From Chloroflexota bacterium (GTDB taxonomy: Bacteria > Chloroflexota > Limnocylindria > Limnocylindrales > CSP1-4), in NCBI GenBank assembly GCA_021787395.1, contig JAJYLZ010000001.1, positions 1 through 64,000 of the forward strand: a stretch of 64,000 nt of DNA, given 5' to 3'. Made by a program: the position numbers and the translations under genes. This document shows, one piece after another, positions 1 through 64,000 of this stretch (its first letter is position 1; each line of letters begins with the position of its first letter). Below the pieces are notes generated by a model. It worked only from the letters and a program-made list of their open reading frames with translations, had not been told where the DNA came from and searched no databases.

Positions 1-1644
1 CGCTGCGATCGCGAGGCACAGGACGACGCCGGTCAGGTCCCAGCTGCCCACCATCGGCTGGCCGAAGTGGGCGGTCAGCGCGAGCTGGTGGACCCAGTCG
101 GGCAGCTTGAGGGCGGGGGCGACCAGGTCAAGCAGGTAGGTGGCGACGACCACCAGCGCGGCGATGTCGGCCGCCAGCGAGGCCCGCCACACGCCCCCGA
201 CGGCGGCGCCGACCCCGACGATCGCCATCGCGTAGAGGCCGAGCGACGCGCAGCCCAGGACGGCGTCACCGGCCGCGAGGCCGCCCAACGCCGAGCCCAC
301 GCCGATGCCGGCGGCGAACAGCACCGTCGCCGCGACGACCGCGAGCAGCGCGGCCACGCCCCCGGCGACCACCCAGCGCGACCGGGCCATGGGCGTCGTG
401 AGCAGCGTCTCGAGCCGGCCGTCGTCCTCGTCCGACGCCCACTTCGACACGTACGTCGCCGCCGAGAAGCCGACCGCGATGTACAGCAGCTCGGCGTAGA
501 ACTGCATCCAGCCGCCGGCTGACGAGAAGTCGCTGCCCGGGAAGATGCCCTTGAACGTGCCGATGAGGCCGGAGGTGCTGGCGATCTGGTCCGCCAGCGA
601 CCCCGCGAGCGACGCGTAGAGGATCCCGAACAGGCCGAGGCCGATCCCCCACGCCAGCGCCCGGGGCAGCTGGTCGCCCAGGGCCCTGGCCGTCGGGCCG
701 CTGACGCCCAGGGCCGCCGCCGGCAGCTGCGGCAGCGACAGGCCCGCGGTCACGCCCAGGTCACGTCGGCTGAACAGCTCCACGCCGATGGCCAGGAAGG
801 CGAGCGCGAACACCGCGACGAGCGCGAGCGACGGCCAGTCGTAGGTGCCCACCAGCGGGATGTGGTCGAACGTCCAGTTGAACGGGCTCAGGAGGAGGAG
901 CGGGCCGCCGACGTTGAGGCCGTTGGTCAGCCACAGGACCGCCATGACGAGCCCGGAGACCCCGGCCGACCCGGCCCGGCCGAGGAGCGGCGAGAGCGCG
1001 AACGCGAGGCCGCCGAAGAACGTGGCCAGGAGGCCGATCCAGACGGCGAAGCCGACGGACGAGAGGGGCGGGATGTGGTCGCCGAGCGCGGCGTCCCCGA
1101 ACAGGTTCGAGCTGACGGTCGTCATGACCGCCAGGACGGCCATCGCCAGCCAGAGCAGGGTCAGGTGGGCTGCCAGCTTCTCGAGGGCGATGCGGCGCTT
1201 CCCGAACGGCGCCGACGCGACGAAGTCGAGGCTCCCGCGGCTCGCCTCGCCCGCCAGCGTCCCCGACAGGGCCATGATCGACCAGATGGCCGTGCCCAGC
1301 GCGAAGATCGCGCTGTACTTGTAGGTGACGTAGCCGCCCAGGGTGCCCACCTTCTTGCCGATGAGGTCGGCGTTGGCGAACATGTTCATCATGGCCTTGG
1401 GGATGCTCCCGAACAGAGCGTCCACCTCGAGCCGGGCGGCCGGCGTGGGGAAGATGTTGGACACCGCGACGCCCATCACGAGCGCCATCCCGCCCAGCAG
1501 GCCGGCGGCGATGATGAACGACAGCCGTGCGTCGCGGATGGTCTTGCCGTACACGCTGCCGAAGCCGTAGACGCGCTTGCGCAGCGGGATCGGCGGGAAC
1601 GTGGTCGCCGCGGGATGGCGCGGCGCGCCGGTGCTAACGGCCAT
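1..1644 (-). CDS. ABC-2 type exporter permease (partial, C-terminus cut by window edge)
   Basis: Large integral-membrane permease that would pair with the ATPase encoded just upstream to form an ABC exporter; substrate unknown. The frame starts at ATG 1644 (MAVSTGAPRH...) and overlaps the end of the ATPase gene by 11 bp, which indicates translational coupling. I read about 548 residues before the window edge. It is missing from the ORF track because its stop lies outside. The end of the visible part (KLPDWVHQLALTAHFGQP) resembles the late periplasmic loop of large ABC-2 permeases annotated as polyketide or antibiotic exporters. That family match rests on recall of its sequence style. Several long hydrophobic stretches are visible. 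Being under TetR control fits a drug or lipid exporter. Confidence 0.72.
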   Translation of the reverse strand, partial: MAVSTGAPRHPAATTFPPIPLRKRVYGFGSVYGKTIRDARLSFIIAAGLLGGMALVMGVAVSNIFPTPAARLEVDALFGSIPKAMMNMFANADLIGKKVGTLGGYVTYKYSAIFALGTAIWSIMALSGTLAGEASRGSLDFVASAPFGKRRIALEKLAAHLTLLWLAMAVLAVMTTVSSNLFGDAALGDHIPPLSSVGFAVWIGLLATFFGGLAFALSPLLGRAGSAGVSGLVMAVLWLTNGLNVGGPLLLLSPFNWTFDHIPLVGTYDWPSLALVAVFALAFLAIGVELFSRRDLGVTAGLSLPQLPAAALGVSGPTARALGDQLPRALAWGIGLGLFGILYASLAGSLADQIASTSGLIGTFKGIFPGSDFSSAGGWMQFYAELLYIAVGFSAATYVSKWASDEDDGRLETLLTTPMARSRWVVAGGVAALLAVVAATVLFAAGIGVGSALGGLAAGDAVLGCASLGLYAMAIVGVGAAVGGVWRASLAADIAALVVVATYLLDLVAPALKLPDWVHQLALTAHFGQPMVGSWDLTGVVLCLAIAA

Positions 1645-2554
1645 TGGCCTTCACCTCGACGGCCTCGCGGCCGTACTGGGCCAGGAAGGTCTCCTCGAGC
1701 GACGGCTCGCGGGAGACGAAGTCCAGGAGCTCGAACTGGGCGGCTGCGCGGACCACCGGCGTGATCGCGCCGGCGACGCGCATCCGGAGGACGTGGTCCT
1801 CGGCGACGAGGTCGCTCACGCCCGGCAGCCGCGCGAACGCCTCGACCGGCACAGCGTCCGCGAACCGAAGCTCCACCTGGTGGTGGGCGAGGTCGCGCAG
1901 GCCCTCGACGGTGCCGATCTTGGCGAGCTGGCCCTCCCGGATGATCGCCACCCGGTCGCAGCTCTTCTCCACCTCGGACAGGATGTGCGAGGAGAGGAAC
2001 ACGGTGGCGCCGTCGGCGACCGCCTCGCGGAGGATCGTGAAGAACGTCTGCTGGACGAGCGGGTCGAGGCCGGAGGTCGGCTCGTCGAGGATCAGGAGCT
2101 CGGGCTTGTGCTGCAGGGCGACGATGGCGCCGACCTTCTGCTTGTTGCCCTTGCTGTACTCCTTGAACCGCTTGGACGGGTCGAGCTCGAGGCGCTCCAC
2201 CAGCGACGCCTGGTAGGCGCGGTCGACCCCGCCTCGCAGGTTCGCGAAGTACTCGAGCGTCTGGCCGCCGGTCAGGCGGTCGTACAGCGCGAACTCGCCC
2301 GGGATGTACCCGACGCGCTTGTGGATCGCGACCGGATCGACGGTGGACTCGATGCCGAACACCGTGGCCCGGCCGCTGGTCGGCCGGATCAGGTCGAGCA
2401 TCGTGCGGATGGTCGTGGTCTTGCCGGCTCCGTTGGGCCCCAGGAAGCCGAAGACCTCGCCCTGCTGCACCTCGAGGTCCACGTCGATGATCCCGCGGCT
2501 CCGGCCGTAGGACTTGGTGAGCTTCTCGAGCGTGATGACCGGGGGCATGGGCAC
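1634..2554 (-). CDS. ABC exporter ATP-binding protein
   Basis: Cytoplasmic nucleotide-binding subunit, 306 aa, powering the permease encoded immediately downstream. Walker A (GPNGAGKTTT), the signature region (YSKGNKQKVG) and Walker B (LLILDEPTSGLD) are all intact, followed by the H-loop (SSHIL). The short C-terminal domain of roughly 80 residues is usual for DrrA/NatA-type ATPases. The start MPMPPVITLEKL is the natural family start and lies only 7 bp after the tetR stop, so tetR, ATPase and permease form one leftward operon. The sequence does not show the substrate. Confidence 0.93.
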   Translation of the reverse strand: MPMPPVITLEKLTKSYGRSRGIIDVDLEVQQGEVFGFLGPNGAGKTTTIRTMLDLIRPTSGRATVFGIESTVDPVAIHKRVGYIPGEFALYDRLTGGQTLEYFANLRGGVDRAYQASLVERLELDPSKRFKEYSKGNKQKVGAIVALQHKPELLILDEPTSGLDPLVQQTFFTILREAVADGATVFLSSHILSEVEKSCDRVAIIREGQLAKIGTVEGLRDLAHHQVELRFADAVPVEAFARLPGVSDLVAEDHVLRMRVAGAITPVVRAAAQFELLDFVSREPSLEETFLAQYGREAVEVKANGR

Positions 2555-2561
2555 TCCTTCT

Positions 2562-3245
2562 TCAGGCGAACCAGGTGCGCATTGCGTCGTCGTCGAGCAG
2601 CGAGAACGATCTCGGCGGGAGGCCGAGGATCCGCTCGATCGCCTCGTTGTAGGCGTGGATGAAGCGCTCGACCTCCTCGTAGGGGACGCGGCCGTCGAGC
2701 CGGTCCATCAGCAGGTGGCGCATGGCGTCGGTGGAGCCGGCGAACAGCGCGGTGAGGATGAGGGCGGCGTGGTCGGCCGAGGACACGCTGACCGCCCCCT
2801 CCGCGACGCCCTGACGGAGCACGCGGGTCATCAGCGGCCGGAACTGCTCGTAGGCGGCTGCCTCCGCCCGGACGCGCACCAGGTCGTTGCCGGGCTGGTA
2901 CCAGCCTCGGAGCAGCGGGAGCAGGAAGTCGCTGCGGGCGCTCTTCCAGTTCCCGCCGGTCGTGAACAGCGCCCGGAGCTTGTCCGCGGCCGCCAGCGAC
3001 GGGTCGTCCGCGATCGGCTCGAGCACGGCCATCCCCGCGGCGGTCATGCGGTCCACGAGGGCGCCGAGGATCGCCTCCTTCGACTCGAAGTAGTGGTACA
3101 GGGCGCCCCGCGAGCAGCCCAGGTCGTCCTGGACGCTCTGGATGCTCATCGCGTCGTAGCCGCGGGTGCGGATCAGCCGCTCGGCGACGTCGAGGATCTC
3201 GTCGCGGCGGACGGCATGGGCGGCGTGGTTGCGGGTGCGGGACAT
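2562..3245 (-). CDS. TetR/AcrR family transcriptional regulator
   Basis: 227-aa repressor and first gene of the leftward exporter operon. The N-terminal helix-turn-helix is typical (EILDVAERLIRTRGYDAMSIQ, then GALYHYFESKEAILGALV); the remaining 150 residues form the ligand-binding/dimerisation domain. An excellent 17-bp palindrome lies between its -10 element and its start codon, so autorepression and ligand-induced release of the whole exporter operon is the simplest model. The ligand cannot be inferred. ATG 3245 is preceded by a weak AGGCGG. The next upstream gene, iolB, is divergent and 830 bp away, so it is unlikely to be a direct target. Confidence 0.93.
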   Translation of the reverse strand: MSRTRNHAAHAVRRDEILDVAERLIRTRGYDAMSIQSVQDDLGCSRGALYHYFESKEAILGALVDRMTAAGMAVLEPIADDPSLAAADKLRALFTTGGNWKSARSDFLLPLLRGWYQPGNDLVRVRAEAAAYEQFRPLMTRVLRQGVAEGAVSVSSADHAALILTALFAGSTDAMRHLLMDRLDGRVPYEEVERFIHAYNEAIERILGLPPRSFSLLDDDAMRTWFA

Positions 3246-3268
3246 GGACGTTGGCCGCCTCTATTCTT

Positions 3269-3285
3269 CGACCGACTGTCGGTCG
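3269..3285. promoter_or_regulatory. Palindromic TetR operator
   Basis: Perfect inverted repeat CGACCGAC-T-GTCGGTCG (8-bp arms, 1-nt centre) in the tetR leader, immediately downstream of the -10 hexamer. Length and position are those of TetR-family autoregulatory operators. Binding by the adjacent TetR is inferred from position. Confidence 0.75.
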
Positions 3286-3286
3286 G

Positions 3287-3292
3287 ATTATA
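3287..3292 (-). promoter_or_regulatory. -10 element of the tetR-exporter operon
   Basis: Consensus TATAAT on the minus strand, 41 nt upstream of the tetR ATG and abutting the operator palindrome, which would cover the transcription start. No convincing -35 lies 16-18 bp further upstream. Confidence 0.65.
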
Positions 3293-3479
3293 GAGTGGCG
3301 GCGCAACAGCGGGGGTGCCAACGGGCCTGACCGCCGAGCTCGCACCGCCCGATCGGCGGGTCCGAACGGCAGGTCGGCGGAGCCCCGGGGATCTGCCGAG
3401 CCCACCGTGCGGGCGGGCGGTGCCGGAGCGCACACGGGCGGGGTCGGCGCCGACGCGCACACGGGCGGGGCCGGCGCGC

Positions 3480-3763
3480 ACAACCACGGGTTGTAGCGTG
3501 CGGCGGGGCGTCCCCGGCGCTTCCCTGGACGGGGCCAGCGCACAGCCGCCGGGGCCGGCGAGCAGGCGGGCGGGGCCGGCGCGCACAACCACCGGTTGTA
3601 GCGTGCGGCATTCCCGGCGGGCCACCCGCGCCCTATCGCCCCGCGCACAACCGTGGGTTGTGGCAGGCGCGACAGAGAGGGCATTTCCACGATGCGCACA
3701 ACCACGGGTTGTGCCCGCCGGCGCCGAGCGGACCGCCTGCTGCGCGCTACAACTGGCAGTTGT
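3480..3763. repeat. Array of five 15-bp dyads ACAACY-N3-RGTTGT
   Basis: Five copies at 3480-3494, 3585-3599, 3647-3661, 3698-3712 and 3749-3763. Four have arms ACAACC/GGTTGT and the last ACAACT/AGTTGT, always with a 3-nt centre. Unit spacings are 105, 62, 51 and 51 bp, close to whole helical turns. The first two units lie inside a longer direct repeat of about 45 bp (GGGCGGGGCCGGCGCGCACA...). I see no credible gene from 3300 to 4073; the ORFs listed there are repeat- and GC-driven. Function unknown. Confidence 0.8.
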
Positions 3764-4018
3764 GCGGATGAGGGAGACCACGGGGTCGGGGCGGGGGTGG
3801 TCCCGGGGCCGCCTGCCGCCCCTGCCCCCCACCGCGAACGCGGCTGGAACGACAGGATCAGGCGACGGGAAGCCGCCGAGCTCGGCGAGGGTCGGCGGGT
3901 CGGCGCCCGCGCGCTCGCACACGACCGCCGACGCCCGAACGGCGAGGCGGGCCGCGTGCGGCACCGCCTCAGGGTCGTCGGCGGCCTGGCGCCCGGCGCG
4001 TCGGCGGCCCCACCGGAC

Positions 4019-4035
4019 TACAATCCCCGCGTAAT
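4019..4035 (+). promoter_or_regulatory. Probable iolB promoter -10 with IclR-like half-site
   Basis: TACAAT at 4019-4024 is a good -10. It is followed at 4028-4035 by CGCGTAAT, the reverse complement of ATTACGCG, which is part of the palindrome upstream of iclR. Position at +1 would suit repression. No -35 is evident. iolB has a clear AGGAGG at 4063-4068. Confidence 0.5.
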
Positions 4036-4073
4036 CGATTGCGAGCCGCCCCCGGGCGCGGCAGGAGGCCGGC

Positions 4074-4943
4074 ATGACGGACATCGCAGAAAGCGGGCAA
4101 CCTCTCCTCCGTCGCGCCATGACGCCGAGCGCCGACGGCCTCGTGTGCGCGGTCGATCCCGAGTCGGCGGGCTGGGAGTGGACGACCTTCCACGTCTACC
4201 GCCTGGCGCCGGACACCTCCGTCGCCCGCGCCGCCGACGACCAGGAGCGCCTCGTCCTCGTCCTCGAGGGGCACGCCCGGGTCGTCGCGGGCGAGCGCGA
4301 CTTCGGAATCGTCGGGTCGCGCGAGACGGTGTTCGACGGGCCGCCCTGTCCGGTGGTGCTGGTCGCCCCGGGCGCCGGGCTGACCGTGACGGCCGAGACG
4401 CCAGCCTTGGTGGCCGTCGCGGCAGCGCCGGCCGGGCCGGTGCGGCGCACGGCGCTGGTGGAGGCCGCGGACATCCTGGTCGAGACGCGCGGCGAGGGGC
4501 CGACGACGCGGCGGATCCACCACCTGCTGCCGCCGGCGGCGGAGGCCGGCCGCCTGATCGCGTTCGAGGCGTACACCCCCGGGGGCAACTGGAGCAGCTA
4601 CCCGCCCCACAAGCACGACACCGAGAACCCCCCGGTCGAGGCGAAGCTCGAGGAGCTCTACTACTACCGGTTCGCGAAGCCGCAGGGCTTCGCCTTCGCC
4701 CGCGTCTACACGCCCACCCGCGATCTCGACGAGGTCATGGCGCCGATGGACGGCGACCTGGTGCTGGTGCCGCGGGGCTACCACCCGGTCGGGGTCGCCG
4801 CGGGCTACGACTGCTGGTACCTCAACATCATGGCCGGGCCGAACCGCGCCTGGCACTTCACAGTGGACCCCGACCACGCGTGGCTGATGAACTGGGACCC
4901 GTCGGCCCCCAGGCCGACCATGGAGACGGAGCGCTCGTCATGA
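4074..4943 (+). CDS. iolB: 5-deoxy-glucuronate isomerase
   Basis: Cytoplasmic isomerase of myo-inositol catabolism converting 5-deoxy-D-glucuronate to 2-deoxy-5-keto-D-gluconate. The 289-aa length and double-cupin layout match the family. The diagnostic central block GNWSSYPPHKHD...EELYYYR is present, as is the later RGYHPV region, which should supply metal-binding His and Glu residues. ATG 4074 sits 5 nt after AGGAGG. Its stop overlaps the next start (ATGA), so it is coupled to the iolG-like gene. It opens the rightward inositol cluster. Confidence 0.94.
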   Translation: MTDIAESGQPLLRRAMTPSADGLVCAVDPESAGWEWTTFHVYRLAPDTSVARAADDQERLVLVLEGHARVVAGERDFGIVGSRETVFDGPPCPVVLVAPGAGLTVTAETPALVAVAAAPAGPVRRTALVEAADILVETRGEGPTTRRIHHLLPPAAEAGRLIAFEAYTPGGNWSSYPPHKHDTENPPVEAKLEELYYYRFAKPQGFAFARVYTPTRDLDEVMAPMDGDLVLVPRGYHPVGVAAGYDCWYLNIMAGPNRAWHFTVDPDHAWLMNWDPSAPRPTMETERSS

Positions 4944-5971
4944 CCGGCTTTGCCCTCAAGGACCCCAAGCGGATCGGCGTGGCCGTGCTCGGTGCCGGCC
5001 GCATGGCGCAGACGCACCTGCGGACGCTGGCCGGCATCGACGCCGTGGACGTGGTCGTGGTCGCCGACCCCGTGGCCGCGGCGGCCGAGCGGGGCCGCGA
5101 GATCGCCCACGCCCGGCGCGCTTCGCTCGACCCGGTCGAGGCCATCCACGATCCCGACGTCGAGGTCGTGGTCGTCGTCACCCCGACCTCGACCCACGCC
5201 CAGCTGATCGAGGAGGCCCTCCGCGCCGGCAAGGCGGTCTGGACCGAGAAGCCGATCGCGCAGGAGCTCGGCGACACGCAGCGGATCGTGGACCTGTGGC
5301 GGCAGACGGGCCTGCCGTGCGCGGTCGGGTTCATGCGCCGCTACGACCCGGGCTACGCCCGCGCCAAGGAGCTGATCGACGCCGGCGAACTGGGCCGGAT
5401 CGAGCAGTTCCACGCCTACTCCCGCGACGTCAACCCGCCCCCGCTCGAGTTCCTGCTCCACGCCGGCGGCTCGTTCCTGGACATGTCGGTCCACGACCTC
5501 GACCTCGCCCGGTTCCTCGTGGGCGAGGTGGAGGAGGTCCACGCCTGGGCGACCACGCTGTTCGACGACCGCTTCACGCAGGCCAACGACTGGGACACGG
5601 CGGCGATCATCCTGCGCTTCGCCAACGGCGCCCTGGGCACGATCGAGACGGCGCGCCACTCCACGTGGGGCTACGACATCCGCGCCGAGGTGTGCGGGTC
5701 CGTCAACAAGGTGACGATCGACGCGGGGCAGAAGACGCCCGCCACCGTGACCCGGGGCGTCAACCTCGAGCACGACCTCTACGGCGACTTCTTCGACCGG
5801 TTCGAGGTGGCCTACCGGCGCGAGCTCGAGGTCTTCTTCGAGGACCTGGTCGCCGGGCGGACGCCGCTGCCCGGCCCGGACGACGCCCTCGAGACGCTGC
5901 GCCTGGCGGTCGCCTGTACGCGGAGCTGGCGCGAGAACCGGCCGGTCAGGCTGGCCGAGGTCACGGCCTAG
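4940..5971 (+). CDS. iolG: Gfo/Idh/MocA oxidoreductase, probable inositol 2-dehydrogenase
   Basis: 343-aa NAD(P)-dependent dehydrogenase expected to oxidise myo-inositol to 2-keto-myo-inositol, the first step of the pathway. The N-terminal Rossmann motif (VAVLGAGRMAQTH), the EKP motif (WTEKPIAQ) and the catalytic DxxxH block (FLDMSVHDLDLARF) are in the usual order. ATG 4940 is set by the 4-bp overlap with iolB; the longer ORF starting at 3653 is an artefact. scyllo-Inositol or another cyclitol is possible, because a second family member lies at 11019. Confidence 0.85.
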   Translation: MTGFALKDPKRIGVAVLGAGRMAQTHLRTLAGIDAVDVVVVADPVAAAAERGREIAHARRASLDPVEAIHDPDVEVVVVVTPTSTHAQLIEEALRAGKAVWTEKPIAQELGDTQRIVDLWRQTGLPCAVGFMRRYDPGYARAKELIDAGELGRIEQFHAYSRDVNPPPLEFLLHAGGSFLDMSVHDLDLARFLVGEVEEVHAWATTLFDDRFTQANDWDTAAIILRFANGALGTIETARHSTWGYDIRAEVCGSVNKVTIDAGQKTPATVTRGVNLEHDLYGDFFDRFEVAYRRELEVFFEDLVAGRTPLPGPDDALETLRLAVACTRSWRENRPVRLAEVTA

Positions 5972-6056
5972 ACCTCGCCGGCGCGAGCCCGGTCTCCGGG
6001 CCCCGCCGGGAATCCTCGACAGGGTCGCATCGCCGACCTCACGGTCCTTGTCGTCC

Positions 6057-6175
6057 CACCGCCGCCGGCGGTGCAATGGCGTGGGCTCGGCCCGGGCACC
6101 GCCAGCGGCGGTGGGACGGGCGGCCCCGAGCGTAGGCCGCAGACCGCTCCGCGCACTGCACCGCCACGGGCGGTG
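6057..6175. repeat. Three-box dyad cluster CACCGCC-N3-GGCGGTG (copy A)
   Basis: Perfect 17-bp dyads at 6057-6073, 6097-6113 and 6159-6175, spaced 40 and 62 bp. The first two are also near-inverted copies of each other over about 20 bp (CCCACCGCC... versus ...GGCGGTGGG). The same box and the same 40/62 spacing recur at 47089-47207. It lies between the iolG-like gene and iclR; I see no gene in 5972-6263. Confidence 0.8.
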
Positions 6176-6212
6176 CGCTGAGAGCCGGGTCGCGGCACGG
6201 TCGGCGGTGGTT

Positions 6213-6256
6213 GCGTATTACGCGCCTTGACGCGGACTCAGGTTGCGCACTACGCT
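6213..6256 (+). promoter_or_regulatory. iclR promoter with two GCGTA-N-TACGC operator sites
   Basis: -35 TTGACG (6227-6232), an 18-bp spacer and -10 TACGCT (6251-6256). A perfect palindrome GCGTATTACGC (6213-6223) lies upstream of the -35, and a degenerate copy GCGCACTACGC (6245-6255) covers the -10. The sites are 32 bp apart, about three helical turns. They are the likely autoregulatory sites of the IclR protein encoded next. The -10 ends 7 nt before ATG 6264, so the transcript is probably leaderless. Confidence 0.65.
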
Positions 6257-6263
6257 TCGGCGC

Positions 6264-7031
6264 ATGGAGACCGTCCAGTCCCTCGAGCGCGGCCTGCGGA
6301 TCCTCGACGCCCTGGCTGAGGCGGACGCCGACCCCATGCGCCGCGGCCGCGGCGTGCCCCTCCAGGTGCTGGCCGACGAGCTCGGGGTCCACAAGTCGAG
6401 TGCGCTCCGGCTGGTGCGCACGCTGGTCGCCGCCGGGTACGCCTCCCCGGCCTCGAGCGGCTCCGGCTACCGGCTCGGCCCGGCTCTGCGCCGCGACGCG
6501 CCGGCCTCGCTCGACAGCGCGCGGCTCAAGCGCGCCGCGCGGCCGTTCCTCGAGGAGCTCGTGGACCGCACCGGCGAGTGCGCGCACGTCGCCGTGGCCG
6601 ACGGCGGCCGGGCGCTGGTGCTGGACGACGTCGAGACCACCCAGCCCCTGCGGGTCGTCCCGGTGAGCGGCCGGCACGTGCCCCTGCACTGCACGAGCGC
6701 GGGCAAAGCGCTGCTCGCGTTCGGCATGGCGGAGATCCCGCACGCGCTCCCCCGCCGCACTCCCCGCACGATCACCTCCCCCGAAGCCCTCGCCGACAAC
6801 CTCGCCGCGATCCGCATTGCGGGGTACGCCTACGACGACGAGGAGAACGACGCCCACACCCGCTGCATCTCGGCCCCCGTGTTCGGGCCGGGCGGGGCGC
6901 CGATCGGCTGCATCGGCATCGACGCCCCCAGCGTGCGGCTCACCCGCGAGCGCATTCCGGAGGCTGCGGCGCACGTCGTCGCGGTCGCCGGCCGGCTCTC
7001 CGCCGCGCTCGCCAAGACCCGGACGGCCTAG
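6264..7031 (+). CDS. IclR family transcriptional regulator of the inositol cluster
   Basis: 255-aa regulator. The N-terminal winged HTH starts METVQSLERGLRILDAL and has the recognition-helix region LGVHKSSALRLVRTL; the C-terminal IclR effector domain contains HVPLHCTSAGKALLA and the conserved GCIGIDAPS. The ORF track starts at TTG 6243. I prefer ATG 6264 because it gives the canonical family start and lies 7 nt after a good -10. It sits inside the inositol cluster and probably senses a pathway intermediate; two palindromic sites lie in its own promoter. Confidence 0.9.
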   Translation: METVQSLERGLRILDALAEADADPMRRGRGVPLQVLADELGVHKSSALRLVRTLVAAGYASPASSGSGYRLGPALRRDAPASLDSARLKRAARPFLEELVDRTGECAHVAVADGGRALVLDDVETTQPLRVVPVSGRHVPLHCTSAGKALLAFGMAEIPHALPRRTPRTITSPEALADNLAAIRIAGYAYDDEENDAHTRCISAPVFGPGGAPIGCIGIDAPSVRLTRERIPEAAAHVVAVAGRLSAALAKTRTA

Positions 7032-7080
7032 CGCGACATCTGGAGCCGACCGACACGATCGGACTGGAGGAGACAAGGCG

Positions 7081-8991
7081 ATGGCGACAGTGCGACTCAC
7101 GACCGGCCAGGCGGTCATCCGGTATCTGGCCCGGCAGTACGTGGAGCGCGACGGCGTCGAGCACCGGTTCTTCGCCGGACTGTGGGGGATCTTCGGCCAC
7201 GGCAACATCGGCGGCGTGGCGCAGGGCGTCCAGCAGGCCCCGGACGGCTTCTCCTACTACCTGACCCGCAACGAGCAGGCGATGGTCCACGCGGCGGTCG
7301 GCTACGCCAAGCTGCGCAACCGGCTGGGGGCGTTCGCCTGCCTGACCTCGATCGGCCCCGGGGCGACCAACATGGTGACCGGCGCGGCATCCGCGACGAT
7401 CGACCACGTGCCCGTCCTGCTCATGTCGGGCGACGCCTTCGCCGAGCGCGTGCAGTCGCCCGTCCTCCAGCAACTCGAGCACCCGCTGTCCCAGGACACC
7501 AGCGTGAACGACGTCTTCCGCCCGGTGGTCCGGTACTGGGACCGCATCAACCGGCCGGAGCAGCTCATCACGGCCCTGCCCGAGGTCATGCGCGTCCTCA
7601 CCTCGCCCGTGGACACGGGGGCGGTCTTCCTCGCCCTGCCCCAGGACATCCAGACCTACGGCTTCGACTTCCCGGTCGAGATGTTCGCCAAGCGCGTGTG
7701 GCACATCGGCCGGCCGCGCCCCGACCGCGATGCCGTCGCGCGGGCGGTGGCCTGGATCCGCGAGGCGAGGCGCCCGGTGATCTTCGCGGGCGGCGGCGTC
7801 CGCTACAGCGAGGCGGCGGACGCCCTGCGCGCGTTCGCCGAGCAGACGGGCATCCCGGTCGCCGAGACCCATGCCGGCAAGGGCTCCCTGCCCTACGACC
7901 ACCCGCTGTCCCTCGGGGGAGCGGGCGTGTCCGGCACCCTCGCCGCGAACCAGATCGCGCCGGAGGCCGACCTCGTGATCGGCATCGGCACCCGCTTCAC
8001 CGACTTCCCGACGGCGTCGAAGACGGCCTTCCAGGACCCGGGCGTCCGGTTCGTGAACATCAACGTCGCCGAGTTCGACGCCTTCAAGCACGCGGCCGTC
8101 CCGCTCGTGGGCGACGCGCGCGCCACGCTCGAGGAGCTCTCGGTGGCCGTCGGCGACTACCGGACGGACGCCGCGTACCGGGCCCGCGTCGCCGCGCTCA
8201 ACCGGGAGTGGGACGAGGAGGTGGAGCGCGTCTACCACCACAGCGTGGGCAGCGTCCTGACCCAGGGCGAGGTCATCGGCGCCGTCGAGGCCTCGGCCGG
8301 CCCGCGCGACGTGGTGGTGACGTCGGCGGGCTCGCTGCCGGGCGACCTGCTCAAGCTGTGGCGCTCGCGCGACGTCTCCTCATACCAGGTCGAGTACGGC
8401 TACTCGACCATGGGCTACGAGATCGCCGGCGGCCTGGGCGCGAAGCTGGCCGCCCCCGACCGCGAGGTCTACGTCATGGTCGGCGACGGCTCGTTCCAGA
8501 TGATGGGCAACGAGGTCACGACGGCTGTCCAGGAGGGCGTGAAGCTCATCGTCGTCCTGGTGGACAACAAGGGCTTCAGTTCCGTCGGGCGCGTGTCGGA
8601 GCAGGTGGGCGCCGAGGGCTTCGGCTGCCACTACCGCCTGCGCGGACCCACCGGCGAGTACGACGGCCCCGAGATGCAGCTCGACTTCGTCAAGATCTGC
8701 CAGGGCATGGGGGCCAAGTCGCTCGAGGTCCGGACCCTCGACGAGCTCCACCAGGCGCTTGCCGACGCGCGCGCCGGCACCGAGACGGTGTGCATCGTGG
8801 TCCAGACCGACTGGCACGAGCGGGTCAAGGGCTATGCGAACTCGTGGTGGGAGATGGCCACCCCGATCGTGTCCGACATGGAGGCGGTGAACCGGGCGCG
8901 CGTGGACTTCGACCGCAACAAGGGCCGCCAGCGGTACCTCATGATCCCGGGCGCCCCGTACCAGCAGAACGATCCCGAGCGCTGGGGGTAG
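7081..8991 (+). CDS. iolD: 3D-(3,5/4)-trihydroxycyclohexane-1,2-dione hydrolase
   Basis: 636-aa thiamine-diphosphate enzyme that hydrolyses the diketone ring of the inositol intermediate to 5-deoxy-glucuronate, the substrate of IolB. The N-terminal ThDP-pyrimidine domain contains FFAGLWGIFGHGNIGG, and the C-terminal ThDP-binding motif starts GDGSFQMMGNE and closes with VVLVDNKGF. Length and domain order match IolD. ATG 7081 follows GGAGGAGACAAGGCG. Assignment over other acetolactate-synthase-like enzymes rests on the long IolD-like N-terminus and on neighbouring iolB, iolE and iolG. Confidence 0.93.
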   Translation: MATVRLTTGQAVIRYLARQYVERDGVEHRFFAGLWGIFGHGNIGGVAQGVQQAPDGFSYYLTRNEQAMVHAAVGYAKLRNRLGAFACLTSIGPGATNMVTGAASATIDHVPVLLMSGDAFAERVQSPVLQQLEHPLSQDTSVNDVFRPVVRYWDRINRPEQLITALPEVMRVLTSPVDTGAVFLALPQDIQTYGFDFPVEMFAKRVWHIGRPRPDRDAVARAVAWIREARRPVIFAGGGVRYSEAADALRAFAEQTGIPVAETHAGKGSLPYDHPLSLGGAGVSGTLAANQIAPEADLVIGIGTRFTDFPTASKTAFQDPGVRFVNINVAEFDAFKHAAVPLVGDARATLEELSVAVGDYRTDAAYRARVAALNREWDEEVERVYHHSVGSVLTQGEVIGAVEASAGPRDVVVTSAGSLPGDLLKLWRSRDVSSYQVEYGYSTMGYEIAGGLGAKLAAPDREVYVMVGDGSFQMMGNEVTTAVQEGVKLIVVLVDNKGFSSVGRVSEQVGAEGFGCHYRLRGPTGEYDGPEMQLDFVKICQGMGAKSLEVRTLDELHQALADARAGTETVCIVVQTDWHERVKGYANSWWEMATPIVSDMEAVNRARVDFDRNKGRQRYLMIPGAPYQQNDPERWG

Positions 8992-8996
8992 GCGCC

Positions 8997-10094
8997 GTGG
9001 CAGCGGCCGACGCGGCGGCCAGCCCGCTCCGCCGGGTGGCGGACAGCACCGCGACCGACATCTGGAACGACTCCTGCGTCCGGGCCGAGCTCGCGTGGGC
9101 GATCGAGCGCGGTGCCGTGGGGGCCACGTCCAACCCGCCGCTCGTGCTCGACGCCCTGCGCCAGGAGCCCGAGCCGTGGCGGTCCCGCCTCCGCGAGCTG
9201 GCGGATGAACTGCCGGCCGCTGCCGAGTCGGAGCTGGCCTGGCGCCTCGTCGAGGAGGTGGCCGGCCGCGGCGCCGGCATGCTGGAGCCCGTCTTCCGGA
9301 TGTCGGGCGGGCGGCGGGGCCGGCTGTCCGTCCAGGTGGACCCGACTCGGTACCGCGACGCGCCGGCGATGCTGGCCCAGGCGGCCCGCTTCGCGAGCCT
9401 CGGCCCGAACCTCCAGGTGAAGCTGCCGGTGACGACCGCCGGCCTGGCCGCGATCGAGGACGCCACGGCGCGCGGGGTGAACATCAACGCGACCGTGAAC
9501 TTCACGGTCCCGGGCGCGCTCGCGGTGGCCGAGGCCGTGGAGCGGGGCCTCGACCGCCTGGCGACGTCCGGCGGCGACCCGGCGGCGATGACGCCCGTGT
9601 GCACGCTCATGGTGGGCCGGCTCGAGGACTGGCTTCGGGTGGTGGCGGCCCGCGACGGCATCCTCCCCACCCCGGGGCGGATCGAGTGGTCCGGGATCGC
9701 GGTGGCGAAGCGTGCCGTCGCGCTGTACCGCGAGCGGGGCTACCGGACACGGATCCTGGTCGGCGCCTTCCGGACGCAGCTGCCGTGGACCGAGCTGGCC
9801 GGGCTGGACATCGTGCTCACGATCCCGCCGGCGTGGCAGCGCCTGATCGACGCCGCGGGGCTCGACGCGGGCGACCGCGCGGAGCTGCCGGTCGACCCGG
9901 CGATCGTGGACGAGCTGGCCGACCGCTTCCCCGACTTCCGCCGCGCCTACCAGCCCGACGGTCTCGCGCCCGGCGAGCTGGAGGGGTTCGGCGCTGCGGT
10001 CCGCACCCTCCGCCAGTTCATCGGCGCCTACCACGACCTCCAGGCGCACGTCCGCGACGTGTGCCTGCCCGATCCCGATCGGAGACCCGCATGA
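8997..10094 (+). CDS. Transaldolase-family protein in the inositol operon
   Basis: 365-aa class I (Schiff-base) TIM-barrel protein. The N-terminus [10 protein letters not shown]...[12 protein letters not shown] is typical of a transaldolase-like subfamily, and [17 protein letters not shown] carries the expected catalytic Lys at about residue 142. It starts at GTG 8997, 5 bp after iolD, and its stop overlaps iolE (ATGA), so it is embedded in the operon. Canonical inositol pathways use a class II aldolase (IolJ) after the IolC kinase, and neither is seen here. This protein may supply the aldol cleavage step or recycle a side product; that is inference. Classical transaldolase is less likely given the context. 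Confidence 0.8.
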
Positions 10095-10990
10095 TCCGCG
10101 TCGCCAACGCGCCCTGCTCGTGGGGCGTCATCGAGAACGTGGCCGGTGAGACCCGGGGCTACGCCCAGGTCCTCGACGAGATGGCCGAGACCGGGTACGC
10201 GGGCACGGAGCTCGGCGACTGGGGGTTCATGCCCACCGACCCGGCCGCCCTCCGCGAGGCCCTCGCCGCCCGCGGCCTCGCGCTGATGGCGTCCTTCTCC
10301 ACGCCCTGGCTGCAGGACCCGGCCCGGCATCGGCAGGGCGTCGACGACGCGCTCCGGATCGCGCGGCTGCTCGCGGCGGTCGGCGAGCCGGACAGCTACA
10401 TCGTGCTGGGCAACGACCCCTACGGCAGCCCGGAGCGGGGCGCGAACGCGGGCCGGATCACGCCGGCGATGGGCCTCGACGAGGACGGCTGGCGCGTGTT
10501 CGCGGCGGCGGCCGAGGACCTCGCCCGGCGGGTGCGGGACGAGACCGGCGTGCGGACCGTCGTCCACCAGCACCTCGGCACGCTCGTGGAGACCGGCGCC
10601 GAGGCGCGCCAGCTGCTCCGCCGCACGGACCCCGAGCTGCTCGGCGTGTGCCTGGACACCGGCCACTGGCGCTTCGGCACGGGCGAGGACCCGGCCGCCG
10701 CCGTCAGGGAGCTCGGGACGCGGATCTGGCACGTCCACTTCAAGGACGCCGACCCCGCGGTGATGGACGAGTCCCGCCGCCGCGGCTGGCACGGCCTCGA
10801 GTCCACCGGGCACGGCGTGTTCTGCGAGCTCGGGCGGGGGTGCGTGGACTTCCCGGCCGTGCTGGCGGAACTGCGCCGCGTCGGCTACGACGGGTGGGTG
10901 GTCGTGGAGCAGGACGTCCTGCCCGGGATGGGCGAGCCCCGGGAGAGCGCGCAGCGCAACCGCGAGTACCTCCGGTCGATCGGGCTCTGA
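10091..10990 (+). CDS. iolE: Inosose dehydratase-like TIM-barrel protein
   Basis: 299-aa xylose-isomerase-like barrel, expected to dehydrate 2-keto-myo-inositol to the trihydroxycyclohexane-dione used by IolD. The start [13 protein letters not shown] and the blocks [17 protein letters not shown] and WHVHFKD supply the usual metal-binding His, Asp and Glu residues. ATG 10091 overlaps the transaldolase stop. Operon position next to iolD supports IolE over a generic sugar-phosphate epimerase. Confidence 0.87.
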
Positions 10991-11018
10991 GCGCGGACCG
11001 GGGTTGGGAGGAAGCCGA

Positions 11019-12140
11019 GTGGACAGGGTCAGGGTCGGGGTCGTGGGCACGAGCTGGTGGGCGGACGCGATGTACCTGCCGGCGCTCGCGGGACACCCGC
11101 TGGCGGACGTCCGGGCGGTCGCGGGCGGGTCGCGGCCCGACCACACGAGGGCGTTCGCGGCCAAGTGGGGCGTCCCGTCCGCGTATGACTCGGCGCTGGC
11201 GATGCTCGACGCGGAGCCCCTCGACGCCGTGCTCGTCCTGACCTCCAACAGGAGCCACCGCGACCTGACCCTGGCGGCGATCGGCCGCGGGCTCCACGTG
11301 CTCTGCGAGAAGCCGCTGGGGCTGACGTCGGCCGAGGCGCGCGAGATGGCCGAGGCGGCGGCGCGGGCCGGGGTCACCACGATGACGCCATTCACCTACC
11401 GGTTCATGCCCGCTGCCCGCCACGTGAAGGCGCTGCTGGAGGACGGCTACCTCGGCCGGCCGTTCCACGTGGCCATGCGCTACTGGACTGGCTATGGGCG
11501 GAGCGGCGCGTATGCGTGGCGGTTCGACGCGGGCGAGTCGGGGTCGGCCGGCGTGCTCAACGACATCGGCTCGCACTTCGTCTACCTCGCCCGCTGGTAC
11601 TTCGGCGAGGTGGTGGCGGTCAGCGCCGTCACGACCAGGCTCGTCCCGCGCGCCGAGCGCCCGGACAGCGTGCCGTACGAGCGCCTGGACGATTCCGCCG
11701 TCCTCATCCTGGAGTTCGTCAACGGCGCGACCGGGACCATCCAGGTGACCTCGCTCGCCTACGAGCCGGGCGACTTCGGCCAGCGGCACGAGTGGGACCT
11801 CGTCGGCAGCGAGGGCACGCTCCACGTCCTCAACGACTGGGTGCGCACGCAGCGCGTGGTGGGCGTCCGCGACGGCGAGCCCGAGCTGCGCGAGCTGCCG
11901 ATCCCCGACTGGATCTGGGGCGCCGCCCGGCGGGACAACGTCCACGACACGTACCGCGACGTGTTCCGCCTCGAGGACCACATGACGCGCGCGTTCATCT
12001 CCGCGGTCGCGGCGGGGCGCCCGGCGTCACCCGATTTCGCCGATGGGCTGGCGGTCCAGCGCATCCTCGAGGCCGCCGCTCGAAGCGCGGCCGAGGGCCG
12101 ACGCGTAGCGGTCGCGGAGGTGGTCGCCAGCGGCGGCTGA
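11019..12140 (+). CDS. Second Gfo/Idh/MocA family oxidoreductase
   Basis: 373-aa NAD(P)-dependent oxidoreductase with N-terminal VGVVGTSWWADAMYLPAL, a CEKPLGLTSAEA EKP motif and a C-terminal substrate domain with GVLNDIGSHFVYLARW. I chose GTG 11019 because GGGAGGAAG lies 5 nt upstream; the ORF-track TTG at 11004 overlaps that site. It ends the inositol operon, 28 bp after iolE. It may act on scyllo-inositol, another cyclitol or an inositol-derived sugar; the substrate cannot be decided from sequence. Confidence 0.85.
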   Translation: MDRVRVGVVGTSWWADAMYLPALAGHPLADVRAVAGGSRPDHTRAFAAKWGVPSAYDSALAMLDAEPLDAVLVLTSNRSHRDLTLAAIGRGLHVLCEKPLGLTSAEAREMAEAAARAGVTTMTPFTYRFMPAARHVKALLEDGYLGRPFHVAMRYWTGYGRSGAYAWRFDAGESGSAGVLNDIGSHFVYLARWYFGEVVAVSAVTTRLVPRAERPDSVPYERLDDSAVLILEFVNGATGTIQVTSLAYEPGDFGQRHEWDLVGSEGTLHVLNDWVRTQRVVGVRDGEPELRELPIPDWIWGAARRDNVHDTYRDVFRLEDHMTRAFISAVAAGRPASPDFADGLAVQRILEAAARSAAEGRRVAVAEVVASGG

Positions 12141-12251
12141 CACGGGTGCTCTCTGGGTTGCGGCGCCATGTCCGCGCGGGACGCGCCCGGTCGCATCCCG
12201 CGGCCTGCCGCCCGCTTGGAGAGCTGCGCCGCCAGCGGGCAGATTCCGGGT

Positions 12252-12527
12252 CGTTCGCGAATCGCGGAACGGGTTCCGTCGGTCGCGGGGGCGCGGAACG
12301 AGCCGCGTCGGTCGCGGGGGCGCGGACTCGGGCGCCTCCACGGCGCGAGGCCGGTTCCGGGTCGTTCGCGAATCGCGGAACGAACCGCGTCGGTCGCGGG
12401 GGGCGGATGGTTCCGCGTTTCGCGAACCACCGCTACGCGCCAGTTCACGCTCGTCCAGCTTGCGCCCGGCGTCGAACACGCAGTTGCCTGCGGGCGGATG
12501 CCGCGCTTCGTTCCGCGATTCTTGAAC
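12252..12527. repeat. Cluster of about 20-bp dyads related to CGTTCGCGAATCGCGGAACG
   Basis: Identical imperfect palindromes at 12252-12271 and 12363-12382, inside a longer direct repeat with 111-bp offset that continues through CGTCGGTCGCGGGG. A perfect dyad GGTTCCGCGTTTCGCGAACC follows at 12409-12428, and a reverse-oriented degenerate copy at 12509-12527. A partial copy of the direct repeat starts near 12294. The 450-bp gap 12141-12590 holds no credible gene. Confidence 0.75.
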
Positions 12528-12590
12528 TAGCGCGCACCGGCCATCCTGGCGAGGGCCTCGTCCCCTGCGCGTCCGTGCGACGATGGCTCT

Positions 12591-13070
12591 ATGGCGAACG
12601 CAGGGCCCTCCGGCGATGTGGGACGGCTGTTCGGGGCCGACGGGGCCGTGCAGCGCGTTCGGCCGGCCGCCTACGCCTGGTGCGAGCAGGATGGCGCCCT
12701 CCTGCTGTGCCGGGTGGCGAGCCGCGGCCCCCTGGGCGGCCAGTGGACGCTGCCCGGCGGTGGGCTGCGCTTCGGTGAGGACCCGCTCGACGCCCTCCGC
12801 CGCGAGGTGGCCGAGGAGACCGGCCTGAGCGTGGTGCCGGGTGACATCCTCGGGGTGCGGTCGGCGATGCTCGAGCCCGCCGAGACCGTCTCCGGGCACC
12901 GCATCCAGGCCGTGGGCATCGTGTACCGCTGCACGGTCGCCGGCGGAGACCTCCGCCACGAGGCTGACGGCTCGACCGACCTCGCCCGATGGGTCCCCTG
13001 GCCGGAGGTGGCCCGGCTGGCCATGACGCCACTGCTGCGCTGGGCGCTCGACACCGTGCGGAACGCGTAA
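12591..13070 (+). CDS. Nudix hydrolase
   Basis: 159-aa pyrophosphohydrolase. The Nudix box GGGLRFGEDPLDALRREVAE followed by ETGL fits GX5EX7REUXEEXGU, so the Mg-binding Glu residues are intact. A nucleoside-diphosphate-X substrate is expected but unspecified. ATG 12591 (MANAGPSGD) has no clear ribosome-binding site. The next gene starts about 35 bp downstream with its own promoter-like hexamer, so it is probably transcribed alone. Confidence 0.9.
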   Translation: MANAGPSGDVGRLFGADGAVQRVRPAAYAWCEQDGALLLCRVASRGPLGGQWTLPGGGLRFGEDPLDALRREVAEETGLSVVPGDILGVRSAMLEPAETVSGHRIQAVGIVYRCTVAGGDLRHEADGSTDLARWVPWPEVARLAMTPLLRWALDTVRNA

Positions 13071-13104
13071 GCGCGCTGTGAGCCGCCTCGGCTACCCTCG
13101 CGCC

Positions 13105-14931
13105 ATGCCTGACCTGCCGGACTGGGAGGCGCGCTTCCGCGCACCCGTCCTGTCCTTCCCCGCCTGGTCGCCCGATGCGCCGGACCGGCTCGCGATCGCG
13201 TCGACCGAGAGCGGCTCCTACCAGCTCTACGCCTGGGACCGCTCCGCGGGCACCCGCCGCCAGGTCACCGACGACCCGGTGGGCGTGCTGGGCGGCCACC
13301 CGACCCGGGACGGCAGCGGGATCGCCTGGTTCCACGACGCCACGGGCGCGGAGTCGGGCCAGTGGGTGGTGGCGCCGTTCGATGAGGACGCCGCACCGCG
13401 GCCGCTCCTCGTCGGCGTCCCGGAGGGCTGGGACGAGGGGCTGGCCATCGGCCGGCGGCGGATCGTGGCGGCGATCAGCACCGCGCAGCGGTTCTCCGTC
13501 TGGGTGTCCGACCGCGGCACCGCGGCACGATGCCTCCTCGAGCAGCCCGACATGCTCAACCTGGGCTCGGGCGACGAGGCGGCGCTGTCGGCGGACGAGA
13601 CGATGATCGTCCTCGAGCACGCGGAGCAGGGCGACGTCCACCACGCGGCGCTGCGAGTCATCGATGCGGAGACGGGCGCCACCCTGGCGCACCTCCGGTG
13701 GGAGGGGATCGCGCTGGCCAGCCACGGCTTCTCGCCGGTGCCCGGCGACGCCCGCGTCGCCATCTCCCACGAGCGAGATGGTGAGCGGCGGCCCGCGATC
13801 TGGGACGTCCGGTCCGGTGCGGTGACGGACCTGCCGACGGGGCTCGAGGGCGACCTCGACGTCGCGGGCTGGTGGCCCGACGGGACTGCGCTCCTGCTGC
13901 TGCAGCTGGTCGAGGGCCGGCACCGGCTCCACCGCCACGACCTCGCCGATGGCACCACGACGCTGCTTGCCACGGAGCCTGGCTCCATCACCGCGGCGGC
14001 CGTCCGCCCCGACGGGGAGGTCTGGTACCGCGGGCACAACGGCGAGCATCCGGCCCAGCTCCGCGCCGTCGGCGTCGGCGATCCCCTCCTGGAGCCCGAC
14101 GGGCCCCGCGCCCCCGCCGGGCGCGTCTTCGAGAGCTGGTTCTTCACCAACCCGGGCGGGCAGCGGGTCCACGGGTTCACCGTGCGGCCGGACGGCGAGG
14201 GCCCGTACCCGGTGATCCTGCGCGTCCACGGCGGGCCGCACATGCTCGACATGGACCGCTGGGTGCCGGACATCCAGGCCCACGTGGACGCGGGCTTCCT
14301 GGTGGCCATGGTCAACTACCGAGGCTCAGACGGCTACGGCCAGGCCTGGCGCGACGAGCTGATCGGCAACGTGGGCTTCCTCGAGCTCGAGGACGTCATC
14401 GCCGGGCTCGACGACCTGGTGGCCCGGGGCCTGGCCGACCCGGCGCGCGTGGTGCTCGCCGGCTGGTCCTGGGGCGGGTACGTCACCCTGCTCGGCGCCG
14501 GCCGGCATCCGGACCGCTGGGCGTCGCTCATCGCCGGCGTGCCGGTCGCCGACTACGTGGCCGCCTTCGAGGACGAGTCGCCGTCGCTGCAGGCGCTCGA
14601 CCGCTCGCTGTTCGGCGGGGACCCCACCACCAAGCCCGACCTGTTCCTGGAACGCTCCCCCATCACGTACGTGGACGCCGTCCGGGCCCCGCTGCTCATC
14701 CTGGCCGGCGAGAACGACTCGCGGTGCCCGATCCGCCAGGTGTGGAACTACGTCGGCCGGATGCGCGCCCGCGGCCTCGAGCCGCAGGTCTACACCTACT
14801 CGACCGGCCACGCCTCCTTCAGCACCGACGAGAAGCTGCGCCAGGCGTCGGTCGTGCTCGACCACCTCGCCCGGACCGTGCCCGGCATCCCCCGCCTCGA
14901 GGGCATCGAACGGCACCTCGGCGCCGGCTGA
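13105..14931 (+). CDS. S9 family (acylaminoacyl) peptidase
   Basis: 608-aa protein with an N-terminal beta-propeller (residues about 25-330; repeated WSPDAPDRLAIAS- and HPTRDGSGIAWF-type strands) and a C-terminal alpha/beta-hydrolase domain. The nucleophile elbow is GWSWGG; candidate acid and His are in LAGENDSRCP and TGHASFS. The HGGPH oxyanion motif is present. No signal peptide is seen, so it is probably cytoplasmic and acts on short peptides. I chose ATG 13105 because TACCCT lies 6 nt before it, the leaderless arrangement seen elsewhere here; GTG 13078 would add nine unconserved residues. Confidence 0.88.
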   Translation: MPDLPDWEARFRAPVLSFPAWSPDAPDRLAIASTESGSYQLYAWDRSAGTRRQVTDDPVGVLGGHPTRDGSGIAWFHDATGAESGQWVVAPFDEDAAPRPLLVGVPEGWDEGLAIGRRRIVAAISTAQRFSVWVSDRGTAARCLLEQPDMLNLGSGDEAALSADETMIVLEHAEQGDVHHAALRVIDAETGATLAHLRWEGIALASHGFSPVPGDARVAISHERDGERRPAIWDVRSGAVTDLPTGLEGDLDVAGWWPDGTALLLLQLVEGRHRLHRHDLADGTTTLLATEPGSITAAAVRPDGEVWYRGHNGEHPAQLRAVGVGDPLLEPDGPRAPAGRVFESWFFTNPGGQRVHGFTVRPDGEGPYPVILRVHGGPHMLDMDRWVPDIQAHVDAGFLVAMVNYRGSDGYGQAWRDELIGNVGFLELEDVIAGLDDLVARGLADPARVVLAGWSWGGYVTLLGAGRHPDRWASLIAGVPVADYVAAFEDESPSLQALDRSLFGGDPTTKPDLFLERSPITYVDAVRAPLLILAGENDSRCPIRQVWNYVGRMRARGLEPQVYTYSTGHASFSTDEKLRQASVVLDHLARTVPGIPRLEGIERHLGAG

Positions 14932-15004
14932 GGCGAGTCCGCGCGGCGACCCTGACGGGCGCGGGGCGGTGCGCGCACACTCCGCCCAGACAGGAGGGCG
15001 TGCG

Positions 15005-15922
15005 ATGGACGGGGCCGACATGCCGCTGCTCGACATCGAGCTGGCGAACCTGACCCGACTGGCGGATGGCCGAGCGGTGGAGTGGGAGGCGCTCGGGACG
15101 GGCGGGGAGCCGCTCGTGTGGGTGGAGGGCGGGCCGGGGCTCCCGGCGCACCTGGCGCGCGCCGACGTCGAGCCCGTGCTCGACCGCTTCCGCTGCCACC
15201 TGGTCAACGCGCCCGGCAACGGCCGGACGACCGCGCCCGACGAGGCGATGGGCTTCGGCCTCGAGGACCTGGTCCGGTTCTTCGACGCGTGGCGGACCGC
15301 CGTCGGCCTCGGGCCGGTGACGCTCATGGGGCACTCGTGGGGCGGACTGCTCGCCCCGGCCTGGGCGGCGCTGCGGCCGGCGTCGGTGCGCCGGCTCATC
15401 GTGGTCGACGGCTACCCGGGCTCGGGGTTCGTGGACCCGGCAGCGGCCGAGGCCGAGCAGCGACACGCCCTCGACCGGATCCGCGGCCGGCCCTGGTTCG
15501 AGGCCGGGATGGCGGCCTGGGACGTCGCCTCCAAGACCCTGTCGATGACGGAGCGGGTCGCGGTCGACAGCATGCGCGCCTTCATGCCGTTCTACTTCGC
15601 GGACCCCGAGGATCCCGTGTCGGAAGCGCACATCGAGCGCCTCCGCCGCGAGCTGCGGATGAACGTCGCGGCCGTCGACGCGTGGATGGGCTGGCGCGAC
15701 GCCCTCGACTACCGGCCCCTCCTGGGCGAGGTCCAGTGCCCGACCCTGGTGATCGTGGGCGAGCACGACTGGCTGTGCGGGCCGGTCTGGAACCGCGCCC
15801 TCGCCGCGGCGATCCCGGGGGCGCGCCTCGTGGAGATCCCCGGCACGGGGCACCTCCCGCAGTACGAGGCGCCGGCGGCGTTCCGCGCCGCGATCGACGC
15901 CTGGCTGGCGGACGTCGGGTAG
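15005..15922 (+). CDS. Alpha/beta hydrolase (proline-iminopeptidase-like)
   Basis: 305-aa single-domain alpha/beta hydrolase. WVEGGPGLPAH provides the oxyanion HGGPG-type motif with Glu for His, GHSWGG is the nucleophile elbow, and IVGEHDWLCG and IPGTGHLPQ hold the acid and His. ATG 15005 lies 7 nt after AGGAGG. It follows the S9 peptidase on the same strand after 73 bp, so a peptide-degradation pair is plausible. The substrate is not determined. Confidence 0.87.
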   Translation: MDGADMPLLDIELANLTRLADGRAVEWEALGTGGEPLVWVEGGPGLPAHLARADVEPVLDRFRCHLVNAPGNGRTTAPDEAMGFGLEDLVRFFDAWRTAVGLGPVTLMGHSWGGLLAPAWAALRPASVRRLIVVDGYPGSGFVDPAAAEAEQRHALDRIRGRPWFEAGMAAWDVASKTLSMTERVAVDSMRAFMPFYFADPEDPVSEAHIERLRRELRMNVAAVDAWMGWRDALDYRPLLGEVQCPTLVIVGEHDWLCGPVWNRALAAAIPGARLVEIPGTGHLPQYEAPAAFRAAIDAWLADVG

Positions 15923-15994
15923 ACGGCCTGTCCGCGGGCGACGGCGGCGCGCAGAGCCGCCTGCCCGGCGACGCCTGACGGCCTCCCCGGCCCC

Positions 15995-18109
15995 CTACCG
16001 GCCGGCGCGGTTCCTCGGCGGTGCGGGCAGCCTGCGCTCGCCCTTGACCAGGTAGTGGTCGAACCAGTCGCGGACCTGGACCAGATTCTCCGCACGCCGG
16101 AACGGCGTGCCCCCGCGGGTCAGCTCGTGGCTCTCGTCGGGGACCCGCATGAAGCGCACCGGGCGGTGCAGCGAGCGGAGCACCGTGAACAGGGCCTCGG
16201 CCTGCCCGACGGTGCACCGCAGGTCCCGCTCGGCGTGCTGGATGAGCAGCGGCGTCCGGACGTTCGGGGCGAGGGAGATCGGCGAGATGGACCAGAAGTA
16301 GCCGGGGTCCTCCCAGGGCAGCCGGCCGAACTCCACCCGCGCCCATTCGCCGCCCGAGATGTCGCCGGTCAGGAACAGCATCCCCATGTCGGCCACCGAG
16401 CGGCAGGTGACCGCTGCCCGGAACCGGTCCGTGCGGCCCACGATCCAGTTGGTCAGGTAGCCGCCGTAGGAGCCGCCCGTGACGCCCAGGCGCCCCGGGT
16501 CGGCCAGGCCGTCCGCCACCGCCTGGTCCACGCCGGCCATGACGTCGGCCATCGGCCCGTCGCCCCAGTCACCCATGTTGGCGCGGTTGAAGGCCTCGCC
16601 GTAGCCCTCCGAACCGCGCGGGTTGCAGGCGAGCACCGACACGCCGGCGCCGGCCAGGACCTGCCACTCCAGCACCGGGCTCCAGCCGTACAGCGTGTGC
16701 GGCCCCCCGTGGATCTCGACGACCATCGGCCGCGCGCCGTCACCGGCCGGGTACAGCCAGCCCCCGATCTCGCGGCCGTCGCTGGTCCAGCGCCGCTCGA
16801 CCGGCTCCACCCACGCGATGTCCGCCTGGGCGTCCGCGTTGAGCGCGGAGACCGCGCGCGGGGTCCGGGCGCGACCCCTGCCCGCGTCGAGCGCGTGAAT
16901 CTCGGGCAGCCGTGTCGGCGCCGAGACCACCGCGGCCACCACGTCGCGGCCATCGACGACGGCCGCGTCCCAGCCCGACAGGTAGTGCCGGCCCTGGGTG
17001 AGGCGCTCGGGCTCGCGGTCGGCGGCCAGCGGAACGCGCCACAGCTCGAAGCTGCCGTCCACGGGCGCGGTGAACAGGACGGACGCGCCGTCGGCGGCCA
17101 CCGAGATGTGGGCGTCCTCGCCCATCGTGACGTCGCTGTTCATGCTCGCGTCCGGCTTGAGCTCGCTGCGGGCCAGCAGGTCCGTGCCCGCGCGCGCCTC
17201 GGAGCCGTCGGCGGCGAACCGCCAGATGCCGGTGCGGAACCCGACGCGCGGGAACCGGTCGCCGAGCGCGACGATCGCGGCCCCGTCGGGGGTCCACGCG
17301 GGGCGCCAGAACACCGCGTCGGCGCCGCCGGCCACGGTGGTGACCTGGCCCGTGGACACCTCGACCGTCAGCACCGAGCGGCGGTCGTGGGTGTCGGGCG
17401 ACTGGTGCCGGTTGGCGGCGAACGCGATCCGGGCCCCGTCCGGCGACCACGCGGGATCGGCCGTCGGCGTCGGGCCGGCGATCAGCAGGCGGGCCGCGCC
17501 CGTGGTCGCGTCAACGAGCCAGAGGTGGGCGTCCTCGTCGTCGATGAACCCCTTGCCGTTGTACTGGTAGCCCAGCTTGTCGATGTAGCGGTAGTCCGAG
17601 AGGGGCGTCTCGCCGGGCTTGGGCGGGGCCGGCCGGCCGCGCCGGCGGGATTCGGCCTCCAGCTCGGCGCCCAGCGAGGACGACAGGACGGCGAGCCTGG
17701 AGCCGTCGGGCGACCAGGTGAAGCCCGACACGCCCCGGGGCAGGTCCGTCAGCCGGCGGGCCTCGCCGCCGTCAAGCGGCAGCAGGTGCACCTGCACCTG
17801 GTCCCGGCGGACCTTGAGCGCCTCGCGCTTGGGCTCGTCCTCGACCTTCGTGCGCCGGTCGGAGAGGAACGCGAGCGTCCGGCCGTCGGGCGAGAACCGC
17901 GGATGGGCGTCGGAGCGCGGCCCGTACGTGAGGCGGCGCGCCGGGGCGGAGCCGTCGGTCGGGGCGAGCCAGACGGACGTCCGGTAGCCGTCCCTGCCGA
18001 CGGCGGATCGGGTGACGGTGAAGGCGACCCAGCGGCCGTCCGGCGAGACGCGCGGATCGGCGGGGACGTGCAGGCGGTACAGGTCGTCGGGCTGGGCGGG
18101 ACGGGGCAC
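15995..18109 (-). CDS. S9 family peptidase (dipeptidyl-peptidase/acylaminoacyl-peptidase type)
   Basis: 704-aa serine peptidase. The N-terminal propeller has many YTFTPDG-like strands (DPRVSPDGRWVAFTV, DPAWSPDGARIAF), and the C-terminal catalytic domain has HGGPH, the elbow GVTGGSYGG, the acid region HAERDLRC and His in PDESHEL. Size and order match archaeal and bacterial acylaminoacyl peptidases. GTG 18109 is preceded at 4 nt by GGAGGA. No secretion signal is seen. It converges on the alpha/beta hydrolase and is divergent from the ligase-like gene. Confidence 0.9.
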   Translation of the reverse strand: MPRPAQPDDLYRLHVPADPRVSPDGRWVAFTVTRSAVGRDGYRTSVWLAPTDGSAPARRLTYGPRSDAHPRFSPDGRTLAFLSDRRTKVEDEPKREALKVRRDQVQVHLLPLDGGEARRLTDLPRGVSGFTWSPDGSRLAVLSSSLGAELEAESRRRGRPAPPKPGETPLSDYRYIDKLGYQYNGKGFIDDEDAHLWLVDATTGAARLLIAGPTPTADPAWSPDGARIAFAANRHQSPDTHDRRSVLTVEVSTGQVTTVAGGADAVFWRPAWTPDGAAIVALGDRFPRVGFRTGIWRFAADGSEARAGTDLLARSELKPDASMNSDVTMGEDAHISVAADGASVLFTAPVDGSFELWRVPLAADREPERLTQGRHYLSGWDAAVVDGRDVVAAVVSAPTRLPEIHALDAGRGRARTPRAVSALNADAQADIAWVEPVERRWTSDGREIGGWLYPAGDGARPMVVEIHGGPHTLYGWSPVLEWQVLAGAGVSVLACNPRGSEGYGEAFNRANMGDWGDGPMADVMAGVDQAVADGLADPGRLGVTGGSYGGYLTNWIVGRTDRFRAAVTCRSVADMGMLFLTGDISGGEWARVEFGRLPWEDPGYFWSISPISLAPNVRTPLLIQHAERDLRCTVGQAEALFTVLRSLHRPVRFMRVPDESHELTRGGTPFRRAENLVQVRDWFDHYLVKGERRLPAPPRNRAGR

Positions 18110-18256
18110 GGGGTCCTCCGGGTGCGCTCGGGCGGCGTGGCGGTCTGGGGCCCGACCGGCGCGTGATGCGCGGCCAGTCTAGCCCCGAGCGAGGGGCGGC
18201 TCGACCCGGTTCCCCTCCGCGGGCCCCGGCGCGAGCGGGGACGCGGCCGCCCCGAC

Positions 18257-18262
18257 TACCAT
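18257..18262 (+). promoter_or_regulatory. -10 hexamer for the ligase-like gene
   Basis: TACCAT ending 6 nt before ATG 18269 with no Shine-Dalgarno between. It is one of several TANNNT-N6-ATG arrangements in the window. Confidence 0.5.
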
Positions 18263-18268
18263 CGGCGG

Positions 18269-18991
18269 ATGGCCGACCAGCTGTCCCTGGGCCTCGATCC
18301 CGCCGTGCCGCGCGCGAGCGGCGTGGCCCCCATGTGGCCGGTGCCCCGTCGTGAGCCGTTCGACTCGGCCGACCACGTCTTCGAGCCCGCCTGGGGCGGC
18401 CACCGCGTCCTCGCCTTCCTCGAGCCCGGCGGCGGCCTGCGCGCGGTCGACGCGACCGGCCTGGACCTGGCGCCGCTCCTCCCGGAGCTCCAGGGGCTGC
18501 GCGGGCAGGTGTCCGCGAGGTCGGCGGTGCTCGACGGCGAGTTGGTGGCCGTGGACGGGCGCGGCCGGGCGGACGCTGCGGCGCTCCGGAGGCGACTCGC
18601 CGGCGACCCGGGTCGGCCCGTCACGCTGCTCGCGTTCGACCTGCTCCACCACGAGGGCACCTGGCTGACCGGCAGGCCCCTCGAGGCCCGGCGCGCCTTG
18701 CTGCGCAACGTGCTCGCCGACGGCGACGCCGCGATGGTGGTGCCGATGGTGGCGGGTGAGGGCCGGGCGCTCTACGCCGCCGTGGCCGCGCAGGGCATCT
18801 GGGGCGTCCTGGCCCGGGCCCGCACGAGTCCCTACCTGCCCGGCGTCCGGAGCCGCCTGTGGCGCGTGGTCGCGGTGCGCCCGGCCGGGTCGGGGGCCGA
18901 GGGAGCGGCGCCCGAGCCCGAGGAGGAGCCCACCCGGCCGTCGACGCCCGTGCTCGCGGTGCTTCGCCGGCTGCCGCTCGACTTCGAGTAG
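18269..18991 (+). CDS. ATP-dependent DNA ligase adenylation-domain homologue, active-site lysine lost
   Basis: 240-aa protein that aligns by eye over the whole LigD-type adenylation domain. FEPAWGGHR stands where EPKWDGYR is expected, VLDGELVAVDG is motif III, LLAFDLLHHEG is motif IIIa, and GVLARARTSPYLPGVRSR matches motif IV through the linker before motif V. The adenylated Lys of motif I is Ala, its Asp is Gly, the motif IV Lys is Arg and motif V lacks its lysines. There is no OB-fold, polymerase or nuclease domain. Ligase chemistry is therefore unlikely; a DNA-binding or regulatory role, or decay, is possible. The intact reading frame argues against simple decay. Confidence 0.75.
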   Translation: MADQLSLGLDPAVPRASGVAPMWPVPRREPFDSADHVFEPAWGGHRVLAFLEPGGGLRAVDATGLDLAPLLPELQGLRGQVSARSAVLDGELVAVDGRGRADAAALRRRLAGDPGRPVTLLAFDLLHHEGTWLTGRPLEARRALLRNVLADGDAAMVVPMVAGEGRALYAAVAAQGIWGVLARARTSPYLPGVRSRLWRVVAVRPAGSGAEGAAPEPEEEPTRPSTPVLAVLRRLPLDFE

Positions 18992-19055
18992 CCGCGCGGT
19001 TCGTCTGCGGTCGAGGCGGACCGCGCCGCGACGGCAGGCCACCGGCCGGCGCCGG

Positions 19056-20369
19056 TCAGGCGCCCCGGAGGGCCCGCCAGAACGTCCGCGGCGTGAGCGG
19101 CTGCCCGTACATCACCACGCCCGCGCGGTAGACGCGGACGGCCAGGAGCGTGGCCAGCGGGACCGTGAGCGCGAGCAGGCCGACCGAGAGCACCAGCTCC
19201 CACGGCTGCACCCGCCCGACGGCGAGCCTCGACAGCATGACGAACGGGCTCCACAGGGGCACGTACGACGCGAGGCGGATGGTCCAGGAGGTGCTCCCCG
19301 ACAGCGCCAGCACCGCCGGGAAGTAGCCCGCGACCGCCGGGATCGACAGCGGCAGGGCCACCGTCTGCAGGTCCTCCTCGCGCGACAGGAGGGAGCCCGC
19401 CGCTGCGTACAGCGACGCGTAGAGGGCGAACCCGAGCACGAAGTAGCCGAGGAACGCCAGCAGGAGGCCGGGCGACAGGGCCGACAGCGAGGCCCCCGTC
19501 CCCGCGTCGGGGCCCAGCAGGGCGTCGCCGATGCTCCCCGACCCGAGCAGCGCGACGACTGCCGGCATCAGGACCAGGACGACCTGCGCCAGGCCCGCGA
19601 GGCCGATGCCGAGGATCTTGCCCGCCACGAGCTGCGGGGCCGTGGCGGCCGAGATGAGGAGCTCCATCACCCGGCTGGACTTCTCGGCCACGACGCCCGA
19701 CGCCACCCACAGCCCGTAGAACACGAGGGTGAGGAAGGACAGCACCACGAACACGATGCCGACGATCCGGCGGCTGGCGTAGTCGGCGGCGTCGAACGCC
19801 ACGCTGCCGCTCGCGCCCGCGGCTGACGCCCCGGCGTCGAGAACGCTGAACGTCGGCGTGACGAACGGGCGCGTGGCGCCGGGGTTCGCCCTCGTCCAGT
19901 CGAGCACGCCCACGGCGAACGCCCCGATCTGGAGCAGCTGGGCCCGATCGGCGCTCAGCGCCCCCGTGTTGAAGACCGTGAAGGCCAGACCCCCGTGGGC
20001 GTCACGGGACACGGTCATGGACGCCACCAGCCCGCCGTCGCGCACGGCCTGGACGGCGGCCCCAGCATCGCCGTAGACGACGAAGTCGAACACCTTGCCG
20101 CCACCTGCGCCGTTGCCCGCCGGCGCGTCCAGGAACGTGCCCAGCGTGGTGACAGCCTCTTGGGCCAGGCCGGGCTCCCCCGAGCTGACCGCCACCCGGG
20201 AGATCGTCGCCTGGTCCACGAGGCGGACGCCGAGCGGGATGAGCGCGACCACGACCGCGAGGCCGGCCAGCAGCAGCGTGGAGAAGACGAACGCCCGGGA
20301 CCGCGTCCGCTCCGAGAACTCCCGGCGGGCGACCAGCCAGGCGTTGCCGAGCGCCGTGCCGGGCCTCAT
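19056..20369 (-). CDS. ABC-2 permease, NatB-like
   Basis: 437-aa membrane protein. It has an N-terminal anchor (FVFSTLLLAGLAVVVALIPLGV), a large extracytoplasmic domain of about 150 residues and several C-terminal membrane helices (IVFVVLSFLTLVFYGLWVA onward). This layout matches NatB/YhaP-type permeases of the ABC-2 family. The ATG 20369 start overlaps the ATPase stop by 4 bp. It forms an exporter with the NatA-like ATPase encoded upstream. Na+ or another small substrate is possible but cannot be shown. Confidence 0.87.
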   Translation of the reverse strand: MRPGTALGNAWLVARREFSERTRSRAFVFSTLLLAGLAVVVALIPLGVRLVDQATISRVAVSSGEPGLAQEAVTTLGTFLDAPAGNGAGGGKVFDFVVYGDAGAAVQAVRDGGLVASMTVSRDAHGGLAFTVFNTGALSADRAQLLQIGAFAVGVLDWTRANPGATRPFVTPTFSVLDAGASAAGASGSVAFDAADYASRRIVGIVFVVLSFLTLVFYGLWVASGVVAEKSSRVMELLISAATAPQLVAGKILGIGLAGLAQVVLVLMPAVVALLGSGSIGDALLGPDAGTGASLSALSPGLLLAFLGYFVLGFALYASLYAAAGSLLSREEDLQTVALPLSIPAVAGYFPAVLALSGSTSWTIRLASYVPLWSPFVMLSRLAVGRVQPWELVLSVGLLALTVPLATLLAVRVYRAGVVMYGQPLTPRTFWRALRGA

Positions 20370-21313
20370 GCGGCGCCCTCCGCCACCGGCGCGAGGTGGA
20401 CCTCCTCGTCGGCGGGCCGGCCGACGTGGTCGATGAACACCTGCTCGAGGGACGGGTCGGCCACCTCGAAGTGGAGGACGCGGGCCCCGGCGGCCACCGC
20501 CGCGGCCAGCACGGCATCGGGCTCGACGCCCGTGTCGAGCTCGACCGTCGTGCGGTCCATGCCGGCGGAGATGACGCTGGCCCCCGGCACGCCCGCCAGC
20601 CACGGCAGGCGGTGGTCCCCGGCGACGGCGATGCGCACCGTCCGCCGTCCGGTCGAGCGCCGCACCTCGCGGATCGGGCCGCCGACCACCATGCGGCCGC
20701 GGTCGACGATCGCCACGGACTCGCACAGCGCCTCGGCCACCTCCATCTGGTGCGTGGAGAAGACCACCGTGCGGCCCCGGTCGCGCAGCTCCAGGAACGC
20801 CTCGCGGAGGAGCGCCACGTTGACCGGGTCGAGGCCCGTGAACGGCTCGTCCATGAGCAGCACGGCCGGGTCGTGGAGGACCGCCGCGATGAACTGGATC
20901 TTCTGCTGGTTGCCCTTGGACAGCTGTTCCGCGCGGCGGCCGGCGAGGTCCTCGGCGCGGAACCGGCGGAGCCAGGCCAGCGCCTCTCGGCGGGCCCGGT
21001 CGGGCGGCAGCCCGTGGAGCCCGGCGAAGAACACCAGCTCGTCGAGGACCCGCATCCGCGGGTAGAGCCCGCGCTCCTCGGGCAGGTAGCCGAAGGTCGA
21101 GCGGGGCAGGCGGCGGCTCTCGGCCCCGCGCCAGGTGACGGTGCCGGCGTCCGCCTCGAGAACCCCCAGGGCGATCCGCATCGTCGTGGTCTTGCCGGCG
21201 CCGTTGGCGCCCAGGAAGCCGAAGACCTGTCCCGGGGCGACCTCGAACGTCAGGTCGTCCAGGGCGACCACGGACCCGAACCGTTTCGTGAGGCGGTTGA
21301 CCACGAGCGACAT
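20366..21313 (-). CDS. ABC transporter ATPase, NatA-like
   Basis: 315-aa ATPase with Walker A GANGAGKTTT, signature LSKGNQQKIQ, Walker B VLLMDEPFTGLD and H-loop STHQME. The C-terminal domain of about 100 residues is typical of NatA/YhaQ. I place the start at ATG 21313 (MSLVVNRLTKRFG), not the ORF-track start at 21757. It is the family start, and TATGCT lies 8 nt upstream on the minus strand, so the message may be leaderless. It is coupled to the permease by an ATGA overlap. Confidence 0.91.
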   Translation of the reverse strand: MSLVVNRLTKRFGSVVALDDLTFEVAPGQVFGFLGANGAGKTTTMRIALGVLEADAGTVTWRGAESRRLPRSTFGYLPEERGLYPRMRVLDELVFFAGLHGLPPDRARREALAWLRRFRAEDLAGRRAEQLSKGNQQKIQFIAAVLHDPAVLLMDEPFTGLDPVNVALLREAFLELRDRGRTVVFSTHQMEVAEALCESVAIVDRGRMVVGGPIREVRRSTGRRTVRIAVAGDHRLPWLAGVPGASVISAGMDRTTVELDTGVEPDAVLAAAVAAGARVLHFEVADPSLEQVFIDHVGRPADEEVHLAPVAEGAA

Positions 21314-21463
21314 GTGCCGCGAGCATAGCGGCCCGGGCGGGGGGTGCCTGTGGCACGATCGGGCTATGGGGCGCGACGCCCCGCCCGCGGCGGGCGCCGC
21401 GGAGGCGTTCCTCGGGACCGCCTGCCCGCCGGCGACGAGGCTGGACCGGAAGTCGGGCCGGAG

Positions 21464-21469
21464 TAGCAT
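21464..21469 (+). promoter_or_regulatory. -10 hexamer for the DUF971 gene
   Basis: TAGCAT ending 6 nt before ATG 21476, again the leaderless arrangement. No ribosome-binding site precedes the start. Confidence 0.5.
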
Positions 21470-21475
21470 CGTCGC

Positions 21476-21886
21476 ATGCAGGACGACACCAGGAACCGAC
21501 CCGTGCGGATCGATGCCGACCGGGCCGCCGGGACGCTCCGCCTCGAGTGGGCGGACGGGCACCAGACCACGTACGACACCGTCGCGCTCCGCTGGCTGTG
21601 CCCGTGCGCGTACTGCCGGGGCGAGGCCGGGCTGCCGGGCTGGCTCGACAGCAACCCGACCCTGACGCCGGACCAGACACGCCTGGTCGGCGTGGTGCTG
21701 GTGGGCAACTACGCGATCCAGCCCACCTGGGGCGACGGCCACGATTCGGGGTTCCACTCATTCGCGCTGCTCCGGGAGCAGTGCCCGTGCGACGCGTGCG
21801 CGGCCGATCGCGCACGGCAGCAGACGGGCGCAGGCGACCCGGCCGCCACGGCCGGCGACCGACACTGGCATGGAGGCAACCGATGA
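21476..21886 (+). CDS. DUF971 / GBBH-like N-terminal domain protein
   Basis: 136-aa small cytoplasmic protein of the DUF971 family, also seen as the N-terminal domain of gamma-butyrobetaine hydroxylases and fused to Mrp/ApbC ATPases. Characteristic features are LRLEWADGHQTTYDTVALRWLCPCAYCRG near the N-terminus and the VGNYAIQPTWGDGHDSG(F/I)HS core followed by LREQCPCDAC. The four clustered cysteines in two CPCxxC groups could bind Zn or Fe-S; that is inference. The stop overlaps the next gene (ATGA). Molecular role unknown. Confidence 0.87.
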   Translation: MQDDTRNRPVRIDADRAAGTLRLEWADGHQTTYDTVALRWLCPCAYCRGEAGLPGWLDSNPTLTPDQTRLVGVVLVGNYAIQPTWGDGHDSGFHSFALLREQCPCDACAADRARQQTGAGDPAATAGDRHWHGGNR

Positions 21887-22227
21887 TCATCTCCACCGCA
21901 CCGTTCATCGCGGGGCACCGCACCGTCGAGACCAAGGGCCAGGTGTTCGGGCTCGTGGTCCGCAGCCGCGGCCTGGGCGGCAACCTGATGGCCGGCCTGC
22001 GGTCCATCGCCGGCGGCGAGATCCACGAGTACACGAGCCTGCTCGAGGACACCCGCCGTCAGGCCATCGACCGGATGGTCCAGAACGCCACCATGGTCGG
22101 CGCGAACGCGGTCATCTCGATGCGCTTCGATTCCTCGGAGCTGGCCGGGACGATGTCGGAGATCGTCGCCTACGGGACCGCGGTCGTGGTCACGCCCGAC
22201 GCGACGGCGCAGCAGCCGCTCGAGTAG
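21883..22227 (+). CDS. YbjQ family (DUF74) protein
   Basis: 114 aa, the usual length of the YbjQ family. Conserved features are VETKGQVFGLVVRSRGLGGN near the start, ARRQAIDRM-type helix text (EDTRRQAIDRMVQNA) and the C-terminal GANAVISMRFDSSE...EIVAYGTAVVV. Family members form small pentameric assemblies of unknown function. ATG 21883 is coupled to the DUF971 gene by a 4-bp overlap. No regulatory site of its own is seen. Confidence 0.9.
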   Translation: MIISTAPFIAGHRTVETKGQVFGLVVRSRGLGGNLMAGLRSIAGGEIHEYTSLLEDTRRQAIDRMVQNATMVGANAVISMRFDSSELAGTMSEIVAYGTAVVVTPDATAQQPLE

Positions 22228-22231
22228 GCCC

Positions 22232-22585
22232 GTGGGGGTCACGCTGGTCCGGGGGCTGATCGGCGGGTTCGGCGCCCTGCTCATGCTGTCCGGGATCGCC
22301 CTCGTGGCGGTCCCGGGCTCACACGGCGACCTGGTCAGCGCGCTGTTCCTGTTCGCACCCGGGGCGGTCCTGGTCGCGGCCGTGCTGCTGGAGCGCACCC
22401 GCTACCGCTCGCTCCACGCCGAGCTGTCGGGCGACGGGCACGGCCCGGGCGGCGGCGAGCCCGCGCTCCCGGATGGCCGGTTCCGGCCCACCGAGGAGCG
22501 GTTCGTGGACCCCACCACCGGTGTCCCGATGCGAGTGTGGGTGGACCCGGCGACCGGAGACCGGCGGTACGTCCCGGAGGGCTGA
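22232..22585 (+). CDS. Small two-helix membrane protein
   Basis: 117 aa, unrecognised. Two hydrophobic segments (residues about 5-28 and 35-52) are followed by a polar C-terminal tail. That tail ends RFVDPTTGVPMRVWVDPATGDRRYVPEG, a Pro/Asp/Tyr-rich motif seen at the ends of several small hypothetical proteins in high-GC genomes. GTG 22232 lies 4 bp after the ybjQ-like stop, so it is probably the third gene of that operon. Confidence 0.7.
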   Translation: MGVTLVRGLIGGFGALLMLSGIALVAVPGSHGDLVSALFLFAPGAVLVAAVLLERTRYRSLHAELSGDGHGPGGGEPALPDGRFRPTEERFVDPTTGVPMRVWVDPATGDRRYVPEG

Positions 22586-22828
22586 GAGGGTCTGCGCCGA
22601 CCGTCCGTCGCAGCCCGCCGGTGCCGTGCCGGCCCACCCGCCGCAGGCGCGATCGAGGGCTCCGTGCACGCCTCCAGGACGGCCGGGGGTGCTCCCGCCC
22701 GGGGGCGTCTCGGCCCTCGGAGAGTTCACGCGCGCGTGGTATGCTCCGGCACCCCGACCGGGACCGGGGACCGCCGCCGCGCCTACCGCGGACGGGCCCC
22801 CGCTCAGACCGCGACCCAGCTGAGGACC

Positions 22829-24997
22829 ATGGCCACCGTTCGCCCCGCCCCCGGACCCCGCGCCGCCCGTGGACGTCGGCGCCAGGCCCGCGATCAGCGG
22901 GCGCCGATCCTCAACCGCGAGCTGGCCTGGCTCGAGTTCAACGCCCGGGTCCTGCACGAGGCGCGCGACGCCCGCAACCCCCTGCTCGAGCGGGTCAAGT
23001 TCCTGGCGATCTTCGCGAGCAACCTCGACGAGTTCTTCCAGGTCCGCGTGTCGGGCCTGCGCCGCCAGGTCCGCGCCGGTGTCACGGCCGTCTCCGTCGA
23101 CGGCATGAACCCCTTCCAGCAGCTCGACGCCATCCGGGAGCGGGTCCGGACGCTGGTGGCGGAGCACTCCGAGATCTGGACGTCGATCCGCGAGCAGCTG
23201 GCGGCCGAGGGCGTCGCGATCCTCGACTACGACGAGGTCCCCGAGCACCACGAGGACCTGCGCCGGCGCTTCCACGACGAGATCTTCCCGGTGCTGACGC
23301 CGCTCGCGGTGGACCCCGGCCACCCGTTCCCGTACATCAGCACCCTCTCCCTCTCGATCGCCGTGGGCCTGCGGGACCCGGACACCGGGGAGATCCGCTT
23401 CGCGCGCGTCAAGATCCCACCCAGCCTGCCCCGCCTGTTCGCCGTGGAGCGCGACAAGTTCATCCTCCTCGACCAGGTCATCGAGGCCAACCTCGACGAG
23501 CTGTTCCGGGGCATGGACATCCTCGAGACCCACCTGTTCCGGGTGACCCGCGACGCGGACATCACGGTCGAGGAGGACGAGGCGGACGACCTGCTGCTCG
23601 CGATCGAGGAGGAGGTCCGTCGGCGGCGCTTCGGCGAGGCCGTGCGCCTCGAGGTGGAGCGGTCGATGCCGGAGGCGACCCGCGAGATCCTGACCAGGGG
23701 CATCGGCATCCGCGACGGCGACTGCTTCGAGATCGCCGGGATGCTCGACCTCACCGCGCTGTGGCAGCTCGTGGACCTCGACCGCCCGGATCTCAAGGCG
23801 CCGACGCACACGCCGGTCGTCCCGGCGCGCCTCCAGCCGCCAGGCGACGACGAGCCGATCGACGTGTTCGCCCAGATCCGGGCCGGCGACATCCTGGTCC
23901 ACCACCCGTACGAGTCGTTCACCGCATCCGTGGAGCGGTTCCTGATCCAGGCGGTCAACGATCCGGACGTCCTGACGATCAAGCAGACCCTGTACCGGAC
24001 CTCGGGCGACTCCCCCATCGTCCAGGCGCTGATCGACGCGGCGGGCCGCGGCAAGCAGGTGGTCGTCCTGGTCGAGATCAAGGCGCGCTTCGACGAGGCG
24101 AACAACATCGTCTGGGCCCGCAAGCTGGAGCAGGCCGGCGCCCACGTCGTGTACGGCGTCATCGGCCTCAAGACGCACAGCAAGGTCCTGCTGGTGGTCC
24201 GCCGCGAGGGCCCGGGCCTGCGCCGGTACGTCCACATCGGCACCGGCAACTACAACAGCAAGACCGCCCGCCTGTACGTGGACCTCGGGCTGCTCTCCTG
24301 CCGCGAGGAGCTGGGCGCCGACGTCACCGACCTGTTCAACACCCTCACCGGCCTGTCGCGCCAGCGCGTGTTCCGGCGCCTGCTGGTGGCGCCGATCACG
24401 CTGCGGACCCGCTTCCTCGAGCTGGTCGAGCGCGAGATCGGGTACGCGAGGGCCGGCCACCCCGCGAGGATCGTGCTCAAGGTCAACTCGCTGGTGGACA
24501 CCCAGGCGATCGAGGCCCTGTACGAGGCGTCGCGGGCCGGGGTGGACGTGGACCTGATTGTCCGGGGAGGCTGCTGCCTGGTGCCGGGGATCGCGGGAGT
24601 GTCCGACCGGATCCGCGCCCGCTCGATCATCGGCGAGTTCCTCGAGCACTCCCGGATCTGGATGTTCCACAACGGCGGGCGCCCCGAGTGGTTCATCGGC
24701 TCCGCCGACCTGATGGAGCGCAACCTCGACCGCCGCGTCGAGGTGGTAGTGCCGGTGGAGGACCACGGCCTCCAGGCCCGCCTCGCCCGGATCATCGAGG
24801 TGATGCTCGCGGACGACCGCCGCTCATGGCAGCTCCAGCCGGACGGCGCGTGGCTGCGCACCGAGGTGCTGGAGTCCCGCGAGGGATCGGTGGACACGTT
24901 CGCGGTCCTCAAGGACGACGCGGCCGCAGCAGCCTCCACGGCGACCGAGCCCGCGCACCCGCAGGCCAAGTCCGGATCGATGGACCCGCGGGCATGA
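22829..24997 (+). CDS. ppk1: Polyphosphate kinase 1
   Basis: 722-aa enzyme reversibly transferring the gamma-phosphate of ATP to polyphosphate. The N-terminal domain carries NRELAWLEFNARVLHEA and FLAIFASNLDEFF. The phospholipase-D-like half carries the phosphorylated His motif GLKTHSK, YVHIGTGNYN and the second His in EFLEHSRIWMF. Length is normal. ATG 22829 is chosen at the conserved start; the ORF-track extension to 22664 is Arg-rich leader. A TATGCT at 22740-22745 may be its -10. The stop overlaps the CYTH-CHAD start. Confidence 0.96.
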   Translation: MATVRPAPGPRAARGRRRQARDQRAPILNRELAWLEFNARVLHEARDARNPLLERVKFLAIFASNLDEFFQVRVSGLRRQVRAGVTAVSVDGMNPFQQLDAIRERVRTLVAEHSEIWTSIREQLAAEGVAILDYDEVPEHHEDLRRRFHDEIFPVLTPLAVDPGHPFPYISTLSLSIAVGLRDPDTGEIRFARVKIPPSLPRLFAVERDKFILLDQVIEANLDELFRGMDILETHLFRVTRDADITVEEDEADDLLLAIEEEVRRRRFGEAVRLEVERSMPEATREILTRGIGIRDGDCFEIAGMLDLTALWQLVDLDRPDLKAPTHTPVVPARLQPPGDDEPIDVFAQIRAGDILVHHPYESFTASVERFLIQAVNDPDVLTIKQTLYRTSGDSPIVQALIDAAGRGKQVVVLVEIKARFDEANNIVWARKLEQAGAHVVYGVIGLKTHSKVLLVVRREGPGLRRYVHIGTGNYNSKTARLYVDLGLLSCREELGADVTDLFNTLTGLSRQRVFRRLLVAPITLRTRFLELVEREIGYARAGHPARIVLKVNSLVDTQAIEALYEASRAGVDVDLIVRGGCCLVPGIAGVSDRIRARSIIGEFLEHSRIWMFHNGGRPEWFIGSADLMERNLDRRVEVVVPVEDHGLQARLARIIEVMLADDRRSWQLQPDGAWLRTEVLESREGSVDTFAVLKDDAAAAASTATEPAHPQAKSGSMDPRA

Positions 24998-26682
24998 CGC
25001 CCGACGCCGCCACGCCGATGGAGGTGGAGCTCAAGTTCCGGATGACCGACGCGGCGACCGGCGAGCGCCTCCTCGCGGGCGACGAGCTGGGCGGGTTCCG
25101 CGCGGCGGGCCTCGTGGAGACCTCGCACGTGGAGGACCGCTACGTGGACACGCCCGACCGTGCGCTGGCCGCCGCGGGCTACGCCGGGCGGCTGCGGACC
25201 GGCGAGAGCGGCACGGTCATCACGCTCAAGGGCCTGCGCCGGGTTGACGACGGCGGCGCCGTCCACCGGCGCGCGGAGCTCGAGGGCTCGGCGGTCGAGG
25301 GCCAGCCCGCCGCGTCCTGGCCGCAGTCCGATGCCCGCGACACGGTGGTCCGCCTCGCCGGCGACCAGCCCCTGACCGAGATCGCCCGCATCCGCCAGAC
25401 CCGTCGCAAGCGCCTCTACGAGCGCGACGACTCGATGGTGGAGATGTCCGTGGACGACGTGGCCGTGCTCGCCGACGGCGACGTCGTCGAGCGCTTCGCC
25501 GAGCTGGAGCTGGAGCTGCGCCGGGGCGACGAGGCCGCGCTCGAACCGCTGGTGGACCTGCTCAACGAGATCGAGGAGCTGGTCCCGGCACAGACGTCCA
25601 AGCTGGAGCGCGCGCTCGCCGCCGTGCACCACCCCGAGCCGGTGGCGGTGTCGGCGCCGGCTGCGCAGATCGCTCCCGCCAAGGTGGCGGCTCCGGCACG
25701 GACCCCCGAGCCGGAGCGGGCGGCGCAGCGCGAGGGCCCGCGCATCAACGTGGGCAAGACGCCCGGCGTGGTCGCCGACGACCACCTCGCCGAGGCCGGC
25801 CGGAAGGTCCTGCGCTTCCACCTCGCCCGGATGCTCGCCCGCGAGGCGGGCACCCGCGAGGGCCGTGACCCGGAGGAGCTCCACGCCATGCGCGTCGCCA
25901 CGCGGCGGCAGCGGGCGGCCTGGCGCGTGTTCGGCGATTCATTCGACCAGCGGCGGACGTCCCGCCACCGGCGCCGCCTCCGGGATGTGGCCGCCGACCT
26001 CGGCAGCGTCCGCGACCTCGACGTCCTGATCGAGGCCGCCGAGGCGTATCGCGCCCGGGTGTCGTCCAAGGAGGCGGCCGCGCTCGAGCCGCTCCTGGCC
26101 TCCTGGCGCGCCCGCCGCGAGGCCGCCCGCACGCTCCTCGTCCACGAGCTGGACTCGAGGCGGTACGCCAAGTGGGTCGAGGAGTATGCCGCCTTCGTCC
26201 AGGCCGAGGGCGCCGGGACCCGGCCGGTCGGGCCGGTGGAGCCCCACCGCGTCCGGGACGCGATGCCGTCGCGGATCTGGGCCGCCTACGAGGCCGTGCG
26301 CGCCTACGAGCCGGTCATGCGCTGGGCGGACGTGACCACCCTCCACGACCTGCGGATCGCCGCCAAGTGGCTGCGCTACACGCTCGAGTTCGTCCGCGAG
26401 ACGCTGGGCCCGGAGGCCGGGCCCGCCATCGAGAAGGTGGTGGCGCTGCAGGACCACCTGGGCTGGCTGCACGACGCGGACGTGGCGGCCGGCCTGGCGC
26501 GGACGTTCCTCGTGGAGCACGCCGGCGACCTCGACGAGCCGGAGAGCGCCGCGATCGGCCGGTACCTCGTGGACCGCGAGCGCGAGTTGGCGCGGCTGCG
26601 CAAGTCGGTGGGCACGCCCTGGCGCGGGGTGTCCAGCCTGGCGTTCCGGCGGACGCTGGGCCGCCTCGTCGCGGGCCTCTAG
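24994..26682 (+). CDS. CYTH-CHAD domain protein
   Basis: 562 aa. The N-terminal CYTH triphosphate-tunnel domain (residues about 9-195) starts with the diagnostic EVELKF and has internal tunnel basics such as RQTRRKRLYERD. A Pro/Ala linker follows, then a C-terminal CHAD domain (about 265-560) with HAMRVATRRQRAAWRVF and LHDLRIAAKWLRYTLEF. CHAD domains bind polyphosphate through conserved basic residues, and CYTH domains hydrolyse triphosphate or bind it. Coupling to ppk1 by ATGA supports a polyphosphate role, perhaps tethering it to granules. The stop codon shares CTAG with the convergent ppx gene. Confidence 0.93.
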   Translation: MTPDAATPMEVELKFRMTDAATGERLLAGDELGGFRAAGLVETSHVEDRYVDTPDRALAAAGYAGRLRTGESGTVITLKGLRRVDDGGAVHRRAELEGSAVEGQPAASWPQSDARDTVVRLAGDQPLTEIARIRQTRRKRLYERDDSMVEMSVDDVAVLADGDVVERFAELELELRRGDEAALEPLVDLLNEIEELVPAQTSKLERALAAVHHPEPVAVSAPAAQIAPAKVAAPARTPEPERAAQREGPRINVGKTPGVVADDHLAEAGRKVLRFHLARMLAREAGTREGRDPEELHAMRVATRRQRAAWRVFGDSFDQRRTSRHRRRLRDVAADLGSVRDLDVLIEAAEAYRARVSSKEAAALEPLLASWRARREAARTLLVHELDSRRYAKWVEEYAAFVQAEGAGTRPVGPVEPHRVRDAMPSRIWAAYEAVRAYEPVMRWADVTTLHDLRIAAKWLRYTLEFVRETLGPEAGPAIEKVVALQDHLGWLHDADVAAGLARTFLVEHAGDLDEPESAAIGRYLVDRERELARLRKSVGTPWRGVSSLAFRRTLGRLVAGL

Positions 26683-28682
26683 CGGACCGACTCCACCCAG
26701 CCGCTCGCGAGGGCCGCGAGGCGATCCCGCCAGGCGGGGCCGCCGTGGGTCGCCGCCAGGATCGCGCCCTCGCGGATGCCCTCCTCGGACACGCGCAGGC
26801 GATCGACCCCGTACTTCTCGAGGATCGCGTCGACGATGATCGCGCCGGCTGGCAGGATCCGGGCCCGCTCGGGCCGGATCAGGTGGCGGGATGCCGCCTC
26901 GCCGCTGCGCTCCACCGAGAGCATCGCCAGGGCGACCGCGATGCGGCGCCGGGTCAGCGCGCGGTCGATGCCCGTCGTCGGCAGGAGCCGCAGCAGGTTC
27001 GACGCCGTGCCCCCCACCGCCACGATCTCGACGGGGCTGGCGGCCGGCGCCGCCGCGACCTGGCGCGCCGTCTCGGCCCGAAGCCCCTCGATCTCGGCAA
27101 GCGTGGGCGGGTCGGAGCGGACGAACCCCTGCGTCAGGCGGGTGGCCCCCAGCGGGATGCCGACGCCGCGCACCGTCCCGTCCGGGCGGACGGTGACGAA
27201 CTCCGAGCTGCCGCCGCCGATGTCCACCAGCAGCAGTTCGCCGCCCAACTGCATGCCGCCCGTGGCGCCGATGAGCGTGAGCAGGCCCTCCTCGGCGTGG
27301 TCGAGCACGTGGAGCGGCACGCCGATCCGGGTGGCGACCGCGTGCACGACCGACGGCGCGTCCTCCGCCCTGCGCAGCGGGTCGGTGCCCACGACGGTGA
27401 TCGAGACGGCGCCGAGCTCGCGCGCCGCCGCGGCATACCGCTCCAGGTCCCCGAGCAGCGCGGCGCGGGTCTCCTCGCCGAAGTAGCCCTGGGCGTTGAC
27501 GCGCTCGCCGAGGCCCAGGAACACCGACTCGTCGAGGAGCGGGGCGACCCGATGCCCGTCGACCGTGCCCACAAGGAGGTGCACGCTGGTCGAGCCGACA
27601 TCGATCGCCGCCGCGACGAGGGCGCCCGCCGGCACCTGGACGCGGGGCCCGCCGGTCGCCGGGGCCAGCAGCGCGGCCGGGGTGTCGCCGGCGGTCAGCT
27701 CGAAGGCGCCGGCCTCGGTTGGGGGCATGACCTCCGGCATGGCGCCGCGTGCGAGCTCGTCCGCAGTCGGGGTCTCGGGCTCGGCCTCCGGCTCCGCACC
27801 CGGCTCGACCTCCGGCTCCACACCCGGCTCGGGCGGCTCCTCGGGCTCGAGCGCAACGCCGGCTTCCGGCGCCGGCACGGCCTCGCGTGGCGCCTCGGCC
27901 TGCGACGACGGCACAGGCTCGGCCGCCTCCTCCGGCTCGAACGACACCTCCGGCTCGAGCGACGCCTCGGGTTCGAGCGCCGCCTCCTCCGGCTCGAGCG
28001 ACGCCTCCGGCTCGGGCTCGGGCTCCTCCGCGGCATCGGCTTCGCCCTCGGGAGTCGCCCCCGCCTCGACCGTCGGTTCCGGCTCCGGCTCCGGCTTGAC
28101 GGCGACGGCGGACTCAGTCGAGGTCTCGAACTCGAGCCCCTCTTCGAACGCAGCCTCGGCGTCCTCGGCATCCTGCGCCTCGGGCTGCTCCGCAGCCGGG
28201 ACCTCGACGGCCTCGTCCGCCGGTCCGGCGCCCTGCCACAGCAGCGCAGCCGCCTCCTTGAGTGCTGCGCTCGCAGCCGCCACCGCCGGGGACTGGGGGG
28301 CCCCGCCCGCCGCTCGGGCGCCGCCGGCATCGTTGGCCGCCCTGGCGAGCGCCCTGGCCTCACGCCGCAGCGACTTCTGGGCCTTCGCCTCCGCCTTGGC
28401 CGCCTTCCGCTCCACGGTCTGCACCGCGCGGACCGCCCGCGCGTCCGCCTTGGCGGCGGCGTCGGCGGCCCTCCTCGCCGCCTTGTCGGCGGCCTTCGCC
28501 GCCTTGTCGGCAACCTTCGCGGCCCGGGCCACGGCCTTCGCCTCGGTGCGGGCCGCCCGCTGCACCGCCTTCACGGCCTTCGCCTCGGCCTTCGCGACCA
28601 GCCGCGCCGCCCGCTCGGCATCGATCGGCAGACCCGCCGCGCGGTCGGACGGGGCTTCCTCGCGCTCGTCAGAGTCGGTCAT
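26679..28682 (-). CDS. Ppx/GppA phosphatase with long charged N-terminal extension
   Basis: 667 aa. The C-terminal ~310 residues are a Ppx/GppA ASKHA-fold phosphatase: AAAIDVGSTSVHLLVG, VVGTDPLRRAEDA, LLLVDIGGGSSEFVTV and AVGGTASNLLRLL. It should hydrolyse polyphosphate or (p)ppGpp-type pentaphosphate. The first ~355 residues are unusual: an Ala/Lys/Arg-rich helix-prone tract (about 20-115, KAEAKA/KAADKAA repeats) followed by an acidic Glu/Pro-rich tract with repeated EPEAS and EPEP units. ATG 28682 is the start before the basic tract. It is convergent with the CYTH-CHAD gene and ends on the same CTAG. Confidence 0.88.
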   Translation of the reverse strand: MTDSDEREEAPSDRAAGLPIDAERAARLVAKAEAKAVKAVQRAARTEAKAVARAAKVADKAAKAADKAARRAADAAAKADARAVRAVQTVERKAAKAEAKAQKSLRREARALARAANDAGGARAAGGAPQSPAVAAASAALKEAAALLWQGAGPADEAVEVPAAEQPEAQDAEDAEAAFEEGLEFETSTESAVAVKPEPEPEPTVEAGATPEGEADAAEEPEPEPEASLEPEEAALEPEASLEPEVSFEPEEAAEPVPSSQAEAPREAVPAPEAGVALEPEEPPEPGVEPEVEPGAEPEAEPETPTADELARGAMPEVMPPTEAGAFELTAGDTPAALLAPATGGPRVQVPAGALVAAAIDVGSTSVHLLVGTVDGHRVAPLLDESVFLGLGERVNAQGYFGEETRAALLGDLERYAAAARELGAVSITVVGTDPLRRAEDAPSVVHAVATRIGVPLHVLDHAEEGLLTLIGATGGMQLGGELLLVDIGGGSSEFVTVRPDGTVRGVGIPLGATRLTQGFVRSDPPTLAEIEGLRAETARQVAAAPAASPVEIVAVGGTASNLLRLLPTTGIDRALTRRRIAVALAMLSVERSGEAASRHLIRPERARILPAGAIIVDAILEKYGVDRLRVSEEGIREGAILAATHGGPAWRDRLAALASGWVESVR

Positions 28683-28801
28683 CGAACGCTCCCTGCCCCT
28701 CTGCCCAGTGCTGCCGCCGGCGGATCCGTGTCCCCCAAGTCTGCCGCAGGTCCGCGGATCGGGTGCCGCCGGTTCGCACCGGGCCTGCCGTCGGCGCGGG
28801 T

Positions 28802-28841
28802 GTTGACGCCGCGTTAACCCCGCCCGAATGCCGCGTTGACG
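28802..28841 (+). promoter_or_regulatory. PHO-box-like 11-bp repeat array before the atypical regulator
   Basis: GTTGACG at 28802, GTTAACC at 28813, a degenerate unit (CCGAATG) at 28824 and GTTGACG at 28835, each on an exact 11-bp register. This matches the actinobacterial PhoP-type PHO-box layout of 7 conserved plus 4 variable bases. It lies 22 bp before ATG 28863. Confidence 0.7.
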
Positions 28842-28862
28842 GCACTGCCCGAGCCTCCCGGC

Positions 28863-29609
28863 ATGGCGATGACGTCCCGGGCCGACGCCGAGAGGCGAGT
28901 CCTCGTGCCGGTGGCCGAACCGGCGCCGTCGTCCGCTTGGCTCGTGCTGGCAGCCGACGGCCCGGCGGTCCTGGTCGGCTCGCGCGTCACCGGGAACACC
29001 GTCGCCGTGCTGGCGGACCCGGCGCAGTTCCTGGAGCAGCTGACGACGCTCCGCCCGAGGGTCGTGGTCTGCAGCCGGCCGCCGGCCGGCCCAGCCGAGG
29101 TCCAGGCGGTTGCCGAGGCCCGGCGACGTCGTCCCGCGATGCGAGCGGTGCTGGTGGCGCCGCCTGACGACGTGGACGTCCGACTGGACGCCCTGGCCCG
29201 CGGGTTCGACGACGCGCTCGCCGCCACCGTCCCGCTCGACGAGCTGGTCGGCCGCCTGTCCTGGCTCGACGCGAAGTCGCGCGCCCGCTCCTCGGCAGGG
29301 GGCGTCCTGCGCTTCGGCGACGGGTTCGAGCTCGACACGTGGGCCCACGAGCTGCGGCGGCAGGGGGAAGCCGTCCACCTGCGGCCCAAGGAGTTCGGCC
29401 TGCTGGCGCTCCTTGCGGCCCATCCCGGGCGCGCCTACACGCGGGCGGAACTGCTCAGCCGGGTCTGGGCCAGCCCTCACGGCAGCGGCCGAACGGTGGA
29501 CGTCCACGTGCGCTGGCTGCGCGCCAAGATCGAGCCCGACCCCAATCGGCCCGTGACCCTGGTCACGGTGCGCGGCGTCGGGTACCGGCTCGACCCCAGT
29601 CCGAGGTGA
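28863..29609 (+). CDS. OmpR-like winged-helix regulator with degenerate receiver
   Basis: 248 aa. The C-terminal Trans_reg_C winged helix is complete (LRFGDGFELDT, LRPKEFGLLALLAAHPGR, SGRTVDVHVRWLRAKIE, VRGVGYRLDP). The N-terminal half has receiver-like length and rhythm, but the strand that should end in the phosphorylated Asp reads RPRVVVCSRPP and no acidic pocket is visible, so phosphorylation control is unlikely. ATG 28863 or 28869 are possible starts; TTG 28836 lies inside the PHO-box array and is rejected. Position immediately before pstS and behind a PHO box suggests a second-layer phosphate regulator. Confidence 0.83.
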   Translation: MAMTSRADAERRVLVPVAEPAPSSAWLVLAADGPAVLVGSRVTGNTVAVLADPAQFLEQLTTLRPRVVVCSRPPAGPAEVQAVAEARRRRPAMRAVLVAPPDDVDVRLDALARGFDDALAATVPLDELVGRLSWLDAKSRARSSAGGVLRFGDGFELDTWAHELRRQGEAVHLRPKEFGLLALLAAHPGRAYTRAELLSRVWASPHGSGRTVDVHVRWLRAKIEPDPNRPVTLVTVRGVGYRLDPSPR

Positions 29610-29617
29610 ACCCAGGC

Positions 29618-29657
29618 GTTAACCGCGACTTAACGATCGGCTCATCGGCCGTTCACC
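29618..29657 (+). promoter_or_regulatory. PHO-box-like 11-bp repeat array before pstS
   Basis: GTTAACC (29618), CTTAACG (29629), GCTCATC (29640) and GTTCACC (29651) in exact 11-bp register. The third unit is weaker. A possible -10 (TATCCA) is at 29689-29694. The array begins 8 bp after the upstream regulator stop. Confidence 0.75.
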
Positions 29658-29738
29658 GCCCGGCCCGACCTTGACGGCCGGAGAACGGTATCCAGAACCC
29701 CAGGGCCCGGCCCGTCGGGCCTCGCAGGAGGGACCACG

Positions 29739-30683
29739 TTGATCACAACCCCTGCCAAGCGCATCGGCGCGCTGGCCTTCGCTGCCGCCATGGTGGTGGC
29801 GGCCTGCGGGAGCAGCAGCTCCAGCCCCTCGGCCGCGGCCACGGCGGCCGCACCCGCCGCCTCGACCAGCGGCTCGTCGAGCATCGCCGGCCCCAGCAGC
29901 TGCGTTGACGGCACGATCACCGCATCCGGCTCGACGGCCCTCCAGCCCCTCGTGGATGCAGCCGGCAAGGCCTACACCGCGGCCTGCCCCAAGTCCACGA
30001 TCAGCGTCCAGGGCGGCGGCTCCGGGACCGGCCTCACGCAGGTCTCGCAGGGCGCCGTCCAGATCGGCGACTCCGACGTCACCGCCGAGTCCAAGCTCGC
30101 CTCGCCCGACGCGGCGGCCCTCGTGGACCACGTCATCGCCAAGCAGGGCTGGGTCGTCGTGGTCAACAACGGCGTGACCGGCGTGACCAACCTGAGCAGC
30201 CAGCAGCTCCAGGACATCTGGGCCTGCCCCAACGGCCAGGCGACCCCGAAGATCACCAACTGGAAGGACGTCGGCGGGCCCGACATGCCGATCGTCCTGA
30301 TCCTCCGCCCGGCCTCGTCCGGCACCCGGGCGACGTTCAAGAGCGTCGTCCTCAACGGCCAGCCCGAGTGCGCCGGCCAGGCGCTCACCGAGGACTCCAA
30401 CGGCGCCGTGACCACGGCCGTCGGCCAGACCCCGGGCGCGATCAGCGTGATCGGCTTCGCCTACTACCAGTCCAACAAGGACAAGGTCACCGCGATCAGC
30501 CTCGACGGCGTCGCGGGCTCCGTCGCCAACATGACCGACGGCTCCTACAAGCTTTCGGCCAGCGGCCACATGTACACCAAGGGCCAGCCGAGCGGCCTCA
30601 CCGCGTCCTTTATGGACTACATGATGAGCGACCCGATCCAGCACACCCTGATCCCCAGCCTGTTCTACGCCCCGGTCAAGTGA
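29739..30683 (+). CDS. pstS: Phosphate ABC transporter substrate-binding lipoprotein
   Basis: 314-aa secreted lipoprotein that captures phosphate for PstCAB. The signal peptide ends in the lipobox VVAAC (Cys about 22), followed by a Ser/Ala linker. Phosphate-binding motifs are visible: ITASGSTALQPL, QGGGSGTGLTQV, IGDSDV and RPASSGTRATF. TTG 29739 is supported by AGGAGGG upstream. A strong hairpin follows the gene. It is the first gene of the pst operon and lies behind a PHO-box array. Confidence 0.96.
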   Translation: MITTPAKRIGALAFAAAMVVAACGSSSSSPSAAATAAAPAASTSGSSSIAGPSSCVDGTITASGSTALQPLVDAAGKAYTAACPKSTISVQGGGSGTGLTQVSQGAVQIGDSDVTAESKLASPDAAALVDHVIAKQGWVVVVNNGVTGVTNLSSQQLQDIWACPNGQATPKITNWKDVGGPDMPIVLILRPASSGTRATFKSVVLNGQPECAGQALTEDSNGAVTTAVGQTPGAISVIGFAYYQSNKDKVTAISLDGVAGSVANMTDGSYKLSASGHMYTKGQPSGLTASFMDYMMSDPIQHTLIPSLFYAPVK

Positions 30684-30700
30684 CCCCCGGGTGACCGATC

Positions 30701-30738
30701 GGCGGGTGGCGCCGCCCTCCTCCGCGGCGCCACCCGCC
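30701..30738 (+). terminator. Strong hairpin between pstS and pstC
   Basis: Perfect 15-bp stem GGCGGGTGGCGCCGC / GCGGCGCCACCCGCC with an 8-nt pyrimidine loop, 17 nt after the pstS stop. No U-tract follows, so it is more likely a 3'-end stabiliser or partial terminator that raises PstS relative to PstCAB than a full terminator. Confidence 0.75.
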
Positions 30739-30785
30739 CGCCATTCCACGCAGCGTGACCCCGCCGGGTCGGAGGCGAGCGAGCC

Positions 30786-31706
30786 TTGACCACTGTTGAA
30801 TCCAGCCTCAGCCGTGCGCAGCCGGGCCTTCGGGCCCGGCTTGACGTTCCCCGCCGCATCACGCTCGCCGCCGCCCTGGTCGTCATCGGGGCGGTGGCGC
30901 TGCTGCTCGGGTTCATCGTGTGGCGGGGCCTCCAGCTGTTCGTCGCCTCTGGCGTGCCGGTCGCCCAGATCTTCACGACCGCCTGGCAGCCGGACCCGCT
31001 CAGCGCCGGCACCAACTACGGCCTGCTCCCGTTCATCGGCGGCACGCTCGCGGTGATGGCGGTCGCCGCCGTGATCGCCACCCCGCTGTCCGTGGGCCTG
31101 GCGCTGTTCCTCGCCGAGGTGGCCCCCGGCTGGGCGCGCCGGATCGTCCAGCCCGCGATGGAGGTGTTCGTGGGCATCCCCAGCGTGGTCTACGGCTGGC
31201 TGGGCCTGGTGGTGCTGGTGCCCTACCTCCGGACGCAGTTCGGATGGATGGGCTTCGCGACGGGGTTCTCGTGGTTCGCGGGGTCGCTCGTCCTGTCGCT
31301 GATGATCCTGCCGACCATCACCAGCATCAGCTACGACGCCTTCGTCGTCGTGCCCGCGGACATGCGGTCGGCCTCCCTCGCGCTGGGGACCACTCGCTGG
31401 CAGGCCATCCGCCACGTGGTGCTGCCGACCGCCGCCACCGGGGTCGCCACCGCCATCGTGTTCGGCCTGATGCGGGCCGCCGGGGAGGCGCTGGCCGTGC
31501 AGATGGTCATCGGCAACGCGCCGGTCATCCCCACCAGCCTGGCCAGGCCGGTGACCACGCTGACCTCCCAGATCACGCTCGACATGAGCGACGCGACCGG
31601 CACCTGGAACGAGGCGCTGTGGACGATGGGCCTGGTGCTGCTGATCATCTCGCTGACCTTCGTCCTGATCATCCGCCGGCTGGGCCGCCGGAGCACGCCG
31701 GCATGA
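30786..31706 (+). CDS. pstC: Phosphate ABC transporter permease
   Basis: 306-aa inner-membrane permease with six predicted helices. The N-terminal helix ITLAAALVVIGAVALLLGFIV is followed by a periplasmic loop with PLSAGTNYGLLPFIGGTL and a cytoplasmic EAA-type loop (LALGTTRWQAIRHVVLPTA) that docks on PstB. Size is that of a short PstC. TTG 30786 gives MTTVESSLSR; the ATG options are internal. The stop overlaps pstA (ATGA). Confidence 0.94.
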   Translation: MTTVESSLSRAQPGLRARLDVPRRITLAAALVVIGAVALLLGFIVWRGLQLFVASGVPVAQIFTTAWQPDPLSAGTNYGLLPFIGGTLAVMAVAAVIATPLSVGLALFLAEVAPGWARRIVQPAMEVFVGIPSVVYGWLGLVVLVPYLRTQFGWMGFATGFSWFAGSLVLSLMILPTITSISYDAFVVVPADMRSASLALGTTRWQAIRHVVLPTAATGVATAIVFGLMRAAGEALAVQMVIGNAPVIPTSLARPVTTLTSQITLDMSDATGTWNEALWTMGLVLLIISLTFVLIIRRLGRRSTPA

Positions 31707-32590
31707 AGCGATCCCTGACCGCGGACCGGATCGCCACCGCCGTGCTGTGGGCCGTGGCCGTGTTCGTGATCACGGTCCTGGTCGCGATCATCGGCTACTT
31801 CCTGGTCGAGTCCATCCCCACGTTCTCGGTCTCGTTCCTGTTCTCCGACCCCAGCGACACCGCGATCGGGGGGATCGGGCCGGTGCTGTGGAACTCGGTC
31901 TACCTGCTCGTGCTGACGATGCTGTTCACGGTCCCGCTGGGGGTCCTCGGCGGGATCTACATGGCCGAGTACGCGGGCGAGGGCCGGCTGACCGAAGCGA
32001 TCCGGTTCTCGCAGGAGCTGATCAGCTCCGTCCCGTCCATCGTGGTCGGGCTGTTCGGGTTCGCCCTGTTCGTGGCCACCACCGGCTGGGGCTTCACCGC
32101 CCTGGGCGGCGCGCTGACGCTGCTGGTGTTCAACCTGCCGCTGCTGATGCGCCTGTCGGAGCAGGCCATCCGGGCGGTCCCGGCCGACGAGCGTGCCGCC
32201 AGCCTGGCCCTCGGCTCCACCAAGTGGCAGACCATCCGCCACGCCGTCCTGCCGGTGGCGATCCCCGGCATCGTGACCGGCATCGTGCTCACCGCGGGCC
32301 GGGTGTTCGGCGAGGCCGCCGCGCTGCTGTTCACGGCCGGTCTGTCCACGCCGGTCCACTACGACTTCTCGAACCTGAACCTGCTCGACCCGCGGTCGCC
32401 GTGGAGCCCGTTCCGGAACGCCACGACGCTGTCGGTCTACATCTGGAAGTCGAACTCCGAGGGCCTCGGCGACTTCGTCCACCAGGTCGCCAACATGAGC
32501 TCGATGGTGCTCATCGTGATGGTCCTGATCTTCAACCTCGGCTCGCGCTGGCTGGGCGGTGCCCTGCAGCGGCGCATCAGCGGCCTCTAG
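31703..32590 (+). CDS. pstA: Phosphate ABC transporter permease
   Basis: 295-aa inner-membrane partner of PstC. It has an N-terminal helix (VLWAVAVFVITVLVAIIGYFL), the conserved EAIRFSQELISSVPSIVVGLFGFALF block and the EAA loop (LALGSTKWQTIRHAVLPVA). These match PstA closely. ATG 31703 is coupled to pstC through a 4-bp overlap, and pstB follows after 3 bp. Nothing unusual is seen. Confidence 0.95.
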   Translation: MKRSLTADRIATAVLWAVAVFVITVLVAIIGYFLVESIPTFSVSFLFSDPSDTAIGGIGPVLWNSVYLLVLTMLFTVPLGVLGGIYMAEYAGEGRLTEAIRFSQELISSVPSIVVGLFGFALFVATTGWGFTALGGALTLLVFNLPLLMRLSEQAIRAVPADERAASLALGSTKWQTIRHAVLPVAIPGIVTGIVLTAGRVFGEAAALLFTAGLSTPVHYDFSNLNLLDPRSPWSPFRNATTLSVYIWKSNSEGLGDFVHQVANMSSMVLIVMVLIFNLGSRWLGGALQRRISGL

Positions 32591-32593
32591 CCG

Positions 32594-33466
32594 ATGCAGA
32601 CCCTGGAGGGACCCGAACCCGTGACCCCCGCCAAGCTCGCGCCGCTCGCGCGTCCCCCGCTCGAGGCGATGTCGGGCGCGATCGGCCCCGACGCCGCCGT
32701 CAAGCTCCACGCGGAGGACGTCAGCGTCCTGTACGGGGAGCGGGTCGCCGTGCGCGACGTGACGCTCGACGTGCCGGAGCACTCGGTGATGGCGTTCATC
32801 GGGCCGTCCGGCTGCGGCAAGAGCACCGTGCTGCGCTGCTTCGACCGGATGAACGACCTGATCCCCGGCGCGACCGTCAGGGGCAGGGTCGAGCTCGACG
32901 GCGAGGACATGTACGCCCCGTCGGTGCTGCCGGTCGAGATCCGGCGCAAGGTGGGCCTGGTGTTCCAGCGCCCGAACCCGTTCCCGATGTCGATCTACGA
33001 GAACGTGGCCTACGGGCCGCGGCGCCACGGCCAGAAGGACAGGGCGAGGCTGGATGAGGTCGTGGAGCGCTCGCTCCGCCAGGCGGCGCTGTGGGACGAG
33101 GTCAAGGACGACCTGCGCAAGAAGAGCGGCCTCGCGCTGTCCGGCGGGCAGCAGCAGCGGCTGTGCATCGCCCGCACGCTCGCGATCGACCCCGAGGTCA
33201 TCCTGATGGACGAGCCGTGCTCGGCGCTCGACCCCATCGCCACGCTCAAGATCGAGGAGCTGATCTCCCAGCTCAAGGCCGAGTACACGATCCTGATCGT
33301 CACCCACAACATGCAGCAGGCTGCCCGCGTCAGCGACCGCACGGCGTTCTTCACGCTGGGCGAGGACCGCGCGGGGTACCTTGTAGAGCTGGACGACACG
33401 CTCAAGATCTTCACCAACCCCGCCAACCAGCTCACCGAGGACTACGTGTCCGGCCGGTTCGGCTGA
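32594..33466 (+). CDS. pstB: Phosphate ABC transporter ATP-binding protein
   Basis: 290-aa ATPase of the Pst importer. Walker [10 protein letters not shown], the Q-loop block [19 protein letters not shown] (diagnostic for PstB), signature LSGGQQQR, Walker [13 protein letters not shown] and H-loop VTHNMQQ are all present. About 35 residues precede the normal PstB start; an internal ATG (MSGAIGPD) could be the real start. It is followed by phoU after 17 bp. Confidence 0.96.
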
Positions 33467-33483
33467 GACGAGGAGACCCGCTC

Positions 33484-34212
33484 GTGACCGACCCGAACAC
33501 GATGGACCCCGCGGACCCGGCGCCGGCCAGCCTGGACGCCCCCATGCCGGTCCACGTCACGCGCACCGCCTACGACCGCGAGCTGGCCGAGGTGAAGGAC
33601 AACATCCTGCGCATGGGCTCGCTGGTGGAGGCGCAGATCCGCGCCGCCATCGACGCCCTCATCGCGCACGACGCCGAGGCGGCCCTCAAGGTCATCATCG
33701 ACGACCGCCTGATCAACGAGGTGCAGCGCAAGGCGACGGCGATGGTGGCGGCCGTGATCGCGACGCAGGCGCCGGTCGCCCGCGACCTGCGCTACCTGCT
33801 CACGCTCGACCACGTGAGCTACGAGCTCGAGCGCATGGGCGACCACGCGGGGTCCGTGGCCAAGCAGGCGCGCAAGCTCGCGCCGTTCGCACCGGTCAAG
33901 GACTACGTCCAGCTGCCCGAGCTGGGCGACCGCGTCGCCGACCAGGTGCGCGGCATCATCCGGGCGCTGGTCGAGGTCGACGAGCACCGCGCCCGGGAGG
34001 TGGCCAAGCTCGACGACGACGTGGACGACCTGTACCACGCGATCTTCGCCGTCTGCCTCGACCTGATGCGCGCCGACCCGGCGAACGTGGACCCGTGCAC
34101 GCGGATCCTGTTCGCGGCCCACTACCTGGAGCGGATCGGCGACCGCGTGACGAACATCGCCGAGGACATCGTGTTCCTGGCCTCGGGTGAGGTCGAGGAC
34201 CTCAACCCCTGA
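33484..34212 (+). CDS. phoU: Phosphate signalling complex protein PhoU
   Basis: 242-aa cytoplasmic protein made of two three-helix PhoU repeats. The metal-binding signatures are visible in both: LDHVSYELERMGDHAGSVAKQ and AHYLERIGDRVTNIAEDIVFL. It links Pst transport to the PhoR-type kinase and represses the Pho regulon when phosphate is plentiful. GTG 33484 follows GACGAGGAGACC. It ends the pst operon. The first 25 residues are a Pro/Asp-rich, probably disordered extension. Confidence 0.95.
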   Translation: MTDPNTMDPADPAPASLDAPMPVHVTRTAYDRELAEVKDNILRMGSLVEAQIRAAIDALIAHDAEAALKVIIDDRLINEVQRKATAMVAAVIATQAPVARDLRYLLTLDHVSYELERMGDHAGSVAKQARKLAPFAPVKDYVQLPELGDRVADQVRGIIRALVEVDEHRAREVAKLDDDVDDLYHAIFAVCLDLMRADPANVDPCTRILFAAHYLERIGDRVTNIAEDIVFLASGEVEDLNP

Positions 34213-34221
34213 TCCGGGCTC

Positions 34222-34227
34222 TACACT
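34222..34227 (+). promoter_or_regulatory. -10 hexamer before sixA
   Basis: TACACT about 44 bp before ATG 34271. The implied transcript would have a leader of about 37 nt carrying CGGAGGA at 34261-34267, so this gene would use a normal ribosome-binding site. It suggests sixA can be transcribed apart from pst. Confidence 0.4.
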
Positions 34228-34270
34228 CGCGGGGTGCGGCCGGCGGGGAGCCCCGGCGCACGGAGGACCC

Positions 34271-34759
34271 ATGATCGCGCTGCACCTGCTCCGACACGCG
34301 CACGCGGGCGACCCCGCCAAGTGGGATGCCGATGACGCGTCGCGGCCCCTGTCCGAGAAGGGCCGCCGCCAGGCGAAGGACCTCGGCGGGCTGCTGGCGG
34401 TCATCGACGAGCCGCCCGACCTGTTCATCACCTCGCCCAAGGCACGCTCCGTGCAGACCGCCGAGATCGTGGCCAAGGCGATGCGCGACCGGGTGAAGGT
34501 GGTGGTGGACGACCGCCTGGGCGGCGCCCTCGACCTCGCCGCGGTCAACGCCATCCTCGAGGACGCCGGCCCCTCCTACCGGCCCTGCCTCGTCGGCCAC
34601 GACCCGGACTTCTCGGAGCTGCTGGGGGAGTTCCTGGGCACCGGGCCCATCCCCATGCGCAAGGCCGCCCTCGCCCGCGTGGACTTCGCGGGCGACGAGG
34701 TGTCGCCCGGCGCGGGGACGCTGCGCTACCTGCTGCCGCCGGAGCTGGTGGCGGGCTAG
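34271..34759 (+). CDS. sixA: SixA-type phosphohistidine phosphatase
   Basis: 162-aa histidine-phosphatase family protein. The catalytic LLRHAHAGDP motif at the N-terminus, the second Arg in TSPKARSVQTAEIV and the second His in CLVGHDPDFSELL are intact. The short length without the phosphoglycerate-mutase insertion is that of SixA, which dephosphorylates histidine phosphotransfer proteins in some bacteria. The actual substrate here is unknown; proximity to pst and phoU hints at phosphate signalling. The stop shares CTAG with the convergent epimerase gene. Confidence 0.88.
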   Translation: MIALHLLRHAHAGDPAKWDADDASRPLSEKGRRQAKDLGGLLAVIDEPPDLFITSPKARSVQTAEIVAKAMRDRVKVVVDDRLGGALDLAAVNAILEDAGPSYRPCLVGHDPDFSELLGEFLGTGPIPMRKAALARVDFAGDEVSPGAGTLRYLLPPELVAG

Positions 34760-35583
34760 GTCCGCTCCCAGCGCCAGCGCATCGTGTGGGTCAGCGGGGC
34801 GCCCGGCTCGGCCACGTCCGGCCCGCTGTTCGCGGCGTCCGGCGGCCCCGACTGCGGCTCGACGCAGACCGCGTAGGCCGGCTGGGTGTACACGACCCAC
34901 CAGGCGCACGAGGAGGAGAGCGCCAGCCGAAGCCCCGGCCACTCGAGCACGGGGTCCGACCGGAGCCCGGTGAAGCAGTCGTCCCAGGGCCCGGGCGGCG
35001 GCGCGACGCGCTCGCCCGAGGGGATCCCCTCGCCGTCCCGGACCAGCATCTCGGCCGCGTCGAGGCTCAGGGCGACCGGCGCCCCGCCCGGCTCCAGGGC
35101 CCGCCGGAACCACGGGTGCCAGCCCATCGTCGCCGGCATCGGCTCGTCGGCCTCGAGGGTCATCGTGACGTCCAGCCCGTCCTCGCGCACCGCGAAGCGC
35201 TGCGAGACGCGCCCCCGGTACGGCCAGCGCTCGTCCAGGTCGACGGAGATGGCGTCGTCGCCGTCGACGCGCCACGGCCGGTCCAGCACGACGCCGTGGA
35301 GGGCGTGCGGCGGTGCGGCCAGCGGCAGCTGGTGGGTGGCGCCGCGGAACGTGAACCGGCCGCCGCGGATCCGGCCCGCCCAGGGCGCCATCGGGTACGA
35401 GCCCCAGTAGATCGGCCCCAGCCCGTGGCCCGCGACCAGCAGCTCGCGGCCGCCGATGCGCACCGAGCCGATCCGTCCGCCGTGCTCCGGCCGGACGACC
35501 ACGCGCGCGTCGCCCGCACGGAGGTCGAGGACGGCCTCCCCGGCGGCGACCGGCGTCTCGGCGTAGCCCTCGGGCGAGCTCAC
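34756..35583 (-). CDS. Aldose 1-epimerase family protein
   Basis: 275-aa galactose-mutarotase-fold enzyme. Visible features are RPEHGGRIGSVRIGGRELL near the N-terminus, YPMAPWAGRIRGGRF (substrate-site Arg), HALHGVVLDRPWRV with the catalytic His, and GWHPWFRRAL. GTG 35583 is chosen because it overlaps the upstream stop (GTGA); the ORF-track start at 35619 adds an Arg-rich tail. It is the last gene of a three-gene leftward run with GDPD and an EEP nuclease. Sugar specificity unknown. Confidence 0.87.
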   Translation of the reverse strand: MSSPEGYAETPVAAGEAVLDLRAGDARVVVRPEHGGRIGSVRIGGRELLVAGHGLGPIYWGSYPMAPWAGRIRGGRFTFRGATHQLPLAAPPHALHGVVLDRPWRVDGDDAISVDLDERWPYRGRVSQRFAVREDGLDVTMTLEADEPMPATMGWHPWFRRALEPGGAPVALSLDAAEMLVRDGEGIPSGERVAPPPGPWDDCFTGLRSDPVLEWPGLRLALSSSCAWWVVYTQPAYAVCVEPQSGPPDAANSGPDVAEPGAPLTHTMRWRWERT

Positions 35584-36272
35584 GCCCCGTCCCCGTCGAG
35601 CGCGGCCGCCTCCACGCACTGCGCGACGACCCCCAGACGCTCCATCCGGGCGTAGGTCGCGCGGCGGCGCACGGTCCAGGCCGCCACCTCCAGCCCCGCC
35701 CGGTGCGCCCGGCGGATCGAGGCGGGCGTGATCCGGTGCCAGTCGGTCGAGATCCCGTGGCAGCCAAGCTCGAGCGCCAGGGCGACGGCCGGAGGCTCCA
35801 GGTCCATCGTCCCCAGCCAGCGCGTCCAGCCCGGCAGCAGGCGGGCCATCGCCACCAGGCTGGGCGGGTCGAAGGACGACAGCAGGGCCCGCTCGCCGGT
35901 CGCGCCCCGGGCCGCCCGCAGGACGTCGGCGGTGGCGGCGCCGTGGTCGTCGCCCTTGAGCTCGACGTCGAGGTAGGGGCCGGGCCCGAGCGTCGCCAGC
36001 GCGGCGGCCAGGGTGGGGACGCCGGCGGCGGCCAGCTCGGCCGCGTCGAGCGCGTGGACGTGCTCGGGGCGGCCCTGCACGCGCGCCAGCGTCTCGTCGT
36101 GGAGGAGCACCGGCACGCCGTCGCGCGAGAGCTCCACGTCGAACTCCACGCCGTCGCAGGCGGGGACGCGCATCGCCGCCGCCAGGGACCCCAGCGTGTT
36201 CTCGGGCGCCGCCCGCCAGTCGCCGCGGTGGGCCAGCCGCAGCGAGCGTACGCCAGTCGCCGCGGCGCTCAC
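35580..36272 (-). CDS. Glycerophosphodiester phosphodiesterase
   Basis: 230-aa GDPD-family TIM barrel that releases glycerol-3-phosphate from deacylated phospholipids. The N-terminus LRLAHRGDWRAAPENTLGS has the catalytic HRG...ENT motif, and CDGVEFDVELSRDGVPVLLHDE supplies the metal-binding Glu/Asp and second His. There is no signal peptide, so it is probably cytoplasmic. The GTG 36272 start overlaps the upstream nuclease stop. In a phosphate-rich gene block it may help scavenge phosphate from lipids; that link is inference. Confidence 0.92.
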   Translation of the reverse strand: MSAAATGVRSLRLAHRGDWRAAPENTLGSLAAAMRVPACDGVEFDVELSRDGVPVLLHDETLARVQGRPEHVHALDAAELAAAGVPTLAAALATLGPGPYLDVELKGDDHGAATADVLRAARGATGERALLSSFDPPSLVAMARLLPGWTRWLGTMDLEPPAVALALELGCHGISTDWHRITPASIRRAHRAGLEVAAWTVRRRATYARMERLGVVAQCVEAAALDGDGA

Positions 36273-37024
36273 GCGACGGCCGCGACGCGGATGCGCGCCG
36301 CCACCCCGATGTGGTCCGACGGGTAGAGCGTGGGGTCCTCGACGTCGGCCCGGTCGAACACCAGGACCGCGTCGTCCACCTCGACCGCGCCGCGCAGCCA
36401 CAGGTAGTCCAGGCAGTCCGGGTCGCCGTCGGTGTCCATGGCGGGAGCCTGGAGCCCCGAAGGCCAGGTGACCGACGGCTCGTGCCCGTGGCGCTCGAGG
36501 TAGGCGGACCGGAAGCCGGCCGCCGCCATCCGGGCGTAGGCGGGCTCGGCCGGGTCGGCGTTGAAGTCCCCGGCCACCAGCATCGCCTCGTGCTCGGGGG
36601 CGCCCTCGAGCCAGGCCAGCAGCTGCTCCACTTGGGCCAGCCGCTCGGCGTGCGCCGCCGGCGGGTGGTGGAGGTGCGTCACCGCGAACACCAGCCGGCC
36701 GCCGCCGGGCAGCGCCACCCGGACCCGATGCGCGGAGCGGGCGAGGCCGAGGTCGAGCCGGTCGTAGGCGTCGAACGGGAGCGGCTCGCGGACGAGCAGG
36801 GAGTTGCCGTACTCGGGCCGGCCGGCCCAGCCGCGGACGGCGGCGTAGCGGGCCTCGCCGGCGGCCCCGATCAGCCGGTCCTGCTGCATCGGGTAGACGA
36901 CCTCCTGGAGGGCCATCAGGTCGGGCTGGAGGGCGGCCATGTCGGCCAGGATGAGCGGCAGGCGCTCGGCCCAGCGGTCGGCCAGGTTGAGGATGTTGAG
37001 CGTGGCGACGAGCAGGCGGTCCAC
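36269..37024 (-). CDS. Endonuclease/exonuclease/phosphatase family protein
   Basis: 251-aa EEP-superfamily metal-dependent phosphoesterase. Core motifs in order: VATLNILNLADRW, LMALQEVVYPMQQD (metal-binding Glu), VTHLHHPPA, VAGDFNADPAEP (catalytic Asp/Asn) and the C-terminal YPSDHIGVAARI (SDH). GTG 37024 (MDRLLVATLN) is the natural start; the longer ORF to 38128 is a shadow of the kinase gene. The substrate may be DNA, a phospholipid or a phosphosugar. It is coupled to the downstream GDPD gene. Confidence 0.88.
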   Translation of the reverse strand: MDRLLVATLNILNLADRWAERLPLILADMAALQPDLMALQEVVYPMQQDRLIGAAGEARYAAVRGWAGRPEYGNSLLVREPLPFDAYDRLDLGLARSAHRVRVALPGGGRLVFAVTHLHHPPAAHAERLAQVEQLLAWLEGAPEHEAMLVAGDFNADPAEPAYARMAAAGFRSAYLERHGHEPSVTWPSGLQAPAMDTDGDPDCLDYLWLRGAVEVDDAVLVFDRADVEDPTLYPSDHIGVAARIRVAAVA

Positions 37025-37053
37025 CCCGGAGCGATCCCTTCCTTGGTCTGCGG

Positions 37054-38100
37054 TCAGGAGGCGACGGCCTCCGGCGTCGAGGCGGCCGGCGGCCGGGCCG
37101 GCAGCACGAACCAGAACGTCGAGCCGCGGCCCTCCTCGGACTCCACGCCGATGGTGCCACCGTGGGCCGCCACGATGTGGCGTGAGATGGCGAGGCCCAG
37201 GCCGGTGCCGCCGCCGCGGACCCGGGCGCGGTCGGCCTTGTAGAAGCGCTCGAACACGCGGGCGCGGTCGTCCCGCTTGATTCCGATCCCGTGGTCCACG
37301 ACCTCCACCCGGGCGCCGTCGCCCTCCGCGCGGACGCGGATCGCCACCTCGCCCCCGTCGGGGCTGAACTTGACCGCGTTGTGGACCAGGTTCACCAGCA
37401 CCTGGCCCAGGCGCTGCTCCTCGCCCCGCACGATCGGCGTCATGGGGTCGGCGTCCACGGTGATCTGGACGCCGCCCCGCTCGGCGAACAGGCGGAGCCG
37501 CTCGGCCGAGAGCTCGGCCAGGCGCGCCAGGTCCACGTCGTCCTCGGGGACGATGGAGCTGCCGCCCTCGATCCGGGCGAGGTCCAGGATCTCGGCGACC
37601 ATCTGGGCCAGGTGCCCGGTCTCCACCTCGATCTTCGCGATGCGGTCGCGCAGGCGCTCCGGGACCCCGTCGGCGGCGGCCTCGCGGGCCGCGGTCTCGG
37701 CCAGCAGGCTGACCGTGCTGATGGGCGTGCGGAGCTCGTGGGACAGGTTGTCGATGAACTCGGTGCGGATCTGGCGCAGGCGCCGCAGCTCCGACACGTC
37801 CTCGAGGACGACCACCGTCCCGCCGTCCGGCGTGGGGGCCGCGCGCAGGATCACGGTCCTGGGCTCGCCTGCCCCGACGCGGACCTCGGTGGTGCCGCCG
37901 CCCTCCTCGAGGAACCGTTCGATCCGCAGGTCGAGGAAGGTCTCCATGACGCTGCGCCCGAGGAGCCGCCCTGGCGCAACGTCCAGCAGGGCGTGGGCGC
38001 GCGCGTTGGCCTCGCAGACCCGCCGGCCGGCGTCGAAGCGCAGGATGCCGACGGGCAGCAGCTCGCCGAGGGGGTCCTCCGCGACATGGGTCTGGTCCAT
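37054..38100 (-). CDS. Soluble PhoR-like sensor histidine kinase
   Basis: 348-aa kinase. An N-terminal PAS-like region (residues about 12-105; VGILRFDAGRRVCEANARAHALLD) is followed by HisKA with the phospho-accepting His about 121 in FIDNLSHELRTPIST and an HATPase domain (NLVHNAVKFSPDGG, DHGIGIK, GTGLGLAISRHIV). No membrane helix is visible, unlike classical PhoR. ATG 38100 gives the PAS start; upstream residues in the ORF track are Arg-rich leader. It has no adjacent response regulator; the best partner in the window is the PhoB-like protein at 44436. Phosphate sensing is inferred from the gene block. Confidence 0.85.
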   Translation of the reverse strand: MDQTHVAEDPLGELLPVGILRFDAGRRVCEANARAHALLDVAPGRLLGRSVMETFLDLRIERFLEEGGGTTEVRVGAGEPRTVILRAAPTPDGGTVVVLEDVSELRRLRQIRTEFIDNLSHELRTPISTVSLLAETAAREAAADGVPERLRDRIAKIEVETGHLAQMVAEILDLARIEGGSSIVPEDDVDLARLAELSAERLRLFAERGGVQITVDADPMTPIVRGEEQRLGQVLVNLVHNAVKFSPDGGEVAIRVRAEGDGARVEVVDHGIGIKRDDRARVFERFYKADRARVRGGGTGLGLAISRHIVAAHGGTIGVESEEGRGSTFWFVLPARPPAASTPEAVAS

Positions 38101-38203
38101 CGGCGCGAGGATGGCACAGGCGCGCCAACCCTGCGTCCGCGGCGGGAGATCAGCGCGGGGCGTCGGGATCCGGCCATGCGTCGTGGTGGTCAACGCCGGC
38201 CGG

Positions 38204-38255
38204 GTCCCCCACCCCGCTGGCGCGCCGGCGGAGTCCCCCACCCGGTTGGCGCACG
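38204..38255. repeat. Two-copy 29-bp tandem repeat in kinase upstream region
   Basis: GTCCCCCACCC(C/G)G(C/T)TGGCGC occurs at 38204 and 38233. The 276-bp gap 38101-38376 between the kinase start and the SnoaL stop otherwise shows no gene, and no PHO-box array was found in it. Confidence 0.6.
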
Positions 38256-38376
38256 GGGCGGACAGTCGAACGCCCCGGGCTCCCATAGGGCCGCCGGGTC
38301 GCCCGTCAATCGTCCCTGGCCCTGGACCCAGAGCGCCAGTCGAACCTCTGGGACGCCCCGCCGACGAGCCGACGCG

Positions 38377-38796
38377 CTACCCGCCGCGGCCCACCCCGAG
38401 CTGCCGCATCAGACCCAGCTGGTCGAACTGGTGCCAGTGCTCCACCACGCGGCTGTCGCGGACCCGGAACAGGTGCAGCTCCTCGATCTCGTACCGGCGC
38501 CCGCTCGGCGGCATCCCCATGAACGGCCCGGACTGGGTGGCCGCGCTCGTGAGCCGGACGCTCACGAGGTCGCCCTCGGCCACCAGTTCGTGCACCGTGA
38601 ACACCACGTCGGACAGGCCGGCTGACACGCGCTCGATGGCCGCGCGCATCCCTGCCCGCGGGTCGTCGCCGAACGGGTAGCCGTGGAACACCGCGTCAGG
38701 CGCGATGAGCTCGTCCGCCGCTTCACGGCTGCCGGCCGCGAAGATCTCGGCGATGAACCGGCGGACGACCGCCTTGTTGGCCTCCGGGCTCGTCAT
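38377..38796 (-). CDS. SnoaL-like ester-cyclase family protein
   Basis: 139-aa NTF2-fold protein resembling SnoaL-type polyketide cyclases and their many uncharacterised relatives. Recognisable text: NKAVVRRFIAEIFAAG at the start, FHGYPFGDDPRAGMRAAI, FTVHELVAEGDLVSVRLTSAATQSGPFMGMPPSGR, and LFRVRDSRVVEHWHQFDQLGL near the end. ATG 38796 is preferred over the ORF-track start at 38892, whose extra residues are low-complexity. No pathway context is visible, so the substrate is unknown. Confidence 0.85.
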   Translation of the reverse strand: MTSPEANKAVVRRFIAEIFAAGSREAADELIAPDAVFHGYPFGDDPRAGMRAAIERVSAGLSDVVFTVHELVAEGDLVSVRLTSAATQSGPFMGMPPSGRRYEIEELHLFRVRDSRVVEHWHQFDQLGLMRQLGVGRGG

Positions 38797-38836
38797 CGGG
38801 GCGCCTCCATGCGGCTCGAGGGGACCATCTTCGCAC

Positions 38837-39952
38837 TCAGCGGGCCCGGCGGACCTCCGGGCCCTCGGCGCCCGGCGGACCCGGCGCCGCAACCGCGTCG
38901 AGCGCCGCGGCGATCCGCTGGTACACGCCGGCCGGGTAGGCGTGGCGGAGGGCGGTCGCGTAGCCCAGGCGGGCGGCCAGGCGGCGGGCCCGGGCCGCCG
39001 GGCTCGCCGCGACCCCTGCCGGGGGGACCGCCGCCGCCAGGTCGCGGGCGGCCAGCTCGGCGGAGATCCGCAGGGCCTCGTCCTCGTCGCGGTCCAGCGC
39101 CGCCGGCCACGGGCGCTGCACGGCGTCCACCCCGGACGACGCCCGCACGAAGGCCGCCACCTCGGCCGGGGACCACGCCCCCACCCGGGCGATGAGCGCC
39201 TCGACCGCCGCCGCGTTCGGCCCGTGCCTCGGCTGGTCCACCGACGCGTCCCAGGCGCGCAGGAGCCGCTCGCGGGCCCGGCCGCGGAACGGCTCGGCGA
39301 GCAGGCCGTCGAGGAACGGCGCCAGGACCACCTCGGCGGCAGCGGAGAGCAGCCCCTCGCGCAGGCCGGCCTCGGCCCAGCGCGGTCGGGGCACGCGGGC
39401 GGCCAGGGCGAGCTCGCAGGCGGCGAACGCCTCGCGCGCGTCCGGCGGGAGGAACCGGCGGACAGTGGCGAGGAACGCGATCGGCGGGGGGTCGGCCGCG
39501 GCCAGCCGGTCCAGCTCGTCGGGCGTCAGGCGCTCCACGCGGGCGAGGAATCGGGCCAGCCGCTCGTCCGGCGTGCCCGACACCAGGTCCGTGCGGCGCG
39601 GGCCGGCGGGCCGGCGGGGCCGGGCCCGCATCGCGGCCGACCGGCGCCACGGGGCGTGGGCGACCGGGCCGGTCCGGCCACGAGTCGCCCCGGCGGACCG
39701 CGACGCGACCGCGGCCGGCACGCCGGCTCGGTCGGCGTCGTAGCGCGCCCGGAGGTCCGGGTCGCTCAGCCAGTCATGGGCGACGTTGATCCGCTTCGCC
39801 CGCTCCAGGGCCTCGGCGCCGTCGCCCGCGACGTCCGGGTGGTGCTTCCGCAGCAGCGCCCGCCAGGCCAGCTCGATCGCCTCGGGCGAGGCGTCCGGGC
39901 CGACCTCGAGCCGGGCGTACAGGTCGTCGTTCGGGACCAGCGGCGCGGGCAC
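38837..39952 (-). CDS. J-domain (DnaJ-like) protein
   Basis: 371 aa. The N-terminal J domain (residues about 8-72) contains DDLYARLEVGPDASPEAIELAW and the Hsp70-activating HPD in LLRKHHPDVAGD. There is no Gly/Phe region or CxxCxGxG zinc domain, so this is a class III J-protein. The remaining ~295 residues are Ala/Arg-rich helices with no match I recognise. GTG 39952 is preceded by CCGGAGGCCC. It probably recruits DnaK to an unknown client, and lies 36 bp downstream of proS on the same strand. Confidence 0.87.
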   Translation of the reverse strand: MPAPLVPNDDLYARLEVGPDASPEAIELAWRALLRKHHPDVAGDGAEALERAKRINVAHDWLSDPDLRARYDADRAGVPAAVASRSAGATRGRTGPVAHAPWRRSAAMRARPRRPAGPRRTDLVSGTPDERLARFLARVERLTPDELDRLAAADPPPIAFLATVRRFLPPDAREAFAACELALAARVPRPRWAEAGLREGLLSAAAEVVLAPFLDGLLAEPFRGRARERLLRAWDASVDQPRHGPNAAAVEALIARVGAWSPAEVAAFVRASSGVDAVQRPWPAALDRDEDEALRISAELAARDLAAAVPPAGVAASPAARARRLAARLGYATALRHAYPAGVYQRIAAALDAVAAPGPPGAEGPEVRRAR

Positions 39953-39988
39953 GGGCCTCCGGGTGGACCGGACCGGCGAGGACGGGCC

Positions 39989-41707
39989 TCAGGCCGGCGT
40001 GGCCGCCCGCCCCTCGAGGAAGTCGGTGACGTGCTCGATCGACTGGACGGACCGGGCGCCCGTCGCGCGCTCGGTGACCTCGACGCCGCCCGCGGCCAGC
40101 GAGCGCGGGCTGACCGTGAGGATCCACGGCATGCCCAGCAGCTCGGCGTCGGTCAGCTTCACGCCGGGCGACTCGTCGCGGTCGTCGTACAGGACCTGGC
40201 TCGCGTCGCCACACGCGGCGGCGGCCGCGTACAGCCGCTCCGCCACCTCGGTCACCTTGGGGTCCCGGTTGGCGCCCAGCGCCACGAGGTGGGCGGGGTA
40301 CGGGGCCACCTCGGCCGGCCACACGATGCCCTTCTCGTCGTGGTGCGCCTCGACGATGCAGGCCACGTTGCGCCCGAGCCCGATGCCGTAGGAGCCCATG
40401 ACGATCGGGTGGCGCTCTCCGTCCTCGCCCAGGTACTCGGCGCCCAGCGCCACGGTGTACTTGGTGCCGAGCTTGAAGATGTTGCCGATCTCGATGCCGT
40501 TGCGCAGGATGACCGGCCCGCCGCAGTTGGGGCAGGCGTCGCCCTCCCGGACGTTTGCGATGTCGGCGACCACGTCCGGCGTGTAGTCGCGGCCGACGTT
40601 GGTGTTGCTCAGGTGGTAGCCGGGCTTGTTGGCGCCGGCGACCAGGTTGGCGGACCTGGCGACCAGGCTGTCCACCACGACCAGCGCGTCGCGGGCGCCA
40701 ATCGGCGAGCCGTAGCCCGCCTGCATGCCGCGCTCGAGGATCTCCTCGACCTGCGCCGGCCGCATGCCGCCCGAGGCCTTGATGGCGTTGACGAGCTTGG
40801 TCTCGTTGAGCTCGAAGTCGCCGCGCACGATGGCGACCACGAACCGCCCGTCGCCGGTCACCTGGAACACGGCCTTGGCGGTCTTCGCGGTGGGGATGGC
40901 GAGGAACTCGGCCAGGGCGTCGATGGTCGTCGCGTCGGGGGTGTGCACCTCCTCGACCGGGAGCAGCTCCTCGGCCTCGGGCGCCGCCGTCGTCGAGGGC
41001 GCCACCTGGCGGTTCGCGGCGTAGCCGCAGGCCTCGCACAGCACGAGCACGTCCTCGCCCGCGGGGTTGAGGAACATGAACTCGTGGGCGAGGCTGCCGC
41101 CCATCATGCCGACGTCGGAGCTGACCGGGATCGCCTCGAGCCCGAGCCGCTCGAAGATCCTGGTGTAGGCGCCGTGGTGCGCCCAGTACGCCTTGTCCAG
41201 CCCCGCCTCGTCGCGGTCGCAGGTGTACGAGTCCTTCATCACGAACTCGCGGACCCGGATCAGGCCGCCGCGGCTGCGGGGCTCGTCGCGGAACTTGGTC
41301 TGGAAGTGGTAGATGATCATCGGCAGCTGCCGGTAGCTGCGCACGATGTCGCGCAGCAGGTCGGCCACGACCTCCTCGTGCGTCATCGCCAGCACCATGT
41401 CGCGGTCGCCGCGGTCCTTGAACCGGGCCATCTCGGGCCCGATCGCGTCGTAGCGCCCGGTCTCGCGCCACAGGTCCGCCGGGTGGACCACCGGCATCTC
41501 CATCTCCTGGCCGCCGATGGCGTTGAGCTCCTCGCGGATGACCTGCTCCACGCGCTTGGTCACCCGGAAGCCGAGCGGCAGCAGCGAGTAGATGCCGGCG
41601 CCCAGCTGGCGCACGTAGCCCGCCCGCAGCAGCAGGCGGTGGGACGGCATCTCCGCGTCGGCGGGATCGTCGCGGAGCGTGGTGAAGAACAGGTTGGACA
41701 GGCGCAT
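39989..41707 (-). CDS. proS: Prolyl-tRNA synthetase (bacterial type)
   Basis: 572-aa class II aminoacyl-tRNA synthetase. Motif 1 region GYVRQLGAGIYSLLPLGFRV, motif 2 FRDEPRSRGGLIRVREFVMKDSY and motif 3 GSYGIGLGRNVACIVE are intact. An INS/YbaK-type editing insertion lies between motifs 2 and 3 (about residues 230-390), as expected for bacterial-type ProRS, followed by the C-terminal anticodon-binding domain. TATCCT lies 6 nt before ATG 41707 on the minus strand, so the transcript may be leaderless. Confidence 0.97.
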   Translation of the reverse strand: MRLSNLFFTTLRDDPADAEMPSHRLLLRAGYVRQLGAGIYSLLPLGFRVTKRVEQVIREELNAIGGQEMEMPVVHPADLWRETGRYDAIGPEMARFKDRGDRDMVLAMTHEEVVADLLRDIVRSYRQLPMIIYHFQTKFRDEPRSRGGLIRVREFVMKDSYTCDRDEAGLDKAYWAHHGAYTRIFERLGLEAIPVSSDVGMMGGSLAHEFMFLNPAGEDVLVLCEACGYAANRQVAPSTTAAPEAEELLPVEEVHTPDATTIDALAEFLAIPTAKTAKAVFQVTGDGRFVVAIVRGDFELNETKLVNAIKASGGMRPAQVEEILERGMQAGYGSPIGARDALVVVDSLVARSANLVAGANKPGYHLSNTNVGRDYTPDVVADIANVREGDACPNCGGPVILRNGIEIGNIFKLGTKYTVALGAEYLGEDGERHPIVMGSYGIGLGRNVACIVEAHHDEKGIVWPAEVAPYPAHLVALGANRDPKVTEVAERLYAAAAACGDASQVLYDDRDESPGVKLTDAELLGMPWILTVSPRSLAAGGVEVTERATGARSVQSIEHVTDFLEGRAATPA

Positions 41708-41713
41708 GCGCGA

Positions 41714-41719
41714 AGGATA
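41714..41719 (-). promoter_or_regulatory. -10 hexamer for proS
   Basis: TATCCT (minus strand) with a 6-nt gap (TCGCGC) to the proS ATG. No Shine-Dalgarno precedes the start. Confidence 0.55.
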
Positions 41720-41869
41720 CCCAACGGACCGCGACGACCGGCCCGGGCGTCGTGGCGGCGCCGACGGGGGCGCCCCGCGCCGCCGCGCCGCGCCGCCGGC
41801 CCCTCGCGCGCAGGCCGTCGCGCCAGGCCCCGCGATCGCCTCGACCGGTCGGCGCGGGCGGCCTGGAGA

Positions 41870-41915
41870 GTTGACGATTCGTTAACACTCGCCGGGCCCC
41901 GCCCTCCCCTATCCT
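41870..41915 (+). promoter_or_regulatory. PHO box and -10 of pit
   Basis: GTTGACG (41870) and GTTAACA (41881) in 11-bp register, followed 22 bp later by TATCCT (41910-41915). The second repeat reaches the -35 position, the classical geometry of PhoB-family activation. Confidence 0.72.
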
Positions 41916-41966
41916 CGCGGTGCGTCCGACCGTCACGGGCCGCGAGGTGCCCAAGCCATCGAACAC

Positions 41967-42971
41967 GTGACCCTGCTCCTGGTCGTCGTCGTCGCCCTGG
42001 CGGTGGCATTCGACTTCAGCAACGGCTTCCACGACACCGCGAACGCGATCGCGACCTCGGTGGCCACCCGGGCGCTCCGGCCGCAGTACGCGCTGCTGAT
42101 GGCCACGGTGTTCAACTTCCTGGGCGCGTTCGCGGGCACCGCCGTCGCCAAGACCATCGGCGCGGGCCTCGTGGACGAGAAGACGACCACCCAGGTGGTG
42201 GTCGCGGCCGCCCTGGCCGGCGCGATCGCCTGGAACCTGATCACGTGGTACGCGGGCCTGCCCAGCTCGTCGAGCCACGCCCTGATCGGCGGCCTGGTGG
42301 GCGCCACCATGATCGCGGTCGGCACCGGCTCCGTGAAGTGGGCTGGCGTCTGGGACAAGGTGATCGTGCCGCTGGTCTCCTCGCCGATCATCGGCTTCGC
42401 CGGCGCCTTCGTCCTGATGCTCGCGCTGACGTGGATCTTCCGCAACGCCGCGCGCAAGCCGCTGGGCCGTGCCTTCAAGCGGCTCCAGGTCCTGTCGGCC
42501 GGGTACATGGCCTTCGCCCACGGCAGCAACGACGCGCAGAAGACGATGGGCATCGTCACGCTCGCGCTGTTCTCGGCGGGCGTCATCCGCACCACGGACG
42601 TCCCGGACTGGGTCATCGTGCTGGCCGCGACCGCCATGTCGCTCGGGACGGCCATCGGCGGCTGGCGGATCATCCGCACCATGGGGCAGCGCGTCGTGCA
42701 GCTCGAGCCGATCCACGGCTTCGCCGCCGAGACGACCGCGGCGTCGGTCATCCTCGGCGCCGCCCACCTGGGCATGCCGGTGTCCACGACCCACGTGATC
42801 TCGAGCGCGATCATGGGCGTCGGGGCGAGCAAGGGCATGCGCGGCGTCCGGTGGGGCGTCGCCCGCCAGATCCTGGTCGCCTGGGTCCTCACCCTGCCCG
42901 CCGCGGGGGTCATCGGCGCGATCGCCTGGGTGGCCCTCAACGCGATCGCCACGACGCTGGGGCTGTCATGA
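41967..42971 (+). CDS. pit: Low-affinity inorganic phosphate transporter (Pit/PiT family)
   Basis: 334-aa membrane permease. Both inverted PiT signature repeats are visible: DFSNGFHDTANAIATSVATRAL at the N-terminus and AFAHGSNDAQKTMGIVTLAL in the second half, with about ten hydrophobic helices. GTG 41967 gives the family start. The next gene encodes its DUF47 partner. A PHO box upstream is unusual for Pit in organisms where it is constitutive, but fits actinobacterial-type regulation. Confidence 0.95.
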   Translation: MTLLLVVVVALAVAFDFSNGFHDTANAIATSVATRALRPQYALLMATVFNFLGAFAGTAVAKTIGAGLVDEKTTTQVVVAAALAGAIAWNLITWYAGLPSSSSHALIGGLVGATMIAVGTGSVKWAGVWDKVIVPLVSSPIIGFAGAFVLMLALTWIFRNAARKPLGRAFKRLQVLSAGYMAFAHGSNDAQKTMGIVTLALFSAGVIRTTDVPDWVIVLAATAMSLGTAIGGWRIIRTMGQRVVQLEPIHGFAAETTAASVILGAAHLGMPVSTTHVISSAIMGVGASKGMRGVRWGVARQILVAWVLTLPAAGVIGAIAWVALNAIATTLGLS

Positions 42972-43068
42972 GCCGCGCCCACGCGCCCGACTGCCGGGCC
43001 ATCGCGCTCGGAGGCCCCGCCCGCTCACCCGACTCCCCCGCCGCCAGAGCCACCACCGGAGGCACCGC

Positions 43069-43680
43069 ATGGTCCGCCTGATCCCCCGCGACGAGAAGTT
43101 CTACGACCTGTTCGTCGAGGACGGGCAGAACCTGCTGGCCGCGGCCCGCAAGCTCGAGGAGCTGGTCACCTTCTACGACCGCCTGGGCGAGCGCATCGCC
43201 GAGATCCAGGTCCTCGAGAAGCACGGCGACCAGATCGACGCCGAGGTGATGGCCCGCCTCGAGCGCTCGTTCACCACGCCGTTCGACCGCGAGGACATCC
43301 ACGAGCTGGTCAACTTCCTCGACGACGTCGTGGACAACATCCAGGCCGCGGCCGAGACGTTCGAGATCTACGGCATCGAGCGGCCCACCGACGAGACGCG
43401 CGAGATGGCCTCGATCCTGACCGGCCAGGCGTCGCAGCTGCTGGAGGGCCTGCGGAAGCTCGAGAGCGGCAAGGACGTCGCGCCGCACCTGGCCACCGTC
43501 CACGAGCTCGAGCACAAGGCCGACCAGCTGTCCCGGAGCGCCATCGGGCGGCTGTTCAAGAACGGCCTCGACCCGCTCGAGGTGATCAAGTTCCGGGACC
43601 TGTACTCGACGCTCGAGGAGGCAATCGACGCGGCCGAGGACGCCGCCGAGGTGATCGAGCGGATCCTCGCCAAGGCCTGA
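43069..43680 (+). CDS. DUF47 / PhoU-like Pit accessory protein
   Basis: 203-aa all-helical protein of the DUF47 (TIGR00153-like) family, which regulates adjacent Pit transporters. It has KFYDLFVEDGQNLLAAARKLEELV near the N-terminus, EKHGDQIDAEVMARLERSFTTPFDREDIHEL and the PhoU-like C-terminal FRDLYSTLEEAIDAAEDAAEVIERI. ATG 43069 follows CCGGAGG. It lies 97 bp after pit and is very likely in its transcript; the 37-codon frame in the gap (42968-43081) does not look real. Confidence 0.93.
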   Translation: MVRLIPRDEKFYDLFVEDGQNLLAAARKLEELVTFYDRLGERIAEIQVLEKHGDQIDAEVMARLERSFTTPFDREDIHELVNFLDDVVDNIQAAAETFEIYGIERPTDETREMASILTGQASQLLEGLRKLESGKDVAPHLATVHELEHKADQLSRSAIGRLFKNGLDPLEVIKFRDLYSTLEEAIDAAEDAAEVIERILAKA

Positions 43681-43722
43681 GGTCGAGGGCACGGCGGCGC
43701 CGGGCGCACCAGCCAGCCACGG

Positions 43723-44385
43723 CTACCGGCGCCGGGCGATCGTCATCCCGTCGGCGATGCCCAGCAGCACGAACCCGACCCGCTCGTCGGCGGCGATCTG
43801 CCGGTTCACGGCATCGATCGCGCGGCCGCTCTCGTCGTCGGGCCGCGGGTGCACGGCCCGGCCGTGGAACAGCATGTTGTCGAGCGCGATGAGCCCGCCT
43901 CGCCGCACCAGCTGCAGGCAGCGCTCCCAGTACGCCCCGTAGGCGGGCTTGTCGGCGTCGATGAACGCGAGGTCGAACGTGCCGGCCGCTCCCTCCGCCA
44001 GCAGGGCGTCGAGCGTGTCGAGCGCCGGCCCGAGGCGCAGGTCCAACCGGTCCGCGACCCCGGCTTCAGCCCAGTAGCGGCGGGCGGTGGCGGTGTACTC
44101 AGCCGACACGTCGCAGCACACGAGGCGGCCGTCCGGCGGGAGGGCCAGTGCCACCGCCAGCGAGGAGTAGCCGGTGAAGGTGCCGATCTCGAGGCAGCGC
44201 CGGGCGCCGATGGTCTCGGCCAGCAGTGCCAGCAGCGCACCCTGCTCGGGGGCGATCTGCATGCCCGCGTCCGGGTGCGGCGCGGTCTCCTCGCGCAGGC
44301 GGGCGAGGATCGCGGGCTCGCGGTAGCCCACCCGCTCGATGTAGGCGTGGATGTCGTCGGGGCGGCCGGTGGTGGTGGACGTCAT
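43723..44385 (-). CDS. Class I SAM-dependent O-methyltransferase (family 3)
   Basis: 220-aa methyltransferase like catechol/caffeoyl-CoA O-methyltransferases. SAM-binding motif I is CLEIGTFTGYSSLAVALALP. The metal-binding Asp is expected in LAFIDADKPAYGAYWERCLQLVRRGGLIALDNMLF. Length is typical. ATG 44385 follows GGGAGGATCCGCC. The substrate is probably a small catechol-like molecule but is not determined. It stands alone between the DUF47 gene (convergent) and the PhoB-like gene upstream on the same strand. Confidence 0.9.
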   Translation of the reverse strand: MTSTTTGRPDDIHAYIERVGYREPAILARLREETAPHPDAGMQIAPEQGALLALLAETIGARRCLEIGTFTGYSSLAVALALPPDGRLVCCDVSAEYTATARRYWAEAGVADRLDLRLGPALDTLDALLAEGAAGTFDLAFIDADKPAYGAYWERCLQLVRRGGLIALDNMLFHGRAVHPRPDDESGRAIDAVNRQIAADERVGFVLLGIADGMTIARRR

Positions 44386-44435
44386 GGCGCGGATCCTCCC
44401 ACGAACCGGCGCGGCGCGCGGGAGGCCGCGTCCGC

Positions 44436-45149
<714 letters not shown>

Positions 45150-45173
45150 GCGCCCGGCATCGTCGGGTGCCGG

Positions 45174-45202
45174 TGTTAACGCCTGGTTCACGCCGGGTCA
45201 AC
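45174..45202 (-). promoter_or_regulatory. PHO-box array upstream of the phoB-like gene
   Basis: On the minus strand GTTGACC, GTGAACC and GTTAACA follow each other in exact 11-bp register, ending 24 bp before ATG 45149. It lies in the short gap after the gltX stop. Confidence 0.75.
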
Positions 45203-45216
45203 GCTCGGGCGGCGCA

Positions 45217-46707
45217 TCAGGCCGACCGCAGGGCCTCGACGGCGGCGTCGAGTCGGGCGAGCGTCCGCTCTCTGCCCAGCGCGACGAGCACGTCGAACAG
45301 CGGCGGGGTGGCCGCCTGCCCGGTCACCGCCATGCGGATCGCCATGAACAGGTCGCCCGCCTTCCAGCCGCGGGCCTCCACCAGGCGGCGCAGGGGCGGC
45401 TCGAGCTCGTCCGCCTCCCAGGTCACCGCGTCGTGGGCGGCCAGGCGCTCGCCGGCGGCGGCCAGGCCCTCGATCGTCGTGGCCGCGTCCCAGCGCTTCG
45501 GCACCAGGGCGGCGGGGTCGGGCGTGAGCTCGCGCCACAGGAAGCCCGCGACGTCGGTGATCGACGCCAGCGTGGACAGGCGCTCACGGACGATCGGGAG
45601 CAAGGCGGTCAGCTCGCCCTCGGACGGGGCGCGGTCGATCTGCCCGGCCACGGCCGCGGCCTCGGTGAACGGGAGCAGGCGCGCCACGAGGTCCGCGTCG
45701 TCGAGCCGGCGGATCCACTGGCCGTTGAGCCACTCGAGCCGCTCGCGGTCGAAGCGGGCGCCGCCCTTCTGGACCTTGTCGAGCTCGAAGCGCTGGGCGA
45801 TCTCGTCGAGCGTGAGGAGGTCGTCCTCGGTGCCGGGCGACCAGCCCAGGAACGCGAGGTAGTTGACCAGCGCCTCGCGGGTGAACCCCTGGGCGATGTA
45901 GTCGGACACCGCGGTCTGGCTCTTGCGCTTGCTCATCTTGGTGCCGTCGGGGTTGAGGATGAGCGGCACGTGGCCGAAGGTCGGGATGCCGTAGCCGAGC
46001 GCCTCGAACAGCAGGATGTGCTTGGGCGTGTTGCTGACGTGGTCCTCGCCCCGGATGACGTGGCTGATCTGCATCGCCGCGTCGTCCACCACCACCGTGA
46101 AGTGGTACAGCGGCGTGCCGTCGGCCCGGACGATGACGAAGTCGCCGCCCAGGTTGGCCGTGTCGATCTCCACTCGGTCGCGGATGAGGTCGTTCCAGCC
46201 CACCACCCCCGGGCGCACGCGGAAGCGGATCGCGCCGCGGCGGCCCTCCGCCTCGCGCGCCGCGCGCTCGTCGGGCGTCAGGTGCGCGCAGCGACCGCTG
46301 TACGCGGGCGGCAGCTTGGCGGCCTCGCGCGCGCGGCGGTCCGCCTCCAGCTCCTCGGGTGTGCAGTAGCAGCGGTACGCGAGGTCCTTGGCGAGCAGCG
46401 CCTCGGCGGCCTCCGCATACGACCCGAGCCGCTGCATCTGGCGGTACGGGGCGTACGGCCCCGCCTCCTCCAGGCCGGCCACGCCCGGGCCCTCGTCCCA
46501 GGTGATCCCCAGCCAGTGCAGCGCGTCGAGGATGTCCTTCTCGAACGCCGCCGTGCTCCGGGCGACGTCCGTGTCCTCGAGGCGGAGGACGAACGTGCCG
46601 CCCGTGTGCCGGGCGAACAGGTAGTTGAACAGCGCCGTGCGCGCGGTGCCGATGTGGAGGGGGCCGGTCGGGCTGGGCGCGATCCGGACGCGGATGTCGG
46701 AGGGCAT
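45217..46707 (-). CDS. gltX: Glutamyl-tRNA synthetase
   Basis: 496-aa class I synthetase. The HIGH motif is HIGTARTALFNYLFA and the KMSKS motif is GTKMSKRKSQ. The anticodon-binding helical domain fills the last 170 residues. ATG 46707 (MPSDIRVRIAPSPTG) is the family start; the ORF-track extension to 46833 runs into repeat sequence. TACAAT lies 6 nt upstream, so the message is probably leaderless. Whether it is discriminating, or also charges tRNA-Gln, cannot be told. Confidence 0.97.
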   Translation of the reverse strand: MPSDIRVRIAPSPTGPLHIGTARTALFNYLFARHTGGTFVLRLEDTDVARSTAAFEKDILDALHWLGITWDEGPGVAGLEEAGPYAPYRQMQRLGSYAEAAEALLAKDLAYRCYCTPEELEADRRAREAAKLPPAYSGRCAHLTPDERAAREAEGRRGAIRFRVRPGVVGWNDLIRDRVEIDTANLGGDFVIVRADGTPLYHFTVVVDDAAMQISHVIRGEDHVSNTPKHILLFEALGYGIPTFGHVPLILNPDGTKMSKRKSQTAVSDYIAQGFTREALVNYLAFLGWSPGTEDDLLTLDEIAQRFELDKVQKGGARFDRERLEWLNGQWIRRLDDADLVARLLPFTEAAAVAGQIDRAPSEGELTALLPIVRERLSTLASITDVAGFLWRELTPDPAALVPKRWDAATTIEGLAAAGERLAAHDAVTWEADELEPPLRRLVEARGWKAGDLFMAIRMAVTGQAATPPLFDVLVALGRERTLARLDAAVEALRSA

Positions 46708-46713
46708 GCGCCG

Positions 46714-46719
46714 ATTGTA
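46714..46719 (-). promoter_or_regulatory. -10 hexamer for gltX
   Basis: TACAAT on the minus strand, 6 nt before the gltX ATG; leaderless arrangement. No clear -35. Confidence 0.55.
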
Positions 46720-46829
46720 CGGGCCGGGCGCGCGCGGGCCGCGAAGCGAGCGCGGCCTCGGGATTCGTGCGGCAGCGGAGGCCGCGGCGGTCCCTCGTTC
46801 GACGCCCTGGTCTTGCTTCGACTCCCCGC

Positions 46830-46972
46830 CCATTCCCCCGAGGCATCACTTTCGACCTGAGGGCGCCCGGCAGGCAGCCCAGCGAGCCCATTGATGCCTG
46901 ATCGGCATCGGCTGACGTCCCGTTGCCCCCGCTTCGCGCCCTGGGGCCGCAAGTGATGCCTCCCGAGAATGG
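46830..46972. repeat. 143-bp nested palindrome upstream of gltX
   Basis: Outer arms 46830-46866 and 46936-46972 are 37-nt inverted repeats matching at 30 of 37 positions, with the identical core GAGGCATCACTT / AAGTGATGCCTC. A second dyad GATGCC-TGATC-GGCATC (46893-46909) sits at the exact centre (46901). It could be a MITE-like element, a structured RNA or a protein-binding site. No target-site duplication is evident. There is no credible gene in 46720-47335. Confidence 0.78.
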
Positions 46973-47088
46973 CGGCGCGGGCGGGCGGCGGGCGGCGAAG
47001 CGGCTGCGGCGGAGGGGCTCGCGCAGCAGCGGCTGCGGTGGTCCTCGTTCGGTGCCCCCCGGCCCCTGCGGCGACTCGAGTCGCCCCG

Positions 47089-47207
47089 CACCGCCCCCGG
47101 CGGTGCAACGTCGCGAATTGGGCCGCCGCACCGCCACCAGCGGTATGGGGAGAACGGCCACGCACGAGGGGCCGCGAGCCCGCCACGTAGCACCGCCACC
47201 AGCGGTA
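47089..47207. repeat. Three-box dyad cluster (copy B)
   Basis: Boxes CACCGCC-N3-GGCGGTG at 47089-47105 and two identical degenerate copies, CACCGCCACCAGCGGTA, at 47129-47145 and 47191-47207. Spacings are 40 and 62 bp, exactly as in copy A at 6057-6175, although the sequence between boxes is largely unrelated. It lies between the dtxR 3' end and gltX. Confidence 0.8.
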
Positions 47208-47335
47208 TGGCGGAGTCGACGTGCACCGTCTCGGGTAGGAGTCGCTCAGGCTGGACGGTCCGCGCGGGGCAGATCAGCCCGGCGCTGCCGGCGCCGGCGC
47301 CCGCGTTGTCCCCGCGGCACGCCGAGCGCGCCCAT

Positions 47336-48067
47336 TCAGGCCCCGCCGCGCTCCGGCACCCGGTGGAACAGCGCCGGGTCGGCCTCGCCCGGCAGCACGC
47401 GGATCAGCGACGCCGGTCGGAGCCCCAGGGTCGCCCGGCCGCGCGGTCCGTCCAGCGTGAGCGAGTCGAGCGACTCGGAGCGGGCGAGGACCGTCACGTG
47501 CGCGCCCGGTGTCAGCGCCCGCGCCTCGAGGTACGAGAGCAGGCCCGGGTCCTCCTCAGCCTCCTCGGTGATCCGCAGGATCGTCGCCCGGGTGCCCGAC
47601 TCGAGATCCGACAGCGGCACCCCCGCGGGTCGCCTGCGCGCGGTCTCGAGATCGATCGGGTTCCCGTGCGGGCAGGTCTCGGGATGGCCCAGCAGGTCGT
47701 CGAGTCGCGCCTCGACGCGCGGCGACAGGGCGCCCTGCAGGCGCGCCGCCTCCGCATCGCTCTCCGCCCAGGACAGGCCGATGACCGAGGTGAGCAGCCA
47801 CTCGAGCAGGGCGTGGCGGCGGAAGATGGCGTCGGCGGCGGCCCGCCCGGCGGTGGTCAGGACGAGCCCGCGCCCGGTGGCCGGCTCCAGCAGCCCGTCC
47901 GACGCGAGCCGGCGGCACATCTCGGACGCGGCCTGCGTGCTGACGCCGACGTGGCGGCCCAGTTGCGCGCTGGTCGCCGCACGGCCGTCGGAGCCCATGG
48001 CGCGCAGGGCGAGCAGGTACTCCTGGGCCGCGGTGGAGATGTCGGCGGGGTCGTGGCGACGCTGCAT
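47336..48067 (-). CDS. DtxR/MntR family metal-dependent regulator
   Basis: 243-aa repressor. The N-terminal winged HTH (STAAQEYLLALRAMG, then LGRHVGVSTQAASEMCRRL) is followed by the dimerisation/metal domain (FRRHALLEWLLTSVIGLSW, CPHGNPI) and a C-terminal FeoA-like SH3 domain (residues about 150-235). It should sense Fe(II) or Mn(II). TAGACT lies 7 nt before ATG 48067, so leaderless translation is likely; the longer ORF reaching 49411 is a shadow. No metal transporter is adjacent, so targets are unknown. Confidence 0.9.
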   Translation of the reverse strand: MQRRHDPADISTAAQEYLLALRAMGSDGRAATSAQLGRHVGVSTQAASEMCRRLASDGLLEPATGRGLVLTTAGRAAADAIFRRHALLEWLLTSVIGLSWAESDAEAARLQGALSPRVEARLDDLLGHPETCPHGNPIDLETARRRPAGVPLSDLESGTRATILRITEEAEEDPGLLSYLEARALTPGAHVTVLARSESLDSLTLDGPRGRATLGLRPASLIRVLPGEADPALFHRVPERGGA

Positions 48068-48111
48068 GGCCGTGAGTCTACGGTTCGGGGGCGGCGTCGC
48101 GGGAGGGCCCG

Positions 48112-49227
48112 TCAGCCGACGAGCTCGCCCACCGGCACCAGCTCGAACTCCGGGATCGCCTCGGCCGACAGCCGGCCGTGCGGGTCGTAGCCGGGCGGGC
48201 GGTGGTAGCGGCCCAGCTGCCGGACTGCGTGGCCGTCGAGCAGGCCGACCTGCGCCAGCGCCTCGACCGAGGCGGCGTAGGTCCCGCGCTCGTAGCCGTC
48301 GCCGTCCTCCATCTTGAGCGCGAGCCCGCTGGCGCGGGTGCTCGACGTGCCGACGCGCGCGCCCGACAGGATGCCGACGCCGCGCAGCGCCTCCATGCCG
48401 CTCTTGCTGACCACGCGGCCCGGCGCCGCCCTCATGAGCGCGGTGTCCAGCCGCTCCCGGGTCCCGCCGACCAGCTCCGGGTACCGGATCATCGCGTCGC
48501 GCACGGCCAGCAGGTGGGGGGCGAGCGCAGCCCGGCGGTCGGCCTCCGGGAGCGTGTCGGGGGCGGCGAGCATCGCGTAGGCGCGGGCGACATCGCGCAG
48601 CCGGAACGCGTAGGTGAGGACGCCGCAGCCGTCGATCCCCGTGCGCAGCTGGTCCGGGCGGACGTCGTAGGCCGCCGCGACCGTCTCCGCGTAGGCGCGG
48701 TGGGCCGGGTGGTCCGGCTCCCAGTAGCCGTCGGGCTCCCAGCCGCCCAGCTTGGACAGCAGGATGAACACCGAGTGCTGCCCCGAGCACATGTGGCGGA
48801 CCGGGCTGGGGCGCTCCCCGTCGCGCGCGAGCCGGGCCGCGGTGAGCTCGTCGAGCGGCATGCCCTCCGCGCCGCAGGCCAGGAGCGAGGTGCTCACCCC
48901 CACCCGCCGGTACAGCGCTTGGAGCGTCCGGACGTGGATGTCCTCGCCGGAGTGGGAGGACGCCATGATGGCCAGTTCGTCGGGGGCGAGGTCGAACGCC
49001 TTGCGGCCGCCGGCGCGGAGCAGCGCCACGAGGCCGAACGGCTTCACCGTTGACCGCAGGAAGACCACGCGGTCCGGGTCGCCGATGGCCCGCAGCAGCC
49101 GGCCGCTGACGTCCACCTCCACGATGTCGCCCCGGTGGACGGACTCGACCACGCCCGCGCGCGTCTGGCGCACGAGAACGGGCGGGGCGGACCCGCGGGA
49201 CGCCTTGACGGAGGTTCGAGGAGCCAT
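48112..49227 (-). CDS. Asparaginase (Rhizobium etli-type, PF06089-like)
   Basis: 371-aa protein of the thermolabile/Rhizobium asparaginase family, unrelated to type I/II E. coli enzymes. The SxxK pair is in FLRSTVKPFG, the second Ser in ASSHSGE, and conserved Cys residues in CGAEGMP, MCSGQHS and GIDGCGV. In the R. etli enzyme the zinc site uses a Lys in CSGKH; here that position is Gln. ATG 49227 is preceded by TATCCT 8 nt away. Activity on L-asparagine is probable but this change should be kept in mind. Confidence 0.85.
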   Translation of the reverse strand: MAPRTSVKASRGSAPPVLVRQTRAGVVESVHRGDIVEVDVSGRLLRAIGDPDRVVFLRSTVKPFGLVALLRAGGRKAFDLAPDELAIMASSHSGEDIHVRTLQALYRRVGVSTSLLACGAEGMPLDELTAARLARDGERPSPVRHMCSGQHSVFILLSKLGGWEPDGYWEPDHPAHRAYAETVAAAYDVRPDQLRTGIDGCGVLTYAFRLRDVARAYAMLAAPDTLPEADRRAALAPHLLAVRDAMIRYPELVGGTRERLDTALMRAAPGRVVSKSGMEALRGVGILSGARVGTSSTRASGLALKMEDGDGYERGTYAASVEALAQVGLLDGHAVRQLGRYHRPPGYDPHGRLSAEAIPEFELVPVGELVG

Positions 49228-49322
49228 CGGAGGCGAGGATACCGCGGTAGGATTCGCCCGGAGCCGGCGTCCCGCGGCGGCGGCCGCCAACCCGCCCCAA
49301 CCGATCAGCGCGAGGGATCCCC

Positions 49323-49967
49323 GTGACCGACTGGCCCAACCTCCACGTGTCGCAGCACCCCGCGGTCCGCCACAAGCTCGGCATCCTCCGCGACGAGGCC
49401 ACCGAGCCCAAGAAGTTCCGCGAGGTGGTCCGCGAGCTGTCCTGGCTGCTGGGCTACGAGGCGCTCGCCGACGCGCGCACGCGCCCCATCGACGTGCCGA
49501 CCCCCCTCGAGGTCATGGCCGGCGAGGAGCTGGCCGACCGCATCGGCTTCATCCCGATCTTGCGCGCCGGCCTGGGCATGGTGGACGCGTTCCTGGAGCT
49601 GATGCCCACCGCCGAGGTGTGGCACCTGGGCCTGTTCCGCGACGAGCACACGCTGCGCCCGGTGGAGTACTACAACAAGCTCCCCAACACGAGCACGGTG
49701 GACCTGTGCCTCATCCTGGACCCGATGCTCGCCACGGGCGGCTCCGCCACGGCGGCGATCGAGGTCCTCAAGCGCTGGGGCGCGGTCCGGATCAAGCTGG
49801 TCAACCTGATCGCCGCCCCCGAGGGCGTGGAGGCGGTCAGCAGGGCCCACCCGGACGTCGAGATCTACTGCGCCGCGCTCGATCGCCAGCTCAACGAGAA
49901 GGGCTACATCATGCCGGGCCTCGGCGACGCCGGCGACCGCCAGTTCGGGACCGGCAACTCGGGCTGA
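49323..49967 (+). CDS. upp: Uracil phosphoribosyltransferase
   Basis: 214-aa pyrimidine-salvage enzyme making UMP from uracil and PRPP. The PRPP motif is LILDPMLATGGSA, the uracil-site region GYIMPGLGDAGDR is at the C-terminus, and ILRAGLGMVD is conserved. GTG 49323 gives the usual start. It is the last chromosomal gene before the transposon-associated region. A GC-rich stem (GCGAGG...CCTCGC, 49984-50011) just downstream may be its terminator. Confidence 0.96.
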   Translation: MTDWPNLHVSQHPAVRHKLGILRDEATEPKKFREVVRELSWLLGYEALADARTRPIDVPTPLEVMAGEELADRIGFIPILRAGLGMVDAFLELMPTAEVWHLGLFRDEHTLRPVEYYNKLPNTSTVDLCLILDPMLATGGSATAAIEVLKRWGAVRIKLVNLIAAPEGVEAVSRAHPDVEIYCAALDRQLNEKGYIMPGLGDAGDRQFGTGNSG

Positions 49968-50081
49968 CACGAAGGCCCTGGTAGCGAGGGCGAATCAGTT
50001 CGGGGCCTCGCTGATCCATCCGTTCGCGCCGCTCCCATTTCGTCGTTGAGCGCGAGCGGTCGCTCTCGACCTGCAAGGGCT

Positions 50082-50096
50082 TGTCAAGACTTGACA
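50082..50096. promoter_or_regulatory. 15-bp palindrome TGTCAAG-A-CTTGACA
   Basis: Perfect 7-bp arms with a 1-nt centre, 105 bp before the first transposase start. It may be an operator for the element's XRE regulator or a transposase end-binding site. The rest of 49968-50200 shows no gene; GTAGCGA occurs twice (49981 and 50160). Confidence 0.6.
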
Positions 50097-50200
50097 CGCC
50101 TGGCTGCAACCAGCACACGCGCCCATTGCTGGGTTGACGGCTAGGCACTTCGCACCCCCGTAGCGAACTGGCAAGGCGCGCACGGGGTGTGTGACCTCTC

Positions 50201-51544
50201 ATGGAACTGTCCCTGGGACGAATCCGTGAGAGAAGGGCTGCGGCGCCGAGGCACGGCAGTGCAGGCCTTCGCGCGCGGCCTTCGCCCTCACGGGCGCCGG
50301 TCCTCATCGAGGCGGGCACGCTCGCCGACAAGAGCCGGCCGGAGGAGCTCGCCAAGTTCGAGGCGTGCCGGGCCTGGGCCCAGACGGCGGGCGGTGAGGC
50401 CTGGGTCATCGCGGCCGACCTCGTGCCGCCGCGGTGGTTCCGCAACGCGATCCAGCTCCACCTCGCGAGGCTCGACTACCGCGGGGACCCGGCCCTCGCC
50501 GCGGCGATCCGCGCCCGGTGGGAGCGCGGCCGGGCCTCGATCGAGGACCTCGTCCGCGAGCACGCGGACCACCCGCGGCCGGAGGTCGTCGCCGCGGCGC
50601 GCAAGGTCATGGGCGACCTCCTGGCGGAGGGCCGGCTGGACCTCGACCTGGCGACGGTCGTCCCGACCCTCGCCACGATGGTGCGCGCCCGGCCGCGCGA
50701 CCGCGGGATCCTCGAGCCCCCCGGGGTCGTCCGCGACCCCGAGGAGCTCGTCCGGCTCGCGGCCGAGCGCGGCCGCACGGACCTGCCCGAGGACGGCGAG
50801 GCCGAGCCGAAGCCGGACGTGGACCCGGAGAGCATCGAGGACCCCGAGGCGCGCGACGAGTTCGAGCGCAGGCGGGCGGCGATGCGGGCGATCCTCGAGG
50901 GCGCCACCGCGGCCGCGGCCGCGCGCGCCAACGGCCTCGAGGAGCGGCGGGCTCAGCAGCTCTGGAACGCATACGACCAGCACGGTGCGCGGGCGCTGGT
51001 CCCGTACGCGACGCGGCGGGCATCCTGCAGGACCATGCCGCCCCCGGTCGTCTCGGCGATCGAGGAGGTCTACGCGCGGCCCGAGCGCCCGAGCCTCGAG
51101 GCCGTCGTCGACCACCCGGCGGTGCGGCAGGCCGCCATCGACGCGGGGATGCGGCGCACCCCGAGCCGCTACCAGGTCTCGAAGGCGGTGGGCGACCTCC
51201 TCAGGCGGGACCAGAAGGCGCGCGAGGCGAGGGCCGGCCGGAAGCTCGTGCCGCTCGCGCTCAGCGGCCGGGCCGTCACGGCCGAGCAGGTCCCGGGCCT
51301 CGTCTGCGAGTTCGACGAGGCCACGCTGGACGTGAAGGTCCAGGCCCTCTCCGGCGGCCGCACGACGGTGCGCATGCACATCGGCGTGCTCATCGACGTC
51401 GCGACGCGCTACCCGCTGTCCGTCGTCGTGTCGCCCAAGGCGCTCGACCAGTGGGACCTCCGGCGCGCCGTGATCCGCGCGATGCTCGACGACTCGGCGC
51501 TGCGGCTCGAGCACGGTATCCGGGAGGACTCGCCGTGGGCCTGA
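50201..51544 (+). CDS. TnsA-remnant/TnsB-like transposase, N-terminal part (carries first catalytic Asp)
   Basis: 447 aa. Residues about 34-105 (LIEAGTLADKSRPEELAKFEACRAWA... VIAADL) resemble the C-terminal part of TnsA-type endonucleases. Residues about 240-345 look like the helical DNA-binding region of TnsB/Mu-type transposases, and GLVCEFDEATLDVKV (Asp about 372) begins the DDE core. The frame stops at 51544, before the second Asp. A TGA at 50192 prevents upstream extension, so a TnsA catalytic N-terminus is absent. It overlaps the next ORF, which holds the rest of the core in the -1 frame. Confidence 0.78.
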   Translation: MELSLGRIRERRAAAPRHGSAGLRARPSPSRAPVLIEAGTLADKSRPEELAKFEACRAWAQTAGGEAWVIAADLVPPRWFRNAIQLHLARLDYRGDPALAAAIRARWERGRASIEDLVREHADHPRPEVVAAARKVMGDLLAEGRLDLDLATVVPTLATMVRARPRDRGILEPPGVVRDPEELVRLAAERGRTDLPEDGEAEPKPDVDPESIEDPEARDEFERRRAAMRAILEGATAAAAARANGLEERRAQQLWNAYDQHGARALVPYATRRASCRTMPPPVVSAIEEVYARPERPSLEAVVDHPAVRQAAIDAGMRRTPSRYQVSKAVGDLLRRDQKAREARAGRKLVPLALSGRAVTAEQVPGLVCEFDEATLDVKVQALSGGRTTVRMHIGVLIDVATRYPLSVVVSPKALDQWDLRRAVIRAMLDDSALRLEHGIREDSPWA

Positions 51545-52488
51545 CGCCGTGCATCTTCAAGGCCGACAACGGGATGATCGAGCGCTGCAACCTCGCCCTG
51601 CAGATCGCGGGCGAGGTGGCGATGGTCCTCGAGTACGCCCCGAAGGGCGACGCCCACGCGAAGCCGGTCGTGGAGTCCCACTTCAAGGTCCTCAACGACC
51701 GCCTCCTCCACCGGCTCGTCATCACGACCAAGGGCAGCCCGGAAGCCCGCGGCGCCCACGACCCCGACGCGGAGGCGCTCGAGCGCGAGATCACGGCCGA
51801 CCGGTTCGAGCGGGCGCTCATGCAGTGGTACTTCGACGTCTACGCGGCGACGTGGCACGGCGGGCTCCGCGAGCGCCCCCAGGCCGTCCTCCGCGACGGC
51901 CTCGGACGGTTCGCCATCCGCCAGTGGGGCGGGTCGGCCGACGCGCTGCGGCGGATGCTGCGGCGCGACGAAGGCCTGCGCAAGGTCGGGCGCAAGGGCG
52001 TCCACTACCGCCACAACCACTGGTACAGCGCCGCGTGGCTCCGCGACCGGATCGACACGATGGTGCGGATCAAGGTCGACGAGGACGACCTGCGCACTGT
52101 CGACGCCTACGACGAGGACGGGAACTTCCTCGGCGTGCTCCGGTGCGGCCGACTGGCCGACGCGTACGACCGCCCGGTCCCCCGCTGGGAGCTCGACCTC
52201 CTGCGGGCCGCCGAGCGCAAGTTCGCCAGCGGCGACCGCGACGCGGCCGCCAAGCGGACGGACGAGATCGTCTCGGAGATGGGCGCCGCCGACGAGAAGC
52301 GGGCGGCGAGGAAGGCCCACGCCCGGAAGCGCGCCGCCGAGACGACCACCGAGGACATCGTCGCGGCCCTGTCGACGCCCGTCGGCGCCGCCGACGAGGC
52401 CAAGCCGGCCGCGCCGCGGGCGTTCGCCCTGCCGGTCCCGGTCGACCGCGACTACGAGCCCCTCATCCCCACCGACACGGCAGCCTGA
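51535..52488 (+). CDS. TnsB-like transposase, C-terminal part (second Asp and Glu)
   Basis: 317 aa. It opens directly in the DDE core: FKADNG holds the second Asp, and PVVESHFKVLNDRLLHRL holds the Glu exactly 35 residues later, the classical DX35E spacing. The C-terminal domain is basic then acidic, as in TnsB. GTG 51535 is preceded at 6 nt by GGGAGGA, so independent, coupled translation is possible. Relative to the upstream ORF it is in the -1 frame with a 10-bp overlap. It may be a real split gene, a frameshift site or an indel. Confidence 0.8.
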   Translation: MGLTPCIFKADNGMIERCNLALQIAGEVAMVLEYAPKGDAHAKPVVESHFKVLNDRLLHRLVITTKGSPEARGAHDPDAEALEREITADRFERALMQWYFDVYAATWHGGLRERPQAVLRDGLGRFAIRQWGGSADALRRMLRRDEGLRKVGRKGVHYRHNHWYSAAWLRDRIDTMVRIKVDEDDLRTVDAYDEDGNFLGVLRCGRLADAYDRPVPRWELDLLRAAERKFASGDRDAAAKRTDEIVSEMGAADEKRAARKAHARKRAAETTTEDIVAALSTPVGAADEAKPAAPRAFALPVPVDRDYEPLIPTDTAA

Positions 52489-52517
52489 CCGCCGCCCGAC
52501 GCCGAAGGAGCCCCGAA

Positions 52518-53543
52518 ATGGCACGACCCACCCGCACCGCCGCAATCCCCGAGCCGCCCGAGGGCGGCGCCGGCCCCTCCCCGCTCTTCGCCCAGGTGAT
52601 CGCCGAGCAACGGGGCCGCGAGCCCTTCGTGCCCCTCGACCGGTACATCCCCACCGGTTTCGCCTGCCGCCTCGAGGCCCTGATGGAGCACGCATACGCG
52701 ACGGGGTCCTGGTTCCTGTTCACCGCCTTCCCGGGCGACGGCAAGAGCACCGCCCTCGAGCACTTCGAGGGCGCGCACGCGCCCTCGCGCGAGCCGGGCG
52801 GCGACGGGTCCTCGACCCGGATCGTGCCCGTCCTCTCGACACGCGTGTCCAGCGGGGTCCAGAGCACCGACCGCCTCGTCGGCGCCCTCGCCGACGAGCT
52901 GGGCGCCGTCCCGAGAATCGGGCCCTCCAGGACCCGAGCGTGGCTTGTCGGCGCGATCGTCCGCGCCAAGGTGCGGATGATCGTGATCGACGACGCGCAC
53001 GAGCTCAGGCTCGGCCAGCTCTCGTACCTGCGGGAGCTGACCGACCAGCTGAAGCGGAGGGGAGTGCGGCCGAGCGTCGTGCTGCTCGCCGCGGTCAACT
53101 CGAAGGAACCCCGGAGCTGCGACCCCTGGCGGCTGATCGTGAAGGACCCGCTCGTGGCCGAGCAGTTCCGGCGGCGCCTCAACGGGCCGGACCCGGTCGT
53201 CCGCGTCGCCGGACTGTCGGAGGCGGAGGTCGGAAGGGTCCTGCGCACCTGGGAGCTGCAGTACGCGCCCGCCTTCCCCGAGCTGGCCCTCGCCCGCTGG
53301 GCCGGCTCCCTGTTCACGTGGCTGACCGACAAGCGCAACGACACCGCCGGCGCCGGCCGCGCCCGGATGAAGCAGCTCGCGGAGGTGGTCCACGCGGCGC
53401 TCGGGCTGGCGTGGGCCGAGGAGAGGCCGGGCAACGCCCACGACGGCATGGACCTGTACGACGCGGCGCTGCGGCTCACGGTCCGGGGCGACGCGTCCCC
53501 GGTGTTCGACGTCGACCTCGACGAGCTCAGGAGGGCCTCGTGA
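52518..53543 (+). CDS. TnsC/TniB-like AAA+ ATPase
   Basis: 341-aa AAA+ regulator that should link target-site recognition to the transposase. Walker A is FPGDGKST (residues about 72-78), Walker B MIVIDDAHEL (about 154-163), and a sensor-like LLAAVNS follows. ATG 52518 is preceded by GAAGGAG. The gene overlaps tniQ by GTGA. Size and position between TnsB and TniQ match TnsC of Tn7-like elements. Confidence 0.88.
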   Translation: MARPTRTAAIPEPPEGGAGPSPLFAQVIAEQRGREPFVPLDRYIPTGFACRLEALMEHAYATGSWFLFTAFPGDGKSTALEHFEGAHAPSREPGGDGSSTRIVPVLSTRVSSGVQSTDRLVGALADELGAVPRIGPSRTRAWLVGAIVRAKVRMIVIDDAHELRLGQLSYLRELTDQLKRRGVRPSVVLLAAVNSKEPRSCDPWRLIVKDPLVAEQFRRRLNGPDPVVRVAGLSEAEVGRVLRTWELQYAPAFPELALARWAGSLFTWLTDKRNDTAGAGRARMKQLAEVVHAALGLAWAEERPGNAHDGMDLYDAALRLTVRGDASPVFDVDLDELRRAS

Positions 53544-54967
53544 CGGCCTGGCCGGCCCTCCAGGTCGCGGTGACCCCGCGGCGGGACGAGTTCATGCCCG
53601 GCCTCATGCTGCGGGACGACGAGAAGAACGACTTCCCCCCGGGCGGCACCGCGAGCATCGTCCGCAGGCACGACGCCTCAACCTCCCAGCTCGGCAAGAG
53701 CTCGCTGGGCATCCTCGGCACCCTCTTCGACCGCGAGGGCCTCGCATCGCTCAACGGGCTCGAGCCGGGCGCCGTGACGGCGCTCACGTGGCGGGCAGAA
53801 CTCGAGCGGGTCTTCGGGCCCGGCGTCGCGGCGTCGAGGCTCGGGCTGAAGCGCCGGCTCTCCATCTGCCCGGCGTGCGTCCGGCCGCCGCTCCGGCTCA
53901 TCCGCCGCCAGACGGCGCTCCCGCTGATGCACGGCTGCGAGGTCCACGGCATCTGGCTGCGGACGGCGTGCGTCTGCGGCGCGCCGATCGAGCCGTTCGG
54001 CCGGGTCGTGGACCGCCGCGACCCCGAGGGGCGCCTCATCGCCCCGTTCCACTGCCAGTCGTGCGGGAGGCCGTGGGAGTCCCTCCCGAGGCAGCCGCTC
54101 GGCCCCCGCGACGAGCTGCGGCAGCGCCGGGTCGCCCACGCGTACCAGGTCGTCCTCGGGCGGGGCGGCCCGGACGTGATCGAGAACGCCCGGCGGGTCC
54201 TGGCGCTCGACGAGGGCGGGCGGTGGGACCACGGCTGGTGCCTGAGCGACGACGCGGCGCTGGCCGAGCGAGCGATGGAGGCGCGGCACGTGAAGTCCAT
54301 CAGCGCCGTCGTGGCCAACCTCGTCCTCCGCGAGATCCCCCCGGAGCGGGTCCTCGAACGGCCGAGGGAAGGCCCGCACCCGGACTTGCTGTGCCGGAAC
54401 GCCGAGTGCCCGACCTACGGGACGTCCGGGGCGATCAGGGTCAGCAGCGAGCGCTCCAACGGCACCGAGAGCTACTGCGCCGAGTGCGGGAGCCGCTTCC
54501 TCGGCGAGCGCACGATCCTCTCCTACGACCTGGGCAACGCGTCGGGCGACCTGAGCCGGCTCACGGTCCTCCACGCGCAGGCCCGGCTCGCCGACTACGC
54601 CGCCCGCCTCGCCGAGGCGGCCACGTTCCTCGCGTACACGGACCGGAGCGCCGAGGTCGACCACGTATTCCACGCCGCCGGCGTGCCGCAGGCCAGCCAC
54701 CTCAGGGCCCGCCGCCTCGGCCTCGTGGGGCTCGTCGCCCGGCGCCTCGGCCGGCCCGTCCGCGGACAGAACAGCAGCGACCGCCGCGACCGGCACCCGG
54801 ACCTGGTCGCGGACGGGTTCGCCGACCGGTGGTCCTTCCCCCGCTTCGCGGTCGCCGCGCTGCCCACCGAGGCAGGCCCGCCCGCGCGGCGCGACCGGCA
54901 CGCCAGCGAGGCCGCCGAGCGTGCCGGAAGGCATCCCCGTCCTGAGAGCACTGGGAGCCGCAGATGA
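53540..54967 (+). CDS. TniQ/TnsD-family target-selection protein
   Basis: 475 aa. The N-terminal TniQ domain carries the zinc signature: CPAC (110-113), HGCEVHG (131-137), CVCG (144-147) and a following CQSCG. A second, TnsD-like zinc cluster appears near residues 275-320 (LCRNAECP...YCAECG). The C-terminal third is basic and probably binds DNA. Length and two zinc regions fit a TnsD-type protein that recognises a fixed chromosomal site more than a short CRISPR-associated TniQ. GTG 53540 overlaps tnsC; the stop overlaps the XRE gene. Confidence 0.87.
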   Translation: MTAWPALQVAVTPRRDEFMPGLMLRDDEKNDFPPGGTASIVRRHDASTSQLGKSSLGILGTLFDREGLASLNGLEPGAVTALTWRAELERVFGPGVAASRLGLKRRLSICPACVRPPLRLIRRQTALPLMHGCEVHGIWLRTACVCGAPIEPFGRVVDRRDPEGRLIAPFHCQSCGRPWESLPRQPLGPRDELRQRRVAHAYQVVLGRGGPDVIENARRVLALDEGGRWDHGWCLSDDAALAERAMEARHVKSISAVVANLVLREIPPERVLERPREGPHPDLLCRNAECPTYGTSGAIRVSSERSNGTESYCAECGSRFLGERTILSYDLGNASGDLSRLTVLHAQARLADYAARLAEAATFLAYTDRSAEVDHVFHAAGVPQASHLRARRLGLVGLVARRLGRPVRGQNSSDRRDRHPDLVADGFADRWSFPRFAVAALPTEAGPPARRDRHASEAAERAGRHPRPESTGSRR

Positions 54968-55291
54968 GCGCCCGAACCAATCGCTCCCGCCCCGACCAAC
55001 CCTCCCGGGACATCGCCCGGGAGATCGGCAGGCGCGTGGCCTGCCTCCGCCGGGATGCCGGCCTGACGCAGGCGCAGCTCGCCGCGTCGATGGGCAGCCG
55101 TGAGAGCCACGTGCGCCACATCGAGCGGGGGCGTCGTCCACCTCCGGCTCGCGGACGCCCTGGCCATCGCCAGGGCGCTCGGAGTCGACGTCAGGCTGAT
55201 GGACCCGAGCGTCGTGCACCAGCTGTCGCTGTGGCCCGACGGGAGGCCGTCACCCGCGGAAGAAGCCGGCCGGCCGCCGGGAAGCCGGTAA
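54964..55291 (+). pseudogene. XRE-family HTH regulator, frameshifted at a G5 run
   Basis: Residues 18-54 are a good XRE HTH (RRVACLRRDAGLTQAQLAAS...SHVRHIERG). After GGGGG at 55127-55131 the frame turns into Arg/Pro-rich nonsense, while the next frame reads VVHLRLADALAIARALGVDVRLM, the natural continuation, ending at 55291. The gene is broken by a 1-nt indel, sequencing error or programmed slippage. If intact it would be about 108 aa and may regulate the tns genes. The start overlaps the tniQ stop. Confidence 0.82.
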
Positions 55292-55302
55292 GGAGGACCT
55301 AG

Positions 55303-56283
55303 ATGCCGAGGCGCGGATGGGCGCAGCTCCCGCTGCGGCCACTGGTCGAGCGGTTCGTCGTCGAGTCGAGGTCCGTCATCGGCGAGGTGACCGAGCAGGG
55401 GTACAGATACGACCTCGGCTACTTCGTCGACTGGATTCAGGCCGAGGGAGTCGCGCCTGTCCTCGGTTCGATCGACCGGTCCCTGCTCGTGAGGTACATC
55501 GCGTTCCACCAGCGGCGGCCAAAGCGCAAGGGCGGCCCCGGGACGCCCTCCTCGCACACGGTCCACACGTACGTGCGCCCCGTTCGAACGTTCCTGCGCT
55601 GGTGCGTGGCGGAAGGCCTCTACCCGTCGGATCCGCTGGCCGGGGGCCGCCGCGGCATCATGCCGAGGCTGGGCAAGCGGCTGCCCCGCACCGCCCGCCC
55701 CGGCGACATCGATATCCTGCTTCGGGGCTGCGAGGGCGATGGGCCCATCCAGCTGCGCGACCGCGCGATCGTGCTCCTCGCCGCGGACACCGGGCTGCGG
55801 ACAGGCGAGCTCTGCCGACTGTCGGTCGGCGACCTCCGCTTGGCGGCCGGGTACCTCGTCGTCCAGCGCGGGAAGTGGGACACCCAGCGCGTGGTGCCCT
55901 TCGGCGACCTGGTCCGCTCGGCGCTGCTCGCCTACCTCGAGCGCGCGCGCCCTGAGCTCGCGGAGGTGCCCGCGTCGGACGTCGCGGCCGGCGCGCCGCT
56001 GCTCGTCAGCGAACGCGGCCTGGCCCTCAAGCCCAACGGGCTGTACCAGGTGGCATGCCGCATCTACAGCAGGGGCGGCGGCGAGGGCCGGTTCGGCCTC
56101 CACCGGCTGCGCCACAACTTCGGGACCGAGGCGATCCGCGCCGGGATGCACCCGCGGATCTCGCAGGCGATCATGGGCCACGCCGACCCGAAGTCGCAGC
56201 TGGTCTACCAGCACCCCACGGCGGACGACCTCGTGCGGGCGCACGCCGTGGCATCGCCCATGCACAGGCGAAGCCGCGAGTGA
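55303..56283 (+). CDS. Tyrosine recombinase/integrase
   Basis: 326 aa. The N-terminal SAM-like core-binding domain (residues about 10-120) precedes the catalytic domain. Catalytic residues are visible: Arg in DTGLRTGEL, Lys in VQRGKWDTQRV, HxxR in LHRLRH, a second His in MGHADPKSQ and Tyr in LVYQH. It lies just 11 bp after the XRE gene in the same orientation. It could resolve co-integrates, be a passenger integrase or be part of the core module; the sequence does not decide. Confidence 0.92.
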   Translation: MPRRGWAQLPLRPLVERFVVESRSVIGEVTEQGYRYDLGYFVDWIQAEGVAPVLGSIDRSLLVRYIAFHQRRPKRKGGPGTPSSHTVHTYVRPVRTFLRWCVAEGLYPSDPLAGGRRGIMPRLGKRLPRTARPGDIDILLRGCEGDGPIQLRDRAIVLLAADTGLRTGELCRLSVGDLRLAAGYLVVQRGKWDTQRVVPFGDLVRSALLAYLERARPELAEVPASDVAAGAPLLVSERGLALKPNGLYQVACRIYSRGGGEGRFGLHRLRHNFGTEAIRAGMHPRISQAIMGHADPKSQLVYQHPTADDLVRAHAVASPMHRRSRE

Positions 56284-56345
56284 GGCATCCAACATGTCGA
56301 CCGCCGGTACCATCGTGATGCTGGAAACCGCGACCGGGGGACGCG

Positions 56346-59300
56346 ATGCCGGGTCACTACCGGGCCGACGACGAGTCGTTTCTGCTGTTTCGACGGCCCG
56401 GCGCGCCGAGGTGGCGGCAGCCGCAGATTGGAGCGCTCGGCGCGCTTGCCGCACGCTGGTCGCAGCCCCGCTCCGAGCCGGCCTTAGTCAGTCTGCCCAC
56501 AGGCTCAGGCAAGACAGCCGTTGCCCTCGCCGCGCCCTACCTCGTCGGCGCCCGGCGCGTCCTCGTGGTCGTCCCGTCGGCGGCCCTCCGCGAGCAGACC
56601 GCGAGCCGGTTCGCCGACCAACGGCAGCTGGTCGCGATCGGCGCCCACGACGGAAGCAGGTTGCCCAGCGTCCACGAGCGCATCGGCCTCGTGAAGGACT
56701 GGGGGACGCTCGCAGAGTACGACGTCGTCGTCGGGCTCCCGGACTCGCTGAGCCCCGCGCACTACCCGGACAACCTGCCGCCGCGCGACCTCTTCGACCT
56801 CGTGATCGTGGACGAGGCGCACCATGCCCCCGCCGCCACCTGGAGAGCGATCCTCGACCACTTCTCGGACGCGAGAGCCCTGCTCCTGACGGCCACGCCG
56901 TACCGCCGGGACGGCAGGCACCTGCCCGGGACGTCGGCATACCACTACCCGGTGCGCCAGGCGCTGGACGACGGGGTCTTCAAGCCTGTGAGGGCCCAGA
57001 TCCTGCCGCCCTCAAGCACGACCGATCGGCGCTCCCTCGACCTCCAGATCGCCTCCGAAGTCGCTCGGCTCCTGGGCGAGCCTGAACACGCGACGAGCGC
57101 CGCCCTGATCCGGGCATCCTCAGTCGAGCGCGCCAAGGAGCTCGCAACCGTCTACAGCGACGTGGGCCTCGACCCCGTCCTCCTGCATTCACGCCTCGCA
57201 CGCGCGACGCAGGAGTCGATCGTAACCGGCCTCCGCGACGGAACGCACCGCGCGGTGGCGGTCGTTGGCATGCTGGGCGAAGGCTTCGACCTGCCGCGGC
57301 TCCGCATTGTCGGCTACCACGACAAGCACAGGTCCCTGCCCGCGACCGCACAGCTGATCGGCCGCCTCGCACGCGTCGACGAGGGCTTCCCGCAGGAGTC
57401 CGTGCTCGTGGCCGTGAGGGACGTCGACGTCTACCCCGAGCTCGAGGGCGTGATCCGCGGCCTCTACGAGGAGGACGCCGACTGGGCGGCCGCGCTGCCC
57501 GGCATCCTCGACAAGAGAATCGCCACCGAGGCTGCCGACCGCGAGTACGCCGCCTCCTTCACGCCTCCCCCTCCGGCGCTCGCCGTGGGAGCCATCCATC
57601 CGATCCGGCGTTCGGTCGTCTACGAGCTGCCCTCCGACACGAAGGCGCTGGCAGACCTCCTCAGCGGCGCGGTTCCCGACGAACTGGTGCCCGGCCGGTC
57701 CGTCGCAGGCTCGACCGTCTTCTACTCGCACCTCGATGCCGCGAGCGACACGCTCCTGCTCGTGACCTCCACGGTCACGACTCCCCGCTGGCTGCATGAC
57801 TCCGGGCTCGACACGCCGGAGTACCAGCTCGTCCTCGTCTCCCTCCGCCAGGCCCCCCGCACCGACCTCCCGGCGCTCCTCTTCGTGAACGCCGACGACG
57901 ATCGGATCGCGCGCGAGGTCAGGAAGCTCGTAGGGGTGCTCGACGACGCCCGTCGCGCCGACCCTTCACGCCTGAACCAGGCGTTCGAGGGGCTGGCGCG
58001 CGTGTCGGTCAGCTCCGTCGGGGTCCGCACGACGCTCACGGGCAGGGGCACGCCGAGCTACCGCATGTTCGCCGGCAGCAGCGTCGACCGCGGCATGCGC
58101 GACGGCGACACGGCGTTCGGCGCGCTGGGCCACGCGATCATCCAGGCCACCGACGCGGCGGGCACGTTCTCGGCTGGCGTGGCGACCGGCAAGGGCAAGT
58201 ACTGGGAGATGCGGTACGCGGCGCTCCGCGAGTACGCGGGCTTCATCTCCTGGCTGGCCGATGAATACTGGTTCCCGAAGGACTCGGCAGCCGGCCAGCT
58301 GCTCCCCCAGGTGTCCCGCGGCCGCCGCCTCGACGCGTGGCCAGTGTCCGACCCGATCGCCGCGGAGTTCGACCACGCGCTGCTCGGCCAAGGGTGGCAC
58401 ACGGAGGACGGCGCGTATCTCGAGGCGCTCGAACTGGGCGTCTCGCCCGCGTCGGGTCCGTACCTGCCCTTCGGCCTTGCCTGGACTGACCGCAGCGGCG
58501 TCGCGCATTCGTGGAACGGGCACTTGACGCTCCATGGCGAGGTTGAGCCGGTCGGTCCCGACATCCGGGTCGGTCAGGGGTTTGCGGCCACCCGGCCGCT
58601 GTCAGACGTCCTAAGCAGCCGTCCGCTGACCGTGTTCTTCGTCAACGGGCTCGTCGTCCGAGGCGCGGTCGCCTACGACAGCCGCTCGCGCTCGCTGGCC
58701 CTCCCCGAGGGTCTGATCGAGGCGCTGGACTGGACGGGGGTGGACTTGACGGCCGAGACGAAGGCGACCGCGGCCAAGCACAACACGAAGGGCGCCAAGA
58801 AGGTGCCACCGGCCCCGGCGCTCCGATCGGTCGACGAGGCCCTCGAGGACTACCTCAGGAAGCGGCCTCGCCGCCTGCGCCACCGCTGGATCCTGGGCAA
58901 CGACGGCCCCGGCGAGTTCGCGGACTACATCGTGGTGGAGCAAGGCGGGAGCCAGTGGGAGGTCTGGCTATGGCACGCGAAGGCAGCCGGCGAGGCGTTC
59001 GCATCGGTTCGCGTGCCGGATCTGGAGAAGGTCGTTCCGCAGGCGATCAAGAGCCGGCGATGGATCACGGACGCGGGCTTCTGGTCTGAGCTCGGCGACC
59101 GGCTGGAGGGCCGCAGCAGGAGTGGACGGAGGGCGGCCGTGCTCGATGGAAGCGAGCGCCTTCTGAAGGCCGCCTGCGGACTGGATCCGCGCCGGCAGCG
59201 AACGGTGTGGACGCGCTCGAAGCCCCATGTCGCTGGCCACATCAGGGTCGTCCAGCCTGGCCTGAGCGAGAGCGAGCTCTCGAGGAAGCTGGCCGCTGGC

Positions 59301-59393
59301 GACCTCCAGGCAGCTCAGTGCCACGAGATCCTGCTGACCCTTCATGACGCAGTCGCGCAGCACGCGTCGGTGGTGGTCCTTGGGTCACCGTAG
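56346..59393 (+). CDS. Large SF2 helicase with nuclease-like C-terminus, probable defence cargo
   Basis: 1015 aa. The SF2 helicase core occupies about residues 25-370: Walker A PTGSGKT (51-57), DEAH (156-159), TATPYR motif III, EGFDLPRL motif V and QLIGRLAR motif VI. The large middle region has no match I recognise. Near residues 853-880, GEFADYIVVEQ...WEVWLWHAKAAG has the E-x-x-D...(h)xK pattern seen in PD-(D/E)XK-like tails of helicase-type defence proteins. ATG 56346 is plausible. It is typical cargo for Tn7-like elements. Anti-phage function is inference; a DNA-repair role is the main alternative. Confidence 0.8.
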   Translation: MPGHYRADDESFLLFRRPGAPRWRQPQIGALGALAARWSQPRSEPALVSLPTGSGKTAVALAAPYLVGARRVLVVVPSAALREQTASRFADQRQLVAIGAHDGSRLPSVHERIGLVKDWGTLAEYDVVVGLPDSLSPAHYPDNLPPRDLFDLVIVDEAHHAPAATWRAILDHFSDARALLLTATPYRRDGRHLPGTSAYHYPVRQALDDGVFKPVRAQILPPSSTTDRRSLDLQIASEVARLLGEPEHATSAALIRASSVERAKELATVYSDVGLDPVLLHSRLARATQESIVTGLRDGTHRAVAVVGMLGEGFDLPRLRIVGYHDKHRSLPATAQLIGRLARVDEGFPQESVLVAVRDVDVYPELEGVIRGLYEEDADWAAALPGILDKRIATEAADREYAASFTPPPPALAVGAIHPIRRSVVYELPSDTKALADLLSGAVPDELVPGRSVAGSTVFYSHLDAASDTLLLVTSTVTTPRWLHDSGLDTPEYQLVLVSLRQAPRTDLPALLFVNADDDRIAREVRKLVGVLDDARRADPSRLNQAFEGLARVSVSSVGVRTTLTGRGTPSYRMFAGSSVDRGMRDGDTAFGALGHAIIQATDAAGTFSAGVATGKGKYWEMRYAALREYAGFISWLADEYWFPKDSAAGQLLPQVSRGRRLDAWPVSDPIAAEFDHALLGQGWHTEDGAYLEALELGVSPASGPYLPFGLAWTDRSGVAHSWNGHLTLHGEVEPVGPDIRVGQGFAATRPLSDVLSSRPLTVFFVNGLVVRGAVAYDSRSRSLALPEGLIEALDWTGVDLTAETKATAAKHNTKGAKKVPPAPALRSVDEALEDYLRKRPRRLRHRWILGNDGPGEFADYIVVEQGGSQWEVWLWHAKAAGEAFASVRVPDLEKVVPQAIKSRRWITDAGFWSELGDRLEGRSRSGRRAAVLDGSERLLKAACGLDPRRQRTVWTRSKPHVAGHIRVVQPGLSESELSRKLAAGDLQAAQCHEILLTLHDAVAQHASVVVLGSP

Positions 59394-59788
59394 CCCCGAC
59401 ACGCGACACCCGAGGACCACGGCTCTCGACATCGGATCGCCTCGCCACGTGCGCAGTCGTCGCCCATCGCAGGGCGCGGGCGGGCGCTCGATGCCAAGAG
59501 CCCGCTCGAGGTTCGAGTCGAGGCAGGGCCGAAGCGGCCGTTCGTGAGGAGGCCGGTCGCCGTGCGGGATCCCGGCGCAGGGCCGGATGGGGTTTCGCCG
59601 GTGCCGTCCAGCGAGCGTCGGAACATCCGCGCCCTCCAAACGATCCAAACGGCGGTTGCCTTATTCGAGAACCAAGTCAAGGTGGCACTGGGCCGCGGAA
59701 GGGGTCAGCGGCCGCACCGGTAGACGTCGGCGTGCGGCGATCGTCCCAGGCGCGGAAGTCGGCGCCCGCGGCACGGGAGGACGCCGCC
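59394..59788. other. 395-bp intergenic region, nothing recognised
   Basis: No credible gene, RNA or promoter was found. A GGTTCGAGTC tract at 59511-59520 resembles a tRNA T-loop, but flanking bases do not pair and no cloverleaf can be built. Confidence 0.6.
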
Positions 59789-61360
59789 ATGGAGTTGCTG
59801 GACCAGTTCCGTGGGAGTGAGTCGGACAAGCCCAAGATCGAGTACCAGCTGGCGGAGACGTACGTCGTCATCACCGGAACTCGCGAGGTGCGACTGGACG
59901 CCTTCGACAGCGTTGAGGAGACGGACTGGGAGACGTCCGCGGCCACCGTAGCCGTCGGCGTCAGGGGTGGCCGAGACCAGACCGCGAGGCGCACCGCCTG
60001 CTTCGACAGTCCGCGGTCCGACGACTCGTTCGCGATCACCAGCACGGATGATGGGCGTCTCCAGTCCCTGACGTTCAACTCGGTCGGCTCCGGTGCGCGC
60101 GTCGTCGCCGCCGCGACGACCGTGATCGCCTACGTCGGGGGGCTCGCAGCCGCAGCCGTCGGCGGCGCGGGTTCTGTGGCCCGAACGGCGGCTGCCGCGG
60201 TCAGGATGGGCTTCGCGCCAGCGGACGCGGGGGGTGAGGTGCCCGCGACTCCCGAAGGCAAGGCCGTGAAGGCCTGGACGGAGCTCCACGGAGTAGAGGC
60301 CACGCACCGCGAAACCTACGAGGGACTCCTCGCGGAGGCCAATGCTCAGCTCCTCGCGACGCGGCAGGAGCTCGTCAGAGCGGGCGACGCGGCCGTCGAG
60401 CGAGCGGCTGCATCGCGGATCGCGAGGCTGGAGCGCGTGGCCCAGGCCTGCCAGGCCGAGATCGCGAGAGTGGACGCCCTCTACAAGGCGTGGCGCTCGA
60501 GGACGATCACGCGTCGGACGGAGACCCTGAGCTTCGAGCTCGGGATCGGTGAGCTCGAACGAGGGCCGGTCCCGATGATCCCGCCCGAGGGGAGCCAGTG
60601 CTTCGAGGCGTGGAAGGGCCTGGGCGTCCTCGTGCAGGTCGAATACGCCAGTGCCGCGGTGCGTTCGGACGACGTCAAGCTAGACGGCGCGAATGTCGTC
60701 TGCTGGCGCATTCCGAGACCGGCGGTCTTCCGCGTGTGGCGCCGCGGCGGCGACGGCGCCCCAAGGCTGGAGAGGGTGAACGCGGCTCTCGTCGTGGACC
60801 CATCGTCGGCTCTCGGCTGGATCCAGCTTGACGATCGACTGTTCGGCGAGCGCAGCGGCACGCTCGAGTTCGGGCCAATGGGAGTGCCATCGAAGCTGAC
60901 CGAGGCCGAGAAGAGCGCACTCGGGGCGGTGGCCGATGCCCTTCGTGCCGTCCCCGAGACCGCGGCAGCGGCTCTCGAGAACGCGGTCAAGACCGAGTCG
61001 TCGGCCACCGGGCTCCTCGATGCGCGGGCCCAGCATCGACTCGATGCTCTCAAACGCGACATCGAGGCCTCGAAGGCCGAACTTGATCTGAAGGGCCTTG
61101 CCGCGACAGCCGACGACTACGCCAAGCTCAAGCGACTGGAGCAGGAAGTGTCGATCGCGGAAGCCGAGGGAAGGCTGGCACCGGCGAGCGATCTCGACCT
61201 CGCGAAGCACGACCTAGAGCTTGCGGAGGCGCGCGAGGGGTTGCGTCGCCTGAACGCCGGCCTGCCCGCGGACGGGTCCGCTCTCGAGGACGAGCTCGCC
61301 GACCTCGTCGAGCGTGTGGATGCACTGGAGACGCGCGGCGGCGGTCATCGTCGGAGGTAG
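59789..61360 (+). CDS. Unrecognised 523-aa protein with hydrophobic segment and coiled coil
   Basis: No family recognised. The N-terminal ~90 residues are beta-rich (IEYQLAETYVVITGTREV). A hydrophobic Ala/Val-rich stretch (about 95-135; VVAAATTVIAYVGGLAAAAVGG) may be a membrane or hairpin segment. A coiled-coil-prone region follows (about 160-225), then a second beta-rich domain and a long C-terminal helical region rich in Glu, Ala and Lys. ATG 59789 is preceded by GGGAGGA. It is the last gene of the mobile element and may work with the helicase. Confidence 0.72.
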   Translation: MELLDQFRGSESDKPKIEYQLAETYVVITGTREVRLDAFDSVEETDWETSAATVAVGVRGGRDQTARRTACFDSPRSDDSFAITSTDDGRLQSLTFNSVGSGARVVAAATTVIAYVGGLAAAAVGGAGSVARTAAAAVRMGFAPADAGGEVPATPEGKAVKAWTELHGVEATHRETYEGLLAEANAQLLATRQELVRAGDAAVERAAASRIARLERVAQACQAEIARVDALYKAWRSRTITRRTETLSFELGIGELERGPVPMIPPEGSQCFEAWKGLGVLVQVEYASAAVRSDDVKLDGANVVCWRIPRPAVFRVWRRGGDGAPRLERVNAALVVDPSSALGWIQLDDRLFGERSGTLEFGPMGVPSKLTEAEKSALGAVADALRAVPETAAAALENAVKTESSATGLLDARAQHRLDALKRDIEASKAELDLKGLAATADDYAKLKRLEQEVSIAEAEGRLAPASDLDLAKHDLELAEAREGLRRLNAGLPADGSALEDELADLVERVDALETRGGGHRRR

Positions 61361-62722
<1,362 letters not shown>

Positions 62723-62782
62723 CGAGGCGGGGCCGCGCCGGTCCGCAGTTCGGCGGCCGGCGCCGACGACTCGGGCTGGCGG

Positions 62783-63886
62783 TCAGCGGCGGACCCGCGC
62801 CGTGCCCCCGCGGCTGACGCGCTCGACCTCGGCGAGCGTCGCCATGCTCGTGTCGCCCGGGGTCGTCATGGCGAGCGCGCCGTGGGCGGCCCCGAGCGCG
62901 AGCGACCGCTCGAGCGTCTCCCCGGCGAGCAGCCCGTAGATGAGCCCGGAGGCGAACGAGTCGCCGCCGCCGATCCGGTCGAGGATCTCGAGGTCGTGGC
63001 GCGTCGCGGCGACGGCGGTCTCACCCCCGGCGACCGCCACCGCCCCCCAGTCGTTGCGCGACGCGGTCGTGGCGGCCCTGAGGGTGACCGCGAGGACGCG
63101 GGCCCGCGGGTACGCCTGCTGAACCCGCTGCAGCATCGCCCCGTAGGCGGCCGGGTCGAGCTGGCTGAAGTCGCCGGTCGCGCCCTCGACGGTGAAGCCC
63201 AGGGCCGCGGTGTAGTCCTCCTCGTTCCCGATCATGACGTCCACGAGGCCGGCGAGCTCGCGGTTCAGGGCCTGGGCCGCCGCCGGGCCGCCGTGGTCCG
63301 CCCACAGCGACGGGCGGTAGTTGAGGTCGAACGAGACGATCGCCCCGTGGCGGCGGGCGGCCTCCATCGCCTCCCGGGCCAGGGCCGCGGTGCCGTCCGA
63401 CAGGCCGGCGAAGATCCCGCCGGTGTGGAGCCAGCGGACCCCGTCTGCGCCGAAGACGCGCTCCCAGTCGACGTCCCCCGGGGCCATCTGGGCGGCCGCC
63501 GAGTTCGCCCGGTCGGAGCAGCCCACCGCGCCGCGGACGCCGAAGCCGCGCTCGGTGAAGTTGAGGCCGACGCGCGCCCGCCTGCCGACGCCGTCGAACG
63601 GCACCCAGCGCACGTAGCGCAGGTCGACGCCGCCCGCGAGCATCAGGTCCTCGAGCAGGCGGCCGACCGGGTTGTCGACGATCGCGGTCGCGATCGCGGT
63701 CGGGACCCCGAACACGCGACGGAGGCCGCGCGCGACGTTGTACTCGCCCCCGCCCTCCCACACCCGGAACTCGCGCGTCGTGTGGATCCGCCCCTCGCCC
63801 GGGTCGAGCCGGAGCATCACCTCGCCCAGCGAGACGAGCTCGACCCCCGGCCGGGGCGCCGGCGCGCGGAGCTCGATCACGCTCAT
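62783..63886 (-). CDS. kdgK: PfkB-family sugar kinase, probable 2-dehydro-3-deoxygluconate kinase
   Basis: 367-aa ribokinase-fold kinase. The N-terminal LGEVMLRLDP...GGGEYNVARGL holds the sugar-binding motif, VSFDLNYRPSLW is typical of KdgK, and the C-terminal ATP/anion-hole motif with catalytic Asp is DRIGGGDSFASGLIYG. ATG 63886 overlaps the stop of an Eda-like gene (ATGA), supporting a KDG to KDPG to pyruvate plus glyceraldehyde-3-phosphate route. A 2-deoxy-5-ketogluconate kinase (IolC) is an alternative but fits the partner less well. Confidence 0.85.
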   Translation of the reverse strand: MSVIELRAPAPRPGVELVSLGEVMLRLDPGEGRIHTTREFRVWEGGGEYNVARGLRRVFGVPTAIATAIVDNPVGRLLEDLMLAGGVDLRYVRWVPFDGVGRRARVGLNFTERGFGVRGAVGCSDRANSAAAQMAPGDVDWERVFGADGVRWLHTGGIFAGLSDGTAALAREAMEAARRHGAIVSFDLNYRPSLWADHGGPAAAQALNRELAGLVDVMIGNEEDYTAALGFTVEGATGDFSQLDPAAYGAMLQRVQQAYPRARVLAVTLRAATTASRNDWGAVAVAGGETAVAATRHDLEILDRIGGGDSFASGLIYGLLAGETLERSLALGAAHGALAMTTPGDTSMATLAEVERVSRGGTARVRR

Positions 63887-64000
63887 CGGGCGCCCCCCGG
63901 GCGGTCGGCCGTCGGCGCGCCCGCGGCCCCGGCGGCCGCGACTGCCTCGGCGGCGAGCCGCGTCACCTCGTCGAGCCGGCCGGCCTCGAGCAGCTCCCGG
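63883..64000 (-). CDS. eda: Probable KDPG/KHG aldolase, C-terminal 38 residues only
   Basis: Partial gene entering from beyond the right edge. Only the C-terminal tail is visible (RELLEAGRLDEVTRLAAEAVAAAG...), ending at 63883 with a 4-bp overlap with kdgK. The tail matches the terminal helix style of Eda proteins, and the kinase partner supports it, but the active site is outside the window. Confidence 0.5.
   Translation of the reverse strand, partial: RELLEAGRLDEVTRLAAEAVAAAGAAGAPTADRPGGAR

Follow-up and report, generated by a model that had tools for sequence, protein, structure and literature searches.

An SF2 helicase with a PD-(D/E)XK-like tail as a candidate single-gene antivirus protein

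The helicase locus

The window analysed here, a stretch of 64,000 nucleotides of Chloroflexota DNA, contains a reading frame for a protein of 1015 residues, with an ATG start, a TAG stop and no internal stop codon. In the protein, an N-terminal helicase core is followed by an unclassified middle and then by a nuclease-like tail at the C-terminus (Table 1). Independent relatives match it over its full length at 41-45% identity. A chance open reading frame in high-GC DNA is thereby ruled out, and the gene is genuine.

A Tn7/Tn5053-like set of transposase, TniB and TniQ genes lies upstream of the helicase, with TniB, TniQ and Mu-C domains detected at 50-55 kb. It is followed by an XRE-like regulator, a tyrosine recombinase and then the helicase itself. 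The transposase gene (50201-52488) is interrupted near 51.5 kb by a frameshift or an assembly error, leaving its two halves in different reading frames, with Mu-transpos_C in the second. No inverted terminal repeats were found between candidate transposon ends. A sequence-only reading of this DNA had remarked that Tn7-like elements often carry defence cargo; with a broken transposase frame and no element ends found, that remark is unsupported at this locus. The recombinase (55303-56283) is XerC/D-like, is encoded on the same strand and ends 62 bp upstream of the helicase. The helicase may have come as cargo of the Tn7-like element or of the recombinase, or may belong to neither. Synteny within the genus breaks off at ~49970, immediately after upp, and is regained only at about 64.9 kb or beyond, which makes the intervening stretch strain-specific as a whole.

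The gene downstream of the helicase, P0002 (59732-61360), encodes an orphan protein of 542 residues with a hydrophobic stretch and a charged, coiled-coil-like C-terminus.

Table 1 Features of the helicase gene and its product (coordinates in the window)
Feature	Residues	Position	Strand	Basis
Gene for the putative helicase-nuclease	1015 aa	56346..59393	+	ORF, full-length relatives
RecA-like helicase domain 1 (ResIII/DEAD)	~23-217	56412..56996	+	Pfam
Motif I / Walker A, PTGSGKT	51-57	56496..56516	+	32-member alignment
Motif II, DEAHH	156-160	56811..56825	+	32-member alignment
RecA-like helicase domain 2, with motif VI (Q336-R343)	~228-397	57027..57536	+	Pfam Helicase_C, alignment
Beta-rich unclassified middle	398-824	57537..58817	+	No family match; model
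PD-(D/E)XK-like tail	825-1015	58818..59390	+	PADLOC profile matches, model, alignment
GEFAD motif, predicted metal-binding D860	856-860	58911..58925	+	E857, A859, D860 invariant 32/32
H-x-K motif, at (D/E)-x-K position	877-879	58974..58982	+	H877, K879 invariant 32/32
Q899, in helix after H-x-K	899	59040..59042	+	Invariant 32/32

Domain organization of the protein

Two RecA-like domains together with motifs I, II, III and VI place the N-terminal part in helicase superfamily SF2. Its Pfam matches to ResIII (residues 23-187, E 7e-24), DEAD (E 1e-12) and Helicase_C (residues 247-344, E 2e-6) all pass the curated cut-offs; the only other Pfam match of the protein is a weak one to SWI2_SNF2. Helicase motifs and tail were aligned across 32 family members sharing about 23-45% identity. 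Motif I is invariant at P51, T52, G53, G55 and K56, with T57 kept in 31 of the 32, and motif II at D156, E157, H159 and H160, with every position kept in at least 31. The TAT of motif III (182-184) and Q336, G339, R340 and R343 of motif VI are likewise invariant. Pfam domains and alignment thus agree with the sequence-only reading, which had called the SF2 motifs intact. The closest solved helicases by sequence are a type I restriction R subunit and XPB/RAD25.

The middle, at about residues 350-825, has no recognised family, as had been suspected from the letters and as searches of Pfam, NCBIfam, PHROG and PADLOC agree. A structure model of residues 398-1015, built from 17 diverse sequences, reaches a mean pLDDT of 83, with the tail mostly above 80; a first model from 7 sequences was poor (pLDDT 62). 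A Foldseek search of predicted viral structures with the model returned two matches below 1e-3, both to recombination-associated RdgC proteins, and a third RdgC at E 2e-3. All three phage RdgC models have a Foldseek probability of 1.00 (E 1e-4 to 2e-3), with a TM-score of about 0.23 by query. RdgC is absent from the top 50 PDB structures found by Foldseek, and a profile comparison of the middle with RdgC is insignificant. We take a DNA-clamp role for an RdgC-like middle as a lead only.

In the C-terminal tail, residues E857, A859, D860, H877, K879, D892, V896, Q899 and R919 are identical in all 32 members. The segment GEFADY...WLWHAK, singled out in the sequence-only reading, is found where it had been placed, as GEFAD at 856-860 and WLWHAK at 874-879, and its key residues are among those invariant. 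The invariant tail residues equal the helicase motifs in constancy amid freely varying sequence, a pattern that suggests a catalytic site. The modelled tail has the order α-β-β-β-α, with a helix at 829-839, strands at 846-852, 861-867 and 870-878, and a helix at 890-903. In the model, D860 starts the second strand and sits beside H877-x-K879, which ends the third, at a spacing of 17 residues. An aspartate and a (D/E)-x-K element are placed likewise in the PD...(D/E)XK motif geometry of EcoRV-type enzymes. K879 is kept throughout, and a histidine takes the place of D/E before x-K in 32 of 32 members; this substitution is unusual for catalysis and counts against a nuclease reading.

Profile searches link the family's tails to PDC-S71, a candidate single-gene system in PADLOC, which is matched by 8 of 13 family tails (best E 5e-12; for example, residues 946-1086 of one relative, L012, at E 9e-8); the window's own tail scores E 0.069. 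The matches cover the C-terminal part of the PDC-S71 profile, about 409-546 of 589, and involve only the tail, the rest of the protein having no match to the model. A literature search under the name PDC-S71 found nothing. One family tail matches Mrr_cat at E 0.011. A profile comparison of the tail with Mrr is insignificant (0.3% probability), with D860 and H-x-K in register with the D and Q-x-K of Mrr. Profile searches against the PDB, with the tail or with middle and tail together, brought up nothing relevant, and a Foldseek search of the PDB with modelled residues 398-1015 gave no match below E 1e-3. Since neither sequence nor fold shows significant similarity to a solved PD-(D/E)XK member in the PDB, the case for a nuclease is made by motif, topology and invariance. 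In these respects, its topology being modelled, the tail is PD-(D/E)XK-like; the likeness is not one of demonstrated homology to any solved enzyme. The PD-(D/E)XK-like character ascribed to it earlier gains from the invariant residues, the modelled topology and the PDC-S71 matches of the family tails, and the protein is very probably a helicase fused to a nuclease-like domain.

Family distribution and genomic neighbourhoods

A collection of 84,980 species genomes contains six loci whose product matches the protein end to end at 41-45% identity. Their hosts are two Microbacterium species, Occultella, Nocardioides, a Thermoleophilia metagenome-assembled genome (MAG) and an actinobacterial MAG. 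Plasmids of Rhizobium, Bradyrhizobium, Pseudonocardia, Pseudomonas, Hymenobacter and haloarchaea carry full-length relatives at about 23-29% identity, and further plasmid members are found in Caulobacter, Roseovarius and others. Family members are also present in about ten IMG/VR viral contigs; in an annotated phage collection, no record matched more than 80% of the protein. The architecture is common to Actinomycetota, Proteobacteria, Bacteroidota, haloarchaea and viral contigs, under no database label other than 'DEAD/DEAH box helicase family protein'. The gene is missing from the 60 nearest genomes and was found in 5 of 399 further genomes of the phylum, which suggests that it was probably acquired horizontally.

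Known defence genes are commoner beside family members than among control genes. We compared the neighbours of 14 chromosomal or viral loci, a non-random sample of 95 genes up to ~8 kb away, with 68 control genes drawn from around upp in the window's relatives and from the window's downstream chromosome. At E<=1e-20 the neighbours matched 196 PADLOC models, a count of models in which one gene may match several, including Hachiman HamB, type I restriction HsdM/R/S and MADS-like mad2. The controls, some of them spurious since open reading frames were called mechanically, matched none at the same threshold. Of 14 plasmid loci inspected, 7 lie within about 10 kb of a gene explicitly annotated for defence: AbiH; AbiE/SIR2; an RM methylase; Abi; a Cap4-like dsDNA nuclease; CBASS/HEPN/AbiE; and type I RM/DUF262. 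No annotated defence gene is present in four more remote stretches of these plasmids, which were sampled from the island-rich ones. Among the adjacent genes scanned in the window itself, none was recognised as a known defence gene.

Over 33 loci no partner family recurs. The largest neighbour clusters are antisense shadow ORFs, and recurrent neighbours are limited to recombinases, type I RM genes and a DUF2235/AAA pair. P0002 has no relatives in 300 genomes of the phylum or in plasmids, so nothing marks it as a partner. On both grounds we reject a partner gene, including the next gene, which had been raised as a possible one.

Individual loci show further features. A DUF2235 protein and an AAA ATPase, possibly a separate system, lie near the helicase on three alphaproteobacterial plasmids (L358, L360, L362). 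At L010:5619-9391, in Microbacterium algeriense, a gene for a Hachiman-like HamB helicase, with a possible HamA upstream, adjoins a family relative and a serine recombinase. At L008:13225-18286, beside another relative, a DUF2357-PDDEXK_7 gene adjoins a match to PDC-M26A, with a GmrSD gene close by.

Relation to known systems and proposed function

In architecture and single-gene status, the nearest likeness is to the helicase-nuclease defence protein Hna, which is DinG/XPD-like, has 845 residues, a reduced Arch domain and a P712 D713...E727-x-K729 site (PMC13381803), and shares a broad distribution with the present family. The published description of Hna sets the two apart: the protein studied here has 1015 residues, a ResIII/XPB-like core and an extra middle of ~430 residues that has no counterpart in Hna. 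Its Pfam matches (ResIII, DEAD, Helicase_C and weak SWI2_SNF2) are not those of a DinG/XPD-type helicase with a reduced Arch domain, its tail has H877-x-K879 against E727-x-K729 in Hna, and Hna was not recognised among its PDB sequence matches. Hachiman (HamAB), like the effector proposed below, couples an SF2 helicase to a nuclease and provides broad defence (PMC12278908), but is a two-gene system; here HamB models match weakly, at 18 bits over the helicase core, and no HamA nuclease gene or other partner is conserved with the helicase over the 33 loci.

In PADLOC, the helicase core scores best (E 5e-9) against the PbeA / CxC ABC-ATPase systems, which feature a fusion of SF2 helicase and DNase like the one predicted here. 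PbeA carries an HKD DNase and works with PbeBCD (PMC10853773), whereas our protein has no conserved partners and its tail is PD-(D/E)XK-like. HsdR resembles the predicted make-up, with an ATP-driven translocating helicase core joined to a PD-(D/E)XK nuclease, but has that nuclease at the opposite end; Pfam detects no HSDR_N in our protein, and HsdM and HsdS are not conserved partners. RadD was rejected as an identity for the protein at 30.9 bits against an NCBIfam equivalog cut-off of 720, and XPB scores 23 bits against 610. On the features tested, the protein belongs to none of Hna, Hachiman, PbeA, type I restriction and RadD.

The family sits among antivirus genes, so the protein is probably a one-gene immune protein. 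Its helicase motifs are intact, its tail motif is invariant, it is conserved as a single gene and its distribution is horizontal and in defence islands; the model adds a predicted tail topology. A single-gene defence candidate had already been proposed from the letters, and it is strengthened by the tail evidence, the defence-island context set against a clean control, the sporadic distribution and the lack of a conserved partner. We consider it likely that the family acts against phages or mobile elements. Our preferred reading, to which we assign a probability of roughly 0.7, is a standalone antivirus helicase-nuclease effector. The N-terminal SF2 helicase/translocase would use ATP to bind and move on foreign DNA, or to sense an abnormal DNA structure. 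The middle may help to grip or recognise DNA, or link the two enzymes. The C-terminal PD-(D/E)XK-like domain, with its H-x-K site variant, would then cut DNA, its presumed target. As trigger we assume a structure or replication intermediate of phage DNA and not a mark of modification; the outcome would be either clearance of phage DNA or abortive infection. In a more specific version, which we regard as improbable, a motor, an RdgC-like DNA clamp and an H-x-K nuclease would together detect DNA topology specific to phage replication, with active-site chemistry unlike that of characterised PD-(D/E)XK defence nucleases.

If the standalone effector is real, a large family labelled 'DEAD/DEAH box helicase family protein' becomes a testable single-gene immune system over bacteria and archaea. 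The invariant H-x-K and the unclassified middle then pose the question of how solo helicase-nucleases tell phage from host DNA without a methyltransferase or a partner.

An unlikely alternative is a type IV-like, modification-dependent restriction enzyme, in which the middle would read modified phage bases, the helicase translocate and the tail cut. No methyltransferase is a conserved partner, as expected of type IV systems; the helicase core matches the restriction-type ResIII, and PADLOC mREase_IV models are matched weakly by some members. Those scores, however, are confined to the helicase core, and Pfam, PHROG and NCBIfam find no SRA, EVE or other modified-base reader in the middle. Somewhat less probable still is a mobile-element function, in plasmid or transposon competition or element maintenance, that travels with defence genes. 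Family members frequently have a tyrosine or serine recombinase as a neighbour or lie on plasmids, and the window's helicase adjoins a tyrosine recombinase and Tn7-like genes, yet the recombinase type varies between loci and over the 33 loci no transfer or replication gene is conserved alongside. A RadD/XPB-like repair or recombination helicase with a nuclease tail and no immune role is the least probable reading: it draws on XPB/RAD25 being among the closest solved helicases, besides the type I R subunit, and on the RdgC matches of the middle, but the RadD and XPB scores given above speak against the housekeeping repair orthology that the sequence-only reading had named as its refutation, the gene is missing from the 60 near relatives, and the family's members sit on plasmids, on viral contigs and in defence islands.
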